Origin: Melioribacteraceae bacterium
Lineage (GTDB): Bacteria; Bacteroidota; Ignavibacteria; Ignavibacteriales; Melioribacteraceae
Direction: 5' to 3'
NCBI GenBank assembly: GCA_027030245.1
Contig: JALVFE010000029.1
Span: 1-64,000, forward strand
Length of the DNA: 64,000 nt
Shown in pieces: positions 1 through 64,000 of this stretch. The translations under genes were made by a program, and so were the position numbers. A model generated the notes under the pieces. The model searched no databases, was not told where the DNA came from, and saw nothing but the letters and a program-made list of their open reading frames with translations. Position 1 is the first letter of the stretch; each line of letters starts with the position of its first letter.

Positions 1-708
1 ACGAAGTGGGGCCTTGATTTTTTCTTTGGTTCGTTTCTTTTGTATCAAGACAAAAGAAATGAACATTTGAGTTTTGGTCTAATCGGTTTAATACTTGTTC
101 TATAAATATGTCACGCCATACGGCGTTCGCGGGTTAAAATGGGGAGTTCATTTTAGATCCCCGTAACTATCCGTCAATTTAGAAAAATAACATACAAGAA
201 ATTACAAAAACCAAATCCGTAAACGTAGGGGACGAAAATCTTCGTCCCAGAAATTTTTTTATTAGCGAATTAGCGACAATTTACAAATATCAAAGAACGA
301 CCGAACCCCGTAGGGGTTCAATATTTATAATAATCATATTCCCCATTAACACTAAAACCCCAGCGGGGTGACACCTTAAATTTAAGTTATGCTTAATCTG
401 TGTCACTCCTACGGAGTTTTGGTTTTATGATTAGAATGATTGTTCTATAAATGTTTCACGCCTACGTCGTTTGCGGGTTAAAATGGAGAGTTCATTTTAG
501 ATCCCGAAACGAGTTCGGGATGACAGGTTACAATTAATCCGCCTCAAGCGGACGGGATGACATGTTCTTTGGTGGACGGGATGACAGACAATAATTTCAA
601 AATAACAAATCCCAAATTCCAAGTGATAAATGATCAATTTCAAACGCAAGACGTAAAAACGCAAGGGGACGCAAAGTTTGCGTCCCATAAAATTTTATAA
701 ATTGTCAA
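1..708. repeat. Gene-free cluster of dispersed palindromic repeats
   Basis: No credible gene. The stretch is a chain of short perfect palindromes: a 10-bp stem at 34-43/50-59, ACGCC-ATAC-GGCGT at 113-126, GGGACGAA/TTCGTCCC at 229-248, GAACCCC-GTA-GGGGTTC at 303-319, an ACCCC/GGGGT palindrome near 358-370, ACTCC-TAC-GGAGT near 405-417, TCCCGAA/TTCGGGA at 503-521 and GGGACGCAAA/TTTGCGTCCC at 666-686. The phrase TGTTCTATAAAT-(A)TG-TTTCACGCC recurs at about 96-117 and 439-463. The block at about 300-560 reappears inverted, with the same order of units, at 21240-21640. This looks like a REP-like intergenic repeat composite; no transposase is present. Confidence 0.75.
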
Positions 709-948
709 TCAATCGAATTTGTGGTAAACAATTTTTCTGATTGAATCGAATTGAAGATAAGGATATTCTTCCCTTAATTTTTCAATGGCTTCGCCTGCTC
801 TCATTTTGTTTTTTTGCCTTAGCTCCTGAAATCTTTTTTTGATTTGAAAATTCCTGACGGACTTCTTATCGATTAATCCACGCTTTTCTAACAAAATGTA
901 AATTTCATCGCTTATCAAATCGGCAAGCGGGTTATTTATCTTCTGCAT
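709..948 (-). CDS. Small uncharacterised protein (79 aa)
   Basis: I do not recognise a family. The protein is short, soluble and highly charged, with a probable long helix (RFQELRQKNKMRAGEAIEKL) and no signal peptide, membrane segment or cysteine. An AAGGGA ribosome binding site seven bases before the ATG and the even composition argue that it is real, not a chance ORF. It stands alone between the repeat cluster and the C1 peptidase gene, transcribed away from the latter's 3' end with about 110 bp between them. Confidence 0.55.
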   Translation of the reverse strand: MQKINNPLADLISDEIYILLEKRGLIDKKSVRNFQIKKRFQELRQKNKMRAGEAIEKLREEYPYLQFDSIRKIVYHKFD

Positions 949-1061
949 TGTTGTTCCCTTTCAAACTAATTAACATTCCAACTTCAATATGCAATTATTC
1001 GAAAAATCAATCTGTCGTTTTCAAGACAAAATCATTTTTTACAATCAAAACAGACTGCGGG

Positions 1062-2177
1062 TTAAAATCCAAGTTTTGCTCTTATTTCCGGTGGAACGGC
1101 ATTTTTGTGAACCATTATCGCAATTGTTTTTAATCTAACGTATGGTTCCGACATATACCAAAATCCGCCGAATTTTTTATCTTTTGTGCCCCACGAGTTT
1201 TTGGTGTAATAAAATTTTGTTCCCTTCTGATTCTTTGCAATTCCGGTAATATGCATTAAATGATCGTCCGTAACATCAAAACTATCGAAAGCCCGTTGTC
1301 TCATTTCCTGCGTAACGATTTTTTCAATTTCCGGTTCGTCTTCGGGTTGGTCTTCGTCGACCGGAACCACGGCATAACCTTTTTTTCTGTAAAAATTATC
1401 TTTTCCTACATCTCCGTCCCAGTCAACCGAGTAACCGTTTTCAAGAGCAAAATCGATTATTTTCATCAAATCGTTTAGCGGAACATTATAATATTCTCCG
1501 TGAAGCCAATTATCCGGCACCTCCAAAACAAACTTTTCGTAAAACGGATGATGCGTATAAGATGTAATTTCAACATAATCATCAGGATTTAATCCCGATT
1601 CTTTGGCAAACGTAAACGGCGTGTATTCTTTCCCGTTGTATAAAAATTTTTCCGGAACTTCTCCGAAATAAATATCCAGCGTTGCGTTAATTACTTTCTT
1701 CCAATTTTCTGATATTTTCTTACCCGAATTTTTCAATACTCCGTTTAATATTCCCTTCATTACCGAAACAGCTTCGCGGTGAGTAAGAACCCCATCGTCG
1801 TTGTATCTTTCGGGGTAGACTTGCTGGGGAACGAACCCGTATTTTTTAATTACCGCAAGCACATCGTGTGCTTGTCCCCCTTCTTCGAATTGGGTTTTCC
1901 CGTGATAACGGATATAATTTTCGGCTTTCATTTCGTATGCTCTACGCGCAATGTACATTTCCGAAATATCATAATTTTCTTTTCCCAGTCTGATTAACTC
2001 GGTTTCCCAAAAAGAAGAAGTGGCAAAAGCCCAGCACGTACCGGTTTTTCCTTGTGATTTAATCGGCGTGGTTTCCACTGCAGTTATCATTGTAAATTCG
2101 TGCGGAATTTTTTTCGGCTTTTTCTGGGCGAAATTTATAGTAACAAACAAAATCAATATAATTGCGGTTTGCTTCAA
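1062..2177 (-). CDS. Secreted papain-like cysteine peptidase (C1, aminopeptidase C / bleomycin hydrolase type)
   Basis: The protein has an N-terminal signal peptide (residues 1-18, ending NFAQ) followed by a papain-fold domain. The oxyanion-hole glutamine and nucleophile are in SQGKTGTCWAFA (Q42, C48), the catalytic histidine is H306 in HLMHITG, and the asparagine is N327 in KNSWG. At 371 aa it is shorter than cytoplasmic PepC/bleomycin hydrolase (about 450 aa), and the signal peptide suggests a periplasmic or exported role in peptide breakdown. It starts with TTG, supported by an AGGAGA ribosome binding site six bases upstream. It is monocistronic, and its 3' end faces the small gene at 709-948. 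Confidence 0.85.
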   Translation of the reverse strand: MKQTAIILILFVTINFAQKKPKKIPHEFTMITAVETTPIKSQGKTGTCWAFATSSFWETELIRLGKENYDISEMYIARRAYEMKAENYIRYHGKTQFEEGGQAHDVLAVIKKYGFVPQQVYPERYNDDGVLTHREAVSVMKGILNGVLKNSGKKISENWKKVINATLDIYFGEVPEKFLYNGKEYTPFTFAKESGLNPDDYVEITSYTHHPFYEKFVLEVPDNWLHGEYYNVPLNDLMKIIDFALENGYSVDWDGDVGKDNFYRKKGYAVVPVDEDQPEDEPEIEKIVTQEMRQRAFDSFDVTDDHLMHITGIAKNQKGTKFYYTKNSWGTKDKKFGGFWYMSEPYVRLKTIAIMVHKNAVPPEIRAKLGF

Positions 2178-2220
2178 TTTTTTCTCCTTTTTCGATTAGT
2201 TTTTTGCGTTAATTTATAAA

Positions 2221-2270
2221 AAAGACCGGAAAGATGATAAGACGGTTAGAAAATATTCTGTATTCCGGTT
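2221..2270 (-). terminator. Possible terminator of the mnmG-rsmG-murQ run
   Basis: Read on the minus strand, AACCGGAA pairs with TTTCCGGT across a loop of about 30 nt and is followed by a run of T (CTTTTTTAT). It lies about 80 bp past the murQ stop. The long loop makes it a weak call. Confidence 0.35.
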
Positions 2271-2349
2271 TTTAATTGCGCAACCAGCCGGAACACATAA
2301 AAATTTTACTTTTTATATTCAAACAACTTAAACGTATTTTATTTGTTAT

Positions 2350-3273
2350 CTACAAACCTATAGCTTTTCTTACAAACCCGTCGGCTTTTTCCAATCTTTG
2401 TTTAGCTTCGTTTACGTCGACGCCGGCAAGAATCATTACAAGAGCGGTTTTAACATGCCACCCCGCTTTTTCCAAATAGTCGGTCGCTTCTTCGTAACTA
2501 ACGCCGGTAATGGTCATCACGATTCTTTTTGCGCGCTCGATTAATTTTTTATTTGTCATCTGCAAATCAATCATCATATTCTCGTAAGTTTTACCGAGTC
2601 GCACCATTGCTGTTGTGGTAAGCATATTTAAAACCAATTTTTGAGCCGTTCCGCTTTTCATTCGTGTAGAGCCCATTACAACTTCGGGACCTACAACCGG
2701 ACAAATTGCAACATCCACACTTTCGACGTTAAAAGTTTCGCGCGGCGTGCATGTAATAAACAGCGTAGTTGCGCCTAACTCCTTGGCTTTGTTAACCGCT
2801 CCGATAACATAGGGCGTTCTCCTGCTTGCAGCAATACCGCAAACAACATCTTTTTCGTTCACCTTTGCTTTTAAAACGTCCTTTGCACCATTCTCTTCGT
2901 AATCTTCCGCTCCTTCCTGAGCAACAAACATTGCTTCTTTACCGCCGGCAATAAAACCCTGAACCATTTCCGGATCGGTTCCGAAAGTCGGCGGACATTC
3001 GGCAGCATCCACAACTCCCAGCCTGCCGCTCGTTCCGGCGCCGAAATATAACAGTCTGCCGCCTTTTTTAAATGCCTTCACAATAAGTTCAACGGCTTGT
3101 TCAATATACGGAAGCTCTTTTTCTACCGCATAAGGCACTTTTTTATCTTCGTCGTTTATAATTTTCAAAATCTCAGCCGTTGTGCTGAGATCTATATTTG
3201 TAGATTTTTCGTTTCTCTGTTCAGTTGCAAGAGCGGCTATTTCTTCAAATAATTTTTTCGAATCTTTGCTCAT
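2350..3273 (-). CDS. murQ: N-acetylmuramic acid 6-phosphate etherase
   Basis: MurQ cleaves the lactyl ether of MurNAc-6-phosphate to GlcNAc-6-phosphate and D-lactate in cytoplasmic peptidoglycan recycling. The 307-aa length matches the family. A SIS domain fills the middle, with the signature GAGTSGRLGVVDAAECPPTF near residues 78-97 that holds the catalytic glutamate. A second conserved block (VVGPEVVMGSTRMKSGTAQK) follows, and a UBA-like helical C-terminus. Its start overlaps the rsmG stop by four bases (ATGA type), so translation is probably coupled to rsmG. No anmK or muramyl transporter lies nearby. Confidence 0.95.
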   Translation of the reverse strand: MSKDSKKLFEEIAALATEQRNEKSTNIDLSTTAEILKIINDEDKKVPYAVEKELPYIEQAVELIVKAFKKGGRLLYFGAGTSGRLGVVDAAECPPTFGTDPEMVQGFIAGGKEAMFVAQEGAEDYEENGAKDVLKAKVNEKDVVCGIAASRRTPYVIGAVNKAKELGATTLFITCTPRETFNVESVDVAICPVVGPEVVMGSTRMKSGTAQKLVLNMLTTTAMVRLGKTYENMMIDLQMTNKKLIERAKRIVMTITGVSYEEATDYLEKAGWHVKTALVMILAGVDVNEAKQRLEKADGFVRKAIGL

Positions 3274-3950
3274 TTTGTAAGTTCCAGTAAAATTAGTTTT
3301 TTGCCTTTTTCGTTGCGTGTGTTTGAAGGTTTGTAGGCAAGTTCAAATATGGTTGATTTTTTGATATACGGTTTATATTTGGTTTTTGCGGTTTTAAATT
3401 CCTGCGTCAAATCGCCGCCCTTAATTGCCGCAAGATAAGCTTTATTTTTAATTAGCGGGATGGAATAGCGCAGCAAAACACTAAGGGGAACCGTAGAACG
3501 GCTTACAACCAAATCGAAAGAATTTGCATATTTTTCTTTGAATTCCGGGCTTTCGACCCTGCAATTTTCCGCAATCACGTTTGGCATTTTTAATTTGGAT
3601 ATAAATTCTCTCACGGCGTCTATTTTTTTCGCAGTTGAATCAGCCAAAACACCGCGCATTAAAGGTTTGATAATTGCCAATGGTATTCCAGGAAACCCGC
3701 CGCCTGTTCCTATATCCAGAAATCTGTTTACGCGATCGGGTAAAAATTCGGTGATAAATGCGGAAATAAAAATATGGTTTTCAACAATATTCTGAATATC
3801 TTTCCTGGAAATCAAATTCACATGTTCGTTTTTCTCCGTAACCAATTCTGCAAAGTGTGCCATCCTTTCCAATTGATAATCACTCAAATAAATTTCATTG
3901 TCGAAGAAGATTTTTTTGAGTTCTTTTAAATATTTTTGTGCCTGAGTCAA
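3270..3950 (-). CDS. rsmG: 16S rRNA (guanine-N7)-methyltransferase RsmG
   Basis: SAM-dependent methyltransferase that modifies G527 (E. coli numbering) of 16S rRNA. The Rossmann motif I is clear at residues 77-90 (FLDIGTGGGFPGIP), followed by the VVSRS block typical of GidB. The length of 226 aa is normal. It sits 14 bp downstream of mnmG, the classical gidA-gidB arrangement near bacterial origins. Here the partition genes parA/parB that often follow are replaced by murQ. Confidence 0.96.
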   Translation of the reverse strand: MTQAQKYLKELKKIFFDNEIYLSDYQLERMAHFAELVTEKNEHVNLISRKDIQNIVENHIFISAFITEFLPDRVNRFLDIGTGGGFPGIPLAIIKPLMRGVLADSTAKKIDAVREFISKLKMPNVIAENCRVESPEFKEKYANSFDLVVSRSTVPLSVLLRYSIPLIKNKAYLAAIKGGDLTQEFKTAKTKYKPYIKKSTIFELAYKPSNTRNEKGKKLILLELTK

Positions 3951-3964
3951 ATGAACCCCCGCGA

Positions 3965-5842
3965 TTAATTTTTTAGATAGACCATTAAAACGGAAATATC
4001 CGCCGGCGAAACACCGGAAATTCTGGAAGCCTGTCCGATAGAACGGGGACGGACTTTATGCAGCTTTTCCCTTCCTTCGGCGGAAATTGTGTTTAATTTT
4101 AAAAAGTCAAAGTTTAATGGAATTTTTGTGTTTTCCAATTTTTCCATTTTTTTCACCAATTCCATTTGGCGTTGTATATATCCTTCGTATTTTAGCTCTA
4201 TTTCCAATTGTAATAAAATTTCGTCGTTACTTAATATCGCATCAACAATCGGGTGTTTTTTTCTGTCGATTGTGTTTAATATATCCTTCAAGCTCAATTC
4301 CGGTCTTTTTGCCAATTTGCCAATCGTTTCCCCGTTATCTATCGGAGATGAATCTTTTGCCGTTAGCAATTCATTAATTTCTTGGGGCGAAATTCTATGT
4401 TTGGAAGCAAAATCGAAACCTTGCGAAATGATTTTTTCTTTATATTCAAGCTCACGATATAAATCTTCCGGAATCAATCCGAATTCATATCCGTATTTCA
4501 TTAATCTTCTGTCGGCATTATCCTGACGTAACAGCAAACGGTATTCCGCACGCGAAGTAAACATTCTGTAAGGTTCGTCGGTTGATTTCCCGACCAAATC
4601 ATCGATTAACACTCCGATATAAGCTTCGCTCCGTTTCAGAACAAATTCCGGTTTCCCTTGAATTTTGAGAGCGGCGTTAATTCCGGCAATCAAACCTTGT
4701 CCCGCAGCTTCTTCATAGCCGGAAGTTCCGTTAATTTGACCTGCAAAATAAAGCCCTTTAACCAATTTGGTTTCAAGGGTCAATTCAACTTGATGTGGCG
4801 GGAAATAATCATATTCCACAGCGTATCCGGGTCGAGCCATTTCAACGTTTTCCAGCCCCTTAATTGCACGTAAAGCTTCAAACTGGATTTCTTCAGGCAA
4901 CGAAGTCGAAAACCCGTTCAAATAAATCAAATCGTTATCCAAGCCTTCGGGTTCCAAAAACAACTGATGTTTCGGTTTATCGGAAAATCTCACTATTTTG
5001 TCTTCGATTGAAGGACAATATCTCGGTCCTGTTCCTTTGATTAATCCCGTGAAAATCGGGGAACGGTCGAATCCCTTTTCCAAAATTCTGTGAACATTCT
5101 CATCCGTGTAGGTAATATAGCACGAAACTTGTGGGAGATACGGAAATTTGTCACGCTGTGTTCTTCTGGAAAACGGCAGCGGATTTTCGTCGCCGGGTTG
5201 TTCTTCCAAAACATCGAAGTTAATAGTCGACTTTACCAATCTAGGCGGTGTTCCGGTTTTAAGCCGTTCAACCACAAAACCCATTTTAGCAAAAGCTTCG
5301 GAGAGACCGGAAGCAGCCGGTTCTTCGTATCTTCCCCCAATTCTCGGGTTTGGTCCGGTATACATCAAACCGTTCAAAAAAGTGCCGGAAGCAACGATCA
5401 ATGCATCGCAAGAGATTTCCGCGCCCTTTTCGGTTTTCACTCCTTTAATTTTGCCGTTTTCTTCAAACGCATCTACCACCGAATCTTCAATCACCACCAA
5501 ATTTGGCGTTGAAAGAACGAACCGCACGGCTTCTTCCGAGTAAAGTTTTCTATCCGATTGACATCTTCCCGCCCAGACAGACGGACCTTTGGATTTGTTC
5601 AAGGTGCGGAATTGGATTCCGGTTCTATCGGCGATTAAGCCCATTGCCCCGCCGAGCGAATCTATTTCGTGCACAATATGCCCTTTTGCGCTTCCGCCAA
5701 TTGCCGGATTGCAAGACATTCTACCGATTGCGTTTTTATCCATCGTAATCATAGCAACGGATACACCCATTCGCGCCGCCGCAACAGCAGCTTCTATTCC
5801 TGCGTGTCCGCCGCCGATTACAATTACATTGTAATGTTTCAT
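3965..5842 (-). CDS. mnmG: tRNA uridine-34 5-carboxymethylaminomethyl modification enzyme MnmG (GidA)
   Basis: FAD-binding partner of MnmE in cmnm5U34 synthesis on tRNAs. The dinucleotide fold is at the N-terminus (VIGGGHAGIEAAVAAARMG, about residues 7-25), followed by the family signatures CNPAIGGSAKGH and, around residue 366, YFAGQINGTSGYEEAAGQG. The helical C-terminal tRNA/MnmE-binding region is complete (RISGVSPADISVLMVYL). At 625 aa it is full length. It lies between rsmG (14 bp downstream) and mnmE (78 bp upstream). That 78-bp gap carries two parS-type palindromes, so an independent promoter there is possible. Confidence 0.97.
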   Translation of the reverse strand: MKHYNVIVIGGGHAGIEAAVAAARMGVSVAMITMDKNAIGRMSCNPAIGGSAKGHIVHEIDSLGGAMGLIADRTGIQFRTLNKSKGPSVWAGRCQSDRKLYSEEAVRFVLSTPNLVVIEDSVVDAFEENGKIKGVKTEKGAEISCDALIVASGTFLNGLMYTGPNPRIGGRYEEPAASGLSEAFAKMGFVVERLKTGTPPRLVKSTINFDVLEEQPGDENPLPFSRRTQRDKFPYLPQVSCYITYTDENVHRILEKGFDRSPIFTGLIKGTGPRYCPSIEDKIVRFSDKPKHQLFLEPEGLDNDLIYLNGFSTSLPEEIQFEALRAIKGLENVEMARPGYAVEYDYFPPHQVELTLETKLVKGLYFAGQINGTSGYEEAAGQGLIAGINAALKIQGKPEFVLKRSEAYIGVLIDDLVGKSTDEPYRMFTSRAEYRLLLRQDNADRRLMKYGYEFGLIPEDLYRELEYKEKIISQGFDFASKHRISPQEINELLTAKDSSPIDNGETIGKLAKRPELSLKDILNTIDRKKHPIVDAILSNDEILLQLEIELKYEGYIQRQMELVKKMEKLENTKIPLNFDFLKLNTISAEGREKLHKVRPRSIGQASRISGVSPADISVLMVYLKN

Positions 5843-5855
5843 TTTACCGCTTTCC

Positions 5856-5869
5856 GTTTCACGTGAAAC
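5856..5869. promoter_or_regulatory. parS-type ParB-binding site 1
   Basis: GTTTCACGTGAAAC, a perfect 14-bp palindrome identical to the core of the B. subtilis-type parS site recognised by ParB/Spo0J. It lies 14 bp upstream of the mnmG start codon and about 36 kb from dnaA, within the usual origin-proximal distance of parS. Confidence 0.8.
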
Positions 5870-5904
5870 AATTTTTGCGTTTTAACAGGCAAAACTCTTT
5901 TTGC

Positions 5905-5918
5905 GTTTCACGTGAAAC
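5905..5918. promoter_or_regulatory. parS-type ParB-binding site 2
   Basis: A second exact GTTTCACGTGAAAC palindrome, 49 bp centre-to-centre from the first and two bases past the mnmE stop codon. Two perfect copies in a 78-bp gap make chance occurrence very unlikely. No parA or parB gene is in the window. Confidence 0.8.
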
Positions 5919-5920
5919 TT

Positions 5921-7279
5921 TTATTTTCCGATACAAAAATTAGAGAAAATATTGTTTAATATATCGTCCGTAGTTACTTTTCCTATTATTTCTCCAAGGT
6001 GGTTTTCCGCGTTTCTCAAATCAACAGATATGAATTCCCCGCTCATTTTTTTATCCACCGAATCAAGAGCAATCAAAAGACTCTCCTTGGCTTTTTTAAG
6101 CGCATTGAAATGCCGCAAATTAGAAACAACAGCCGATTTTTCTGTATATGTTTCGGAACCAAGAGCTTTTTCTTTCAAAATTTTCAATAATTCATCCATT
6201 CCTTTTCCGGTTTTCGCAGAAATATAAACGTCCCCGCTCATTCCTTCCGGTTCTTTCAAGTCGGTTTTGTTTATAACCTTGATAATTTTTTCTCCGGGTT
6301 GAATTTCCAAAATTTCATTATAAATATCGATATCAAACCCTGACGTTGCATCGTTTACAAAAATTACAACATCCGCATTTTTTACCGCTTCCCGGCTTCT
6401 GATAACCCCTTCTTTTTCTATTTCATCGGAAGTGGTTCTTATTCCCGCGGTATCGTATAACCGGAAAAGCACTCCGTCAATCGATGCTTCTTCGCGGATA
6501 ATATCACGGGTTGTTCCGGGAATTTGACTTACGATAGCGCGCGATTCCTTCAAAATGTAATTCATCAACGAAGATTTTCCTACGTTCGGTTTTCCAACGA
6601 TTGCTACATTTACGCCGTCCCTTATCACTTTTCCGAACGAATAGCTTTTGAGCAGCTTTTCTATCTCTTCTATAATCCCGTTTATTTTCCTTTTTATTTC
6701 ATCCGTCGATACAAATTCAATGTCTTCTTCCGCAAAATCGAGCTCAAGTTCAATCAACGAAGAAACATTCACCAATTCTTCCCTGAGAAAATTAATTTTT
6801 GCCGAAAGCAACCCGTCAAGTTGGTTTCTTGCACCTTTTAGCGAAGCTTCCGTGCGGGAATTTATAATATCCGCAACCGCTTCGGCTTGAGCCAAATCCA
6901 TTTTGTTGTTTAAGAACGCTCTTTTGGTAAATTCCCCGGGCTCCGCCAAGCGCACTTCGTTTTCGAGAAGAATTTCAATTATTTTTTGTGCGATAAGCGG
7001 ACTTCCATGCGCGCTTATTTCAACCGAATCTTCTCCCGTGTATGAGTTCGGCTTTTTAAATACGGAAATCAATACGTCGTCGATTACACCGGAATTTTTC
7101 GAATAAATTTTACCGTAATGGATTGTGTGACTTTGAGATTCGGATATTTTTTTCTTACCTTTGAAAATCTTATCGGCAACATAAAAGCTTTTCGGACCGC
7201 TAACCCTAATTACGGAAATTGCTCCCACTCCGTGAGGGGTTGCAATTGCCGTAATCGTATCTTCGTCCGTTAAAGTCAT
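5921..7279 (-). CDS. mnmE: tRNA modification GTPase MnmE
   Basis: GTPase that works with MnmG to build the 5-substituent on wobble U34. It has an N-terminal tetrahydrofolate-binding domain (about 1-120), a helical domain, and a G domain with P-loop GKPNVGKSS at 229-236 and a switch region containing DTAGIR. The C-terminus is the invariant FCIGK that supplies the catalytic cysteine. At 452 aa it is complete. First gene of the minus-strand mnmE-mnmG-rsmG-murQ series, divergent from the M16 peptidase gene. Confidence 0.97.
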   Translation of the reverse strand: MTLTDEDTITAIATPHGVGAISVIRVSGPKSFYVADKIFKGKKKISESQSHTIHYGKIYSKNSGVIDDVLISVFKKPNSYTGEDSVEISAHGSPLIAQKIIEILLENEVRLAEPGEFTKRAFLNNKMDLAQAEAVADIINSRTEASLKGARNQLDGLLSAKINFLREELVNVSSLIELELDFAEEDIEFVSTDEIKRKINGIIEEIEKLLKSYSFGKVIRDGVNVAIVGKPNVGKSSLMNYILKESRAIVSQIPGTTRDIIREEASIDGVLFRLYDTAGIRTTSDEIEKEGVIRSREAVKNADVVIFVNDATSGFDIDIYNEILEIQPGEKIIKVINKTDLKEPEGMSGDVYISAKTGKGMDELLKILKEKALGSETYTEKSAVVSNLRHFNALKKAKESLLIALDSVDKKMSGEFISVDLRNAENHLGEIIGKVTTDDILNNIFSNFCIGK

Positions 7280-7729
7280 TTTTATTTACCCGGTTTATTA
7301 ACCGCTTTGCAAAAATTTCAAAAAAAGAACTACAAAATTACGTTTTTTTTTGCTAAAAAACAACGTGATCGCCTTCTAACTTATTCTAAATAAACGGTTT
7401 AAGCAACCTTTTGCTTTACCCGAAAACCGCGTGTTTAGGCATTTAATATATTAAACTTCAACTATCTGTGTTGCTTGTATTTTGAGAAAATTATGAATTA
7501 GAATAAAAATTGTTTTTTACCTATGTAAATAAATAACAGATTATTAAATTGAGAGTTATAAATTAAAGCGTTTTTCAAACCGGGTTTGTTAATTGCGGTC
7601 TTGCGAAAAAAGATACATCTACCGGTTATTTATCCGCAAGCTTTAAAGTTTATTTAATATTTAAGAAACAAATCGTCTTTTTCTGCGTCAAAAGAATATA
7701 GTTTTTTCAAAAATAATTATAGAGGAGCA
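7280..7729. other. Divergent intergenic region, no gene seen
   Basis: 450 AT-rich bases between mnmE (minus) and the M16 peptidase gene (plus). It must hold the promoters of both. I see no ORF with coding character, no strong hairpin and no clear -10/-35 pair. A GAGGAGC ribosome binding site lies just before the ATG at 7730. Confidence 0.5.
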
Positions 7730-10468
7730 ATGAAACGAGTAAAAATATTTTCCTTTCTTTTTTTGTTGGTCTTTATCAGCAATTCGATCTTCGCACAAAA
7801 AATCGAGGACGTTGAAATTCCCTACAAAAAATTTGTTTTGAAAAACGGGTTAACCTTAATTGTGCACGAAGATCATAAAGCGCCCATCGTGGCTGTTAAT
7901 GTTTGGTATCACGTCGGATCGAAAAACGAAAAGCCGGGTAAAACCGGTTTCGCTCATTTGTTCGAGCACTTAATGTTTAACGGCAGCGAAAATTTCGACG
8001 ACGATTATTTTCAAGCAATGGAGCGGGTAGGCGCAACGGATTTAAACGGAACGACAAACCAAGACCGCACCAATTATTTTGAAAATGTGCCTACTTCCGC
8101 ATTGGATTTGGCATTGTGGATGGAATCGGATAGAATGGGTCATCTGTTAGGCGCTATAACACAGGATAAACTCGACGAACAGCGCGGAGTTGTTCAAAAC
8201 GAAAAACGTCAGGGCGAAAACCGACCTTATGCAATTGCTAACGAGTTAATAACTAAAAACTCTTATCCCGCCGGGCATCCTTATTCGTGGACGGTCATCG
8301 GCTCCATGGAAGATTTGGATTCGGCGTCTCTGGAAGACGTTCACGAATGGTTCAAAAAATATTACGGTGCCGCAAATGCCACGCTTGTTATTGCCGGAGA
8401 TATTAATGCTGACGAAGTAAAAGAAAAAGTGGAAAAATATTTCGGAGATATTCCATCCGGACCGCCGCTTTCCCGGCCGCAAATAAACATCGCAAAAATG
8501 AAGGGCAAAAAAAGAATTGTAGCCGAAGACAGGGTTCCGCAAGCCAGAATTTATAAAGTCTGGAATATACCGGAATGGAAAAGCAAAGATCTCGTACTGC
8601 TTGATCTCGCAAGCGATGTTTTATCGAGAGGTAAAACATCGAGATTATATAAAAGATTGGTTTACGATGATCAAATAGCAACGGATGTTTACGCTTATGT
8701 TCATCCGAAAGAAATTGGCAGCCAGTTTGCAATTGTTGCGACTGCTAAACCCGGAGTTGACCTTTCCACTGTTGAAAAAGCAATTGACGAAGAACTTTCA
8801 AAATTCCTTAAGGAAGGTCCATCGCAAAAAGAACTTAAGCGTGTTAAAACACAATATTTTGCATCGTTCGTCCGGGGAATCGAAAGAATCGGAGGGTTCG
8901 GCGGTAAATCCGATATTTTGGCGCAAAGTCAAGTTTTCGGCGGTTCACCCGATTTTTACAAAACAAAACTGACCCGCGTAAAAGAAGCAACCGCAACCGA
9001 TATAAAAAACGCCGCCAATAAATGGCTCTCCGACGGGGTTCTGGTTCTTGAAATTCATCCGTATCCCAAATATTCAACTATTAAAACCAATGTTGACAGG
9101 TCTAAATTACCCGATACCGGCACTCCGCCCGATGCAAAATTTCCGAAAATTGAGCAGGCAACATTAAGCAACGGAATGAAAATATTGCTTGCTACCCGAA
9201 AAACCGTTCCTGTTGTAAATTTAACTCTGATGTTCGATGCGGGTTATTCTGCCGACCAATTTGCATCGCCCGGAACCGCGAGCATGGTATCTTCGATGCT
9301 GGACGAGGGAACAAAATCGAGAACATCGCTTGAAATTAGCGACGAGCTTAGCATGCTCGGCGCGCGTCTGAGTTCGTATTCGGATCTCGATATGTCTTAT
9401 GTAAATCTGAATTCACTAAAATCAAATTTGGACAAATCCCTTGAAATTTTTGCGGACGTGGTGTTAAATCCGCAATTTCCGGAAAACGAATTGGCAAGGT
9501 TGAAACAACAAAGAATCGCTCAAATTAAAAGGGAAAAATCAACACCGATTCAAATGGGCTTGAGAGTCTTCCCAAAATTTTTATTCGGCGAAGGTCACGC
9601 TTACGCTTATCCGTTTACGGGTTCGGGTTATGAATCGACCGTTGAAAAAATAACCCGCGACGATTTAATCAAATTTCACAAAACATGGTATAAACCGAAT
9701 AACGCTTATCTGGTTGCCGTTGGCGATATTACAATGGATGAGTTGAAAAACAAAATGGAAAACCTTTTCGGAGATTGGGAGGGCGGTCAGGTTCCCAAGA
9801 AAAATATTGCATTCGTAGAAAACAAAACAAAGCCGGTGGTTTATTTGCTCGACAAACCCGCAGCGCAACAATCGATAATATTTGCCGGTGAAATTTTCCC
9901 GCCCAAAGCGGATAAAGACAATATTGCTATAGAAACGATGAACGATATTTTGGGAGGAACCTTTACTTCCCGTATAAATATGAATTTGAGAGAAGACAAA
10001 CACTGGTCGTACGGCTCGCGCAGTTTAATTCTCGGAGCGAAAGCACAGAGACCATTCATCGTATTTGCATTGGTGCAAACGGACAAGACCAAAGAATCCA
10101 TGCAAGAGGTCTACAAAGAAGTTTCGCAATACGTTTCCACAAAACCGGCAACGGAAGAAGAGCTTAAGAAAATCAAACTTAACAAAACGTTAAGCCTGCC
10201 CGGCAAGTGGGAAACAATCAGAAGCGTGAGCGGTTCTTTAAGCGATCTTGTCAGATTTAACTTCCCGCTCGATTTCTATGATAAATATCCGGCAATGATT
10301 AAAAACCTGAGTCTGGATCAAATCAGAAATGCAGCAAAACGCGTATTAAAACCGGAAAGCCTTGTTTGGGTTGTTGTGGGCGATAAAGCAAAAATCGGAA
10401 AAGGTCTCAGCGAATTAGGTTATGAGATAAAATATATTGACGTTGACGGAAATATTATCGAAAAATAG
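7730..10468 (+). CDS. Exported M16 family zinc metallopeptidase (two-domain, insulinase-like)
   Basis: Signal peptide (residues 1-22, ending IFAQ) followed by two tandem M16 halves in one 912-aa chain. The first half carries the inverted zinc motif HLFEH at 76-80, with the distal glutamate probably in the NEKRQGE block around residue 156. The second half (from about residue 465, KIEQATLSNGMKILLA) lacks HxxEH, as expected for the inactive clamshell half. Such proteins degrade peptides in the periplasm or at the cell surface. The gene is monocistronic and ends just before a shared terminator with the convergent type IX cargo gene. Confidence 0.92.
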   Translation: MKRVKIFSFLFLLVFISNSIFAQKIEDVEIPYKKFVLKNGLTLIVHEDHKAPIVAVNVWYHVGSKNEKPGKTGFAHLFEHLMFNGSENFDDDYFQAMERVGATDLNGTTNQDRTNYFENVPTSALDLALWMESDRMGHLLGAITQDKLDEQRGVVQNEKRQGENRPYAIANELITKNSYPAGHPYSWTVIGSMEDLDSASLEDVHEWFKKYYGAANATLVIAGDINADEVKEKVEKYFGDIPSGPPLSRPQINIAKMKGKKRIVAEDRVPQARIYKVWNIPEWKSKDLVLLDLASDVLSRGKTSRLYKRLVYDDQIATDVYAYVHPKEIGSQFAIVATAKPGVDLSTVEKAIDEELSKFLKEGPSQKELKRVKTQYFASFVRGIERIGGFGGKSDILAQSQVFGGSPDFYKTKLTRVKEATATDIKNAANKWLSDGVLVLEIHPYPKYSTIKTNVDRSKLPDTGTPPDAKFPKIEQATLSNGMKILLATRKTVPVVNLTLMFDAGYSADQFASPGTASMVSSMLDEGTKSRTSLEISDELSMLGARLSSYSDLDMSYVNLNSLKSNLDKSLEIFADVVLNPQFPENELARLKQQRIAQIKREKSTPIQMGLRVFPKFLFGEGHAYAYPFTGSGYESTVEKITRDDLIKFHKTWYKPNNAYLVAVGDITMDELKNKMENLFGDWEGGQVPKKNIAFVENKTKPVVYLLDKPAAQQSIIFAGEIFPPKADKDNIAIETMNDILGGTFTSRINMNLREDKHWSYGSRSLILGAKAQRPFIVFALVQTDKTKESMQEVYKEVSQYVSTKPATEEELKKIKLNKTLSLPGKWETIRSVSGSLSDLVRFNFPLDFYDKYPAMIKNLSLDQIRNAAKRVLKPESLVWVVVGDKAKIGKGLSELGYEIKYIDVDGNIIEK

Positions 10469-10493
10469 GAATTAACCGCAAAGCATTAAAAAC

Positions 10494-10524
10494 AAAAGGG
10501 AACACTGATTTTGTGTTCCCTTTT
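10494..10524. terminator. Bidirectional rho-independent terminator
   Basis: GGGAACAC (10498-10505) pairs with GTGTTCCC (10513-10520) around a 7-nt loop. It is flanked by AAAA on the left and TTTTTT on the right, so it can stop transcription on both strands. It lies between the convergent genes ending at 10468 and 10541. Confidence 0.85.
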
Positions 10525-10540
10525 TTATTAATTGTTCTTT

Positions 10541-13246
10541 TTACTTGATTAGCATCATCCGTTTTACCTGCGTGAAATTACCCGCTTGCAGTTTGTAGAA
10601 ATATATTCCGCTGTTCAGCTTGCTTGCGTTGAACTTCACCGTATATGTTCCCGGTGATTGATGTTTGTTTACCAAGGTTGCCACTTCGCGCCCGAGTATA
10701 TCGTATACTTTTAGGATAACGAACCCCACCTCGGTCCTCCCCTTTGCCAAAGGGGAGGAAGCCGGAAGCGTTGGTATTGAATAGGTAATTGTTGTTGTTG
10801 GATTAAACGGATTCGGGTAATTTTGCGAAAGTGAATATTTCTCAGGAACACCGATATCATTATTTCTAACCGAAACAACTTGCTGATTCTTATACTTTTT
10901 AATTATAATTTCATTTTCCGATGTCCCAACCGCAATAATATTTTCATCGTTATCCAAACCAATAAACATTCCGGCATTATCAACTTCCAAGTTATTTGTA
11001 ATAATTCCACTATCTCCGAAAGTAGAATCTACGGTACCATCGCCGTTATAACGAATCAAAGCCATTTCGTTAATACTATCATTTTGTATTTTACCGATTA
11101 CGATTATATGTCCGCTTTTATCAATTACAAAATTCTTTTTACTGGCATTTTCTTGAATGAAAGGGGTTTGTAAAATACCGTCATTTCCAAAAGCTTTGTC
11201 TATCGTTCCATTGTAATTAAAACGAATTATTGAAATATGCGATTTATAAACCGTCGAAACCAAAACACGGTTTTGTAAATCGGTAGCAACGGTGTAGCCT
11301 TCATTACTTGAATAGGTTGAATATCCTTTACTGTTAAATGTTCTATCTGTTGAAACGTCACTGTTTTTTCTATGGACAATAATTCTCCCGTTGTTTGAAT
11401 TTGTATCAAACTTTTTACCGCAAAATAAAATTTTACCTTCAGAATCCATTGCAACGGAATGTACTTTTTCTAAAAATGAATGATCACTTTGAAAAACTTT
11501 CCCGGATACACGACCATCAGGTAAAATTTTTGTAACAACAGGATACTCCTTTTCCCCTCCCAGTAACGTAATAATATCTCCATTGTTATTTATAGCAATA
11601 TCACAAATATGGTGAGTGTGTGCGTATCTATAATAATTAATTATCGAAACACCCGACCAATCTCCGAAGTTTCTATCCAAATAGCTGTTATTTTTAAGAT
11701 TGAGAAGCACACTATAATCATATTCTGTCCATGTTCTTAAAGGTCCGCCGCAAATTACTCCACCGGAATTATTTGCTTCGATAGATTTAATTGATAGTCT
11801 GTTTGCAAGTAGTCCGTCATAGTTAAAGGTACTATCCCGTTTTCCTTCACTATTTAATTTTAATATTTTTCTGTTGCTTAGAATAAAAATATTATTTTCA
11901 TTATCAACGGAAACATCTTGAAGAGCAGGTTTAATATATAGTTTCGATAAAGAAGAATAAAGAATCCCGTTTTTACCGAATTGTTCATCAAACTCACCAT
12001 TTTTAAGAATACGAAGCAGTGTTATAACTTCTCCTCCCTTAAAATCTGTAGTTCCACCCAACAATACGGAACCATCATCATTGTAAATCAATTTTTTAAT
12101 CATATTTCCGTATGTAAAAAACGGAAGAACAATAGAATCTACAGTTTCGCCATTAGTTGTTAATCTATATAAATAATTCTTAGAATATCCGTCACCCGTA
12201 TTAAAAGTTGTATTCGCCGCGTTTGTATATAAAGAAAAAGCTATTTCTCCTTTGTTGTTCAATGATAAAGAAGACGGTCTGTTATCTTCCGAAGTAAGAA
12301 ATTGTTTGTAAAATTTTCTATTGCCGTTACTATCAACAATGTCAATAAACGTGCTCGGATTAAAATCGGATTTACTGTCGTAATAATAATTATAACCTAA
12401 TGAAACAATATCGCCATTAATATTTTCCGCAATTCTGATAATTCTTCCGCGCCAAGATTCTCCATAGGAGACTCCGTTTTCACCAAACGTAGTATCAGGT
12501 TCACCTGCATTATTATATTTTACCAAACAATAACCTACCATTTTAGGGTTACCTTCGGCCAACAGAGCGGCAACTATTATGTTATTATTTTTATCAATCG
12601 TTAAAGCATCCAAACGCTCAACATCATCTACGTTTACTTCAACAATTCCATTATTGCCGAAAGTCGTATCCAAAGTTCCGGTAGAATTGTATTTACCGAT
12701 AACATTTATATTGTTACCCGATGCATCTTTGTATTTGCCGGTTACTATTATATCATTATCCCTATTTACTTTTAAGCCGGTAATCCGGATTTCGATTTTA
12801 TTATAAAAATCTTGTTTGAAATATTCTTCACCGGCTTGATTTACACTCAATTCAAAACGGGCAATTACTATATCAGATGAGTATTTATAGGTTCTTCCCA
12901 ATATGATATTTCCATCCGAATCAATGGCTGAATATTGTGAAAAATCCAAATCGGTTTCAAAATTAAGAATACCTTTTCCGGAACTTCCTATACTCCCATC
13001 AGGTTTCCCGTTTTTATTATAAAAGATACCATAAAATCCGGTTAGATAACTTTTGGGATTACTTGGAACACATCCTACGACAAATATATTTCCGTCTTCT
13101 CCAACTGACATATCAATAAATCTACTTTGCTCACTGTATGGCCGATAGTTAAATGACCAAATTTCTTCTGTGTTTTGTGATACTATTTTGTTTGGAATAA
13201 AGGTTGAAAATATAAATATGGTTAGAAAGTAAGATAGCTTTTTCAT
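10541..13246 (-). CDS. Secreted delta-60 repeat protein with type IX sorting domain
   Basis: Signal peptide (MKKLSYF... to IVSQ), then roughly 780 residues of repeats of the form 'GxxDxTFGxxGI', the delta-60 repeat that probably builds a beta-propeller. The last 90 or so residues are a type IX secretion C-terminal sorting domain (SLSQNYPNPFNPTT ... ILGREVATLV ... SGIYFYKL). It is likely translocated by T9SS and anchored or released at the surface; no binding partner is evident. I chose the ATG at 13246 because a GAGGT site precedes it; a TTG at 13261 is less likely. A palindromic DNA element lies inside the sorting domain at 10736-10758. Confidence 0.85.
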   Translation of the reverse strand: MKKLSYFLTIFIFSTFIPNKIVSQNTEEIWSFNYRPYSEQSRFIDMSVGEDGNIFVVGCVPSNPKSYLTGFYGIFYNKNGKPDGSIGSSGKGILNFETDLDFSQYSAIDSDGNIILGRTYKYSSDIVIARFELSVNQAGEEYFKQDFYNKIEIRITGLKVNRDNDIIVTGKYKDASGNNINVIGKYNSTGTLDTTFGNNGIVEVNVDDVERLDALTIDKNNNIIVAALLAEGNPKMVGYCLVKYNNAGEPDTTFGENGVSYGESWRGRIIRIAENINGDIVSLGYNYYYDSKSDFNPSTFIDIVDSNGNRKFYKQFLTSEDNRPSSLSLNNKGEIAFSLYTNAANTTFNTGDGYSKNYLYRLTTNGETVDSIVLPFFTYGNMIKKLIYNDDGSVLLGGTTDFKGGEVITLLRILKNGEFDEQFGKNGILYSSLSKLYIKPALQDVSVDNENNIFILSNRKILKLNSEGKRDSTFNYDGLLANRLSIKSIEANNSGGVICGGPLRTWTEYDYSVLLNLKNNSYLDRNFGDWSGVSIINYYRYAHTHHICDIAINNNGDIITLLGGEKEYPVVTKILPDGRVSGKVFQSDHSFLEKVHSVAMDSEGKILFCGKKFDTNSNNGRIIVHRKNSDVSTDRTFNSKGYSTYSSNEGYTVATDLQNRVLVSTVYKSHISIIRFNYNGTIDKAFGNDGILQTPFIQENASKKNFVIDKSGHIIVIGKIQNDSINEMALIRYNGDGTVDSTFGDSGIITNNLEVDNAGMFIGLDNDENIIAVGTSENEIIIKKYKNQQVVSVRNNDIGVPEKYSLSQNYPNPFNPTTTITYSIPTLPASSPLAKGRTEVGFVILKVYDILGREVATLVNKHQSPGTYTVKFNASKLNSGIYFYKLQAGNFTQVKRMMLIK
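10736..10758. repeat. Palindromic element inside the sorting-domain coding sequence (copy 1)
   Basis: CCTCCCCTTT-GCC-AAAGGGGAGG: a perfect 10-bp stem with a 3-nt loop, read in frame as part of a SSPLAKG linker between the YSIP strand and the LKVYDILGRE strand. Identical copies lie at 14474-14496, and one a base pair shorter on each side at 29256-29276. Confidence 0.85.
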
Positions 13247-13372
13247 AATAACCTCAAACAATTTTATGATAAGCGCTACATAATTTAAAACTTATAATTT
13301 AAATTACAAATCATTTATAAATAAATTGTGATTCAGAATAATTACATTTAAAAAAAATCCTCATTATCCGCA

Positions 13373-14010
13373 TTATAAGAAAAATAGAATATCTAATCTT
13401 TGTTTCAACAATATCATTTTACAAACTTGCGAAAAATCGTTCGTAAACAATTTGTAATAATAAATTCCGCTCGGTAATCCGCCTGCTGCGGATTTTGCAT
13501 TGAATGTTACACGGTAATTTCCGGGTTTTTGTTTACCGGTGTTATAGTTTCCCTTCCGAAAATATCGTAAACTTTAAGTGATACGGGAATCTTTCCCCTC
13601 ACCTGTCCTGCGGACACCCTCTCCCCAAGGGAGAGGGATGGGGTGAGGGTATATTTTATCGTTGTTGCCGTGTTAAACGGATTCGGGTAATTCTGACTTA
13701 ACTCGAATTTTTCAGGCGCCCCTACATACACTTCCACTATCTGCGAATATTCATACAAGCCATCCACATCAACTTGTTTTAATCTGTAGATATATTTTCC
13801 GGATTCGCCAATTGTTTTGTCAATGTAAGCATATTCTTTCGGGGAATTACTGTTTCCGTGTCCGTTTACAAAATCTTCGTACTTGTGATCGTTTTGATAG
13901 GAATTAAACGGACCGCTTCCTTGTGTCCATTTTGAGGGATCGTCGAAATTTACCGGTTGCGCAATTAGCGGAATTGTAATTAATAAAAAAAGTAAAATCG
14001 TTTTTTTCAT
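13373..14010 (-). pseudogene. Frameshifted short type IX cargo gene
   Basis: The intact frame (13507-14010, 167 aa) has a signal peptide (ending LIAQ), a short unique stretch, the segment FVNGHGNSNSPKEYAYIDKTIG shared with the next gene upstream, and the first half of a sorting domain, and stops after GRETITPVNKN. The rest continues in another frame: PGNYRVTFNAK then GGLPSGIYYYKL and KMILLK, ending at 13373. The break is at the A-run around 13526-13534, so one base is missing or extra. It looks like a shortened duplicate of the 14279-15451 gene. A sequencing error would restore a small full protein. Confidence 0.75.
13596..13649. repeat. Branched palindromic element inside a sorting domain
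   Basis: An outer 8-bp stem CCCTCACC/GGTGAGGG (13596-13603, 13642-13649) encloses two hairpins: TGTCC-TGC-GGACA (13604-13616) and CCCTCTCCC-CAA-GGGAGAGGG (13617-13637). It is translated in frame as the linker TPSLSLGERVSAGQVRGK, at the same position where the other sorting domains carry the unrelated CCTCCCC palindrome. Confidence 0.85.
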
Positions 14011-14178
14011 TTTTCCCCCGGTTTTGTTAAAAACTGTTCTTATAAAGTTATTGCCGGAGAGGAATGAACCGCCAAATTGTAACTTCGAGAAATTAAATCA
14101 ATACTAAAATAATTTTATGATTAACAAAGCTAAAAGATTTTGAATTGATTTAATTTAAGATATTGGTTTCTAACAAAA

Positions 14179-14194
14179 TGTGATTTAAATCACC
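14179..14194. promoter_or_regulatory. CRP/FNR-family-like operator (copy 1)
   Basis: TGTGATTTAAATCACC contains the perfect palindrome GTGATTTAAATCAC (14180-14193), matching the CRP layout TGTGA-N6-TCAC. It lies about 170 bp upstream of the frameshifted cargo gene. The cognate regulator is not in the window. Confidence 0.5.
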
Positions 14195-14234
14195 GCTAAG
14201 AAAGAACTGTGGGGAGGAAAATCAATTAAAAATA

Positions 14235-14265
14235 TTAAGGAGAACGAAATTTTCGTCCTCCTTAA
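14235..14265 (-). terminator. Rho-independent terminator of the lamin-tail cargo gene
   Basis: On the minus strand, AAGGAGGACGAAA folds onto TTTCGTTCTCCTT (one mismatch in 13 pairs) and is followed by AATATTTTT. It begins about 14 bp after the stop codon of the gene at 14279. Confidence 0.75.
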
Positions 14266-14278
14266 AAATTAATAACCA

Positions 14279-15451
14279 TTATTTAACCAGCATCATGCGT
14301 CTTACTTGCGTGAAATCTCCCGCTTGTAATTTGTAGAAATATATTCCGCTGTTCAGCCCGCTTGCGTTGAACTTCACTGTATATCTTCCCGGTGATTGAT
14401 GTTGGTTTACCAAGGTCGCTACTTCGCGCCCGAGTATATCGTATACTTTTAGGGTAACGAACCCCACCTCGGTCCTCCCCTTTGCCAAAGGGGAGGAAGC
14501 CGGAAGCGTTGGTATTGAATAGGTAATTGTTGTTGTTGGATTAAACGGATTCGGGTAATTCTGACTTAACTCGAATTTTTCAGGTGCTCCAACGTATACT
14601 TCCACTACCGGGGAATATTCATACGAACCGTCAACATCAACTTGTTTTAATCTGTAGAAGTATTTTCCCGATCCGCCGATTGTTTCGTCAACATAACTGT
14701 ATTCTTTCGGCGAACTGCTGTTTCCGTGTCCGTTTACAAAATCTATTGTTTCCCAATTTTTGCTTTCTCCGGAATTTGTTGCTGCAAGAGATTCCGAAGC
14801 CCGTTCAACGTAAAATCCGTAATTGTTTACTTCCGTTGCCGTTTTCCAGTGTAACTCAACAACATTTCCTGAAGCTAGCGCCGTAAAGGTTGTGAGTTCG
14901 ACAGGAAGGACCTGGTCATTTTCCAAAGTACCAGGTGTCGCGTTATCAGCATTGTCTGTACCATCATAATCACTTGTACTATTGCCTGTACTCAATCGTT
15001 TGACCCTTTTATTTTTGGCAACAGGTTCTGCTGTATAAGCATCATCGGGTAATGGGTCAACATTATTCCCCGAATTATCTTCAAACAGGAATACTTCATC
15101 ACCATTAATTTGAGGACATTTGTTTCCAGAATTAACATATGTAACATTTGAAGAAAATGTTACCTCCCAAAAAGATTCGAAATCAGCTTGATTTGAGTTT
15201 CTACCAATTACTAAAATTCCTTTTGCAGGGATTGATGTACCGCTTGGTAAAGTATAGGAGTGTGTGGCGTTTTTTTGCCTAAGAACATAACCACTGACAT
15301 CAACATCAGTATTCGCATCATTATAGATTTCAACAAATTCATAAACATAATTACCACTTCCATTGGCATCTGAATATTCACTAATATAAACTTGCCCCCA
15401 AACAATTCCGCTAAGGAATAGAAAGATTAAAATAGTAATTAAATTTTTCAT
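14279..15451 (-). CDS. Secreted lamin-tail-domain protein with type IX sorting domain
   Basis: Signal peptide (to IVWGQ), then a lamin-tail domain (LTD) of about 130 residues beginning VYISEYSDANGSG and including EFVEIYND and GKGILVIGR-like strands. A linker domain (PVELTTFTALASGN...) follows, and a complete type IX sorting domain ends the chain. LTDs are common in exported proteins of this lineage and are thought to bind surfaces or assist secretion. The ATG at 15451 is preceded by a strong GGAGG; a longer start at 15490 has no such support. Its last third is closely similar at DNA level to the neighbouring genes at 10541 and 13507. Confidence 0.85.
   Translation of the reverse strand: MKNLITILIFLFLSGIVWGQVYISEYSDANGSGNYVYEFVEIYNDANTDVDVSGYVLRQKNATHSYTLPSGTSIPAKGILVIGRNSNQADFESFWEVTFSSNVTYVNSGNKCPQINGDEVFLFEDNSGNNVDPLPDDAYTAEPVAKNKRVKRLSTGNSTSDYDGTDNADNATPGTLENDQVLPVELTTFTALASGNVVELHWKTATEVNNYGFYVERASESLAATNSGESKNWETIDFVNGHGNSSSPKEYSYVDETIGGSGKYFYRLKQVDVDGSYEYSPVVEVYVGAPEKFELSQNYPNPFNPTTTITYSIPTLPASSPLAKGRTEVGFVTLKVYDILGREVATLVNQHQSPGRYTVKFNASGLNSGIYFYKLQAGDFTQVRRMMLVK
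14474..14496. repeat. Palindromic element inside the sorting-domain coding sequence (copy 2)
   Basis: CCTCCCCTTT-GCC-AAAGGGGAGG again, identical to the copy at 10736-10758 and at the same codon positions of the sorting domain. Confidence 0.85.
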
Positions 15452-16007
15452 CCAACCTCCAAGATTAATTTTAAGAATTTTTTCAACCAAGATTTTGCTA
15501 GTAGAGAAAAAACAATAAAATATTTATTCAAAAACGTTCTCAATTTAGAACGCCAAAATATTTGTTAATGTGATTTAAATCACTTTTCTGAAAAACCATC
15601 AAAAATTGTGCAGAAAGGAAAACACCGGAAAAATTACGGGATATTTTTATACATCAATAAAGTAATTATTAGAAAAATAGTCAAAAAATATTTTCCCTAA
15701 CTCGTTGTAACAAAAAGAGTTACACCGTTTTTCGGGATTGATTATTCCTATAAAAAAATAAGTTATGTGTGTGATTTAACAAATTACTTTAAGTTGAAAT
15801 TTTAGATTTTTTTATGCTTCAAAACGGGAAATTTCAGCTTTGTCTAATCTCAAAATAAGACTTGTATTTTTCTATAAGCATATTATTGCTTTAGAAATTT
15901 TGAGATTTAATTATTGTGGCGTGGAAGCAATGGAACTACAAGAGAATTTGTCAGCCATTATTTATTTTGCTCGGCTTTACGGGGGTTTTCCGATTTCCGG
16001 GTTGAGT
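15452..16007. other. AT-rich intergenic region upstream of the lamin-tail gene
   Basis: About 550 bases with no convincing gene. The only recognisable site is the CRP-like palindrome at 15570-15583. A 75-codon ORF from 15840 on the plus strand overlaps the lipoprotein gene and lacks coding character. Confidence 0.5.
15569..15584. promoter_or_regulatory. CRP/FNR-family-like operator (copy 2)
   Basis: TGTGATTTAAATCACT contains the same 14-bp palindrome as 14180-14193, here about 119 bp upstream of the lamin-tail gene start. Two identical operators in front of two related cargo genes suggest joint control, or duplication of the whole promoter region. Confidence 0.5.
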
Positions 16008-16622
16008 TTATTCACCGCAATCGATAAACGGAACGCATGGTTTTTTGCCTTTCGTTTCTTTAATTAAGTTGAAATTTTTATCGAATGCTTTTATTGTTAA
16101 ATCTTTACCGTTATAAATGTAAGCCAAAACAGGCGAAATGAAATTTTTGTTTTTTATTTCACCGGATTCTGTTCTCGGCACGGATAACAAATTAAAATTT
16201 TTGTCCCTGTAAATTTCAATTATTACGCGTCCCTTTCCGTCGTAAATATATTCTATCGAAGAATAGCCAAATTTAGGCGTTTCGGCCGGGCGCCCGTTTT
16301 TTCCGAAATATTTTACATACTTCACTTTACCCGAATTATCATATTCAAATTTTGTAATTGCGGGAATAAACAACTCATCGGTGAGATTTCCGTTTTTATC
16401 GTAACGCTCTATTTTAAGCAGTTTATCGTTTTCGTAAAAGTTTTTTTCAAAATAATTTCCTGCCGTTTCTTGTTCTTTAACGTTTTTTTTGTAAACCTCA
16501 TAAATTCCGGCAGAGGGTTTTATTAAATTGTAAACCGTTTTCATTTCCGTTCCCTTTTTTTGCGTTCCGCACGAAGAAAGGAAAACCGTTATCATTATTA
16601 AAACTACGTTGATAAATTTCAT
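16008..16622 (-). CDS. Uncharacterised lipoprotein
   Basis: Short signal peptide with a lipobox (FLSSC, cysteine near residue 19), so probably a lipid-anchored envelope protein of about 204 aa. The mature part contains repeated short units of the kind 'YDKNGNLTDE', 'YDNSGKVKYVKYFGKNGRP' and 'YDGKGRVIIEIYRDKNF', reminiscent of antitoxin/MORN-like or RHS-like beta repeats seen in Bacteroidota lipoproteins. I cannot assign a function. The ATG at 16622 is better spaced from the GAGG site than the adjacent ATG at 16625. Monocistronic. Confidence 0.7.
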   Translation of the reverse strand: MKFINVVLIMITVFLSSCGTQKKGTEMKTVYNLIKPSAGIYEVYKKNVKEQETAGNYFEKNFYENDKLLKIERYDKNGNLTDELFIPAITKFEYDNSGKVKYVKYFGKNGRPAETPKFGYSSIEYIYDGKGRVIIEIYRDKNFNLLSVPRTESGEIKNKNFISPVLAYIYNGKDLTIKAFDKNFNLIKETKGKKPCVPFIDCGE

Positions 16623-16761
16623 CATCTACCTCAAAAATTTTCGACTTTACATTACAAAATAAGTAAAAACGGACAAAACATTCACATATTATTAATTGCC
16701 GTTCAAACCTCACCCCAAACCGAACAATATTTAACCGGACAATGTATCTTCTTAAAAATAT

Positions 16762-16790
16762 TTGACAAAATTAAGAAAATTCCATATATT
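16762..16790 (+). promoter_or_regulatory. Sigma70-type promoter of the Lrp operon
   Basis: TTGACA (16762-16767), a 17-bp spacer, then TATATT (16785-16790). The start codon at 16832 is about 41 bp from the -10 box. This is the clearest promoter in the window. Confidence 0.65.
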
Positions 16791-16831
16791 TTTTTGCGAA
16801 TCGTTATTATCACAAAATTTTTGCCTTGCCA

Positions 16832-17311
16832 ATGAGAAAGTTCGATCAAATAAACAGAAAAATTTTGGATATCCTGCAAGAAAACAGCTCTATCACAAAT
16901 GCAGAGCTTGCAGAAAAACTTAACCTTTCGCCCGCAGCTGTTTTCGAAAGGGTAAAGAAACTCGAGAAAAACGGAGTGATAAAAAAAAGAGTCGCCATTC
17001 TTAATCCGGAAAAAGTAGGAAAAGAAACGATCGCCTTCGTTTCGATTTCGATGAGCGGACATTCGGCAAGATCCGTTAAAAAGTTTTGGAAAGAAATAGA
17101 AAAACTTCCCGAAGTGCTTGAGTGTTACCACATTGCGGGTGAAGACGATTTTATTCTGAAAGTAATTGTTGAAAACATGCAGTGTTATGAAAAGTTTCTG
17201 TTACAAAAATTAATTTCTCTCGAAAACATAGGGAAAATCAGAACTTCTTTTGTCATGTCAACCGTAAAATACAACACGAAAATTCCGCTTTCTAAAATTT
17301 GCGAAGATTAA
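16832..17311 (+). CDS. Lrp/AsnC-family transcriptional regulator
   Basis: The N-terminal winged helix-turn-helix of the AsnC type (KFDQINRKILDILQENSSIT, then LAEKLNLSPAAVFERVKKLE) is followed by the ligand-sensing RAM domain (VSISMSGHS ... VLECYHIAGEDDFILKVIVENM). Length of about 159 aa is normal for a one-unit Lrp protein. Members sense amino acids and usually control adjacent amino-acid genes. Here it heads a four-gene operon with a Cys/Met PLP enzyme 27 bp downstream, so methionine, homoserine or a related amino acid is the likely effector. The ATG at 16832 is preferred over a TTG at 16826. Confidence 0.9.
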   Translation: MRKFDQINRKILDILQENSSITNAELAEKLNLSPAAVFERVKKLEKNGVIKKRVAILNPEKVGKETIAFVSISMSGHSARSVKKFWKEIEKLPEVLECYHIAGEDDFILKVIVENMQCYEKFLLQKLISLENIGKIRTSFVMSTVKYNTKIPLSKICED

Positions 17312-17338
17312 ATTTTTAATAATTAAACGGAGAAAACA

Positions 17339-18736
17339 ATGGAAAAAGAAATAACAGCCGTCACCGAAAAAGATTTTAATTACTGGGTGGAAAAAGGCAA
17401 GGAAATGATTCGTGACCGGCAAAGGAGAATTTTGCGCGCAAAGAAATGGAAGTTTGATACCATTGCTACTCACGGAATATACGATTTGAATCAAGCTTTG
17501 AAATTAAATAACGGTTCGATAATGGAGCCGGTTTATTTGAGTCCGGCACAAGCATACGAAAACAGTTACGAAATGGAAGCCGGACTTGCATACGAAATGC
17601 CCACTTGGTGTTACAGCAGAATTGCAAATCCCTCAACGCTTTTTCTTGAAGAGGCGGCAGCTCTGCTCGAAACTTACGGTTCCGATATGCAAGCTTCGGC
17701 ATTGGCAACATCGAGTGGGATGAGCGCAATTAGAACTGCAACCGATTCGTTTCTGATAAAAGACGAAAGATTCCCGAAACCGAATTTTGTTGCAAGTGCT
17801 AAAGTTTACGGTGGTTCGTTCCAACAATTTTGGGTTAGACGCTGGCAGGAACAAGGAATTGAAGTCCGTTGGATAAAAAATCCTCTGGACCTCGAAGAAT
17901 GGAAAAGTAAAGTTGACGAGAACACAAGATTTCTTTACGGAGAATTTCCCTCCAACCCCTCGGTTGATATTTTCGATATAACTGCGGTCTCGGAATTGGC
18001 GCACGCTTATGAAATTCCGTTAATCGTCGATTCCACCTGTGCCTCACCGGCTTTAACCCGACCGTTAGTGCTCGGTGCCGATATCGTTGTTCACTCGGCA
18101 TCGAAAGTAATTAGCGGCAGCGGTACTTCTATTATTGGATTGATGATTGCGAAAAAGAATATCGTTAGCAAAATAGGAACCGACGAAATGAAAGAAGATT
18201 TTTCTGCGTGGGCAAAACTTTGGCCTTATCGCGATAACGGTCCAAGTATCAGTCCGATGTCCGCAATTCTTACCTTGAACGACATGCGGACTTTAAGAAT
18301 GCGTGTTGAGCAAATGAGCGATAACGCAATGAAGGTAGCGCGATTTCTTGAAGCTCATCCGAAAGTAGAATCCGTTCACTATCCCGGTTTGGAAAGTTAC
18401 GCGGCTCACGATTTGGCGAAAAAATATATGAAGCTTGTGGATAGTGATAAAAACATGTATGGTTATATGTTGGCTGCCGAAATTAAAGAGGATGCTCCCG
18501 GAGAATCGAAAAACACACGAAAGTTTTACGATGCATTGAAAATGATTTGGCGCGCAACGGATTTGGGCAGAGTTAAAACCGTTGCAACGTTAAACGCAAT
18601 TTCAACACATCAACAGCAAGGCGAAGAAGGAAGAGCGTTAGCGTCTATTAAACCGTCGACATGCAGAATTGCGTGCGGAGTTGAAAATGCAGATGATATT
18701 ATCGCTGATCTTGAACAAGCATTAAACGTTATTTAA
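17339..18736 (+). CDS. Cys/Met metabolism PLP-dependent enzyme (gamma-lyase / gamma-synthase type)
   Basis: Fold-type I PLP enzyme of the Cys/Met family: substrate-channel motif YSRIANPS near residue 100, SSGMSAI cofactor-phosphate region, DSTCASPALTRP, and the Schiff-base lysine K256 in VVHSASKVISGSG. At 465 aa it is about 70 residues longer than ordinary cystathionine gamma-synthases because of an N-terminal extension and small insertions, and it differs clearly from the second family member at 31986-33167. The family includes methionine gamma-lyase, O-acylhomoserine sulfhydrylase and cystathionine enzymes; the sequence alone does not decide. The operon context points to methionine/homoserine turnover. 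Confidence 0.85.
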   Translation: MEKEITAVTEKDFNYWVEKGKEMIRDRQRRILRAKKWKFDTIATHGIYDLNQALKLNNGSIMEPVYLSPAQAYENSYEMEAGLAYEMPTWCYSRIANPSTLFLEEAAALLETYGSDMQASALATSSGMSAIRTATDSFLIKDERFPKPNFVASAKVYGGSFQQFWVRRWQEQGIEVRWIKNPLDLEEWKSKVDENTRFLYGEFPSNPSVDIFDITAVSELAHAYEIPLIVDSTCASPALTRPLVLGADIVVHSASKVISGSGTSIIGLMIAKKNIVSKIGTDEMKEDFSAWAKLWPYRDNGPSISPMSAILTLNDMRTLRMRVEQMSDNAMKVARFLEAHPKVESVHYPGLESYAAHDLAKKYMKLVDSDKNMYGYMLAAEIKEDAPGESKNTRKFYDALKMIWRATDLGRVKTVATLNAISTHQQQGEEGRALASIKPSTCRIACGVENADDIIADLEQALNVI

Positions 18737-18755
18737 AAAATAAAGGAACAAAAAC

Positions 18756-19805
18756 ATGAAATTTAAATTGGCTTTAATCGGATTCGGAACCGTTGGGCAA
18801 GGACTTTGCGAAATTTTGTTGAGCAAAAAGGATTCGTTAAAATCGAAGTACGATTTCGAATGGGAAATTGTTGCGGTTTCTGATATGCTGAAAGGTTCAG
18901 TTTATTGTCCGGACGGTTTGGACGTTGCACAATTGCTTAACCTTGTAAAAGAGGGCAAATCGCTTAACGAATATTCACCTGGCGAGAACCGGGAATTGCA
19001 TACCGGTTGGGATGCTCTTAATACCGTCAACAATTCGAATGCGGATATTGTGTGCGAACTTTCTTACACCGATATCAAAACCGGTCAGCCTGCAACCGAC
19101 CATTGCCGCGCTGCTTTGAATTCCGGTAAACATGTTGTAACATCCAATAAAGGTCCTGCGGCTTTATTCTACCGCGAACTTGAAACGCTTGCAAAAGTGA
19201 ATAACGTAAAATTTATGATCGAGGGAACCGTAATGTCCGGAACCCCCGTAATTAATCTCGCAAGAAACGAATTGGCGGGAAATGAGATAAGTGCGATAAG
19301 GGGAATATTAAACGGTACAACCAATTACATCCTTACAAAAATGGAAGAGGGAATGAGTTACAAAGATGCTTTGAAGAAAGCTCAGGAATTAGGTTATGCC
19401 GAGGCTGATCCAACAGCCGATGTTGAGGGGTTCGACGCTTTGGCGAAAGTTACAATCCTTGCAAACATACTGATTGACGAAAACCTGAAACCTTCCGACA
19501 TTCCATGTAAGGGGATTTCCCAAATCACTTCCGAAGATATAGCGAAAGCAAAATCGGAAAACAAAAAATGGAAATTGATTGGCGAAGTAAAGAAAGAAAA
19601 CGGAAAGGTGAACGCATCTGTTTCTCCAATGATGATCGATTTATCGCATCCATTGGCGGGAGTTAGCGGAGCGGTAAATGCAATTACTTTTTCGACGGAT
19701 TTATTGGGTGATGTTACCATAACCGGTGCCGGAGCCGGTAAAATTGAAACCGGTTATTCTATTCTAACCGATATTTTGGAAATTAACAGATTTTATAAGG
19801 AGTAG
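18756..19805 (+). CDS. Homoserine dehydrogenase family protein (short, no ACT domain)
   Basis: Interconverts L-aspartate 4-semialdehyde and L-homoserine with NAD(P). The Rossmann motif is GFGTVGQG at about residues 8-15. The family signature region ISAIRGILNGTTNYILTKME and the catalytic-lysine block around ADPTADVEGFDALAK are present. At 349 aa it lacks the C-terminal ACT domain that gives threonine feedback inhibition in biosynthetic enzymes. That, with an aldehyde dehydrogenase four bases downstream and an Lrp regulator upstream, makes a catabolic direction (homoserine to semialdehyde) worth considering. Confidence 0.88.
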   Translation: MKFKLALIGFGTVGQGLCEILLSKKDSLKSKYDFEWEIVAVSDMLKGSVYCPDGLDVAQLLNLVKEGKSLNEYSPGENRELHTGWDALNTVNNSNADIVCELSYTDIKTGQPATDHCRAALNSGKHVVTSNKGPAALFYRELETLAKVNNVKFMIEGTVMSGTPVINLARNELAGNEISAIRGILNGTTNYILTKMEEGMSYKDALKKAQELGYAEADPTADVEGFDALAKVTILANILIDENLKPSDIPCKGISQITSEDIAKAKSENKKWKLIGEVKKENGKVNASVSPMMIDLSHPLAGVSGAVNAITFSTDLLGDVTITGAGAGKIETGYSILTDILEINRFYKE

Positions 19806-19809
19806 AACC

Positions 19810-21222
19810 ATGAAAATGATAATCGGCGGACAATGGATCGACAAAGAAGAAAAAATCGATGTACGTAATCCGTACGACAACAGCTTGGTCGATACCGTTC
19901 CGCGCGGTACGGCTGAAGACGTAAAGCAAGCGATTGAAATAGCTGTAAAGGGATATGAAATTAATAAAAATCTTCCCGTTCATAAAAGAATTTCCATTTT
20001 GAAAAAAACAGCGGAACTGATGCAAGAACGGTTCGAAGATTTGGCAAAAACAATTGCAACGGAAGGATCGAAAACCATAAAAGAAGCGCGGAAAGAAGTA
20101 GGCAGGGCAATTAACACGATTACAATTTCTGCCGAAGAAGCAAGAAGAATTAACGGGGAAACAATTCCCTTCGATAGTGCGGAGGATTCGGAAAACAGAG
20201 TGGGTTATTATTACAGATTCCCGATCGGGATAATCGGTGCAATTACTCCGTTCAACGACCCGCTTAATCTCGTTGCGCACAAACTCGGACCCGCAATTGC
20301 CGGGGGAAACTCGATTGTGCTTAAACCTGCGACCGTCACACCGCTTTCCGCTTTGAAATTAGGAGAATGTTTATTAGACGCCGGACTGCCGCCCGAAATT
20401 CTTTCCATCGTTACAGGCTACGGAAACGAAATAGGCGATGCATTGGTTACCGACGAAAGAATTAGAATGATTTCGTTTACGGGCGGAGTTGAAGCAGGTG
20501 AGGAGATTGCGAAAAAAGCCGGATTGAAAAAAATCGGAATGGAACTCGGTTCAAATTCTCCGGTAATCGTTTTAGACGATTGTAACATCGATGAGGCGGT
20601 TGAATCGTGTGTGTCCGGAGCTTTTTGGGCTGTCGGTCAAAATTGTATCGGCGTTCAAAGAATTTACATTCAAAAATCGATTTATGAAACCTTCAGGGAT
20701 AAGTTCGTTGCGCGAACGAAAAAATACAAAACCGATTACCAGCTTGACGAAGATACCGATATGGGTCCGATGATTACCGAAAAAGAAGCAATCCGTGTAA
20801 TAGACTGGGTAAACGATGCAAAAGAAAAAGGAGCTGCGGTGCTAACCGGCGGAACCCGGGAAGGTACGTTGGTACAACCGACCGTTTTGGAAAACGTACC
20901 GCCGGAAGCTAAAATCGACTGTCAGGAAATTTTCGGTCCCGTTGTTTCCCTCTATCCCGTCGATAATTTAGAAGAAGCGGTTAAAAAAGCGAACGCGGTA
21001 AACTACGGCTTGCACGGAGCAATTTTTACAAACAACCTGAACAACGCTTTTTATGCAATTAAAAATATGGACGTCGGCGGAATTATGATTAACGATTCCA
21101 CGGATTACCGGGTCGATCTGATGCCGTTCGGCGGCGTTAAGAAAAGCGGTTTGGGAAGAGAAGGCATCCGTTACGCGCTGGAAGAAATGACAGAACCGAA
21201 GGTTGTCTGTTTTAATCTATAA
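19810..21222 (+). CDS. NAD(P)-dependent aldehyde dehydrogenase
   Basis: ALDH superfamily, 470 aa, complete: N-terminal fold, PFNDPLN and GNSIVLKPA cofactor regions, the general base glutamate E245 in GMELGSNSP, and the nucleophile C279 in GQNCIGVQRI. It most resembles lactaldehyde/semialdehyde-type ALDHs. The GGAGTAG ribosome binding site overlaps the stop codon of the homoserine dehydrogenase, so the two are likely translated together. A plausible substrate is aspartate semialdehyde made by that enzyme, giving aspartate; this is inference. Succinate semialdehyde or lactaldehyde are alternatives. Confidence 0.88.
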   Translation: MKMIIGGQWIDKEEKIDVRNPYDNSLVDTVPRGTAEDVKQAIEIAVKGYEINKNLPVHKRISILKKTAELMQERFEDLAKTIATEGSKTIKEARKEVGRAINTITISAEEARRINGETIPFDSAEDSENRVGYYYRFPIGIIGAITPFNDPLNLVAHKLGPAIAGGNSIVLKPATVTPLSALKLGECLLDAGLPPEILSIVTGYGNEIGDALVTDERIRMISFTGGVEAGEEIAKKAGLKKIGMELGSNSPVIVLDDCNIDEAVESCVSGAFWAVGQNCIGVQRIYIQKSIYETFRDKFVARTKKYKTDYQLDEDTDMGPMITEKEAIRVIDWVNDAKEKGAAVLTGGTREGTLVQPTVLENVPPEAKIDCQEIFGPVVSLYPVDNLEEAVKKANAVNYGLHGAIFTNNLNNAFYAIKNMDVGGIMINDSTDYRVDLMPFGGVKKSGLGREGIRYALEEMTEPKVVCFNL

Positions 21223-21700
21223 TTTGAAGGGGCGGTATCAAAACATAAAAATAGTCATTCCGCCCACCTTCGGCGGATGGTTTATTAACTGTCATTCCGT
21301 CCGCCCCGGCGGATTGTTTCGGAATCTAAGAAGAACCCGTAGTTAAATGAAGTGCTGAACCAATTCGCCTGCGGCGAACAGCATGACAATGAGAAGGACT
21401 TATCATCCCGTCCGTCACTGGTGGATTATTTCGGGATCTAAAATAAACTCTCTATTTCATTTTGCGAACGCCGTATGGCGTGAAACAATTTATAGAACAA
21501 ACAATCAACCGATTAGACCAAACTACAGCGGAGTGACACAAAATCACAATACAAATTTAATATGTCACCCCGATGGGGTTTTAACGTTAAGCAGGATTAT
21601 GATTATTATAAATATTCCATCCCTCCGGGGTTCGGTCGGTTTAATTCTACCACCGTACGGACGGTGGTAGAATTAAAATGACTGAGTCGAAAGTAGTTTG
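21223..21700. repeat. Inverted copy of the left-end palindromic repeat cluster
   Basis: No gene. The reverse complement reproduces the order of units at 300-560: GAACCCC...AATATTTATAATAATCATA (21596-21635), AACCCCATCGGGGTGACA (about 21563-21580), TGTCACTCCG...GGTCTAATCGGTT (about 21507-21537), TTCTATAAAT...CACGCCATACGGCGTTCGC (about 21466-21500) and the ATCCCGxxxTAATCC units with TCCGCC/GGCGGA palindromes at 21257-21320. It ends in a 17-bp perfect hairpin at 21640-21677. Confidence 0.75.
21640..21677. repeat. Long perfect hairpin
   Basis: A 17-bp perfect stem (21640-21656 with 21661-21677) around the loop ACGG, the core reading TTCTACCACCGT / ACGGTGGTAGAA. No T-run follows, so it is not an ordinary terminator. 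It closes the repeat cluster. Confidence 0.8.
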
Positions 21701-22261
21701 GTTCAATTTATAATTTTTAGAAATCCGGTTAAATTAAAAACCGGACTTCTTATTGCAACTTTTGTTTTGTAATTCGTGTATAAAATTGTAAATTTTATGC
21801 AGTAATGCATCTGTTCTTTATTCCTGCAAATTTGCTGTCTTTGTGGAGTTTTCAATCTGTGATTCTCGTTATATCAGTTGAGAAAGGATTGAATTAAAAT
21901 TCAAATAGATTAAAATGACAGTAATTTTCTCACAAAGGAGGAAAAGCAGTAGAACGGGGCATTACGTCCTTTCAAAAACTAAAATCGCCTGCCCATTCCG
22001 TATTTATCCCTTTTTGATCAAGCATAAAAACATGATTCTTGTTTCTCGCATCTACTTTGATTTATATAAAATCTTTTCTTTCGGGTTAATACCGATATGC
22101 TTTTTCCGCAATAAAAACTTTAAATCATTGCCGGAAAATTACCGTTCGGTGGATTTTTCTTATTGCATTTAATCAATAGTTAAATAAACAGGAGGAGGTG
22201 AACAAAAAACTTTTGTACTTAGAATTTTTATTAACGCACACAAAAAAAGGAGGACACCAAA
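21701..22261. other. Long leader region upstream of the cyclase operon
   Basis: About 560 bases without a convincing gene. An 85-codon ORF from 21915 has no ribosome binding site and an unprotein-like composition. Two strong Shine-Dalgarno-like motifs occur, GGAGGAGGTG at 22191-22200 and AGGAGG at 22249-22254; only the second is correctly spaced for the cyclase ATG at 22262. I see no riboswitch that I can name. Confidence 0.45.
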
Positions 22262-23218
22262 ATGAAGAACTTGTGGCGAATTTTAAGTGTTCTTGTAGTA
22301 CTAGTTCTGATTATAGGATTCGCGTTACATGAAGATGAAGAAGAATCCGGTTTGTGGGAATTTTACGAGAACACATTAACCAAAGCGAAGTATGTGGATT
22401 TAACTTTTGCTTTTAATCCGACGATTCCCGTTTGGCCAGGATTCGGTCAAGCTAAATTTATGCCTACAAAAGCCGGCGCAGACATTCCGGGATATGTAAA
22501 AAAGGGAGACGTTTACACTTACAAACAACACGGTTTCATCGCAACATCGTATTTTCTCCCAACAGATCAATACGGTACTCAGTTGGATCCGCCGGCACAT
22601 TGGGATGAATATGGCGCTACAATAAGCGATCTTCCGCCGACTTATGCCGTAAGACCTCTGGTAGTGATTAATATTGCGGACAAAGTAGCAAGTAATCCAG
22701 GTTATCATTGTTCGGTTGAGGACATTAAAAACTGGGAAGCAAAACACGGAAAAATTCCCGAAGGTTCCGTTGTAATGATTCGCTCTGATTGGCACAAGAA
22801 ATGGACAACAGATCCTGATCGTTATAATCAAAAACCTTTTCCTGGAATTACTCTAGATGCAATTAAATTTTTGCATAATGAAAGAAAAATATTATTCCAC
22901 GGTCACGAACCTTTAGATACCGACACAACCGCAACATTGGAAGGCGAATATTGGTTGATGCACAATCATTTTTGTCAAGCCGAAGGTGTAACAAATCTGG
23001 ATAAAGTTCCCGAAGCCGGAGCATTAGTTGCGATAGGTTTTGCAAAACCCGAAGGCGGTACCGGTGGTTATGCAAGGTACGTTGCTATTTGTCCACCTGA
23101 TTGGAAATACGGGGTTTCCGTTGAAGAGATGCCGGGAGCTCCTTTGCCGAAACAACCTGCTCCGTTAAGAAGAGACGAAAACGGCGTATTAAAACCATTT
23201 GTAGAAAAACAAAAATAA
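22262..23218 (+). CDS. Membrane-anchored cyclase-family hydrolase (KynB/isatin-hydrolase fold) with altered metal motif
   Basis: An N-terminal hydrophobic segment (residues 5-22) probably anchors it or acts as an uncleaved signal, placing the enzyme outside the cytoplasm. The rest is a cyclase-family domain (PF04199 type), with VDLTFAFNPTIPVWPG, the metal-motif region at 103-113 and the later HGHEPLDTD and NHFCQAEGV blocks. The usual metal motif HxGTHxDxPxH reads QYGTQLDPPAH here, so both first histidines are glutamine while D109 and H113 remain. A related metal-dependent hydrolase of a cyclic amide or lactone is likely; substrate unknown. Forms an operon with the barrel protein 9 bp downstream. 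Confidence 0.75.
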   Translation: MKNLWRILSVLVVLVLIIGFALHEDEEESGLWEFYENTLTKAKYVDLTFAFNPTIPVWPGFGQAKFMPTKAGADIPGYVKKGDVYTYKQHGFIATSYFLPTDQYGTQLDPPAHWDEYGATISDLPPTYAVRPLVVINIADKVASNPGYHCSVEDIKNWEAKHGKIPEGSVVMIRSDWHKKWTTDPDRYNQKPFPGITLDAIKFLHNERKILFHGHEPLDTDTTATLEGEYWLMHNHFCQAEGVTNLDKVPEAGALVAIGFAKPEGGTGGYARYVAICPPDWKYGVSVEEMPGAPLPKQPAPLRRDENGVLKPFVEKQK

Positions 23219-23227
23219 TCGGGAGGG

Positions 23228-24532
23228 ATGAAAATGAAAAAATTGTATACACTGCTGGTTATATTGATTTTGCCTGCTATGATGTTGGCTCAAACCCCCG
23301 ATGTTAAATGGGGCGGATTATTCTACATTTACAACTTTTTCCATTCCAATACTGATTTTATTAGTACCACGGATGACGGAAATACTTACATGTACATTCA
23401 TGGCGATTTTAACGCAAACGTCGATTTCGGAAAAGGTGTTACGGCATATATGGCAATCGGCGCTTGGGGTCAACACGGAATGAGTCCGTATTACGGCGGC
23501 GGTCTTGGTGAGAACGTCGATCCGTCCGTACGAATATTGCAAGCTTATTTTACGATCAACGATCTCTTTGACACCCCTCTTTCTTTGAGAATCGGAAAAG
23601 AACGATTGTTGTACGGCGACGGTGCTTTGATGTTCGACGGAGGAGAAGACGGAGCTGCGGGGGTTAAATTAATGTACAAATCCAAAATGTTCTGTGCCGA
23701 TCTTTTCTATTATCGATATGCGCAAATGGGTGGAATTGTAAACGTCGGAACGGGTAACGATGTTTATCCGGGCAACTGGAATATCATCGGAATTTATCCG
23801 ACCGTTAAATTAATGGACGGCAAAATAAAAGCATCGCCGTATTTTATTACCCGGAGCGTACAAACATCAAAAGATGAAACAGATTCGCCGATGTGGTACG
23901 GTGGTCGTATTGTTGCAAATCCGATTGACGGATTAGACGTTGTTTTACAATATGTTATGATGGGAGGCAAAAACGAAAACAACGACACAGATTACAAAGG
24001 AACCCACTTGCGCGCCGGTGTTGATTTCACAATCCCGAATATGCCGCTTACAGTGGGAGCAGCATATGTTTCGAACAGCGGCGACGACGCCACAACACAA
24101 GATAACGAATTATATGAATCGGTTACAAACGGACCGTACACATTCGGTTTTTATAAGGATTGGCCCGGATTCGGTCCCGCTCATTTGATGACAACCGGAT
24201 ACGGATTTTCCGGACTTGCTCCGCATAATGCAACTGTTGTAAACCTTAATGTAATTAACGGTCATGTCGGTGTCAACTTCAACGCATTTACGTTAAGAGG
24301 CGATATATTTATTTATTCAAGGAACTGGGTGCCGGACGGAGTTGAATCGGCTATGGGAAACGAAATTGCTTTAATGTTAAAATATAATTATCAAAACACT
24401 TTAACATTAGGGTTTACGGCAGGCATCTGGTCACCGGGCGATTATCAAAAATCGATGATCGAATTCCCAGGCTCAACCGCCAAGGCAGAAAGTGCAACCG
24501 GCGGATATCTTTGGCTGGCTAAATCATTTTGA
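23228..24532 (+). CDS. Outer-membrane beta-barrel protein (porin-like)
   Basis: Signal peptide (residues 1-21, ending MLAQ) and then 410 residues rich in alternating hydrophobic/glycine strands, with FGKGVTAYMAIGAWG, LRIGKERLLYGDGALMFDGG and MLKYNYQNTLTLGFTAGIW and a C-terminal aromatic (KSF). The pattern and the LRIGKERL...F segment resemble alginate-export or porin-type barrels. It probably lets a small substrate or product of the cyclase-family enzyme cross the outer membrane; that link rests only on the operon. A GGGAGGG ribosome binding site precedes the ATG. Confidence 0.75.
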   Translation: MKMKKLYTLLVILILPAMMLAQTPDVKWGGLFYIYNFFHSNTDFISTTDDGNTYMYIHGDFNANVDFGKGVTAYMAIGAWGQHGMSPYYGGGLGENVDPSVRILQAYFTINDLFDTPLSLRIGKERLLYGDGALMFDGGEDGAAGVKLMYKSKMFCADLFYYRYAQMGGIVNVGTGNDVYPGNWNIIGIYPTVKLMDGKIKASPYFITRSVQTSKDETDSPMWYGGRIVANPIDGLDVVLQYVMMGGKNENNDTDYKGTHLRAGVDFTIPNMPLTVGAAYVSNSGDDATTQDNELYESVTNGPYTFGFYKDWPGFGPAHLMTTGYGFSGLAPHNATVVNLNVINGHVGVNFNAFTLRGDIFIYSRNWVPDGVESAMGNEIALMLKYNYQNTLTLGFTAGIWSPGDYQKSMIEFPGSTAKAESATGGYLWLAKSF

Positions 24533-24554
24533 GATTTGTGAGGTGACAAAAATT

Positions 24555-24580
24555 AACCCGGCTTAAAGCCGGGTTTTTTA
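24555..24580 (+). terminator. Rho-independent terminator of the cyclase-porin operon
   Basis: AACCCGGCT (24555-24563), loop TAA, AGCCGGGTT (24567-24575), then TTTTT. It lies 23 bp past the stop codon. Confidence 0.9.
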
Positions 24581-24626
24581 TTAAATGGCTGGGTAAGAAA
24601 ATGCTTTTAACGTTCCGAACAGGTTT

Positions 24627-25040
24627 TTACTTTGATTTGTTATACGCTTTCATTCCGCCCATAACATTTACTGCATTGTAACCGTGCTTCAATAGAATTT
24701 GAGTTGCCAAGCGAGATCTGTTACCCGACCTGCAAATAACATATATTTTTTTATCTTTATATGGTTCCAACTCGTTAACCTTCTGATCCAAAACCTGAAC
24801 GGGGATGTTTATCACTCCGTTTATATGCCCGAGTGGTCCGTTCAATTCGGGAGGAGTGCGAACATCCAAAATAACGAAGTTCGAATCTTTTTCCATCGCG
24901 GTCTTCAAATCTTGAACGGTTACATTAACAATTTCTCCCGATTTCTTCTCGGCTGTAGCTGTTTCTTGTTGTTGGGCGCAACTTACAAGAGCCGAGAAAG
25001 TCATAATCGCTACCGTAAGTAACGTTTTTGTTAAGTGCAT
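24627..25040 (-). CDS. Rhodanese-domain lipoprotein
   Basis: Lipoprotein signal (lipobox ALVSC, C21) followed by a single rhodanese domain of about 100 residues. The active-site loop is CRSGNRS with the sulfur-carrying C103, and the LDVRTPPE strand is present. Periplasmic single-domain rhodaneses move sulfane sulfur or act in thiol chemistry; the partner here is unknown. It is complete at 137 aa and stands alone, 75 bp downstream of the FAH-family gene. Confidence 0.88.
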   Translation of the reverse strand: MHLTKTLLTVAIMTFSALVSCAQQQETATAEKKSGEIVNVTVQDLKTAMEKDSNFVILDVRTPPELNGPLGHINGVINIPVQVLDQKVNELEPYKDKKIYVICRSGNRSRLATQILLKHGYNAVNVMGGMKAYNKSK

Positions 25041-25114
25041 AAATCAAGCTCCTTTCTTTTTAATAAGAGTTTATATCTTAATTTCCGTAATATACAAAAT
25101 ATCGGACGAATAAA

Positions 25115-25765
25115 CTAAATTACATCAACCGTTAATATACCTATGTTTTCTATTTCAGCTTTTATCCGGTCACCGCGCGAAACTTTTCCAACACCTTCCG
25201 GTGTTCCGGTAAAAATCAAATCGCCTTTCTCCAAAGTCATTTTTCCGGAAATATATTTAACAATATCAACCGGGGAAAATATCATTTTGTTTAGAGTCGA
25301 GTTCTGGCGGGGTTCCCCGTTTACTGATAACATTATTTTTTCGTTGCCGGTTAATTCATAATTTTCCTTGGAAACAAACTCCGATACCGCTGCGGACGTA
25401 TCGAAAACTTTAGCCAATGTCCAGGGGTGACCTTTTCTTTTCAGTTCACTTTGAATATCGCGGAGCGTCATATCCAAGCCAACCGCATATCCGGCTATAG
25501 AATCCGCAGCAGCTTTATCGTCTGCATCCTTTACGGTTTCACCAATTGCCAAAACCAATTCAACTTCATGCTGCATGTCGTTTGAATACGAAGGATGAAT
25601 TATCTTTTCGCCTTGACCAATCAGCACAGACGCCGGTTTCAAAAATATAATTGGGAATTCCGGCACTTCGTTTCCGAGTTCTTCAGCATGGGCGACATAA
25701 TTCCTTCCAACACAAACTATCTTTCCAATACTTACTTTCTCGTTATTTAATTCTATTGACTTCAC
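25115..25765 (-). CDS. Fumarylacetoacetate hydrolase (FAH) family protein
   Basis: Metal-dependent enzyme of the FAHD1/MhpD-like group that hydrolyses, decarboxylates or isomerises beta-diketo or oxaloacetate-type acids. The motif CVGRNYVAHAEELGN at about residues 18-32, metal-binding EVELVLAIG, GLDMTLRDIQ and the C-terminal LIFTGTPEGVG all match. At 216 aa it is the compact form found in many bacteria, often annotated acylpyruvase/oxaloacetate tautomerase. The substrate cannot be set from sequence. It is the third gene of a minus-strand series with the unknown protein and the cupin. Confidence 0.9.
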   Translation of the reverse strand: MKSIELNNEKVSIGKIVCVGRNYVAHAEELGNEVPEFPIIFLKPASVLIGQGEKIIHPSYSNDMQHEVELVLAIGETVKDADDKAAADSIAGYAVGLDMTLRDIQSELKRKGHPWTLAKVFDTSAAVSEFVSKENYELTGNEKIMLSVNGEPRQNSTLNKMIFSPVDIVKYISGKMTLEKGDLIFTGTPEGVGKVSRGDRIKAEIENIGILTVDVI

Positions 25766-25816
25766 GGTTTTTATTCTCCGTTTATTCCGAACAAACAGTT
25801 AATGTTAAATTACCGG

Positions 25817-27085
25817 TTAAGTTTTTTGTTTTTTCTTTTTAGCAGCAGGGAAAAGAATATTGTTAAGTATCAATCTATAACCGGGTGAATTTTTATAAAG
25901 ACTCAAATTTGTGGGCGGATCGTTGACAGCATGGCGGTAGTCTTCGGGATCGTGACCACCGTAAAACGTAAAAGTTCCCCTTCCGTAATTTCCGTGAATA
26001 TATTTTACTTGATCGGTTCCCGCCCGTTCTGCTAAAATGTAAACGGATTTTTTAATCAAACTTTTTCTGAACATTGTTGTTTGACCCATAAATCCGTGAA
26101 TGACGTTAACGTGATTTTGCACAAGCATAGTGGGAACCGGATCGAACTTTGCGGAAAAATCGAACAACGTAAAATAATCGTTTTTCTCGCTTCCTATTTC
26201 CATCGGTTGAATATCGATATTGCTGAATTCGTATATAAGCGGATTCATTTCGAGCTTAAAATTTTCAAAAGCCAAAGTGTTTGAAAAATCGAGTTTGTTT
26301 TGAGCATCCGGATCGGCAGCATCGCCGTCGAACATTCTATCGACAATATCAACGTTCATTGCGGCGAGTGCAATGTCATAAGTATCGGTTGCCGAACACA
26401 TCGCAAATAAAAATCCGCCTTGTGCAATGTATTTTTTTATTGTGGCTACAACCGCTTTTTCCATTTCCGAAACTTTTTTGAACCCGAGTTTTTTAGCTTC
26501 GTTTTCGTAAAGCAATTGCATTTCCCTATACCACGGCGCATTCCGGAAACTTGCGTAAAATTTACCGTATTGACCCGTAAAATCTTCGTGATGCAAATGC
26601 AACCAATCGTATTTTTCCAAATCACCACGTAAAATTTCTTCTATCCATACTTTATCGTAATCAACTTCGGCATACTCGAGGGCAAGGGTTACGGCATCAT
26701 CCCAAGGCTGAAAACCGGGCGGAACGTAAACCGCAATTTTAGGCGCTTTTTCCAAACGGACTACGTCCATGTTTTGTTCGTCGCTTTGAACGAATGCATA
26801 AATATCTGCGGCTTTTTCCGCCGATACCGTTTCGAATGCAACGCCTTTTATCTTGCATTGTAAAGCTAATTCGTCGGAATAATCGAGCATAAAAGAACCG
26901 CCGCGGTAATTTAGCAACCAATCGGCAACTATTCCCTTTTTAAGAGCGTTGAAGGTTATTCCGTATGCTTTCAAATGATCGGTTTGTTTCAAATCCATAT
27001 AAATCAAAAGCTTTGATTGCCCGAACATAATTCCGGAAAGAAGCAGAAATCCGAAAATCCACTTTTTCATAATCTTGCCGTTCAT
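25817..27085 (-). CDS. Exported protein of unknown function (relatives often labelled asparagine synthetase B)
   Basis: Signal peptide (MKKWIFGFLLLSGIMFGQ), then about 400 residues. The opening LLIYMDLKQTDHLKAYGITF and LLNYRGGSF are characteristic of a Bacteroidota/Chlorobi family that, as I recall, is frequently named asparagine synthetase B. It shows no N-terminal catalytic cysteine of a class II amidotransferase and no ATP-pyrophosphatase motif (SGGxDS), so that name is not supported. The stretch GFLFAMCSATDTYD followed by late HGFMG and GRGTFTFYGGHDPEDY looks like a class I amidotransferase-like fold (ThuA/DUF4159-like), which is inference. The ATG at 27085 overlaps the cupin stop; an internal ATG at 27070 also fits. 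Confidence 0.65.
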   Translation of the reverse strand: MNGKIMKKWIFGFLLLSGIMFGQSKLLIYMDLKQTDHLKAYGITFNALKKGIVADWLLNYRGGSFMLDYSDELALQCKIKGVAFETVSAEKAADIYAFVQSDEQNMDVVRLEKAPKIAVYVPPGFQPWDDAVTLALEYAEVDYDKVWIEEILRGDLEKYDWLHLHHEDFTGQYGKFYASFRNAPWYREMQLLYENEAKKLGFKKVSEMEKAVVATIKKYIAQGGFLFAMCSATDTYDIALAAMNVDIVDRMFDGDAADPDAQNKLDFSNTLAFENFKLEMNPLIYEFSNIDIQPMEIGSEKNDYFTLFDFSAKFDPVPTMLVQNHVNVIHGFMGQTTMFRKSLIKKSVYILAERAGTDQVKYIHGNYGRGTFTFYGGHDPEDYRHAVNDPPTNLSLYKNSPGYRLILNNILFPAAKKKKQKT

Positions 27086-27384
27086 TTAATCATTGTTAAT
27101 AACATTTTGGTATTTTGAAGCGCTTTCAGTCCGTGCGGAACATTTGCGGGCATTAGAATAGAATCTCCCGAGACAAGATTAAACTTTTCTTCTCCTATTT
27201 CTATTTCCATTTCGCCTTCCAGTATTTGCACAAAGGCTTCGTAAGGAGATGTGTGTTTGGTAAGTTCTTCTTTTTCCCAAAAAGCAAACAGAGTAATATT
27301 ACCGTTCGGTTTTTTCAAGATTTGTTTGCTGACAATGGATTTTTCTTGATATTCGATTTCCCGGGTTAATTTTGTTTTGTTCAT
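27082..27384 (-). CDS. Small cupin-domain protein
   Basis: Single-domain cupin of 100 aa: cupin motif 1 region SPYEAFVQILEGEMEIEIGEE and motif 2 region GDSILMPANVPHGLKAL. One metal-ligand histidine is visible in motif 2 (PHGL), but the usual HxH of motif 1 is replaced (SPYEAF), so metal binding may be weak. Such proteins are small-molecule binders or isomerases; the function is unknown. It overlaps the start of the next gene (ATGA), indicating coupled expression. Confidence 0.8.
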   Translation of the reverse strand: MNKTKLTREIEYQEKSIVSKQILKKPNGNITLFAFWEKEELTKHTSPYEAFVQILEGEMEIEIGEEKFNLVSGDSILMPANVPHGLKALQNTKMLLTMIK

Positions 27385-27436
27385 ATAATGCGGTTTCCTT
27401 TTTCGTATTTATACCGTTAATTCATTAAAAAGTTCG

Positions 27437-27892
27437 TTAAAATTTCTCGCCTTTTTTCTCGCGGATATGACTACCGACCGGACGGATTCTTCCCCAAATG
27501 GAATAAAAGAAAAGGATAATGGAAATCACTTGTAACGCCGATGCGATAGTTACCGTAAGATTTAAAAATGATGTATGTAAAAAACCGTTGATAAATTGCG
27601 CAACAAACCTGATTCCCGTTGCAATTGTCATTAGCCAATAAACAAAGCGAATGAGATCGGGATTATATTTTTTGTCGGTTTTCTCAGCACGCGGGAAAAA
27701 CCAAAGCGCAACGCCCATTATCATCATAATCACCGAACCAACTAATACAATATGCGTATGCGCGGAAACTATTTCGGCATTATATCCTTGGACATAATAA
27801 TATTTTGAAATAATTAAATATAAACCGGTTAAAATTCCAACTATTAAAAACAAGATGCTTGTTTTAATAAAATATCTGACCGTTGTAAACAT
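27437..27892 (-). CDS. Four-helix membrane protein related to heme-copper oxidase subunit I
   Basis: 151 aa with four predicted membrane helices (about 8-28, 43-66, 82-104, 110-130). Helix II carries AHTHIVLVGSV, which resembles the heme b-ligand helix (H-x-H) of cbb3-type oxidase and nitric-oxide reductase large subunits. The family is a stand-alone fragment-sized relative found in this lineage; the other copper and heme ligands of a true catalytic subunit are absent. It may bind a heme or be an assembly or electron-transfer protein; the exact function is not known. It lies 52 bp upstream of the cupin gene. Confidence 0.65.
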   Translation of the reverse strand: MFTTVRYFIKTSILFLIVGILTGLYLIISKYYYVQGYNAEIVSAHTHIVLVGSVIMMIMGVALWFFPRAEKTDKKYNPDLIRFVYWLMTIATGIRFVAQFINGFLHTSFLNLTVTIASALQVISIILFFYSIWGRIRPVGSHIREKKGEKF

Positions 27893-28093
27893 TTCGGTTT
27901 CCTCTAGTTCGTATAATTATTTTGCTTTCCGGTTGCCAAATTAGAAAAACTTGCGGGATTAAAAAAGTTTTTATCTTGCTCCCGTTTTTACTTTCTCAAA
28001 TAAACCGTTTCTGCCGAATTTTTTGCTATGAATAAATCGCTGTTTTTTTTATCCTTACGTAATTAAAAAGAAATAAACCGGGGAGAAATAAAT

Positions 28094-28957
28094 ATGAAAA
28101 TCGGGTTAATCGGCACAGGCTTAATGGGAAAGCCGATGGGTTTCCGGTTGCTTGACGCCGGATATGAGCTTTATATTTACAACAGAACCAAATCAAAGAC
28201 TGCTGAATTGGGAAAAGCCGGTGCTGTTGTGTTTGATTCACCGGAAGAATTAATAAAACACTCACAAACCGTGATTTTAATGCTTGCTCATTATCAAGCC
28301 ATTCATGATGTTCTTTTTACGGAAAAACCCGACTTAAAAGGAAAAACGATACTCCAAATGAGCACCATCTCACCCAAAGAAAGCGAATCGCTGTATAAAG
28401 AAATAACTTCGAGCGGCGGCGAGTATCTCGAAGCTCCTGTCTTAGGAAGCATTCCGCAAGCAACCAAGGGCGAATTGATTATTATGGTGGGCAGTTCGGT
28501 TCCGCAATTTAAGTCATATAAAACAGTTTTTGACGTTTTAGGTAACAAAGTCATACATGTAGGCGAAACCCCGAAGGCGGCTGCTTTGAAATTGGCTCTT
28601 AACCAATTAATCGTTACGGAAACCGCCGCGTTTTCAATGAGTTTGGGTTATGTGAGAAATTCAAACATTGACGTAAACATTTTTATGGACATATTGCGCG
28701 GAAGCGCTTTGTATGCGCCCACATTCGATAAAAAGCTGGAGCGTTATTTACAGAGAAATTTCGAAAATCCTAATTTCCCGGTAAAACATTTATTGAAAGA
28801 TTTAAAGTTAATTTCCGAAAGTTTTTCTACGGAAAATATTAATAACTTAATCCTGGAAGCCGAAAAACCGATCCTGCAAAAAGCGATTGAAATCGGTTTG
28901 GGCGATAAAGATTACTCTGCGCTTTATAATGTTATTCATCCCGAAGGGGAAAATTAA
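28094..28957 (+). CDS. NAD(P)-dependent beta-hydroxyacid dehydrogenase (3-hydroxyisobutyrate dehydrogenase family)
   Basis: The N-terminal Rossmann motif is GLIGTGLMGKPM (residues 4-15), followed by YNRTKSK, which suits NADP preference. The family's substrate signature EAPVLGS is near 114 and the catalytic-lysine helix KLALNQL near 174. At 287 aa it is complete. Members reduce or oxidise 3-hydroxyisobutyrate, tartronate semialdehyde, glyoxylate or succinic semialdehyde; the GLYR/glyoxylate reductase group is closest in my reading, but the substrate is undetermined. A GGGGAG ribosome binding site precedes the ATG. Monocistronic. Confidence 0.88.
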   Translation: MKIGLIGTGLMGKPMGFRLLDAGYELYIYNRTKSKTAELGKAGAVVFDSPEELIKHSQTVILMLAHYQAIHDVLFTEKPDLKGKTILQMSTISPKESESLYKEITSSGGEYLEAPVLGSIPQATKGELIIMVGSSVPQFKSYKTVFDVLGNKVIHVGETPKAAALKLALNQLIVTETAAFSMSLGYVRNSNIDVNIFMDILRGSALYAPTFDKKLERYLQRNFENPNFPVKHLLKDLKLISESFSTENINNLILEAEKPILQKAIEIGLGDKDYSALYNVIHPEGEN

Positions 28958-28967
28958 TTTGATTTAT

Positions 28968-28984
28968 CGGGGTTTCCCGTTTTG
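28968..28984 (+). terminator. Weak possible terminator
   Basis: CGGG-GTTT-CCCG followed by TTTTG just after the dehydrogenase gene; only four base pairs, so low confidence. Confidence 0.3.
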
Positions 28985-29059
28985 TGATATTACGATAGTG
29001 CTGAACTTTTAAGCAAACCATCAAATTAAACAATTAAAATAAGCGTATTTTAAGTTGTT

Positions 29060-31909
29060 TTATCTCAACAAAACCATTTTACGCACTTTGGTGTGGTCAC
29101 CTGCGGATAGCTTATAAAAATAAACTCCGCTTGGTAGATTCCCAGAGTTGAACGTTGTGGTGTAATTGCCCGGATATTGTTTTTTATTTACAAGCGTTGC
29201 AATTTCCCGACCAAGAACATCGTAAATTTTCAAGGTCACAAACCCCTCCTCGGTACTCCCCTTTGCCAAAGGGGAGGAGGGTGCAATTGAATATTTAATT
29301 GTGGTGGTTGGATTAAACGGATTCGGGTAATTTTGATAAAGCTCAAAGTTTTGTGCAACCGGACCTCTACCCGGTGCAATGCCGGAGGGCAAATCGCGAT
29401 ATTTTATTCTGCTTCTGCTTACGGTATTTTTTAATTCGTCCATTGTTTTTGCCCCGCTTATGGAAAAAGCAACATCTAAAGAATCATTTTGCGATATTGT
29501 AAGTGGTCCAGCGGAAATTACAACCGAAATATCGCTAGGTCCGGCAGAAATAAACTGCAGTCCGCTTGATATAGCAGACCATTTTTCCGCATCGGTAAAT
29601 CCGTCCCATGCGATAACACCGCCGTTATTTCCGTCTTGATCCATTGCGTAAAAATTAAATTTATCGGATGACAACAACGCCAATCCCAGCTTAGTGTCGG
29701 TGGGATTTCCGTCTTCGTCGTAAACAAAACCGAAATTATTCAATGTATCGTAACCCGCAACGTCGCCGTCCCAATCGTTTTCATCCATATCAAAATCGAA
29801 AAACAAGCCGGCGTAAAAGTTATCTATTCGGTTACCCGATTTGTTTATCATTCTGTACCTTAAAATGATATAGCTGTTATCCGGTGCATCCGAAAAGGTA
29901 AACGACGCAAACTTGGTTTCAATTCCCAACCCGGTTGTGTTGCTATCATCAAAAATTGAAAACCCTTGTTGATCGGCTTCAGCACCGGGCGTGGAAATTA
30001 CGAGCGGTTCAATAATTTTAAAATCATTATCTTTTGCCGACGCATCGTTGTTTCTTGCACAATTAACAATCGCGTTTTGTGATGTTCCGTAAATAAGCGC
30101 CCCTTCGAATAAAAGATTATCTTCACCCATAAATCTTAGTCCATCTCCTTCGGTATTGTTCGGGTAATCGTTGTATCCCAACGAGCCGTTACTTGTAAGA
30201 GTCAATTCCAAGTTGTTTATATCCTGATTGGCAAATGTCGGATTTGCATTAAGCGAAATCCATTGAAACCCGGAGTATGAACCGTCGGCAAAATTCAAAA
30301 GCAGATCTATTTTAGCATTCGGGGGAGTGTTTTGATCTATGGAAATTTCAAACTTTCCGTTAGCGTTAGATTTGGTTTCCAACGTTTGCATGCTTCCGAA
30401 ATTGGCATTCCCGTTTACTACAGAAGCATATTGCGGTTGATTTTGAATATTGACATTTAAGTTTGTAACGGGTGACAAATAATTAGTAACAAAAATCTCA
30501 ATGGCAATATTTTCACCCGATTCAATAATTCCGTCGCCGTCGCCTAAATCTGTAATTTCGTAATTTACAACACGTGCCGATTTTGTACCGGTGCGGGAAA
30601 GAGCTTGATAAGCATCTATTCTGCCGGAACCAAACATATATTGAAATGACGGGTTTTTATCATCAATATTTGATGTTGTTACTCTTATTTGCTCGCCGAT
30701 TTGCAAAGGATTATATTGAGGAAAAACACTCTTTACCAAAGCCGCTAATCCGGCTACCAACGGGGAAGACATAGATGTTCCGCTGGCGCCTTTGTATGTA
30801 TCGTTTTGCCAAGTTGAGTATATTGAGACACCGGGCGCAACAACATCTATTGATTTTCCGTAATTTGAAAAGCTCGCTTTCTGATCGACAAAATTTGTAG
30901 CTGCAACTGACAAGACACCTTTATAACTCGCAGGATAAAACGGATCTTGTCTGTTATCGTTTCCCGCAGCTGCAACAACCAACGCTCCTTTTCCGATAGC
31001 GTAATTAATAACTTCTTGAGAGAGCCGTGAATAATTATATCCACCCCAACTGCAATTTATAACATCTGCGCCGTTGTCCGCAGCATATACAATTCCCTCG
31101 TAACCGTGTGAAATCAATGCCGTACCCACATCGGATCTGATGTTGTCTTGCGAAGTCTTAACCGCCATTATTTTAGAGGAAAAACCGATTGACGCAATGC
31201 CAATAGAGTTATCGGTTACCGCGCCGGCTATTCCCGCAACCAAAGTTCCGTGATCGGGTTTGTCTTCCACCGGGTCATTATCCGGCGTTCCGTCAGCTCC
31301 TCCGAAATCCCAACCCCTTACATCGTCTATGTATCCGTTGTTATCGTCGTCGATGCCGTTATCCGGAATTTCATCTTGATTGATCCAAATATTTCCCGCC
31401 AAATCCGGATGATCCCAATCAATCCCAGTATCTACAATTCCAATTACTATGTCTTCGCTGCCTTTACTAATATCCCATGCTTTGTCTGCGCTTATTTGAT
31501 ATAGATGTTTAAGGGTACTGTCGACATATTTCGGGTCGTTAGGTTCATAAACCGTTTCGTAAAGAAAATACGGTTCAGCCCACTCAACGTTGTATTGCTT
31601 TTTAAATTCTTTGATAAACTTTAGTATTTCCAACGGAGAAGCAATTCTAACAATTTTAATTTTCGATAGCTCGTCTTGTTTTGTTCTTTTGGGAAATGCC
31701 GGTTTTATTTCTTCAATATATTTCTCCAACTTATCTGCAGCTTGTGGTTTTGCATACGAATTTTTCTTTTTCAAAGACTCAAATATTGTTTTAATAACAA
31801 ATCTGTCCGTGAAATAATATCCGTTTTCGTTTTTAGCAATTTGTCCGTTAATTTTTGCGAAAAAGAAAAAAAGAATTGTGCTTAGATATATTAATTTACG
31901 GAAGAGCAT
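29060..31909 (-). CDS. Secreted subtilisin-like serine peptidase (S8) with type IX sorting domain
   Basis: Signal peptide (to INGQ), then an inhibitor-like propeptide (about 24-130). The S8 catalytic domain has D160 (GIVDTGID), H220 (DHGTLVAG) and S379 (GTSMSSP). A beta-sandwich region (about 440-850) without a recognised name follows, and a type IX sorting domain (NYPNPFNPTT...YFYKL) ends the chain. It is a surface or extracellular protease exported through the outer membrane by T9SS. 949 aa and apparently intact. The sorting domain contains the same CTCCCC palindrome as two other cargo genes, at 29256-29276. Confidence 0.93.
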   Translation of the reverse strand: MLFRKLIYLSTILFFFFAKINGQIAKNENGYYFTDRFVIKTIFESLKKKNSYAKPQAADKLEKYIEEIKPAFPKRTKQDELSKIKIVRIASPLEILKFIKEFKKQYNVEWAEPYFLYETVYEPNDPKYVDSTLKHLYQISADKAWDISKGSEDIVIGIVDTGIDWDHPDLAGNIWINQDEIPDNGIDDDNNGYIDDVRGWDFGGADGTPDNDPVEDKPDHGTLVAGIAGAVTDNSIGIASIGFSSKIMAVKTSQDNIRSDVGTALISHGYEGIVYAADNGADVINCSWGGYNYSRLSQEVINYAIGKGALVVAAAGNDNRQDPFYPASYKGVLSVAATNFVDQKASFSNYGKSIDVVAPGVSIYSTWQNDTYKGASGTSMSSPLVAGLAALVKSVFPQYNPLQIGEQIRVTTSNIDDKNPSFQYMFGSGRIDAYQALSRTGTKSARVVNYEITDLGDGDGIIESGENIAIEIFVTNYLSPVTNLNVNIQNQPQYASVVNGNANFGSMQTLETKSNANGKFEISIDQNTPPNAKIDLLLNFADGSYSGFQWISLNANPTFANQDINNLELTLTSNGSLGYNDYPNNTEGDGLRFMGEDNLLFEGALIYGTSQNAIVNCARNNDASAKDNDFKIIEPLVISTPGAEADQQGFSIFDDSNTTGLGIETKFASFTFSDAPDNSYIILRYRMINKSGNRIDNFYAGLFFDFDMDENDWDGDVAGYDTLNNFGFVYDEDGNPTDTKLGLALLSSDKFNFYAMDQDGNNGGVIAWDGFTDAEKWSAISSGLQFISAGPSDISVVISAGPLTISQNDSLDVAFSISGAKTMDELKNTVSRSRIKYRDLPSGIAPGRGPVAQNFELYQNYPNPFNPTTTIKYSIAPSSPLAKGSTEEGFVTLKIYDVLGREIATLVNKKQYPGNYTTTFNSGNLPSGVYFYKLSAGDHTKVRKMVLLR
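29256..29276. repeat. Palindromic element inside the sorting-domain coding sequence (copy 3)
   Basis: CTCCCCTTT-GCC-AAAGGGGAG, a perfect 9-bp stem, translated in frame as SSPLAKG at the same loop of the sorting domain as copies 1 and 2 although the host gene is unrelated upstream. Confidence 0.85.
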
Positions 31910-31985
31910 GTATTACTCCGATTTTATTAAGGCAGGCAAGATTATCTAAATTTTAAATTTAATTTACAAGACCAAATTAACCGGT

Positions 31986-33167
31986 TTAGCTTTCAAGAGC
32001 CTGTTTAAGATCTTCTATCAAATCATCAACGTTTTCTATTCCAACCGAGAGTCTGACCAATCCGTCGGTAATTCCGGCGGCTTCGCGTTGTTCTTTGCCC
32101 ATAGACGCGTGCGTCATGCTTGCCGGATGCTGAATTAAAGATTCCACTCCACCTAAGCTTACAGCAAGCTGACACAATTTAACGGAATTCATTACTTTTT
32201 TTCCCGCTTCAATGCCGCCTTTAAGTTCGAAAGAAATCATTCCACCGCAATCTTTATGTTGTTTCTTTGCAATTTCGTATTGCGGATGACTTTCCAGACC
32301 CGGAAAAACCACCCATTCGACTGCAGGATGTTCCTCTAAAAACTTTGCAATTTTTTCGGCGTTTCTACTGTGTTTCTCCATTCTAATAGACAACGTTTTT
32401 AATCCTCTGTGAACCAAAAACGCATTGAACGGATCAATTACTCCCCCGTTTTGATTAAGCACTTTTCTCATTTTCGAATACATTTCTTCGTCTTTAACAA
32501 CTATTACACCCGCAACAACATCGGCGTGACCGTTTAAGAATTTGGTCAGACTGTGCAAAACCACATCGGCTCCCAAATCCAACGGGCGTTGTAGAGCAGG
32601 ACTCATAAAAGTATTATCAACAACGAACACCAAATTGTTTTCCTTGGCAATTTTGGAAACTTCTTCTATATCGGTAATTTCAAGTGTGGGATTGCCGGGG
32701 GTTTCAACGTAAATTACTTTGGTGTTTTGCTTCACCGCATTCTTAACTTGGTTAAGATCGGATGTATTAACAAAGGTTGTTTCCACTCCGAATTTTGAAA
32801 ACACAGTTGTAAGCAACGTAGCTGTTGGACCATAAACGGCTTTAGAGCAAACCACATGATCGCCGGCACTTAACAATGTTTGAAAAACTGTATGAATAGC
32901 CGACATGCCGCTTCCGCAGCCGAGACCTTTATAGCCATTTTCAAGTTCGGCTATTGCTTGTTCCATCGCCTCAACGGTGGGGTTTCTCATTCTGGTGTAA
33001 ATGTATCCGTCTTCCTCCCCTTTGAACAACGCCGCTCCGTGATCGACGGATTTGAATTTGAAAGTTGACGTTTGATAAATCGGTGTGACAACCGGACCGA
33101 ATTCGTAATCTTTAATTCCCGCATGCACACACTTGGAATCGAAACCTACATTTTTTAACCGGCTCAT
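31986..33167 (-). CDS. Trans-sulfuration PLP enzyme (cystathionine gamma-synthase / gamma-lyase)
   Basis: 393-aa Cys/Met-family enzyme of standard length: YTRMRNPTVEAME substrate region (58-70), GCGSGMSAI, DNTFMSPALQRP, and the PLP lysine K209 in LHSLTKFLNGHADVVAG. The C-terminal region SLGGVESLIQHPASMTH with SVGIEN is canonical. It either makes cystathionine from an O-acylhomoserine or cleaves it. It lies 16 bp downstream of gyrA on the same strand, so it may be cotranscribed with the gyrase genes. It is distinct from the 465-aa relative at 17339. Confidence 0.9.
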   Translation of the reverse strand: MSRLKNVGFDSKCVHAGIKDYEFGPVVTPIYQTSTFKFKSVDHGAALFKGEEDGYIYTRMRNPTVEAMEQAIAELENGYKGLGCGSGMSAIHTVFQTLLSAGDHVVCSKAVYGPTATLLTTVFSKFGVETTFVNTSDLNQVKNAVKQNTKVIYVETPGNPTLEITDIEEVSKIAKENNLVFVVDNTFMSPALQRPLDLGADVVLHSLTKFLNGHADVVAGVIVVKDEEMYSKMRKVLNQNGGVIDPFNAFLVHRGLKTLSIRMEKHSRNAEKIAKFLEEHPAVEWVVFPGLESHPQYEIAKKQHKDCGGMISFELKGGIEAGKKVMNSVKLCQLAVSLGGVESLIQHPASMTHASMGKEQREAAGITDGLVRLSVGIENVDDLIEDLKQALES

Positions 33168-33183
33168 TTTTGTTTTCCTTATA

Positions 33184-35649
33184 TTAAATTAGTTTTGCGT
33201 TTCCGTTCTTGCCGTTCTCACCGTTATTATCGACTATTATTTTCGCGACATCGGCAATGGTATCGCCTTCTTTCAGATTAATCAATTTAACGCCCTGTGT
33301 ATTTCTTCCCATTACTCTGATTTTCTTAACGCTTTGACGGATTACCATTCCCATGTTTGTAATAATAACTAATTCGTCGGTGTCGTTTACTTCCAACATA
33401 GAAATAAGTTTTCCGTTTTTTTCTCCGGTTTTAACCGTGATTATTCCTTTACCGCCGCGTTTTGTTACTCTGTAGTCGCTTATTTTACTGCGCTTTCCGT
33501 AACCTTTATCCGTAACAACCAACAACGTCGATTCCGAGTGAACGACAATAAATCCAACAACGTAATCGCCTTTGTTTAATTTAATTCCTCTAACACCGGT
33601 TGCTGTTCTTCCCATATCCCTAACATCCCTTTCGTGGAAACGGATTGCCATACCGTCGTGTGTACCGATAATTATATCGTTATTGCCGTTTGTTAATTTA
33701 ACTTCTATTAACTCATCCCCTTTCGGGATCGTCATTGCGATTATTCCGCCTCTTCTGACATTAGAAAACGCAGACAACGCTGTTTTCTTTATGGTACCGA
33801 ATTTAGTAACCATAGCAACATATCTGTCTTCCGAAAATTCTTTAACGGCTACAAATGCCGTTATTTTTTCGTCTTTTTCTTTTTCCACAAGATTCTGGAT
33901 TGATCTACCTCGCGCAGCCCTGCCGCCTTCGGGAATTTCGTAAACTTTCTTCCAATAACATTTTCCTTTGTCGGTGAAAAACATTATATAATGATGCGTT
34001 GAGGCTATGAACATATGCTCGATAAAATCCTCGTCTTTGGTGCCGGCGCCGGTAACTCCTCTTCCGCCTCTTTGTTGTCTTCTATAACCGCTAACCGGAA
34101 ACCGCTTAATAAATCCTCTGTGCGAAATGGTTACCACAACGTCTTCTTCGGCAATAATATCTTCAAGCGAAAATTCTTTATAATTTTTAATGATTTCTGT
34201 TCGTCTTTCGTCCCCGTGTTTTTCTTTTATTTCTTTAAGGTTGTCTATAATTATCAATTTCCTTTTTTCTTCGCTTGTTAAAATTCCTTTCAAGTGTTCG
34301 ATAAGCTTAATGGTTTCCTTATATTCTTCTTCTATTTTCTTTCTTTCAAGTCCGGTTAACCTTTGCAATCTCATATCGAGAATTGCTTTGGCTTGGATTT
34401 CCGACAATTTGAATTTTTTCATCAAATTGTTTTTAGCGGTTTGAACATCGCGCGATTTTTTAATCGTTTCTATAACCGCATCAATATTATCCAGCGCTAT
34501 AATGTATCCTTCCAAAATATGCGCTCGTTTTTCAGCTGCATCCAGTTCGTATTTGGTTTTTCTTATCAGCACATCCATCTGGTGATCAAGGAAATGGCTC
34601 ATCATTTCTTTAAGATTGAGAACTTTGGGCGTGCCGTTAACCAAAGCAAGCATAATTACGCCAAACGTAACTTGCATTTGTGTGTGTTTGAACAACTGAT
34701 TTAATATAACTTCGGGTTGCGAGCCTCTTTTCGTTTCGATAACTATCCTCATTCCGTCTCTATCGGATTCGTCCCGGATGTTTGTTATATCCGAAATTTT
34801 ACCGGCTCTTACAAGATCGGCTATTTTCTCTATTAAATTGGCTTTGTTTACCTGATACGGGAGTTCGCTGATAATTATATTTTCCTTATCGTTTTTAAGC
34901 GTTTCTACATTGGCTTTTGCTCTAACTACAATTCTTCCTCTTCCCGTCGTGTAAGCCGATTTAACTCCTTCGTAGCCGAAAATAATTCCGCCGGTTGGGA
35001 AGTCGGGCGCAGTAATATATTTCATTATTTCTTCGATTGACATATCGGGATTTTTAATAAGCGCAATTAACCCGTCAATAACTTCCACTAAATTGTGCGG
35101 CGGAATATTTGTAGCCATTCCAACCGCTATACCGCTTGAGCCGTTGACAAGCAAATTCGGAAGATAGGATGGTAAAACTTTCGGCTCTTGCAAAGTTTCA
35201 TCGAAGTTTGGAACGAAGTCGACAGTGTTTTTATCCAAATCTCTCAACATATATTCGGAAATTTTTGCCAGCCGCGCTTCCGTGTATCGCATTGCTGCCG
35301 GCGAATCGCCATCGACGGATCCGAAATTACCCTGCCCGTCTATCAACGGATAGCGCAGAGAAAAATCTTGAACCATTCTTACCATCGTATCGTAAACGGC
35401 GCTGTCTCCATGCGGATGATATTTACCGAGAACTTCACCGACAATTCTTGCCGATTTTTTATATGGTTTATTGTATGCCAATCCCAGTTCATGCATTCCG
35501 TACAATACTCTTCTGTGAACGGGTTTCAATCCGTCTCTTACATCGGGTAATGCGCGCGCAACGATGACGGACATTGCGTAATCGATGTAAGATGCTTTCA
35601 TTTCATCTTCTAAAGCAACGGGTAATACTTTTTCGAACATTGAATTCAT
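33184..35649 (-). CDS. gyrA: DNA gyrase subunit A
   Basis: Cleaves and rejoins DNA during negative supercoiling. The catalytic tyrosine is Y122 in [10 protein letters not shown], and the quinolone-determining region [10 protein letters not shown] has the susceptible residues S83 and D87. The C-terminal pinwheel contains the GyrA box QQRGGRG, which distinguishes gyrase from topoisomerase IV ParC. At 821 aa it is complete. It follows gyrB by 32 bp, the origin-proximal gyrB-gyrA order. Confidence 0.97.
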
Positions 35650-35681
35650 ATCGGTTGTTACCTCTTTTTAATCTTAAACTC

Positions 35682-37646
<1,965 letters not shown>

Positions 37647-37934
37647 TTAATTCACAAACTTTATGTCTTTAATTATTTTCTCGCCTATGTTATTATTGAT
37701 TATTTCTATTGTTTTCTTTTTGTTAAGATTCAACTCACTGCGAAGAACCGAATTTTCCACACTTAAAAACAATATTCCTTTATCCACTCTTTTGGCTTCC
37801 ACAAGTTTACCAAGCTTTGGAAATATTTCCGGAAATTTTTCAACTACCTCCTGTTCCTTCGCTTTAAGAGTAAACTTCTTGAATTCTTTATCCGTATTTA
37901 ATATTTCACCAACACTTTTAATTTTATGAGACAT
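37647..37934 (-). CDS. DUF721 / DciA-like protein
   Basis: 95-aa protein of the DUF721 family, whose member DciA helps load the replicative helicase in many bacteria lacking DnaC/DnaI. It has the usual N-terminal 'KSVGEIL' start, the central FSVENSVLRSELNLNKKKTIEIIN-like strand-helix unit and a short end. It sits between recF and gyrB, a standard spot for this family, and overlaps the recF stop by 11 bp. A replication role is inferred from family and position. Confidence 0.85.
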   Translation of the reverse strand: MSHKIKSVGEILNTDKEFKKFTLKAKEQEVVEKFPEIFPKLGKLVEAKRVDKGILFLSVENSVLRSELNLNKKKTIEIINNNIGEKIIKDIKFVN

Positions 37935-39042
37935 TTTTTACTTCACCTTTACTTATATGAATCATCAAGTCGTTTTCGTCTTTGTTTAAATTCTCGACAT
38001 TGGTAAAATCAGTTAATGTAATAAATGCTTGTCCGATTTTTTTTAAATAAAAACTTATTTTTTCAATTCTTTCCGAATCAAGTTCCCCGAAAACATCATC
38101 CAATAAAAATATCGGTGTTTTATTCAACTTGTCTTTTAAATAAAAAAACTGCGCAAACTTCAGCGAAATTTGAAACGTTTTGTTTTGCCCTTGCGAACCG
38201 TATTTTTTTAAGTCGTATCCGTTAATCTTAAAAATCACGTCGTCTCTGTGAGGACCTATTAAATTATATCCTCTGGCAATTTCCTCCCTTTTTCTTTTTT
38301 GTAAATTCTCATTGAAAACCGATGCGATATTTTGTAAATCAATAGTTGAAACCGTCGATTTATATGAAAGAGCGGGTATTTCTTTTTCACCCATAATTTC
38401 ATTATATGAGTTTTTTACGTATCCGTTAAATTCATTTATGAATTCCAATCTCTTTTCAATTATTTCCGAACCTTTCTTAACAAGCGATGCATTCCACACT
38501 TCCAACTCTTCTTCATAAACAGGATAGCCGGTTTCTCTTATTTTAGTTAATAAAGAACTTCTTTGCTTTAAGATTCTGTTATACTCCATTAAGGTTTTCA
38601 GATACGTTTGGCTTGCTTGCGAAATTATCGAATCGATTAGTTTTCTGCGGTACAGCGGAGAACCTTGAGTAATAAAGTGATCCGTTTGCGTTAAAGTTAC
38701 TACCGGAAACTTCCCTATTATTTCGGACGATTTGTAAATTTGTTTTTCATTTAAAAATATGTTTTTCTTACCTGTTTCAAGACTGTATAAAATCCTAATT
38801 TTGTTACCGGATCCGTTTATAAAATCACCGCTTATTTCAAAGAACTTTTCGTCAAAGTTTACGACTTCCGAATCCGGAGATTGTAAAAGGTTTTTGGACG
38901 TACATAAATAATAAATTGCTTCTAAAAGAGATGTTTTACCTTGACCGTTTCCACCAACTATGTAGTTCAAGTTCCGGGAAAACTTTATGAAAGTATTTTT
39001 GTGCAGACGAAAATTTTTAAGTTCCAAAGTTTGCAAAATCAT
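37924..39042 (-). CDS. recF: DNA replication and repair protein RecF
   Basis: SMC-like ATPase that helps load RecA at gaps. Walker A GGNGQGKTS lies near residues 31-39, with the YLCTSK block after it, a signature region near YGSQGQNK, and Walker B IFLLDDVFGELD. 372 aa, normal. One base separates it from dnaN and it overlaps the DUF721 gene, so the cluster is tightly coupled. Confidence 0.96.
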   Translation of the reverse strand: MILQTLELKNFRLHKNTFIKFSRNLNYIVGGNGQGKTSLLEAIYYLCTSKNLLQSPDSEVVNFDEKFFEISGDFINGSGNKIRILYSLETGKKNIFLNEKQIYKSSEIIGKFPVVTLTQTDHFITQGSPLYRRKLIDSIISQASQTYLKTLMEYNRILKQRSSLLTKIRETGYPVYEEELEVWNASLVKKGSEIIEKRLEFINEFNGYVKNSYNEIMGEKEIPALSYKSTVSTIDLQNIASVFNENLQKRKREEIARGYNLIGPHRDDVIFKINGYDLKKYGSQGQNKTFQISLKFAQFFYLKDKLNKTPIFLLDDVFGELDSERIEKISFYLKKIGQAFITLTDFTNVENLNKDENDLMIHISKGEVKNVS

Positions 39043-39043
39043 C

Positions 39044-40177
39044 TTAGCTGTTTAGTCGAACCGGCATTAGTAACATCATCAAGTCCAAGTTTTCCTTTTT
39101 CTCCGTCGGGAAAATTATTACGGCTTTAGTCGGTGAATGTAGCTTAAACAATAATTCCTCTTCCGATGTCATGTGGCTCAAAATGTCATTAACATATTGA
39201 GAATTAAATCCTATATCCAACGGATCTCCCTTGTATTCGCAAAATATATTTTCGGTTCCGGAAGCGCCAAGATCGGTATCTTCAGCCGAAATTTCTAAAA
39301 GATTATCTTTTAAGGAAAATTTAACCCTTCTGGTGCTTGATGAAGAAAATAACATCATACGTTTTATGGCATCATGCAGTTCTTTTGTTTTTATCTTTAG
39401 TTCAAATTCATTTTCCAAAGGTATTACACTTGCATAATCCGGATATTTATGCTTTATTAATCTCGATATCAATTCTATTTCATTTAGCATGAAAGAAATA
39501 TGGGTTTTGGTAAGGAAAATTTTAACATCGCGCTCATCTAAAAGCTTTTGTATAACACTTAAAGCTCTCTCGGGTACAATGTATTGTTCGTTAAAGTCTT
39601 TTTTAATGTCCTTTCTTAAAAAATTAACAAGTCTGTGACCGTCAGTTGTAACTACTCTGAAACCTTCGTCCGAGAACTCGAACAATGCACCCATCATTGC
39701 CGGTCTCATTTCCTCTTTACTCAGAGCAAAAGTTGTTTTGTCCAAGGCATATTTCAAATCCATTCCGTTAATCGAAAATTCGTTAATTTCTTCTTTATCA
39801 ATGTTTTCATCGGGGAACGACGGAATATCGGGATAATCTTCGGTGCCTAAATAACTAATACTGTACTTACCGTGTTCGGTGATTAAATTTGTTCTTCCGG
39901 TATCTAATATTTCGAAGGTAATGGTAGTATCTTTGAAGGAACGGATTACATCGTAAAGTAATTTTGCAGGCAGAAGAATACTTTTATTTTCTTCGGCAAC
40001 AATATTAATGGAAGATTTAAGAGAAATTTCCAAATCCGTTGCATAAACCGTCAATGAGCCGTCTTCTATAGCAAAAAGGAAATTTTCCAAGATCGGCATA
40101 GGGGTTCGTGAAGGGATTGCAGGATATACTCTTGCTAAAATTTTTTCCAATTCTTTGCTGTTTACCTTAAACTCCAT
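39044..40177 (-). CDS. dnaN: DNA polymerase III beta subunit (sliding clamp)
   Basis: Three repeated clamp domains in 377 aa: N-terminal VYPAIPSRTPMPILENFLF, the middle FRVVTTDGHRLVNF block, and the C-terminal VIIFPTEKK...LLMPVRL end that forms the protein-binding pocket. It forms the ring that tethers polymerase to DNA. It is separated from dnaA by a 391-bp AT-rich gap with DnaA boxes, so it probably has its own promoter there. Confidence 0.97.
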   Translation of the reverse strand: MEFKVNSKELEKILARVYPAIPSRTPMPILENFLFAIEDGSLTVYATDLEISLKSSINIVAEENKSILLPAKLLYDVIRSFKDTTITFEILDTGRTNLITEHGKYSISYLGTEDYPDIPSFPDENIDKEEINEFSINGMDLKYALDKTTFALSKEEMRPAMMGALFEFSDEGFRVVTTDGHRLVNFLRKDIKKDFNEQYIVPERALSVIQKLLDERDVKIFLTKTHISFMLNEIELISRLIKHKYPDYASVIPLENEFELKIKTKELHDAIKRMMLFSSSSTRRVKFSLKDNLLEISAEDTDLGASGTENIFCEYKGDPLDIGFNSQYVNDILSHMTSEEELLFKLHSPTKAVIIFPTEKKENLDLMMLLMPVRLNS

Positions 40178-40568
40178 TACTTCCTCTAATAAATAGTTTT
40201 TAATATATAAATTTACTAAGAATATAAAATATATTCAATTATCTTGACTTATCAACAAAAGCAATTGTTTTATAAAAATAAATGAAAAATTTTAAAACGC
40301 TATTAGTAATAATAAGTGTGTTAATTTGTTGATAAACAAGCTAACGTGTTTAATTGTAACAAGTTAGAATTAGTTAAAGTAACTTTCCTTTTGTGGATAA
40401 CTAATCAATTATTGTTTTTATAAAATAATGCAAAAGCAAAACTTGTACTTATCAACAATTTAATTTGAATAACTAACAAGTTTCGAACAAAAATAAACGG
40501 AAACGTTAACAATTGTTTATTAAATTGTTGGTTAAATGTGGAAAAATAACTTTGATAATAATATGAAA
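40178..40568. other. oriC: Candidate origin region A (dnaA-dnaN intergenic)
   Basis: Very AT-rich, with no gene. DnaA-box-like 9-mers (consensus TTATNCACA): TTATCAACA at 40249-40257, its complement at 40327-40335, a perfect TTATCCACA in complement at 40392-40400, TTATCAACA at 40449-40457, and TTTTCCACA in complement at 40537-40545. The A/T run at 40270-40310 could be an unwinding element. Confidence 0.65.
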
Positions 40569-41975
40569 TTAAACGCCGAGTTCGATTTTGTTTCTGATTG
40601 TATCAATGGATTCTTTTAGTGAAGGGTCTTCTTCTATTAGCCGGTCAATGTTATTGTAGGCGTGTATTACGGTAGAATGATCCCTTCCCCCGAAATGAAG
40701 ACCTATTGTTTTAAGAGAAGAGCGGGTAAGCTTTTTAGAGAGATACATTGCCACTTGACGTGCAATAACCACTTCTTTTTTTCTGTTTTTTTCACGAACT
40801 TTATTTTCGTCCACTCCGAAATATTCACATACGACTTTGTTTATATAATCAATGGAAATATTGGTTTCCCGAACGGTGGCAATTTCTTTAACCGTTTTCT
40901 TTACCAGCTCAAAGTTAATTTCGGCAGAGCTTAAAGAAGCATTTGCCAGAAGCTTAATTAAACACCCCTCGAGTTCCCTGATGTTTGTTGTTATGTTGTA
41001 AGCAATATATTCAAGTATTTCGTTTGAAAGACTTATCCCGTAACTTTTTGCTTTGTTGTTTAATATGGCTATTCTTGTTTCGAAATCGGGAGGTTGAATA
41101 TCTGTTGTAAGTCCCCACTGAAACCGTGATATAAGCCTTTCGTTAAGACCATTTAAGTCTTTTGGCGGTTTATCGCTCGATAGAACAATTTGTTTGCCGG
41201 CTTGATGTAGAGTGTTAAAAATATGGAAAAACAAATCTTGAGTTTTTTCTTTGCCGATTAAAAACTGAATATCGTCGATTATCAAAACATCCATACTTTT
41301 GTAAAAGTTGGAGAACTCGTTAACAGTATTGTTTTGAATTGCTTCTACAAATTCCACCGTGAAAATATCCGCCGAGAGGTAAATAACCTTTTTCTTTTTG
41401 GACTCGTTAACTATTTTGTTGCCAATAGCCTGAATTAAGTGAGTTTTTCCCAATCCTACGCCGCCGTAAATAAAAAGAGGGTTGAACGACGTTTCACCGG
41501 GATTTTCACTTACAGCAATAGCAGCAGCCCGCGCCAGTTGATTGCCTTCACCTTTTATAAAATTGTCAAACCTGTACTTTGGATTTAGAAATGTTTCGTG
41601 CTCTTCCTCCGGTTTCTGTTCCGATGAAATAACCGAAGGTTTTAGTGGCTGCACATCGTCGAAAAGATCAAGGGTATCGTCTTCTTTTACAATTACATAA
41701 ACCAATTTTCCGTTTTCACCCAAGACCTGATTGATTGTCTTGTTTATCAAAGTATTATAATGCTCTTCAATCCACTCGATGAAGAAACTGTTGGGAACCT
41801 CTACTTTTAATACGCCGTCGTTTAACTCGGCAGGTTTGATAGGTAAAAACCAAGTATTGTACGTTATATTAGGAACATTTTCCTTGATAATTTTAAGGCA
41901 TTCTTTCCAAACTTTTGTTGCCGTCTTTAGTCCTTGTTTTGAAGAAATTTTTGCTTCCAAATTTAAGTTATCCAC
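40569..41975 (-). CDS. dnaA: Chromosomal replication initiator protein DnaA
   Basis: AAA+ initiator that binds DnaA boxes and opens the origin. Domain I (VWKECLKIIKENVPNITYNTWFLPI), a linker, the AAA+ core with Walker A GGVGLGKTH and Walker B VLIIDDIQFL, and the domain IV helix-turn-helix signature GGRDHSTVIHAYNNI. I take the GTG at 41975, giving 468 aa. A TTG at 42002 would add nine residues (FCFSRLKI) unlike other DnaA proteins, and neither has a ribosome binding site. The GTGGATAA start is itself a DnaA box. Confidence 0.95.
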   Translation of the reverse strand: MDNLNLEAKISSKQGLKTATKVWKECLKIIKENVPNITYNTWFLPIKPAELNDGVLKVEVPNSFFIEWIEEHYNTLINKTINQVLGENGKLVYVIVKEDDTLDLFDDVQPLKPSVISSEQKPEEEHETFLNPKYRFDNFIKGEGNQLARAAAIAVSENPGETSFNPLFIYGGVGLGKTHLIQAIGNKIVNESKKKKVIYLSADIFTVEFVEAIQNNTVNEFSNFYKSMDVLIIDDIQFLIGKEKTQDLFFHIFNTLHQAGKQIVLSSDKPPKDLNGLNERLISRFQWGLTTDIQPPDFETRIAILNNKAKSYGISLSNEILEYIAYNITTNIRELEGCLIKLLANASLSSAEINFELVKKTVKEIATVRETNISIDYINKVVCEYFGVDENKVREKNRKKEVVIARQVAMYLSKKLTRSSLKTIGLHFGGRDHSTVIHAYNNIDRLIEEDPSLKESIDTIRNKIELGV

Positions 41976-41976
41976 A
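41968..41976. promoter_or_regulatory. Perfect DnaA box over the dnaA start
   Basis: TTATCCACA on the plus strand, exactly overlapping the probable GTG start codon and next codons of dnaA. Binding of DnaA here could repress its own synthesis or translation-initiation-region transcription. Confidence 0.65.
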
Positions 41977-42384
41977 ATTTTTAGTCTAGAAAAACAAAAC
42001 AAACAAACAAAAAATCAAAGGTATATTATATTAGTAAAAAAGTATCAACAAATTATTAACATTAAAAAAACAAGACTAACCCCAATAAAAACAACGGGTT
42101 GCGCCAACCACTTGATAAATATAAACACAAATCGTTAACACCGTGCTGTTTTATGGTTTTTGTGAAAAGTTTCACGGAACCGGTTTGTTCACAAGTTATC
42201 AACACTTTTTTCTGTCCTCTAATCATGCTTGAAATTATGATAAAATTTTGTTTTGAGCAAATAAAAATTTTAATAAAATTCTAAGTCGTTTTATTACAAC
42301 AAAATAAAATTCCGGGTAAGTTGATAAGCGAAAAAGTGAGCAATTATTTTTGTAATTTTGTCAACCAAACATGGAGGAATAGCA
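41977..42384. other. oriC: Candidate origin region B (upstream of dnaA)
   Basis: AT-rich divergent region between dnaA and the epimerase gene, with no gene. It holds TTATCAACA at 42196-42204 and weaker relatives (GTATCAACA at 42042-42050, TTATCAACT in complement at 42319-42327). With region A it flanks dnaA on both sides, and genes on either side are transcribed away from it. Confidence 0.55.
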
Positions 42385-43320
42385 ATGAAAATAGTAGTGA
42401 CCGGCGGCGCCGGTTTTATAGGCAGTCACATTGTGGAGCATTGGTCGAATAAGAATGCAGATGTTTATGTGTTGGATAATCTGCGGTCGGGGTACAAAAA
42501 AAACATAGATAAGTTTGAAAACGTCACCTTTTTAGAAGGCAGTATAAATGACAAAAATCTTACTGAAGAAATTGTTAAAGATGCGGAATATGTTTTTCAT
42601 TTAGCAGCAATGGTGTCGGTTCCGGAATCTGTCGAAAATCCGGAAGAATGCGTGGAAGTTAATGTGAAGGGATTGTTAAATGTTTTGGATTCTTGCGTAA
42701 AAAACAAAGTTAAAAAAATAGTTTTTTCCAGCTCGGCGGCAGTTTACGGTGACGATCCGGAACTTCCTAAAAGCATTGAACTCAAACCGAACCCGTTAAG
42801 TCCTTATGGAATTACGAAATTGGACGGCGAATATTATCTGAAAATGTATAATAGGGAATACGGCTTGGGCGCTGTTTCGTTAAGATATTTCAATGTTTTC
42901 GGTCCGAGGCAAGACCCCAAAAGTCAATACGCGGCAGCGGTTCCTATTTTTATTTACAAAGCGTTGAAAAACGAGGATATAATTATTTACGGCGACGGTG
43001 AACAGACAAGAGATTTTATTTTTGTGAAAGATGTGGTTAAAGCTAATATTTTGGCCGCGACAAACGAAAATGTAAACGGTGTTTTCAATGTGGCAAACGA
43101 AAAAACCATAACTATCAATTTATTGGCGAAAAAGATAATCGAGTTAACGGGATCTAACAGTAAAATTGTTTACGCCGAAGAAAGACCGGGCGATATAAAA
43201 CACAGCCTTGCATCAATTAAAGAAACAAGGGAAAAACTCGGATTTGAACCGGAACATGATTTGGAAGGCGCGTTGAAAGAAACTATCAAATATTTTGAAA
43301 AAATTGCGGGAGATAAATGA
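42385..43320 (+). CDS. NAD-dependent nucleotide-sugar epimerase/dehydratase (GalE-like)
   Basis: Extended short-chain dehydrogenase/reductase acting on a nucleotide sugar: GGAGFIGSHIVEHW at residues 7-20 binds NAD. The catalytic SSSAAVYGD serine and the YGITKLDGEYY tyrosine/lysine pair follow, and GPRQDPKSQYAAAVPIF is the substrate-side motif of UDP-glucose/UDP-GlcNAc 4-epimerases. Cell-surface glycan precursor synthesis is likely, but the substrate is open. The ATG at 42385 has a GGAGG seven bases upstream and gives 311 aa. It overlaps the asparaginase start by four bases. Confidence 0.9.
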   Translation: MKIVVTGGAGFIGSHIVEHWSNKNADVYVLDNLRSGYKKNIDKFENVTFLEGSINDKNLTEEIVKDAEYVFHLAAMVSVPESVENPEECVEVNVKGLLNVLDSCVKNKVKKIVFSSSAAVYGDDPELPKSIELKPNPLSPYGITKLDGEYYLKMYNREYGLGAVSLRYFNVFGPRQDPKSQYAAAVPIFIYKALKNEDIIIYGDGEQTRDFIFVKDVVKANILAATNENVNGVFNVANEKTITINLLAKKIIELTGSNSKIVYAEERPGDIKHSLASIKETREKLGFEPEHDLEGALKETIKYFEKIAGDK

Positions 43321-44288
43321 AAAATATTGTTGTGATTTTTACCGGCGGAACATTTTCCATGGTAATTGACAAAAAAACCGGCGGAGCCGTTCCGCATTAC
43401 CACGGAGAGGAATTATTAACAATGGTGCCGGAAGCAAAAAAGTTAGCGAATATCCACGTTCACAATTTTGGAATGTATCCCGGTCCACACATGACACCGG
43501 AACTAATGTTAGAATTATCTAAAACCGTTGCAGGTTATGTTTCGAAAGATTGGGTGGACGGGATTATAATTACTCACGGAACCGATACGCTGGAAGAAAC
43601 CGCATATTTTATAGATTTATCCGTGAATACCGAGAAACCGATTGTTTTAATCGGCGCAATGAAAACAAGCACAGAGCCGGATTGGGACGGACCGAGAAAT
43701 CTTACCGACGCAGTTCACATCTGCAATTCCGAAAACAGCAAAGGAATGGGCGCCTTGGTTTGTTTGAACGGTGAAATAAATGCGGCAAGCGAAGTTACCA
43801 AAACCCATACCGAAGATATGGAAACATTTCACAGTTTGGATTTCGGTGCTTTGGGGTTCGTTGAAAGGGGAAGGGTTATATTTAACCGGTTACCGAGAAA
43901 GTTGGAAAAAATAGAGACGGATAAAATAGATTCCAATGTAGACCTTATCAAAGTATATGCGGGCATTGATGAAAAGTGTTTTAAGTTTTCTGCCGATAGC
44001 GGAATTCATGGTTTGGTAGTGGAAGCTTTGGGGGTTGGAAACGTTCCGCCCAAAGCATTTGACGGAATAATGTATGTTTTGAAGAAAAACATTCCGGTTG
44101 TACTCACTTCACGATGTCCGGCTGGGGAAACGCTTGATATTTACAGCTATCCGGGCGCGGGAAAATGGCTGAAAAAGAACGGAGTAATTTTTGCCGAATA
44201 CTTAAACGGTCAGAAAGCCAGAATTAAACTTATTCTTTCTCTCGGTATTACGAAAGATGTTGAGCAAATAAGAAAAATGTTCGAATAA
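43317..44288 (+). CDS. L-asparaginase family protein
   Basis: Hydrolyses L-asparagine to aspartate and ammonia. Both threonine-containing signatures are present: FTGGTFSMV (about residues 7-15) and ITHGTDTLEETAYF (about 82-95), and the later LIGAMKTSTEPDWDGPRN fits the family. 323 aa, complete, without a signal peptide, so cytoplasmic (type I-like). It is translationally coupled to the epimerase upstream (ATGA) and to the membrane protein downstream (TAATG). Confidence 0.92.
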   Translation: MKNIVVIFTGGTFSMVIDKKTGGAVPHYHGEELLTMVPEAKKLANIHVHNFGMYPGPHMTPELMLELSKTVAGYVSKDWVDGIIITHGTDTLEETAYFIDLSVNTEKPIVLIGAMKTSTEPDWDGPRNLTDAVHICNSENSKGMGALVCLNGEINAASEVTKTHTEDMETFHSLDFGALGFVERGRVIFNRLPRKLEKIETDKIDSNVDLIKVYAGIDEKCFKFSADSGIHGLVVEALGVGNVPPKAFDGIMYVLKKNIPVVLTSRCPAGETLDIYSYPGAGKWLKKNGVIFAEYLNGQKARIKLILSLGITKDVEQIRKMFE

Positions 44289-44818
44289 TGAAACTTGGAG
44301 AAATTAAAAGTTTAATTAAAGAATGGTCGGTTTCTTTAATTTTATTACCGGTTGTGATTATTTTACTGGTTAATTCCGGCAAATTTATTCCTATTCTCGA
44401 CCACATTAATCTTCTCTTTCATGAAGGCGGACACGGGGTGTTTCGAATCTTCGGAAAATTTATTTATACGCTCGGCGGTTCAATAATGCAAATTCTTATA
44501 CCGCTGCTTTTTATTTATTACTTTTATTCAAACGGTATAAAAGCCGGTACTCAAGTAGCTTTGGTGTATTTGGGTCAAAATATTTTAAACATAAGCGTCT
44601 ATGTTTCTGACGCAAGCAAAATGAACTTACCCTTGCTCGGCGGTAATAAAGTGTATCATGATTGGAATTATATTCTGGGCAAACTCGGGTTGTTAACTTA
44701 CGACTGTGTAATAGGCAAAGTGTTGTTTGTCTCTGCCGCAATCATTTTTATGATAGCGGTAGTATATCCGCTAATTGATAAAAATTATGAGCAGACGGAT
44801 ATTGAGATTAATTTATGA
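44288..44818 (+). CDS. Membrane protein with HEGGH motif (M50B-like)
   Basis: 176 aa with about five hydrophobic segments. HEGGH at residues 45-49 fits the HExxH zinc motif of site-2-protease-type M50 metallopeptidases and matches the small M50B-like family. A second metal ligand (D in LGGNKVYHDWNY) is possible near residue 124. The substrate is unknown, and many members are unverified as peptidases. It shares its first base with the asparaginase stop codon, so it belongs to that operon. Confidence 0.65.
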   Translation: MKLGEIKSLIKEWSVSLILLPVVIILLVNSGKFIPILDHINLLFHEGGHGVFRIFGKFIYTLGGSIMQILIPLLFIYYFYSNGIKAGTQVALVYLGQNILNISVYVSDASKMNLPLLGGNKVYHDWNYILGKLGLLTYDCVIGKVLFVSAAIIFMIAVVYPLIDKNYEQTDIEINL

Positions 44819-44834
44819 AAGAAACCATAATTTC

Positions 44835-45284
44835 TTAAAAGTAAAAACTGGCTCCCAATTCAACACCGAGAACGAAAGCCACACTTCCGCTATAGAGGAA
44901 GCCGGGGTTAAATCCACCATAAACGGCAAAGTTTTTAGAAGTAAATTTTTGTATACCGAGCGGAATGTATCCGTAAAATATTATGTCTCCTGTAAAAATA
45001 AGCGAACCGGATACACCGGTATAACTCGATAAATCACTGTCGCTGAAAAAATACTTAAACGTCAAACCCATATTATCAAATACTATATTGTCGCCTATAA
45101 AAAAGCCGCCAACATTGAGCGCAATTTGTGTTTGTGGCGAAAAATTATAGTGAAGTTGGGCTTTGTTAACAAAACCGATAGAAACGCCTGCTCCGAATGT
45201 ACCGGAACTTACTTGCGAGTAAGAGTCATACGATTTTAATGTCATAATTGTTAAAAAACAAAAGAAAACCAGTTTTTTACTCAT
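44835..45284 (-). CDS. Small exported beta-barrel-like protein
   Basis: Signal peptide (ending YDSYSQ) and 125 mature residues with alternating strands rich in glycine and aromatics (GVSIGFVNKAQLHYNF, IALNVGGFFIG, GVELGASFYF ending in phenylalanine). This suggests a small outer-membrane barrel or barrel fragment, as in OmpW/opacity-type proteins. I know of no defined function. Convergent with the M50B-like gene, 16 bp apart, and preceded by a TCTCCTGA-complement ribosome binding site (AGGAGA). Confidence 0.65.
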   Translation of the reverse strand: MSKKLVFFCFLTIMTLKSYDSYSQVSSGTFGAGVSIGFVNKAQLHYNFSPQTQIALNVGGFFIGDNIVFDNMGLTFKYFFSDSDLSSYTGVSGSLIFTGDIIFYGYIPLGIQKFTSKNFAVYGGFNPGFLYSGSVAFVLGVELGASFYF

Positions 45285-45518
45285 AGCAGTTCTCCTGAAA
45301 GTAATTAAATAGTTTCATATTTGAAAATATTTATAAAAATAATAGATATTTTTATTCTTAAAATCAACACGAATTATTATCAATAATTCTATTATAATCA
45401 AACGACGGCAACGGAAGATTTTAATATATCCAAGAAGATATCGAATAACTTATAATATTGATAAACAGATTGTTTTTATTAGATTTGAAGATAATTTTTC
45501 TGAATAAATACAAAACAA

Positions 45519-46658
45519 GTGAAAAATTTAATAAAACACCTGGTATTAATTTTTGTTTTGAACACACAAGTTTTACCGAATGGGTTTAAATTCGTTGCCA
45601 TGTCCGATTCAAGAGGACCTTATAACGGCGTTAACGACTCGGTCCTTTCAAAGTTAGTAAATCATATTTTGACCAATCAACACGGCGTGAAATTCGTTGT
45701 GTTTGCCGGAGACATGGTAAACGGGCACGAACACGATCCCGCAAGAACTTTCAGTGAGCTGATGCACTGGAAAGATGTTATGGGACCGATATATGAAAAT
45801 GAAAATTTCGTTTGGCCGAAAGTTTGGCCGGTTGTGGGCAATCACGAAATTAGGAACGGAAAAGACGAAGATAATTTCAGACGGGCATTTCCGGACGTTT
45901 TTGGAAACGGCCCCGATGACGAAAAAGGACTTTCGTATTCATTCGATTTCGGAAACTCGCATTTCGTTGTGGTGAACACGGACAGATGGTATTACGGAGA
46001 TCCGGAAGATACAACAGACGACAGACGGGATTGGCACTATGTAAAACATTTGGATTGGTTGGAAAAAGATTTGGCGGAAGCAAAAAAGAGAAACGTAAAA
46101 CATATTTTTGTGTTTAGTCACGAAATGGGATTCCCAACAGGCGGACATTTGCACGACGGACTTCCAAACTTGGGAAGGAATTTTGTACCGCCTTTGGACT
46201 CAACACGAATTTGGTATCTGGAAAGAAGAAACAAATTTTGGAATCTTCTGAAAAAATATGATGTAGATGCTCATATTTGCGGACACGAACATTTATATGC
46301 CCGCCAATCGGTTGACGGCGTTTACGAAATTATTACCGGAAGCGCCGGTGCGCCGTTATATGAGTTTAATCCGCGTTACCGCGAAGATCCCGATACCGTT
46401 TACCCCGGGGAAGAAATGAGTTATGAAAAGGCGGTTAATTATTATAAAGTATTAAAATACAATTATGGTCCGGGTAAAAATTCGCAAGCCTCAGAGAACT
46501 TTTTCGGGTTAAAAGCATTTAATTATACCGTTTACGATGTTCAAGACGAATATGTTTTAGTGGAAACATACGGCGGCTTTTTGAAAAAAGGCACGAGCAA
46601 TGTTTTGGGAACCGGAATTAAACTTATCGACAAGTTTTATATCAACAAAAATAAATAG
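45519..46658 (+). CDS. Exported calcineurin-like metallophosphoesterase
   Basis: GTG start, then a signal peptide (to VLPNG) and a metallophosphoesterase domain. The metal-binding motifs are in order: SDSRG (in place of DxH), GDMVNG, VVGNHE, SHEMGFP and GHEHLYAR. The GDxxD/GNHE/GHxH series is largely canonical, although the first motif DxH appears as DSR. It probably hydrolyses a phosphate ester or nucleotide in the periplasm. 379 aa; monocistronic; no good ribosome binding site seen. Confidence 0.85.
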   Translation: MKNLIKHLVLIFVLNTQVLPNGFKFVAMSDSRGPYNGVNDSVLSKLVNHILTNQHGVKFVVFAGDMVNGHEHDPARTFSELMHWKDVMGPIYENENFVWPKVWPVVGNHEIRNGKDEDNFRRAFPDVFGNGPDDEKGLSYSFDFGNSHFVVVNTDRWYYGDPEDTTDDRRDWHYVKHLDWLEKDLAEAKKRNVKHIFVFSHEMGFPTGGHLHDGLPNLGRNFVPPLDSTRIWYLERRNKFWNLLKKYDVDAHICGHEHLYARQSVDGVYEIITGSAGAPLYEFNPRYREDPDTVYPGEEMSYEKAVNYYKVLKYNYGPGKNSQASENFFGLKAFNYTVYDVQDEYVLVETYGGFLKKGTSNVLGTGIKLIDKFYINKNK

Positions 46659-46734
46659 CTAAGCACAAAGACTCAGTTCTCAAGGCACGCCGGCAATTAA
46701 CAGCCCGGATTAATATTCTTAAGATTGCCTGAAT

Positions 46735-48147
46735 CTATCTTCCCGGTTTATAAAGATGGGTAGTATGCCCGAAAAACAATTCCGCCGATTCCATCACTGT
46801 TTCGGAAAGTGTGGGATGCGGATGAATTGTTAAAGCAACATCTTTTGCCAAAGCCGCCATTTCAACCGCAAGCGTTCCTTCGGCAATTAACTCTCCCGCG
46901 CCCGGACCAACAATACCCATTCCAAGCATTCGTCCTGTTTCGGAATCAAAAATTAGTTTTGTCAGACCGTCGTATCTGTCGAGAGTGGTAGCGCGCCCGC
47001 TTGCTGCCCAAGGGAATTTTGTGACCTTATAATTTATTCCCAGTTCTTTCGCTTCGTTTTCCGTTATGCCCGTCCACGCCAATTCGGGATCGGTAAACAC
47101 TATTGCAGGAATAGCCGCCGGTTCAAAGGCAACTTTTTTACCGAGAATTGCTTCCACGGCAACCTTTCCTTCTGCAGAAGCTTTGTGCGCCAGCATAGCA
47201 CCGCCAACAATATCGCCGATTGCGAAAATTTTCGGATCGTCGGTTTGTTGTTTTTCGTCTACCACAACAAATCCGCGGCGGTCGGTTTTAACAGATGTGT
47301 TTTCCAACCCCAAACCTTCGGTAATCGGTTTTCTGCCAACAGCCACCAAGATTTTATCAAAAACCTGTTCTTTTTCTTTTAAGTCTTTGCCTTCGAAGGA
47401 TACTTTAATTCCGGCTTTTATTTCTTTAATATCAACAACTTTTGTATTGAGCAAAATTGATTTGAATTTCTTACTTAAAGATTTAGTCAACACGTCAACC
47501 AAATCGGAATCGGCGCCCGGTAATAATTGCGGCATCATTTCAACAACGGTAATTTCGCTTCCCAGAGCCGAATAGACCGACCCCATTTCCAATCCGATAT
47601 AACCGCCGCCCAGCACCAAGAGTTTATTGGGAATATCTTCCAGCTCCAATGCTTCTCTTGACGTCATTATTTTTGGAGAATCCATCGGAAAACCGGGAAT
47701 TGTTGAAGGAACGGAACCCGTTGCAAGAATTGCCGTTTCAAATTCCATTTCTTCCACCTCGCCGGATGTTAATTTAACGGCAAGTTTGTTGTTGCTAAGG
47801 AAAGACGCTCTACCCTGAATAAAATTTATTTTTCTTTGCTTTACAAGCTGACCCAATCCGCCGGTAAGTTTAGTAACGACTTTCTTTTTAAATTTCCGGA
47901 GTTTCTCAACGTTAATTTCAGGCTTTCCGAAATCAACGCCCCATTTTTTCGCTTCTTGGGCTTCGTAAATAAGTTTAGAAATATGCAACAACGCTTTTGA
48001 TGGAATGCATCCGCGGTACAAACAAATCCCACCGGGATTTTTTTCCAAATCGATAAGCGTAACATTCATGCCCAAATCCGCTGCATGAAAAGCCGCGGCG
48101 TACCCGCCGGGACCGCCGCCGATAACAGCTAACTGAACTTTATTCAT
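46735..48147 (-). CDS. lpdA: Dihydrolipoyl dehydrogenase (E3)
   Basis: FAD flavoprotein that reoxidises dihydrolipoyl groups of pyruvate dehydrogenase. FAD fold GGGPGGYAAAFHAADLG, redox disulfide C42/C47 in GGICLYRGCIPSK, NAD fold GGGYIGLEMGSV, and the C-terminal HPHPTLSE active-site base motif. 470 aa, complete. GGAGAG precedes the ATG. In this operon it is the third enzyme gene but is separated from E2 by a four-helix-bundle gene. Confidence 0.96.
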   Translation of the reverse strand: MNKVQLAVIGGGPGGYAAAFHAADLGMNVTLIDLEKNPGGICLYRGCIPSKALLHISKLIYEAQEAKKWGVDFGKPEINVEKLRKFKKKVVTKLTGGLGQLVKQRKINFIQGRASFLSNNKLAVKLTSGEVEEMEFETAILATGSVPSTIPGFPMDSPKIMTSREALELEDIPNKLLVLGGGYIGLEMGSVYSALGSEITVVEMMPQLLPGADSDLVDVLTKSLSKKFKSILLNTKVVDIKEIKAGIKVSFEGKDLKEKEQVFDKILVAVGRKPITEGLGLENTSVKTDRRGFVVVDEKQQTDDPKIFAIGDIVGGAMLAHKASAEGKVAVEAILGKKVAFEPAAIPAIVFTDPELAWTGITENEAKELGINYKVTKFPWAASGRATTLDRYDGLTKLIFDSETGRMLGMGIVGPGAGELIAEGTLAVEMAALAKDVALTIHPHPTLSETVMESAELFFGHTTHLYKPGR

Positions 48148-48170
48148 TTACTCTCCATTAAAAATTTCTT

Positions 48171-48200
48171 TTAATCTTACTCTTAATCTTGCTCTTGCTC
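48171..48200. repeat. Left repeat flanking the four-helix-bundle gene
   Basis: TTAATCTTAC then TCTTAATCTTGCTCTTGCTC: tandem six-base units of the CTTAAT/CTTGCT/CTTACT kind. The reverse complement of the right flank (48636-48667) consists of the same units. The gene's stop codon lies inside this repeat. Confidence 0.7.
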
Positions 48201-48617
48201 TTTCCCTTTCCCCAAACCTTCCTCTTCAATCGATGTATAATTAATTTTATCCTCATAAACTCTGTTCACATTTACGTTTTTAATTAATCCAATCAGCATT
48301 TTCACTATTTCTTCCAAGTAATATTTTCCATCCGTTAATGTATTTTCATCAATATAGTTTTTAACAAACATAGCATCTAAACACGCACTACATTCCAAGC
48401 AAGAGCTTTTTGCTATATCGAAATACTTACTTTTGTCTTTTCCGTAATACTTACCGTTACCTTCGGCAATATTAAGTAAGATTGATAAAGATGCTTTTTC
48501 AAATTGAGAATACAGTACCGAACTTTTGGGAATATTTTTTAGCACTGACTCCGACCAAGCATAAAAGTTTAAAGTTTTTTTATACACAAGTAACTTTTCA
48601 TGGTCTAACATAATCAT
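48183..48617 (-). CDS. Four-helix-bundle protein (23S rRNA intervening-sequence type)
   Basis: 144 aa, all-helical, with the family pattern LLVYKKTLNFYAW, SSVLYSQFEKASLSILLNIAEGNGKY, and FDIAKSSCLECSACLDAM. The family was first seen inside intervening sequences of 23S rRNA genes and occurs as stand-alone copies in many Bacteroidota and Ignavibacteria genomes; its role is unknown. It lies between the E2 and E3 genes of the pyruvate dehydrogenase operon, same strand, flanked by inverted tandem repeats. The C-terminal tail GKGKEQEQD is encoded by the left repeat itself, as if the element carried the gene in. Confidence 0.85.
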   Translation of the reverse strand: MIMLDHEKLLVYKKTLNFYAWSESVLKNIPKSSVLYSQFEKASLSILLNIAEGNGKYYGKDKSKYFDIAKSSCLECSACLDAMFVKNYIDENTLTDGKYYLEEIVKMLIGLIKNVNVNRVYEDKINYTSIEEEGLGKGKEQEQD

Positions 48618-48635
48618 GTAATAGCAATTATTTTT

Positions 48636-48667
48636 AGATTAAGAGCAAGAGTAAGTTCAAGATTAAG
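48636..48667. repeat. Right repeat flanking the four-helix-bundle gene
   Basis: AGATTAAGAGCAAGAGTAAG then TTCAAGATTAAG, the inverted counterpart of 48171-48200, built of the same six-base units in complement. It ends at the E2 stop codon. Confidence 0.7.
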
Positions 48668-48668
48668 T

Positions 48669-50318
48669 TTAATCCAAAATTAGTAAAAAAGGTTGTTCCA
48701 AAGCTTCGGCAACCCAACGCAAAAATCTCGCTGCATCTGCCCCGTCTATAATTCTGTGATCGTAAGACAAAGAAAGTGGCAAAATTAATCTTGGAACAAA
48801 CTCGCCGTCAACGTATACGGGTTCGAGTTTTCCTCTGGAAACACCCAATATGGCAACTTCGGGCGAATTAACAACCGGAGTGAATCCGGTTCCTCCGATT
48901 CCACCCAAATTGCTGATTGTAAAGTTTCCGCCTTGCAAATCTTCCAAAGTAATTTTTTTCGCGCGTGCTTTTTCCGAAATCTGACTAAGCTCTGCAGAAA
49001 GTTCCAAGACATTTTTTTTGTCAACATCCCTTATAACGGGCACAATCAACCCTCTGTCGGTATCGACTGCCACCCCGATATTAAAATATTTTTTGTAAAT
49101 AATTTCGTTCTTTTGTAAATCGATACTGGCGTTGAATTGTGGGAACTTCTTCAAAGCAAATGCTATTACCTTCAATAAAATTGCGGTTATGGTAAGTTTT
49201 CCGCCAACAGCTTCGGCTTTTTTAGAATATTTTTTTCTCAGTTTTTCAAGCTCGGTTATATCCGCTGCATCGAATTGTGTAACATGCGGAATAGTTGCCC
49301 ATGCAAAAGACAAATGCTCTGCGGTTTTCTTCCGGATATTATTCATCGGTTGAACTTCTATTTCCCCGAATTTTGAAAAATCGGGCAACGGTTCTTGTTT
49401 AATTCCGGTAACAGCTAAAGTTCCGCCCGAGCCGGATAAGCTTTGGTTCAATGTTTTAGCGAATTTTTTAACGTCATCGATTGAAATTCTTCCGCCAGGC
49501 CCGGTTCCGCGAACTTGGTTTATGTCAATTCCGATTTCGCGAGCAAATCTCCTGACCGATGGAGCGGCGGGAGCTATTTTTTCCGGCATTCCCGATCTTT
49601 TAGGAACGTGCGGCGGAACGGATTTTCTTTCCGGTTGAACGGAAGGCGTTTCTTCTGCCTTTATTTCGGGCTGTTGTTCTAACTTCTCTTCATGTACTGG
49701 TTCGCTCTCTTTTTTGCTATCGACCGAAACCTTGCCGGTTTCAATGAGCAAAATAACATCGCCTACCTTTACAACATCCCCGTCTTTTGCCCTAATCTCT
49801 TTAACAACCCCGGAAACTTCTGACGGAACTTCGATTGTGGCTTTATCGGTTTCAAGTTCAAACAATACTTGTCCGTTTTCAACAGAATCACCTTCTTTTA
49901 CAAGAAATTTAACTATTTGGGCGGACTCGATATTTTCACCTAAGTCGGGAAGTTTAAACTCATAAATCCCCTTATCTTTTACTTCTGTTTTTGGTTTTTC
50001 GGTTTTTGCCGGTTCGGGTTCCGTCGTATTTTCCGGAATGATTTCTTTTTCCGGTTCTTGCTTTTTCTGTCCGGTTTCACCCTGTTCTTCAACAGTAAAA
50101 ATAACTTGTCCTACTTTTGCCGTATCGCCGTCTTTAACCATAACCTCTTTTACGACCCCGGCAAACTCGGATGGAACTTCTATCGTTGCTTTGTCGGTTT
50201 CTATTTCAAGTACAATCTGATCAACTTTAATTTCATCTCCCGGGGAAACCATTATTTTCACAATTTGTGCGGTTTCTATATTTTCGCCCAATTCGGGTAA
50301 TTTAAATTCTTTTATCAT
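48669..50318 (-). CDS. aceF: Dihydrolipoyl acetyltransferase (pyruvate dehydrogenase E2), two lipoyl domains
   Basis: Core of the pyruvate dehydrogenase complex. Two lipoyl domains at about 1-78 and 117-195, each with the lipoyl-lysine loop ETDKATIEVPSE. Proline/glutamate-rich linkers, a peripheral-subunit-binding domain near 255-290 (VRRFAREIGIDINQVRGTGPGGRI) and the acetyltransferase domain (about 315-549) with the active site DHRIIDGADAARFL follow. 549 aa. Lies 20 bp downstream of the E1 gene. Confidence 0.96.
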   Translation of the reverse strand: MIKEFKLPELGENIETAQIVKIMVSPGDEIKVDQIVLEIETDKATIEVPSEFAGVVKEVMVKDGDTAKVGQVIFTVEEQGETGQKKQEPEKEIIPENTTEPEPAKTEKPKTEVKDKGIYEFKLPDLGENIESAQIVKFLVKEGDSVENGQVLFELETDKATIEVPSEVSGVVKEIRAKDGDVVKVGDVILLIETGKVSVDSKKESEPVHEEKLEQQPEIKAEETPSVQPERKSVPPHVPKRSGMPEKIAPAAPSVRRFAREIGIDINQVRGTGPGGRISIDDVKKFAKTLNQSLSGSGGTLAVTGIKQEPLPDFSKFGEIEVQPMNNIRKKTAEHLSFAWATIPHVTQFDAADITELEKLRKKYSKKAEAVGGKLTITAILLKVIAFALKKFPQFNASIDLQKNEIIYKKYFNIGVAVDTDRGLIVPVIRDVDKKNVLELSAELSQISEKARAKKITLEDLQGGNFTISNLGGIGGTGFTPVVNSPEVAILGVSRGKLEPVYVDGEFVPRLILPLSLSYDHRIIDGADAARFLRWVAEALEQPFLLILD

Positions 50319-50338
50319 AATTTATAAAATCCTTTTAT

Positions 50339-53017
50339 TTACGATTTTAACGGATTAGGTTTTTCAGGATTAATTTTCAGTTCTTTAATTGCCTTTTTCA
50401 AGATTTCCGGTTTTAGTTTTTTCTCTTTAACCAAAGAATATAAAGAAGCATAAGCAATATGTTTTGCATCTACTTCGAAGAAATCTCTTAACGCTTCCCT
50501 GCTTTCGCTTCTGCCGAACCCAAGTGTTCCGAGTGTGTGTAAAGGTCCGGGCAACCACTTGGAAATAGCGTCTCCCAAAATTTGAACATAGTCAAGCGCT
50601 GCAACAAACACGCCGGATTCGTTTTTGGTAACCTCGGCAATATAAGGTGTTTTTGCTTTCTTATCGGGGTGTAACATATTCCAGCGTTCGGTTTCAAGCG
50701 CATCGTAATGCAGGTTTTTATAGCTTGTAACGCTCCAAACATCTGCCGGAACGTTAAATTTGCTTTCCAGAATTTCAGCAGCTTTTAACGCTTCATTCAG
50801 AATAGCGCCGCTGCCGAAAAGATTAACTTTGTTTTTAACGGATTTTTTCTTCGATTTTCTGAATTTATATATGCCTTTCAAAATTCCTTCTTTAACGCCA
50901 GCCGGCATTTTCGGCATGGGATAATTTTCGTTCATTACGGTTATGTAATAAAATACGTCTTCTTGCTTTTCGTACATTCGATAAATACCTTCCCTAACAA
51001 TTACGGCAAGCTCGTATGCAAAAGCGGGATCGTATGCTTTCAATGTAGGAATAACATACGCGTAAAGGTGACTTTGTCCGTCTTGGTGTTGTAAACCTTC
51101 ACCGGCCAGTGTTGTTCTGCCTGCGGTTGCACCGATTAGAAATCCTTTTACGCGCATATCCGCAGCTGCCCAGGCAAGATCGCCGATTCTTTGGAAACCG
51201 AACATCGAGTAAAAAGTAAAGAAAGGTATTGTGTTTATTCCCCTTGTTGCGTAAGCCGTTCCGGCAGCAATGAACGAAGACATGGAACCTGCCTCGGTTA
51301 TTCCTTCTTCAAGAATTTGTCCGTCTTTGGCTTCGCGGTAATAAAGCAAGCTGTCGCGGTCGACCGGTTCGTAAAGTTGGCCGCGGCTTGAGTAAATTCC
51401 GACTTGTCTAAACAGGGATTCCATTCCGAACGTTCGCGCTTCGTCCGGAACTATCGGTACGATAAGTTTACCTACTTCTTTATCCTTCAGTAATTTTGTT
51501 AACATTCTAACATAAACCATTGTTGTAGAAACCCCGCGGTCGCCGGTTCCCTCGTAAAATTCATGGAAAATCTCTTCGGAAGGAGTGTGAATGGGTTGAG
51601 CGGCAATATGTCTTTTCGGAATATAACCGCCGAGTTCTTTCCTTCTCTTTTTAAGATAAATAATTTCCGGACTGTCTTCCGGCGGACGGTAAAAAGGAGC
51701 TTTGGCAATGTCCTCATCCGAAATCGGAATACCGAAACGTGTTCTGAACTCCCTTAATTCTTCTTCGTTTAATTTTTTCTGAGAGTGAGTAATGTTTTTC
51801 CCTTCGCCTGCTTCGCCGAGTCCGTAACCCTTAACGGTTTTAGCAATAATTACCGTCGGTTTCCCCTTTGTTTCAACCGCTGCTTTGAAAGCGGCATAAA
51901 CTTTTTCGGGGTCGTGTCCGCCACGTTTCATTTTCTCTAATGTTTCGTCGCTGTAATTTTCAACGAGTTTAAGCAGTTCGGGATATTTGCCAAAAAAGTG
52001 TTTACGAATATAAGCCCCGTCTTCCACAATATATTTTTGAGATTCGCCGTCAACAATTTCGTTCATTCTTTTAACCAACAAACCCGTTTTGTCTTGTTCC
52101 AGCAAAGGATCCCAGTCGCTTCCCCAAACGACTTTAATAACATTCCACCCCGCACCTCTAAAAACGGCTTCAAGCTCTTGAATAATTTTTCCGTTTCCTC
52201 TTACGGGACCGTCCAAACGTTGCAGATTGGCATTTATTACGAAGATCAAATTATCGAGATTTTCTCTGGCAGCCAGTGAAATGGCACCGAGAGTTTCCGG
52301 TTCGTCCGTTTCGCCGTCACCCAGAAAAGCCCAGACTTTAGCATCGCTAGGCTTTTTCAATCCGCGGTTTTCCAAATATCTGTTGAATCTCGCTTGATAT
52401 ATTGCCATAATGGGTCCAAGTCCCATTGAAACCGTTGGGAATTCCCAAAAATTCGGCATTAACCACGGGTGGGGATACGAAGACAAGCCGCCGCCTTTCC
52501 TCAGTTCCCTGCGGAAATTTTTAAGTTCTTCGGCTGAAATTCTTCCTTCCAGAAAAGCACGGGCATATATTCCCGGTGAAGCATGTCCTTGGAAATAAAC
52601 AATATCGCCTTCTCTGTTTTGGTCTTTACCTCTGAAAAAGTGATTGAAACCTATTTCGTACAACGTAGCGGCTGAAGCGAACGTTGAAATATGTCCGCCT
52701 ATTCCGGGTTCTTCTTTGTTTGCCCGCACAACCATCGCCATTGCGTTCCATCGAACAATACTTTTAATTCTTCGTTCGATTTCACGTCCGCCGGGGAATT
52801 TAGGCTGTTTATCTTTTGGGATTGTGTTTATGTAAGGAGTGTTTGCCGTAAACGGTAACTCGACACCCGATTCGTATGCATAAGTATCGAGTTCGTGCAA
52901 AAGTTCCCTAACTCTTTCGGGACCTTCGGTTCTAAGTACATATTCGAGAGACTCCAGCCATTCCCGGGTTTCTTGCTCTTTTATTTCTTCCAATTCTTTT
53001 TTTGTTTTATTGTCCAT
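50339..53017 (-). CDS. aceE: Pyruvate dehydrogenase E1 (homodimeric type)
   Basis: Thiamine-diphosphate enzyme that decarboxylates pyruvate and acetylates E2. The 892-aa length and motifs such as GGHISTFASAATLYEIGFNHFF and ThDP-binding GDGE-containing region match AceE, the single-chain homodimeric form. This differs from the two-subunit alpha/beta E1 common in many relatives. First gene of the E1-E2-(four-helix)-E3 operon. AAGGGA ribosome binding site upstream of the ATG. Confidence 0.95.
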   Translation of the reverse strand: MDNKTKKELEEIKEQETREWLESLEYVLRTEGPERVRELLHELDTYAYESGVELPFTANTPYINTIPKDKQPKFPGGREIERRIKSIVRWNAMAMVVRANKEEPGIGGHISTFASAATLYEIGFNHFFRGKDQNREGDIVYFQGHASPGIYARAFLEGRISAEELKNFRRELRKGGGLSSYPHPWLMPNFWEFPTVSMGLGPIMAIYQARFNRYLENRGLKKPSDAKVWAFLGDGETDEPETLGAISLAARENLDNLIFVINANLQRLDGPVRGNGKIIQELEAVFRGAGWNVIKVVWGSDWDPLLEQDKTGLLVKRMNEIVDGESQKYIVEDGAYIRKHFFGKYPELLKLVENYSDETLEKMKRGGHDPEKVYAAFKAAVETKGKPTVIIAKTVKGYGLGEAGEGKNITHSQKKLNEEELREFRTRFGIPISDEDIAKAPFYRPPEDSPEIIYLKKRRKELGGYIPKRHIAAQPIHTPSEEIFHEFYEGTGDRGVSTTMVYVRMLTKLLKDKEVGKLIVPIVPDEARTFGMESLFRQVGIYSSRGQLYEPVDRDSLLYYREAKDGQILEEGITEAGSMSSFIAAGTAYATRGINTIPFFTFYSMFGFQRIGDLAWAAADMRVKGFLIGATAGRTTLAGEGLQHQDGQSHLYAYVIPTLKAYDPAFAYELAVIVREGIYRMYEKQEDVFYYITVMNENYPMPKMPAGVKEGILKGIYKFRKSKKKSVKNKVNLFGSGAILNEALKAAEILESKFNVPADVWSVTSYKNLHYDALETERWNMLHPDKKAKTPYIAEVTKNESGVFVAALDYVQILGDAISKWLPGPLHTLGTLGFGRSESREALRDFFEVDAKHIAYASLYSLVKEKKLKPEILKKAIKELKINPEKPNPLKS

Positions 53018-53164
53018 AAAAATTTGTTCCCTTATCCTGTTTTAATAAGATATCATGTGCTTTTTTCGAATTGCAAAGTTACTAAAATTAGTTAAAAAAA
53101 GTTCGACGTATGCTTTGCAATCCACCAATATAAGCAAAATGCTGCTCAAAGAATATCTTTTACT

Positions 53165-55330
53165 TTACATTACTCCGAGTTCTTTCATTAAATCTGTTGC
53201 TCCGCTGAATTTGTGGGTAATCCACAAAATATAACGGATATCCACGCCAATTGACCTGCTGTAAGCATCGTTCCATGCAAAATCGTTTATTGTTGCTTCG
53301 AAAGCGCGGTCAAAATTTAATCCGATTAACTCACCGTAAGCATTCATAATCGGGCTTCCGGAGTTTCCACCCGTTGTATCGGTATTATACAGAATATTTA
53401 CCGGCACGCCGTTTATTTTTTTGCTGTAGAATTTTCCGAATTCTTTCAAGTCGAACAACTCGCGTAGTTTTTGGGGAATTTGATATTCTTTTCCCAAATA
53501 ACTTTTTTCAATTACGCCTTTTAATGAAGTTACAGGAGAATAATAAACCGCATCTGCAGGGGAATAACCTTTTATCCTGCCGTAAGTTAATCTCAATGTG
53601 CCGTTTGCGTCCGGTATGAAATCTTTGTTTTTCCAAAGGCGTTTCACTTCAATCAATTCAGCCGAAAGTTTTGTTAAAGCGCCGTTGGTTTTATCTCTTT
53701 CGTTTATAATTTGTTCGTTTTGAGATTTAAGTTTTTCAAAAAAGACAAATAATGGTTGGGTTTCAAAAGACACGTCTTCCTTGAAAAGAAGATTCAAATA
53801 TGATTCTTTATTAAAAATTTCCGATTTCATAACCGTGCTGTCCACGAATTCGGTGATTGCGGAAATATTTTTACCGTTGTCAGTAAGCTCTTCAATTGCT
53901 TTTATTTTTGATGTGGATTTAAAATTCAGGGCGTCGGTAAACATTTTTGCCAGAAATCTACGCTCGAATTCTTTATTTAATTCGGAAAACATACCGTCGA
54001 TTTTTTTCAATAAATCTTTTCTGTTGGAATCTTTAAAAATTTCTTTGCGTTCGTCTTCCGGTTTCTCTGTTTCTTTCTTAAACTCAAAAATTGTGTTTAT
54101 TAAATTTCGGGTAATTGAGAATCTGTTGAATACTCTGAACCACAAATCAGCTTGAGCAATTTGGAAAATCTTGTTATAAACTATATCAATATCGTAAAGA
54201 AGCCGACCGTATTTGGATTTTAATTCAGGATTCGAGTCTATAAATTTTTGCAATTCATTTTCTTCTTGTTTTTTCTGTTGTATGATTGGAATTCTTTTCA
54301 AGCCGAGTAATTTCCCTTTGTAGTTTTTCATTGTGTTGGCTAATCTTTTAATTTGGGTGGCAAATTTTAATTCCAATTCAGGATTTCCCTTGCCAATATT
54401 TTCCAATTGTTCAATCATCCACTCGAATGTAGCGGCGATATAAGGCAGTTGATAATTGTTTTGATATTCGAGAAACTGTGAAGGGCGGTTGCGGTAAGTT
54501 CTTCCCGGGTATCCTAAAATAAATACAAAATCTCCTTCGTTTACTCCGTTGGGATTAATTTTCAAGTATTTTTTCGGTTTGTAAGGAACGTTATCTTTCG
54601 AATATTCTGCCGCGCTGCCATCGGGAGCTACATAAGCGCGCATAAATGTAAAATCGCCCGAATGACGTGGCCAAATCCAATTATCCGTCTCGCCGCCGAA
54701 TTCACCGATTGTGCGGGGTGGAGCGAAAACCAAACGAACATCTTTTATTACACGGTATTTAAAAAGCACATAAGTTTTCCCTTTGAACATTTCCGAAACC
54801 TGACCGATTATCGATTTATCTTCCGAAGAAGCTGCTTTTCCTATTTCTTCCATTTTTTCTGAGATTATTTTGGATCTTTCGGCTAAATTATCTATTCCTT
54901 CGATTGCGGAAAGAACTTGATCGGAAACATCCTCATAAGATTCCGTTATTCTGCATGTATAACCTTCCGCAGGAATTTCTTCTTCTTTGGATTTTGCAAG
55001 AAATCCGTTTTCCAGATAATTGTTTTCGGTCGTGCTTGCCTTATTTAACGCTCTGAAAGCACAGTGGTGGTTTGTTAATATTAAACCGTCTCCCGAAACA
55101 AAAGAACCGGTACAACCACCGACTTTCACAAGAGCATCTACCAATCCGACTCCCTCGGGATTATAAATTTCCGTTAGATTTATTTTTAAACCCGCATCTT
55201 TTAAGTTTAATTTATGAATTTCGCTTAGCGGGTACATTCCTTCTGCCGGTGCTGTGGGAATCATTCCGGTTAAGAAAAGAAGGGAAGCAATCAAAACAAA
55301 AGCTGTAAAAGAAATTCGGAATTTAAACAT
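53165..55330 (-). CDS. S46 family dipeptidyl-peptidase (DPP7/DPP11 type)
   Basis: Exported serine dipeptidyl-peptidase of the Bacteroidota-type S46 family. Signal peptide (to about residue 29), catalytic histidine in TNHHC (88-89) within CTGSFVSGDGLILTNHHC, and nucleophile S657 in TGGNSGSP. 721 aa is normal. It releases dipeptides in the periplasm. The residue just before the active site that separates DPP7 (broad, aliphatic) from DPP11 (Asp/Glu) specificity cannot be assigned by eye. Together with the M16 and S8 enzymes it indicates a protein-degrading lifestyle. Confidence 0.94.
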   Translation of the reverse strand: MFKFRISFTAFVLIASLLFLTGMIPTAPAEGMYPLSEIHKLNLKDAGLKINLTEIYNPEGVGLVDALVKVGGCTGSFVSGDGLILTNHHCAFRALNKASTTENNYLENGFLAKSKEEEIPAEGYTCRITESYEDVSDQVLSAIEGIDNLAERSKIISEKMEEIGKAASSEDKSIIGQVSEMFKGKTYVLFKYRVIKDVRLVFAPPRTIGEFGGETDNWIWPRHSGDFTFMRAYVAPDGSAAEYSKDNVPYKPKKYLKINPNGVNEGDFVFILGYPGRTYRNRPSQFLEYQNNYQLPYIAATFEWMIEQLENIGKGNPELELKFATQIKRLANTMKNYKGKLLGLKRIPIIQQKKQEENELQKFIDSNPELKSKYGRLLYDIDIVYNKIFQIAQADLWFRVFNRFSITRNLINTIFEFKKETEKPEDERKEIFKDSNRKDLLKKIDGMFSELNKEFERRFLAKMFTDALNFKSTSKIKAIEELTDNGKNISAITEFVDSTVMKSEIFNKESYLNLLFKEDVSFETQPLFVFFEKLKSQNEQIINERDKTNGALTKLSAELIEVKRLWKNKDFIPDANGTLRLTYGRIKGYSPADAVYYSPVTSLKGVIEKSYLGKEYQIPQKLRELFDLKEFGKFYSKKINGVPVNILYNTDTTGGNSGSPIMNAYGELIGLNFDRAFEATINDFAWNDAYSRSIGVDIRYILWITHKFSGATDLMKELGVM

Positions 55331-55499
55331 GTCAATCTCCGTTAAATGTTGAAATATTAAACTTGACTTTTCGATAATTTCCTATTGATTTGTGGAAATA
55401 TAAATATACAAAATGAGGCATCAGTAGTAAACTAAAAGGAATTATTGGTAAATTTAAATAATAAACAAAAATTTAATCTCAATGATTAATGGAGAATTG

Positions 55500-57035
55500 A
55501 TGAAAACAACAAACAATAATGTTGAGGAAATTAAAAAATTAATTAAAAAATATTCCACCGGTTTTGATTACGGTGTAGGAGATACCGCAATAATTTTAGC
55601 TGCCGGCCACGGTAAAAGGATTAAATCACAAACCTCCAAAATGCTTCATAAAATTTGGGAAGTGCCAACCGTGGAGCGCGTTGTGAATGCTTGTCGAAAC
55701 GGAATTAAAAACTTAAATACAATTATTGTTGTCGGCATTAAAGCGGAAGATGTAATAAAAGTTGTAGGAAAAAGAAAAAACACCTCCTTTGCATATCAAC
55801 AAGTTCAAAACGGAACCGGTCACGCAGTTCAAGTAGCGTTAAAAAACATCAAAAGAAAATACGACGGGAATGTATATATTCTCCCCGGCGACATGGGGTT
55901 GATTAACGATAAAACGATGAGAATGTTTAAAAATAAATTTGTTAAATCAAACGCAGATTTAATGGTTCTTACAGGCATATATTCGGGCGATCCAAGAAAT
56001 AATTATTATGGAAGAATTGTTCGTGTAAAGAAGGAAGACATAAACGGAAAATCTTCCGGAAAAGATTTTGGTAAAGTAATTGAAATAAAAGAATATAAAG
56101 ATATTTTAAGTCTTAAAGACAACGAGAAATATATTGTTACATTCAACGGCAGAAAATATTCGTTCACCAAAGAAGAGTTGCTAAATAACAACGAGTTCAA
56201 TTCCGGTGTTTTTGCATTTAAATATAAACCGCTTAAAAAATTAATAAACAAACTGGAAAACAAAAACGTTCAAAAAGAAATTTACATCACCGACTTGATA
56301 AACGTATTTAATAAGAACGGATTAACCGTGAGAGCCGTTAGTCCGGAACAACAATATGTTATAATGGGATTTAATAACAAATCCGTGCTAAAACAGATGG
56401 AAAACATTGCGCGGAAAATGATGTACGACAAAATTAAGGATATAGTACAAATTGACGATCCGGATGATTTTTTCATTGCCGAAGAAGTTATAGAAGATAT
56501 TATAAAAGCGGACAAGAAAGGCAAACCGCTTGATTTAAAAGTCGGCAAAGGTGTTTATATAGGCAAAGGCGTCAAACTAAATTATAATTTAACTTTGAAA
56601 AAAAACGTATGTGTTCAAGGCAATGTTATTTTCGGAAAGAATGTTACTGTTTGGGAAAACGCTCATCTTTCTTGTTTCCCGAATCAAAAATTTATTATTG
56701 GCGATAACGTTGAAATTTTATGGGGAGATATAATAAAGGGAAATATAATTATCGGGGAAAACTCAAGGATAGAGTCGAGCGTAAACATGACCGGCTCGGA
56801 TGAATTTCCGCTTAGGATTGGCAAGAATGTAACAATAAAGGGAACAAGTTATCTTTTCGGAACAATTGTGGACGACGATGTATTTATAGAGCACAGCGTA
56901 CTTATTAAGAAAAAAGTGGATAAGTTGATAAAAAAGAACGGTGAAATTCAAAAAATCAGGTTTTATTTACCTATGCCGGTGGGAATTGATGCTATTGAAA
57001 GTATTGAAGAGTATAAAAAAAACGGAGCAAAATAA
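55500..57035 (+). CDS. GlmU-like nucleotidyltransferase with left-handed beta-helix
   Basis: N-terminal nucleotidyltransferase: LAAGHGKRIKSQTSKMLHKI matches the GlmU uridylyltransferase motif (LAAGxGTRMxS..PKxLH), and QNGTGHAVQVAL with LPGDMGLI follow. The C-terminal region from about residue 350 has hexapeptide-like turns (VFGKNVTVWENA, IIGENSRI, IIGDNVEI). The acetyltransferase signature of GlmU (NYDG...K) is not visible, so it may be a sugar-1-phosphate nucleotidyltransferase only. ATG at 55500 chosen because GGAG precedes it; 511 aa, longer than GlmU. Its 3' end overlaps the rpsT terminator. Confidence 0.75.
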   Translation: MKTTNNNVEEIKKLIKKYSTGFDYGVGDTAIILAAGHGKRIKSQTSKMLHKIWEVPTVERVVNACRNGIKNLNTIIVVGIKAEDVIKVVGKRKNTSFAYQQVQNGTGHAVQVALKNIKRKYDGNVYILPGDMGLINDKTMRMFKNKFVKSNADLMVLTGIYSGDPRNNYYGRIVRVKKEDINGKSSGKDFGKVIEIKEYKDILSLKDNEKYIVTFNGRKYSFTKEELLNNNEFNSGVFAFKYKPLKKLINKLENKNVQKEIYITDLINVFNKNGLTVRAVSPEQQYVIMGFNNKSVLKQMENIARKMMYDKIKDIVQIDDPDDFFIAEEVIEDIIKADKKGKPLDLKVGKGVYIGKGVKLNYNLTLKKNVCVQGNVIFGKNVTVWENAHLSCFPNQKFIIGDNVEILWGDIIKGNIIIGENSRIESSVNMTGSDEFPLRIGKNVTIKGTSYLFGTIVDDDVFIEHSVLIKKKVDKLIKKNGEIQKIRFYLPMPVGIDAIESIEEYKKNGAK

Positions 57036-57047
57036 ATTTGCTCCGTT
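57021..57047 (-). terminator. rpsT terminator, overlapping the GlmU-like gene end
   Basis: AACGGAGCAAA (57021-57031) and TTTGCTCCGTT (57037-57047), an 11-bp perfect stem with a 5-nt loop. On the minus strand it is followed by TTTTTT. The left arm lies in the last codons of the convergent plus-strand gene. Confidence 0.85.
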
Positions 57048-57066
57048 ACACTACGGAAAAATTCTT

Positions 57067-57330
57067 TTAATTTTTAGCCGCTAACGAATTAACATATTTT
57101 GTTAATCTTGCTTTCTTTCTGGCGGCATTGTTTTTATGCAACCTTCCTTTGCTAACGGCTTTGTCTATAACGGAAACAGCAGTTTTAAGATATTGTCCTG
57201 CCTCTTCTTGTTTTTCGGCGGATAATACCTTTTTCATTTCCGTTTTTATTCTGGAAATAGTAGCCTTGTTTCTTAAACGTCTTTTTTCACTTGTTCTAAT
57301 TCTTTTTTTAGCTGATGCGTGATGCGCCAT
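57067..57330 (-). CDS. rpsT: 30S ribosomal protein S20
   Basis: Small, strongly basic helical protein that binds 16S rRNA. The opening MAHHASAKKRIRTSEKRRLRNK and the end of the HKNNAARKKARLTKYVN block are diagnostic; 87 aa is the normal length. Monocistronic, with its own terminator, as is usual for rpsT. Confidence 0.97.
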   Translation of the reverse strand: MAHHASAKKRIRTSEKRRLRNKATISRIKTEMKKVLSAEKQEEAGQYLKTAVSVIDKAVSKGRLHKNNAARKKARLTKYVNSLAAKN

Positions 57331-57397
57331 TATTTTTCCTTCTATTTTTTTAGAACTACAAATTTAACATCATTTATCAAATATATCAAATAAATTT

Positions 57398-57985
57398 TCA
57401 CTCGACTTTTTTCAGTTCGGTGTTTATTTTAATTCGAACGGTTTTTCCGACAACGGCTCCGCCCAACTCCATTAACTTGTTCCACTTTAATCCGAAATCG
57501 AAACGGTTAATTTCGCCCTCAATTTTGAAACCGGCTCGTGTATTTCCCAACGGGTCTTTTATTGTGCCGTTGTGGGTAACGTCCAGTTCCACTTCTTTGG
57601 TTTTGTCTCTAATTGTTAAATCGCCAACCAGTTTGTATTTTTTTTCGCCAACCTTTTTAAAAGATTTGCTTTTGAAAGTTAATTTCGGAAATTTTTCAGC
57701 ATTGAAAAAATCATCCGATTTCAAATGTTTATCGCGCTTTTTGTTTTCGGTACTAATGCTGTTTACATCCGCCCAAAACTCAACTTGTGCGTTTTCAAAA
57801 TCATCTCCGGGGGTAATAATTTTTCCGCCGAATTTTTTGAACTTTCCTTCGACTTCCGTTATTACCAAATGTGTAACGCTAAAGCCGATAGTTGTATGAG
57901 CTTTGTCAAATTTCCATTTGGTTTGTGCCGCAATTACCGTGGAAACCAATAGTAAAATCAGAAATATGCTTTTTATGTTTTTCAT
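57398..57985 (-). CDS. Exported YceI-family lipocalin-like protein
   Basis: Signal peptide (MKNIKSIFLILLLVSTVIAAQ), then a YceI domain (KWKFDKAHTTIGFSVTHLVI ... ENKKRDKHLKSDDFF ... FKWNKLMELGGAVVGKTVRI). The family forms a lipocalin-like barrel that binds polyisoprenoid or amide lipids in the periplasm; the cargo is unknown. The ATG at 57985 has AGGAGA upstream, while the longer reading to 58078 lacks support. 195 aa. Monocistronic. Confidence 0.92.
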   Translation of the reverse strand: MKNIKSIFLILLLVSTVIAAQTKWKFDKAHTTIGFSVTHLVITEVEGKFKKFGGKIITPGDDFENAQVEFWADVNSISTENKKRDKHLKSDDFFNAEKFPKLTFKSKSFKKVGEKKYKLVGDLTIRDKTKEVELDVTHNGTIKDPLGNTRAGFKIEGEINRFDFGLKWNKLMELGGAVVGKTVRIKINTELKKVE

Positions 57986-58073
57986 TTTATCTCCTTTGTT
58001 TGATAGTGTTCCAAAAATATTCGGAACAAACCGATTTATTTGTATGGTATTTGATAAAAGATAACAAAAAAAA

Positions 58074-58103
58074 GCCAAAAAAAGGGGGGCAATTTAGCCC
58101 CCC
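58074..58103 (-). terminator. Terminator of the TonB-receptor fragment
   Basis: GGGGGGC (58084-58090) and GCCCCCC (58097-58103), 7 GC pairs around AATTTA. On the minus strand it is followed by a long T-run (TTTTTTTGGC). Confidence 0.9.
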
Positions 58104-58131
58104 TGGTTAAAAGTGTTTTGGCAGAGTGTTA

Positions 58132-58482
58132 TTACATCGATAATCTCAAGCGGGCATAAACAAATCTTCCGTTGTATCCGGAAGGAGTGAAATTGCTGTA
58201 AGGGAATATTCCGTTAAAACTGTTTCTTTTAATGTTTTTATCCGGATAAGCATCAAAAATGTTGTTTACGCCTACGGCCAAAGTAAGCTGTTGCATTAAC
58301 TCATAAGCAAAGTCAATGTTTGTATGCCATACTGTACCGAAAGTTTGATCTCTGGTCGGATCTTGATTGTACGATGTAAACTCGCCGTATCGGTGTAATC
58401 TTAATGTCGTGTTGAATTTATCGTAATTGTAACTAATCGCGAAATCCCAAGAAGAAAGAGGTTGAAAGTGAAAGTTTCTCAT
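58132..58482 (-). pseudogene. C-terminal remnant of a TonB-dependent receptor
   Basis: 116 aa matching only the last barrel strands of a TonB-dependent outer-membrane receptor: LRLHRYGEFTSY, TNIDFAYELMQQLTLAVGVNNIFDAYPDKN, and a final strand ending LRLSM. The plug, TonB box and most of the barrel are missing, and an in-frame stop lies just upstream. The ATG has a GAGG site, so a short peptide might be made, but it cannot form a receptor. A real terminator still follows. Relic of a deletion or of horizontal loss. Confidence 0.75.
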
Positions 58483-58651
58483 GGGTACCTCTTATATTTG
58501 TGGATAATGAATAAATCTAATGACAGATTTCCAGAAAAACAGTGGTATTTCGAATCAGATTTGAAGTCCGTTTTTTTCGAAAATAACATTTTTTATATAA
58601 TAAATCAATTAATCAAAAAGTTTATAGCGGCGGGAAAAAGAATTAAATATG

Positions 58652-58683
58652 CCGGAAAAGGGGATTAACTCTCCCTTTTCCGG
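58652..58683 (-). terminator. Terminator of the gamma-glutamyltransferase gene
   Basis: CCGGAAAAGGG (58652-58662) and CCCTTTTCCGG (58673-58683), an 11-bp perfect stem with a 10-nt loop, 35 bp past the stop codon. The following T-run is short (ATATTTAAT). Confidence 0.6.
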
Positions 58684-58717
58684 ACAATAAGCATTTTGTT
58701 TAGTATGTAAAAAGAAT

Positions 58718-60430
58718 TTAATATCCTTCTGCTTTTCCGGGGCTTCGTGGGTCTGAGGCGCCGTAAATCACACCCGATTTTTGATCTATTAAAATCGCTT
58801 GTGCTCTTCCGATTATTCGGAAGGTTGGATATAAGTTCGCGAACTCGTATCCCAATTTTTCCAGATTTTCCCGTACGTCTTTTACCACTGCAAAGCGCTC
58901 GGTAAAAATCTTATCCGGAAACCATTGATGATGGATTCTCGGTGCGTCAACCGCCTCTTGAATATTCATATCGAAATCGATTACGTTCATTATAACCTGA
59001 AGGACAACGGTAATAATTGTTGAACCGCCAGGGGAACCTACAACTATAAATGGTTTCCCGTTTTTCAAAACGATGGTTGGAGACATTGAGCTCAGCATTC
59101 TCTTTTCGGGTTGAATTGAATTTGCCTCGCTCCCTAGCAAACCAAACTGATTTGGAACTCCCGGCTTTGCACTAAAATCATCCATTTCGTTATTTAATAA
59201 AAATCCGGCTCCTTCAACAATAACTTTGGATCCGTAAGCCGAATTTATAGTGGTTGTAACACTTACGGCATTACCTGATTTATCGTAAATGGAATAATGT
59301 GTGGTTTCCGTACTTTCGGTAAACTTGGAAGGATCGCCTTCTTTAATTTTTTTTGAAGGCGTTGCCGTATCGGCAATCGATTCGTATATCTTTTTTGCGT
59401 ATTTTTTCGACAACAACATTTTCTTTGGCACCGGGTAAAAGTCTTCGTCACCTAAATGAGCTGTTCTGTCGGCGTAAGTGTATTTCATTGCTTCAACCAA
59501 CCGGTGAATGTGTTTGCTGCTTCCCCAATCGTCTCTATCTATATTATAATTTTCGAGAATATTCAGAAGTTCGATTAGGGCTATTCCTCCGGAGCTTGGT
59601 GGAGGCATTGAAACAACTTCATATCTGCGATATGTTCCGGTAACCGGTTTACGCTCGACCGGCCTATATTTCTTTAAATCTTCTTTGGTGATGTATCCGC
59701 CCATTTCCTTCATTTGCTTTGTCAACAATTCTGCAACTTTTCCGTCATAAAAGCCTTTTTGACCGTAATCCCTAATTTGTTCAAGAGTCCATGCTAAATC
59801 AGGTTGAACGAATAAATCCCCTTTTTCATATGGAATACCGTTTTTTGTAAACTTCTTGAAAGCAGCGGGATATTTTTTGAAATCGTTTAAGTGATTCTTG
59901 AACGATTCCGCTGTCCATTCATCCAAAATAAAACCATGTTTTGCCAAATCAATGGCCGGTTGTATTACCCGTGCAAGCGGCAACGTTCCATATTTTTTTA
60001 ACGCGTATATTAGTCCGGCAACACTGCCGGGCACACCTGCCGATGTAGCTCCTTGCTGACTTAATTCCGGTAGAAAATTCCCGTTTTCGTCCAAATACAT
60101 TTCGCGGAATGCTTTTAGCGGTGCTTTTTCCCTGAAATCGATTGATGTATTTTTTCCGTTGTTGAGATGAATTACCATAAATCCGCCGCCGCCCAGGTTT
60201 CCGGCATATGGATAAGTAACTGCAAGTGCAAAACCGACGGCAACCGCTGCGTCGACCGCATTGCCTCCGTCTTTTAAAATATTTACGCCGACTTCCGTGG
60301 CTAACGGACTGACGGTAACCACCATTCCGTTTTTTGCTTTAACCGGATCTCTCGATTTTGCGGAAAGATTTAATTGTACAACTATAATTAAAATAGTTAA
60401 AAATTTAATTAAAAGACTGTTGTTTTTCAT
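58718..60430 (-). CDS. ggt: Gamma-glutamyltransferase
   Basis: N-terminal nucleophile hydrolase that moves or hydrolyses gamma-glutamyl groups, mainly of glutathione, in the periplasm. Signal peptide (to LSAKS). The autocleavage site and nucleophile is T376 in ESTETTHYS. Downstream TTINSAYGSKVIVEGAGFLLNNEMDDF and SSMSPTIVLKNGKP are the small-subunit signatures. 570 aa, complete. Alone on its strand, divergent from the sensor kinase gene. Confidence 0.95.
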   Translation of the reverse strand: MKNNSLLIKFLTILIIVVQLNLSAKSRDPVKAKNGMVVTVSPLATEVGVNILKDGGNAVDAAVAVGFALAVTYPYAGNLGGGGFMVIHLNNGKNTSIDFREKAPLKAFREMYLDENGNFLPELSQQGATSAGVPGSVAGLIYALKKYGTLPLARVIQPAIDLAKHGFILDEWTAESFKNHLNDFKKYPAAFKKFTKNGIPYEKGDLFVQPDLAWTLEQIRDYGQKGFYDGKVAELLTKQMKEMGGYITKEDLKKYRPVERKPVTGTYRRYEVVSMPPPSSGGIALIELLNILENYNIDRDDWGSSKHIHRLVEAMKYTYADRTAHLGDEDFYPVPKKMLLSKKYAKKIYESIADTATPSKKIKEGDPSKFTESTETTHYSIYDKSGNAVSVTTTINSAYGSKVIVEGAGFLLNNEMDDFSAKPGVPNQFGLLGSEANSIQPEKRMLSSMSPTIVLKNGKPFIVVGSPGGSTIITVVLQVIMNVIDFDMNIQEAVDAPRIHHQWFPDKIFTERFAVVKDVRENLEKLGYEFANLYPTFRIIGRAQAILIDQKSGVIYGASDPRSPGKAEGY

Positions 60431-60554
60431 AATTCCAACTTCTTGTTATTAGTATAAAGTTAAATTAAAAAGTATTAGGGTTATAAAATTTTTCTGTTTT
60501 TTCGATGATATATGTTGTAACTTACAATAAATTTGCAAAAAAGGAAATCGATTC

Positions 60555-62996
60555 TTGGAAAAGAAGAAGCAAAACGTTTTTGGTGGTTCTTCCGGTTCCT
60601 TTCAAAAGGAAATGGTTAGCGGATTGAAAAGAACGCTCGGAAGCATAAGCATTCCGGCAGCTCTTATTTCTCGGGAGCATAAATTTCTATATGTAAATCG
60701 GGAATTTAACCGGATGTTCGGCGTAAAACTTCAAGATATCCCGGATTTAAAATCGTTTTTAGAAAAAACAACCGGTTCCGATAAAAAAGTTAAGCAAACG
60801 GAAAAGCAATGGAAAGCTGCAATAAATGAATTGGGCACAGGTAAAAAAAACTCTAAACAATTTAATCTAATTGTTAAAAGTGGAAACGAATTAAACTTCA
60901 CGGTAAAATTTATCTCGTATTCGCATGATTTTTATGGCGTTATTTTTGAACCCTATCAAAGAGAAAATCAAAATCTTGAAGATACCCGCTTAAATCTAAA
61001 TAAGTATCGCATATTTTTTGAATCGGCTAGCGAAGCAATTCTGTTGATGAAAAACAACAGGTTTGTCGACTGTAATAATAAAACCCTGGAAATGTTCCGT
61101 TGTACAAGAGAACAAATTATTAACCATTCGCCTCACGAATTTTCTCCAGCGTTTCAACCCGACGGAAAAAGTTCCAAACAAAAAGCTCAGAGTTTAATTA
61201 TAGAAGCGTATAATAAAAAATCAATAATATTTGAATGGGTTCACCGGACTTACGACGGGGAGCAGTTTTTTGCCGAAGTGAGTTTAACGCCGATTAGTTT
61301 CGATTCCGGGAAATTATTGCAAGCAGTTGTAAGGGATATTTCCGATAGGAAAAATATGGAGTTACAACTTAAAAAACGGGTAGAATTGGAAAACCTGCTA
61401 ACCTCAATTTCCGCAAAATTTTTAAATGTGGAAAGAAAAAATTTCCTGTCCGAAATAATTGACGCTTTTGGAAAATTAGCCGTTTTTTTGAATTTCGATG
61501 CTTGTTTTCTATTTGAGTTTTCGGACGATTATAAATTTATTTCTTGCAAAACGGCTTGGAGTAAATTCGGCGGTAAAAACTTCGGTAAGAACTTACAAAA
61601 TCTAAAAGTAGAAAACAGAAAGTGGTGGTTTGAAAAAATAAAAAAATTGCAACCGGTTATAGTTTCCTCTTTAAATCAAATTCCTAAAACCGAAAAAATT
61701 TGGATAAATGAGCTTAAAAAACAAAACATAAAATCGTTTATTAATATTCCTGTTCTTGAGGAAAATAAACTCTTGGGGTTTCTCGGGTTTACATCGGTTG
61801 AAAAAGAGTTGGAAGCAGATCAAAATTTGATTCCCGCACTTAAAATTTTCAGCGAAATAATTTCCAATTCTTTGATTAGACATAAAATAGAAGAAGAATT
61901 AAGGGAAAGCGAAGAACGCTTCAGAAGTTTGTACGAAAATGCCAAAATAGGAATTTATCGTAGTACTTTAGATGGTAAATTTGAGTTGGCTAATCCTGCG
62001 TTGATTAAAATGTTCGGGTGTAATTCTTTCGAAGAAATTTCGAAATTAAATATTCCCCGTGATTTTTATGTAAATCCGGATGACAGAAAAAAGCTTTTGA
62101 AATTGGTTAAAGCAAAAGGCGAAATAGACGGATTCGAAACTTTGATTAGAACCCGCAGCGGAGAAATAATAAATGTACGTGTTTACGGTAGAATAGTGGA
62201 AGATAAAAAAAGCTCGGAAAAATATTTAGAAGGGGTTGTTGAAAATATAACGGAAAAAAAACAAGCCGAAAAAGCTTTGATAGAGTCGAAAGAAAAAGCC
62301 GAACGCTCGGATAGATTGAAATCGGAATTCCTTGCACAAATGTCACACGAAATAAGGACACCGATAAATACAATATTAAGTTTTTCGAGTTTATTGAAAA
62401 GCGAACTGTACGATCTTGTTTCTGACGATATAAAGCAATCGTTTTCTTTGATTGAAAGAGCGGGGAAGCGAATTACAAGAACAATCGATTTGATTTTAAA
62501 TATGTCCGAACTTCAAACCGGAACTTACGAGCCGAGCAAAAAAGAATTTGATTTATTTTTGCGCGTAGTCGAACCACTTTATTTCGAATATAGTGCAACA
62601 GCAAAATCCAAAAACGTGGAAATGATTTTGAAAAAAACAAACGGCAATTATACTCTTTTTGCCGATGAATATACCGTAGGACAAATTTTCAACAATCTAT
62701 TCGATAATGCCGTAAAATACACGGAGAAAGGTAAAATTACGGTTTCATTGAAAAAGGATAAGGATAAAAATATTATTGTGGAAGTAGCCGATACCGGAAT
62801 CGGAATTTCGGAAGAATACCTTCCAAATTTATTCACTCCGTTTTCACAAGAAGAACAAGGTTATACGCGTAAATTTGAAGGGAACGGACTCGGACTGGCT
62901 CTTGTAAAAAAATACTGTGAAATTAACAACGCCGAAATTTCCGTTAAAAGCAAAAAAGGTAAAGGAACCAAATTCAGAATTCTTTTTCATGTATAA
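60555..62996 (+). CDS. Cytoplasmic sensor histidine kinase (PAS-PAS-GAF-PAS-HisKA-HATPase)
   Basis: No transmembrane segment or signal peptide. Domains in order: PAS about 25-135, PAS about 145-270, GAF about 290-430, PAS about 440-570, then a HisKA dimerisation domain with phosphoacceptor H598 (MSHEIRTPINTIL) and an HATPase domain (N-box NNLFDNAVKY, G1 DTGIGIS, G2 GNGLGLAL). Such kinases sense redox, light or small molecules; the PAS sequences do not reveal the ligand. It starts with TTG behind an AGGAA site. No response regulator is adjacent, so it is an orphan. Confidence 0.92.
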   Translation: MEKKKQNVFGGSSGSFQKEMVSGLKRTLGSISIPAALISREHKFLYVNREFNRMFGVKLQDIPDLKSFLEKTTGSDKKVKQTEKQWKAAINELGTGKKNSKQFNLIVKSGNELNFTVKFISYSHDFYGVIFEPYQRENQNLEDTRLNLNKYRIFFESASEAILLMKNNRFVDCNNKTLEMFRCTREQIINHSPHEFSPAFQPDGKSSKQKAQSLIIEAYNKKSIIFEWVHRTYDGEQFFAEVSLTPISFDSGKLLQAVVRDISDRKNMELQLKKRVELENLLTSISAKFLNVERKNFLSEIIDAFGKLAVFLNFDACFLFEFSDDYKFISCKTAWSKFGGKNFGKNLQNLKVENRKWWFEKIKKLQPVIVSSLNQIPKTEKIWINELKKQNIKSFINIPVLEENKLLGFLGFTSVEKELEADQNLIPALKIFSEIISNSLIRHKIEEELRESEERFRSLYENAKIGIYRSTLDGKFELANPALIKMFGCNSFEEISKLNIPRDFYVNPDDRKKLLKLVKAKGEIDGFETLIRTRSGEIINVRVYGRIVEDKKSSEKYLEGVVENITEKKQAEKALIESKEKAERSDRLKSEFLAQMSHEIRTPINTILSFSSLLKSELYDLVSDDIKQSFSLIERAGKRITRTIDLILNMSELQTGTYEPSKKEFDLFLRVVEPLYFEYSATAKSKNVEMILKKTNGNYTLFADEYTVGQIFNNLFDNAVKYTEKGKITVSLKKDKDKNIIVEVADTGIGISEEYLPNLFTPFSQEEQGYTRKFEGNGLGLALVKKYCEINNAEISVKSKKGKGTKFRILFHV

Positions 62997-63095
62997 TATT
63001 TTCTCCGGATTTTTCTTCGCTCTCTTTTTTCCTTTTATTTCGTATAAACTTATTAATTCCTTATTTTTGCGATTTGAAATTTAATTTTAAGTAAA

Positions 63096-63395
63096 ATGAA
63101 AGTAGCAATAGTAACATTACTCGTTTATTTAATAAATATTCCATTCGGATATTGGAGGGCGAAACAAGTCAAGAAATCACCTAAATGGTTTTTGGCAATT
63201 CACCTGCCTATTCCCGCAGTAATATTTCTGAGGATTTATTCCGGGATGGGGTTTCAATTATGGACTTATCCCTTGCTTGTGGGGGCGTTTTTCTTGGGAC
63301 AGTTAACAGGCGGGAAGCTAAGTGGAAATCAAAATATCGAATCGAAAAATAAAACGTCTTTAGAAACCGAAAAAATATCCGGCAAACCCGAGTAA
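63096..63395 (+). CDS. Small conserved membrane protein
   Basis: 99 aa with about three hydrophobic helices (residues 3-18, 30-47, 53-72) and a charged C-terminal tail. The mix of VYLINIPFGYWRAK and WFLAIHLPIPAVIFLRI is a plausible family pattern, but I do not recognise it. It overlaps the 3' end of the convergent metal-transporter gene by 36 bp. No ribosome binding site seen. Confidence 0.55.
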   Translation: MKVAIVTLLVYLINIPFGYWRAKQVKKSPKWFLAIHLPIPAVIFLRIYSGMGFQLWTYPLLVGAFFLGQLTGGKLSGNQNIESKNKTSLETEKISGKPE

Positions 63396-64000
63396 AAGAC
63401 CGGCAACAACATTTATGATTTTCAAAACAACAAAGCTTTTTTTCGATACGGCAAGCAAAGGTAACGTGCCGTGTCCGTCTTGCACAACGGAACTTGCAAG
63501 AAGAATACTAAACGGAATTGACCCGTTTGCAAAAAGCGTTACGAAAACTAAATGAGGTCCGGATTCGGGAATAATTCCGATTATTACCGCCAAAAGCAAA
63601 ACGGTTATATAGTTTGCCTGAATCCATGCATCCAAATCGAGGAAAGATTCCAATACATGAATAATCAGTAAAGCGCCGAAAGTCCACAAGAAAATTCTTA
63701 GCAAATGCCTTTTCAGAACATGCTGCCAAAGATGTTTTTCCAAAAAGTGGTCAGGAACCGTTGTGACGATGAAAAGCGCCGTTAAGTTTGAAATCAATAA
63801 AGTGACTTTTACCCAATCCCAGCCACCGTGTTCCGATGCGTTAGTAAGGAGAATTAAAAGAAATATTATCAAAACGCCGATAAGCAAAGCTCTTGGGAAC
63901 GTAATGTTTTTAAGTTGACGGATTATGTTATTATCGGGAAGGCAATCGCAATGCTCTTCTTCGTGAAGTTCAAAACCGTGAAGTTCACCGGCGATTAGTT
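63360..64000 (-). CDS. Putative heavy-metal transporter (ArsP_2 / putative manganese exporter type), partial
   Basis: The right window edge cuts the gene; the visible part is 213 codons, reading past the internal ATG at 63887. Five or six membrane helices are seen in this part, with IIGIIPESGPHLVFV and SVVQDGHGTLPLLA, which match the 10-TM putative manganese/heavy-metal exporter family. The upstream segment reads GELHGFELHEEEHCDCLP, a His/Glu/Cys-rich loop likely to bind metal. The start lies outside the window. Confidence 0.75.
   Translation of the reverse strand, partial: LIAGELHGFELHEEEHCDCLPDNNIIRQLKNITFPRALLIGVLIIFLLILLTNASEHGGWDWVKVTLLISNLTALFIVTTVPDHFLEKHLWQHVLKRHLLRIFLWTFGALLIIHVLESFLDLDAWIQANYITVLLLAVIIGIIPESGPHLVFVTLFANGSIPFSILLASSVVQDGHGTLPLLAVSKKSFVVLKIINVVAGLLLGFAGYFFGF

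Follow-up and report, generated by a model that had tools for sequence, protein, structure and literature searches.

Palindromic repeats within genes

Rickettsia palindromic elements (RPE) belong to few families that insert in many proteins. These mobile-looking palindromes are found in frame in many genes, while the intragenic REPs of the GTAG/CGTC type are short palindromes translated in various unrelated proteins, where they have been proposed to occupy flexible linkers or loops (Di Nocera et al., 2013; PMC3733652). TM_ECO, formerly known as BoxC or PIT, is a potential intrastrand triplex with 3610 occurrences in 262 proteobacterial genomes; all its copies in E. coli are reported to be intergenic (Holder et al., 2015; PMC4666352).

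Here, we describe palindromic elements within the type IX secretion (T9SS) C-terminal sorting domain (TIGR04183/PF18962), the host domain of the inserts and an export tag carried by many secreted proteins of the bacterium, starting from a window of 64,000 nucleotides (the whole stretch of DNA analysed) in the 3.8-Mb genome of an uncultured Melioribacteraceae bacterium of the Ignavibacteriales (hereafter G000). This genome was covered by pattern searches and by a limited number of stretches. As with RPE, the insertions are palindromic and in frame, and the gene is kept open (the insert-bearing domains in G000 have open frames with no stops within), a likeness of description. As with intragenic REPs (PMC3733652), palindromes are translated within genes, and three of the families (D, E and J) begin with GTAG, as known REPs do, while A, B and C do not. 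Here, however, many families use one place, unlike RPE (few families, many proteins), and converge on one homologous loop, unlike intragenic REPs with their variety of proteins (PMC3733652). In-frame palindromic inserts and the BoxC/PIT element are thus already known, and what is new is the many-family, single-loop hot spot. In the literature searched, we found no description of an insertion-prone strand 2–3 loop in the T9SS sorting domain, nothing relevant joining palindromes with T9SS sorting domains, no PIT elements as coding inserts, and no case in which one homologous protein loop was shared by many unrelated palindrome families.

A two-armed BoxC/PIT element in a sorting domain

The features of the window that concern us are as follows.

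13507–14010, minus strand: focal ORF, a degenerate T9SS cargo paralogue frameshifted within its sorting domain
13596–13649, minus strand: two-armed BoxC/PIT (family B) element, translated as TPSLSLGERVSAGQVRG
13596–13603 and 13642–13649: 8-bp outer stem of family B, CCCTCACC and GGTGAGGG
13604–13616: small second hairpin (5 bp), TGTCC-TGC-GGACA, flanked by the outer arm and the main hairpin
13617–13637: main 9-bp hairpin, CCCTCTCCC-CAA-GGGAGAGGG
13617–13649, plus strand: exact match, by pattern search, to the TM_ECO pattern CCCTCNCCC N3-6 GGGNGAGGG N3 GGGNGAGGG
10553–10819, minus strand: sorting domain with family A insert, in gene 10541–13261 (DUF5122 + Por_Secre_tail)
10722–10759, minus strand: family A palindrome and third strand
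14291–14557, minus strand: sorting domain (TIGR04183) with family A insert, in gene 14279–15490 (LTD + Por_Secre_tail)
14460–14497, minus strand: family A palindrome and third strand, loop peptide PASSPLAKGRTEVGF
29072–29329, minus strand: sorting domain with family A insert, in S8 peptidase gene 29060–31909
29241–29277, minus strand: family A palindrome with one stem mismatch, loop peptide SSPLAKGSTEEGF

The 54-bp structure, which the sequence-only reading had described as an 8-bp outer stem enclosing two hairpins, is borne out by its coordinates and by its DNA fold (−21.2 kcal/mol, z −5.3, with none of 200 dinucleotide shuffles equally stable). Given this z-score and the 0 occurrences of the main 21-mer expected by chance in the window, a chance palindrome was rejected. 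The cargo gene is indeed frameshifted, as had been stated, its frame breaking after GRETITPVNK, downstream of the insert, with the remaining domain in a different frame. Over 117 aa, the first-frame part of this ORF shares 67.5% identity with residues 250–364 of its neighbour; the frameshifted ORF gave no Pfam match, and three window genes score above the cut-off for the sorting domain. The claim of in-frame translation at the SPLAKG linker is likewise correct, with the minus strand reading TPSLSLGERVSAGQVRG between NPFNTATTIKYTL and VSLKVYDIFGRE of the sorting domain, at the position held by SSPLAKG in the three other sorting domains of the window.

With 0 mismatches to the TM_ECO pattern, of which it is the one exact match within the window, 13617–13649 reads CCCTCTCCC CAA GGGAGAGGG ATG GGGTGAGGG. 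By its sequence, the focal structure is a known repeat type (BoxC/PIT/TM_ECO) in an unexpected place and, judged by motif alone, a potential intrastrand triplex. It has in common with BoxC/PIT (PMC4666352) the exact pattern, the hairpin with its mirror third strand and the variable loop bases, but extends beyond that pattern by a second arm and an extra hairpin, and differs from the E. coli repeats in being translated within a protein domain, in an Ignavibacteriales genome. The small second hairpin is also present, with different loop bases, in the loop copies of two relatives (G001 and G018). The intergenic location, an E. coli observation that does not define the repeat, is not seen here: BoxC/PIT copies lie in sorting-domain frames in G000, G001 and G018, and within other ORFs at loci L001, L002 and L005. 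At L002 (~1501; G028:C37:25426-25446), the TM_ECO/BoxC palindrome is in frame in an ORF that, by sequence, resembles a cysteinyl-tRNA synthetase and would be a second kind of coding target.

The focal element had been called unrelated to the CCTCCCC palindrome (family A) of the other window domains, which is true of the sequence but not of the design, since both combine a hairpin with a mirror-image third strand. In family A, the hairpin is followed by 3 nt and a mirror of the purine arm, GGGGAGGA CCG AGGAGGGG, and the same plan is found in families C and F and partly in I. When 461 kb of the genome were searched for class-II triplexes, the five matches all fell within the window's four sorting-domain loops, and shuffled sequence gave none; this generic search overlooks variants such as F2, and its genome counts are lower bounds.

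One homologous loop, many palindromes

The model predicted for one of the window's domains has seven strands; in it, the insert corresponds to residues 43–59, between strands 35–42 and 60–66, and is modelled as low-confidence coil (block mean pLDDT ~56). Fold matches of this model include the T9SS C-terminal domains 8qb1, 8glk and 5m11, with modest scores. We take the turn between beta-strands 2 and 3, where the insert lies, to be a disordered loop that is permissive to insertion. In all families, the net gain in length is that of the element minus ~9–12 nt, which implies that the original turn has been replaced by the insert.

G000 has 107 TIGR04183 domains, 95 of which could be parsed for the state of this loop: 53 are empty (short), 22 carry family A (a label assigned by loop peptide, which takes in the diverged member L117), six C, two B, two E and one D, while nine others are longer. 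At least five unrelated palindrome families thus fill the same loop in about one third of the parsed domains, and at least 10 families use it across relatives, with further ones (F, G, H, I, J and others) in the sister species G001, G002, G003, G010 and G028. Both exact-stem copies of family B in G000 are in the loop, the second in another sorting domain, and its copies in G001 and G018 are at the same place, which answers the search for further copies that the sequence-only reading had proposed. All six exact copies of family C in G000 are in the loop, as are those of G001 and G002 and most of those of G010, where the remainder lie in truncated repeats of the same region. For family A, 25 loci in G000 (≤2 mismatches) comprise 20 in sorting domains, two in sorting-domain remnants (L127 and L128) and three elsewhere. 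These counts, together with an orthologue that carries different palindromes in different species (see below), support the idea that the loop is a hot spot for palindromic insertions, which extends further than first stated.

Several side observations concern these loops and palindromes. The remnants L127 (G000:C2:47075) and L128 (C26:74480) are near-identical, degenerate and near two contig ends, and may represent one repeat that was collapsed or duplicated. At L146 (G010:C177, ~22023), a family A loop insert contains a second palindrome, CCTGCCGGCAGG (peptide CLPAG), and at L210 and L211 (G002) the family G palindrome AGACGTTGCATGCAACGTCT is followed by two additional tandem units in the loop, with the frame kept. 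L270 has LPAGRQG, which resembles another translated palindrome, in a second sorting-domain loop (before SGIY). The YEIPGDVKRETKNVKL-type loops at L051, L082, L084, L088 and L079 in G000 resemble fragments of the GTGAGACGTAAGACG micro-repeat (L165) and may represent a further class of repeat that the loop has taken up. The window itself has other intergenic perfect palindromes at 666 (GGGACGCAAAGTTTGCGTCCC), which resembles families H and E, and at 24555 (AACCCGGCTTAAAGCCGGGTT).

Independent arrival of different families

The S8 peptidase gene of the window has full-length orthologues. Its loop carries family A in G000, a decayed family C in G002 and a longer, non-palindromic sequence in G001, and is short in the orthologues of nine other genomes. 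Among the named genomes that were scanned, BMS3Abin03 has a third palindrome and Melioribacteraceae bacterium T11 a GTAG-type one, and the loop is empty in most others with a readable domain. One orthologous gene therefore has four palindromes in four species, with mostly empty loops elsewhere, and different families reached the loop independently.

Across the order, family A has a patchy distribution and is present in 13 of 164 genomes; it has multiplied in separate bursts in G000, in G010 and in G074, whose sorting-domain loops carry their own form of it. The junctions of the family look identical in G000, G010, G031, G028 and G074, so that its domains may go back to an old common ancestor or have been transferred horizontally as wholes. 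One G010 loop holds family A in reverse orientation, which weakens the candidate of strictly directional insertion. Family C has different insertion points across G000, G002 and G010 (between IP and K, between I and S or I and P, and between KF and R).

Probable capture and copying, and the alternatives

The reading that we favour, and regard as likely, is that a permissive loop has captured small palindromic elements time and again, and that these were then copied among paralogous domains. A small, non-autonomous BoxC/PIT-type repeat would enter the turn between beta-strands 2 and 3 in frame, replacing ~9–12 nt. Unrelated elements (BoxC/PIT-like triplex hairpins, GTAG/CGTC-type REPs) would be captured independently per gene and species, the receptive turn being common to ~100 paralogous domains. 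A captured element would then probably multiply when paralogous domains exchange short stretches by recombination or conversion, with junction, frame and, mostly, orientation kept. As for the capture itself, GTAG types may have come in via Y1/RAYT action, and PIT types through template switching where a replication fork meets triplex hairpins that block the polymerase. Family A is open in each of its six frames, yet nearly all of its loop copies share one frame, one orientation and one junction, a uniformity more readily expected from copying between domains than from unguided insertion. Separate captures are required by the differing families, the differing insertion points of C and the reversed copy of A. 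The flanks are saturated, so that a target duplication or a precise empty-site junction is not definable.

If a few old insertions had simply been copied along with whole sorting domains, inserts and flanks should tell the same story, but they do not. Synonymous-codon third positions differ by 0.10 in family A inserts against 0.41 in their flanks, and by 0.04 against 0.44 in family C (4-fold to >10-fold less), with a sharp divergence boundary at the element ends; the inserts are younger than the flanks. Insert-bearing domains do form one subfamily, distinct from the empty domains (0.22–0.33 vs 0.39–0.44), and the L060/L061 and L064/L087 pairs are identical or nearly so. Within this subfamily, however, the type of insert appears, from sequence distances, not to be tied to the relatedness of the domains (within-between nucleotide distance −0.017, permutation p 0.063), and inserts differ between orthologous genes. 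Near-identical A inserts in diverged flanks, and of a type independent of relatedness, mean that simple domain duplication is not the cause; as a sole cause it is rejected, largely refuted by the contrast between flanks and inserts, and we consider it very unlikely. Tolerance alone, by which random insertions would be lost everywhere except in intergenic DNA and this loop, is a doubtful explanation that nevertheless accounts for several facts: GC-rich perfect hairpins in 461 kb are almost all intergenic or in sorting-domain loops, family B in other genomes is mostly intergenic or within other ORFs, and the inserts show no protein-level constraint. Indeed, with seven synonymous and 22 non-synonymous changes in family A, the synonymous share (0.24) is close to random (0.27), by which selection on the encoded peptide was rejected; protein-level evolution of the inserts is neutral. 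But intergenic space is ~70 times larger, and its copies in G000 number none for C, none for exact-stem B and three for A. With remnants excluded, 20 of 23 A copies are in loops, which account for ~1.4% of the tolerated space; this argues against tolerance alone, although only as a guide, since independence of the copies is assumed. If the counts are independent, tolerance is refuted as sole cause, and it stays part of the best explanation.

The same enrichment, with the same assumption of independent copies, speaks for target-specific transposition, in which an enzyme (e.g. a Y1/HUH single-strand transposase) would insert palindromes at a DNA motif of the domain, each copy separately; so do the almost fixed orientation and the five Y1_Tnp genes (PF01797 matches) in G000. 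We nonetheless find this unlikely: a single target would have to serve ten unrelated families whose ends differ, the insertion points of C vary, one A copy is reversed, and A, B and C have no tags (the ends of family B, CCCTCACC/GGTGAGGG, lack GTAG/CGTC). A 14-bp GTAG palindrome lies ~1.1 kb from one Y1 gene (L170), families A–C were not seen near any of the five in G000, and no transposase is tied to these families among the Y1 genes of the genome. Finally, the hairpin might be selected for an effect at the mRNA or DNA level (as stabiliser, pause or recombination barrier between near-identical domains), an improbable option in our view. In its favour, the stems of family A vary less than other insert sites, i.e. 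loops and spacers (7/440 vs 22/280, p 5e-5), and orthologous family B inserts of G000 and G001 differ solely in hairpin loops and spacer, in genes near third-position saturation, which fits structure maintenance or separate arrival. Against it, no compensatory stem changes were found among A copies, six of the seven stem changes disrupt a pair, many orthologues have no insert, and decayed inserts persist (L175 and L218). Low stem variation in family A may be due to weak selection on structure or to correction of one arm by the other, or the differences may have been inherited from the source copies.

Two further observations touch on Y1-type genes. At L172 and L173 (G000:C25, C16), matches to Y1-type transposases lie amid several near-identical 9–10 bp palindromes, which resemble REP arrays, and at L167 (~1497; G000:C21:47460-47479) a 28-bp GTAG palindrome (family E) is in frame in a 113-aa, Y1-transposase-like frame (motif HIHGIIII).

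Concluding remarks

The spread of BoxC/PIT and REP-like repeats is hard to trace, because they usually turn up in intergenic DNA that is free of constraint. The sorting-domain loop is present in ~100 copies per genome and has readable flanks, a fixed frame and orthologues across many species; it keeps a record of which elements arrived, which were lost and how they are oriented, and is thereby a natural assay of palindromic-repeat movement. A bolder and, to our mind, improbable possibility is that a dedicated process aims palindromic single-stranded elements of any sequence at this loop, for example by recognising a structure formed during replication, in which case the bacterium would be continually rewriting one surface loop of the export tag of its whole secretome. 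The loop also shows that new protein sequence in an export signal can come from palindromic repeats.
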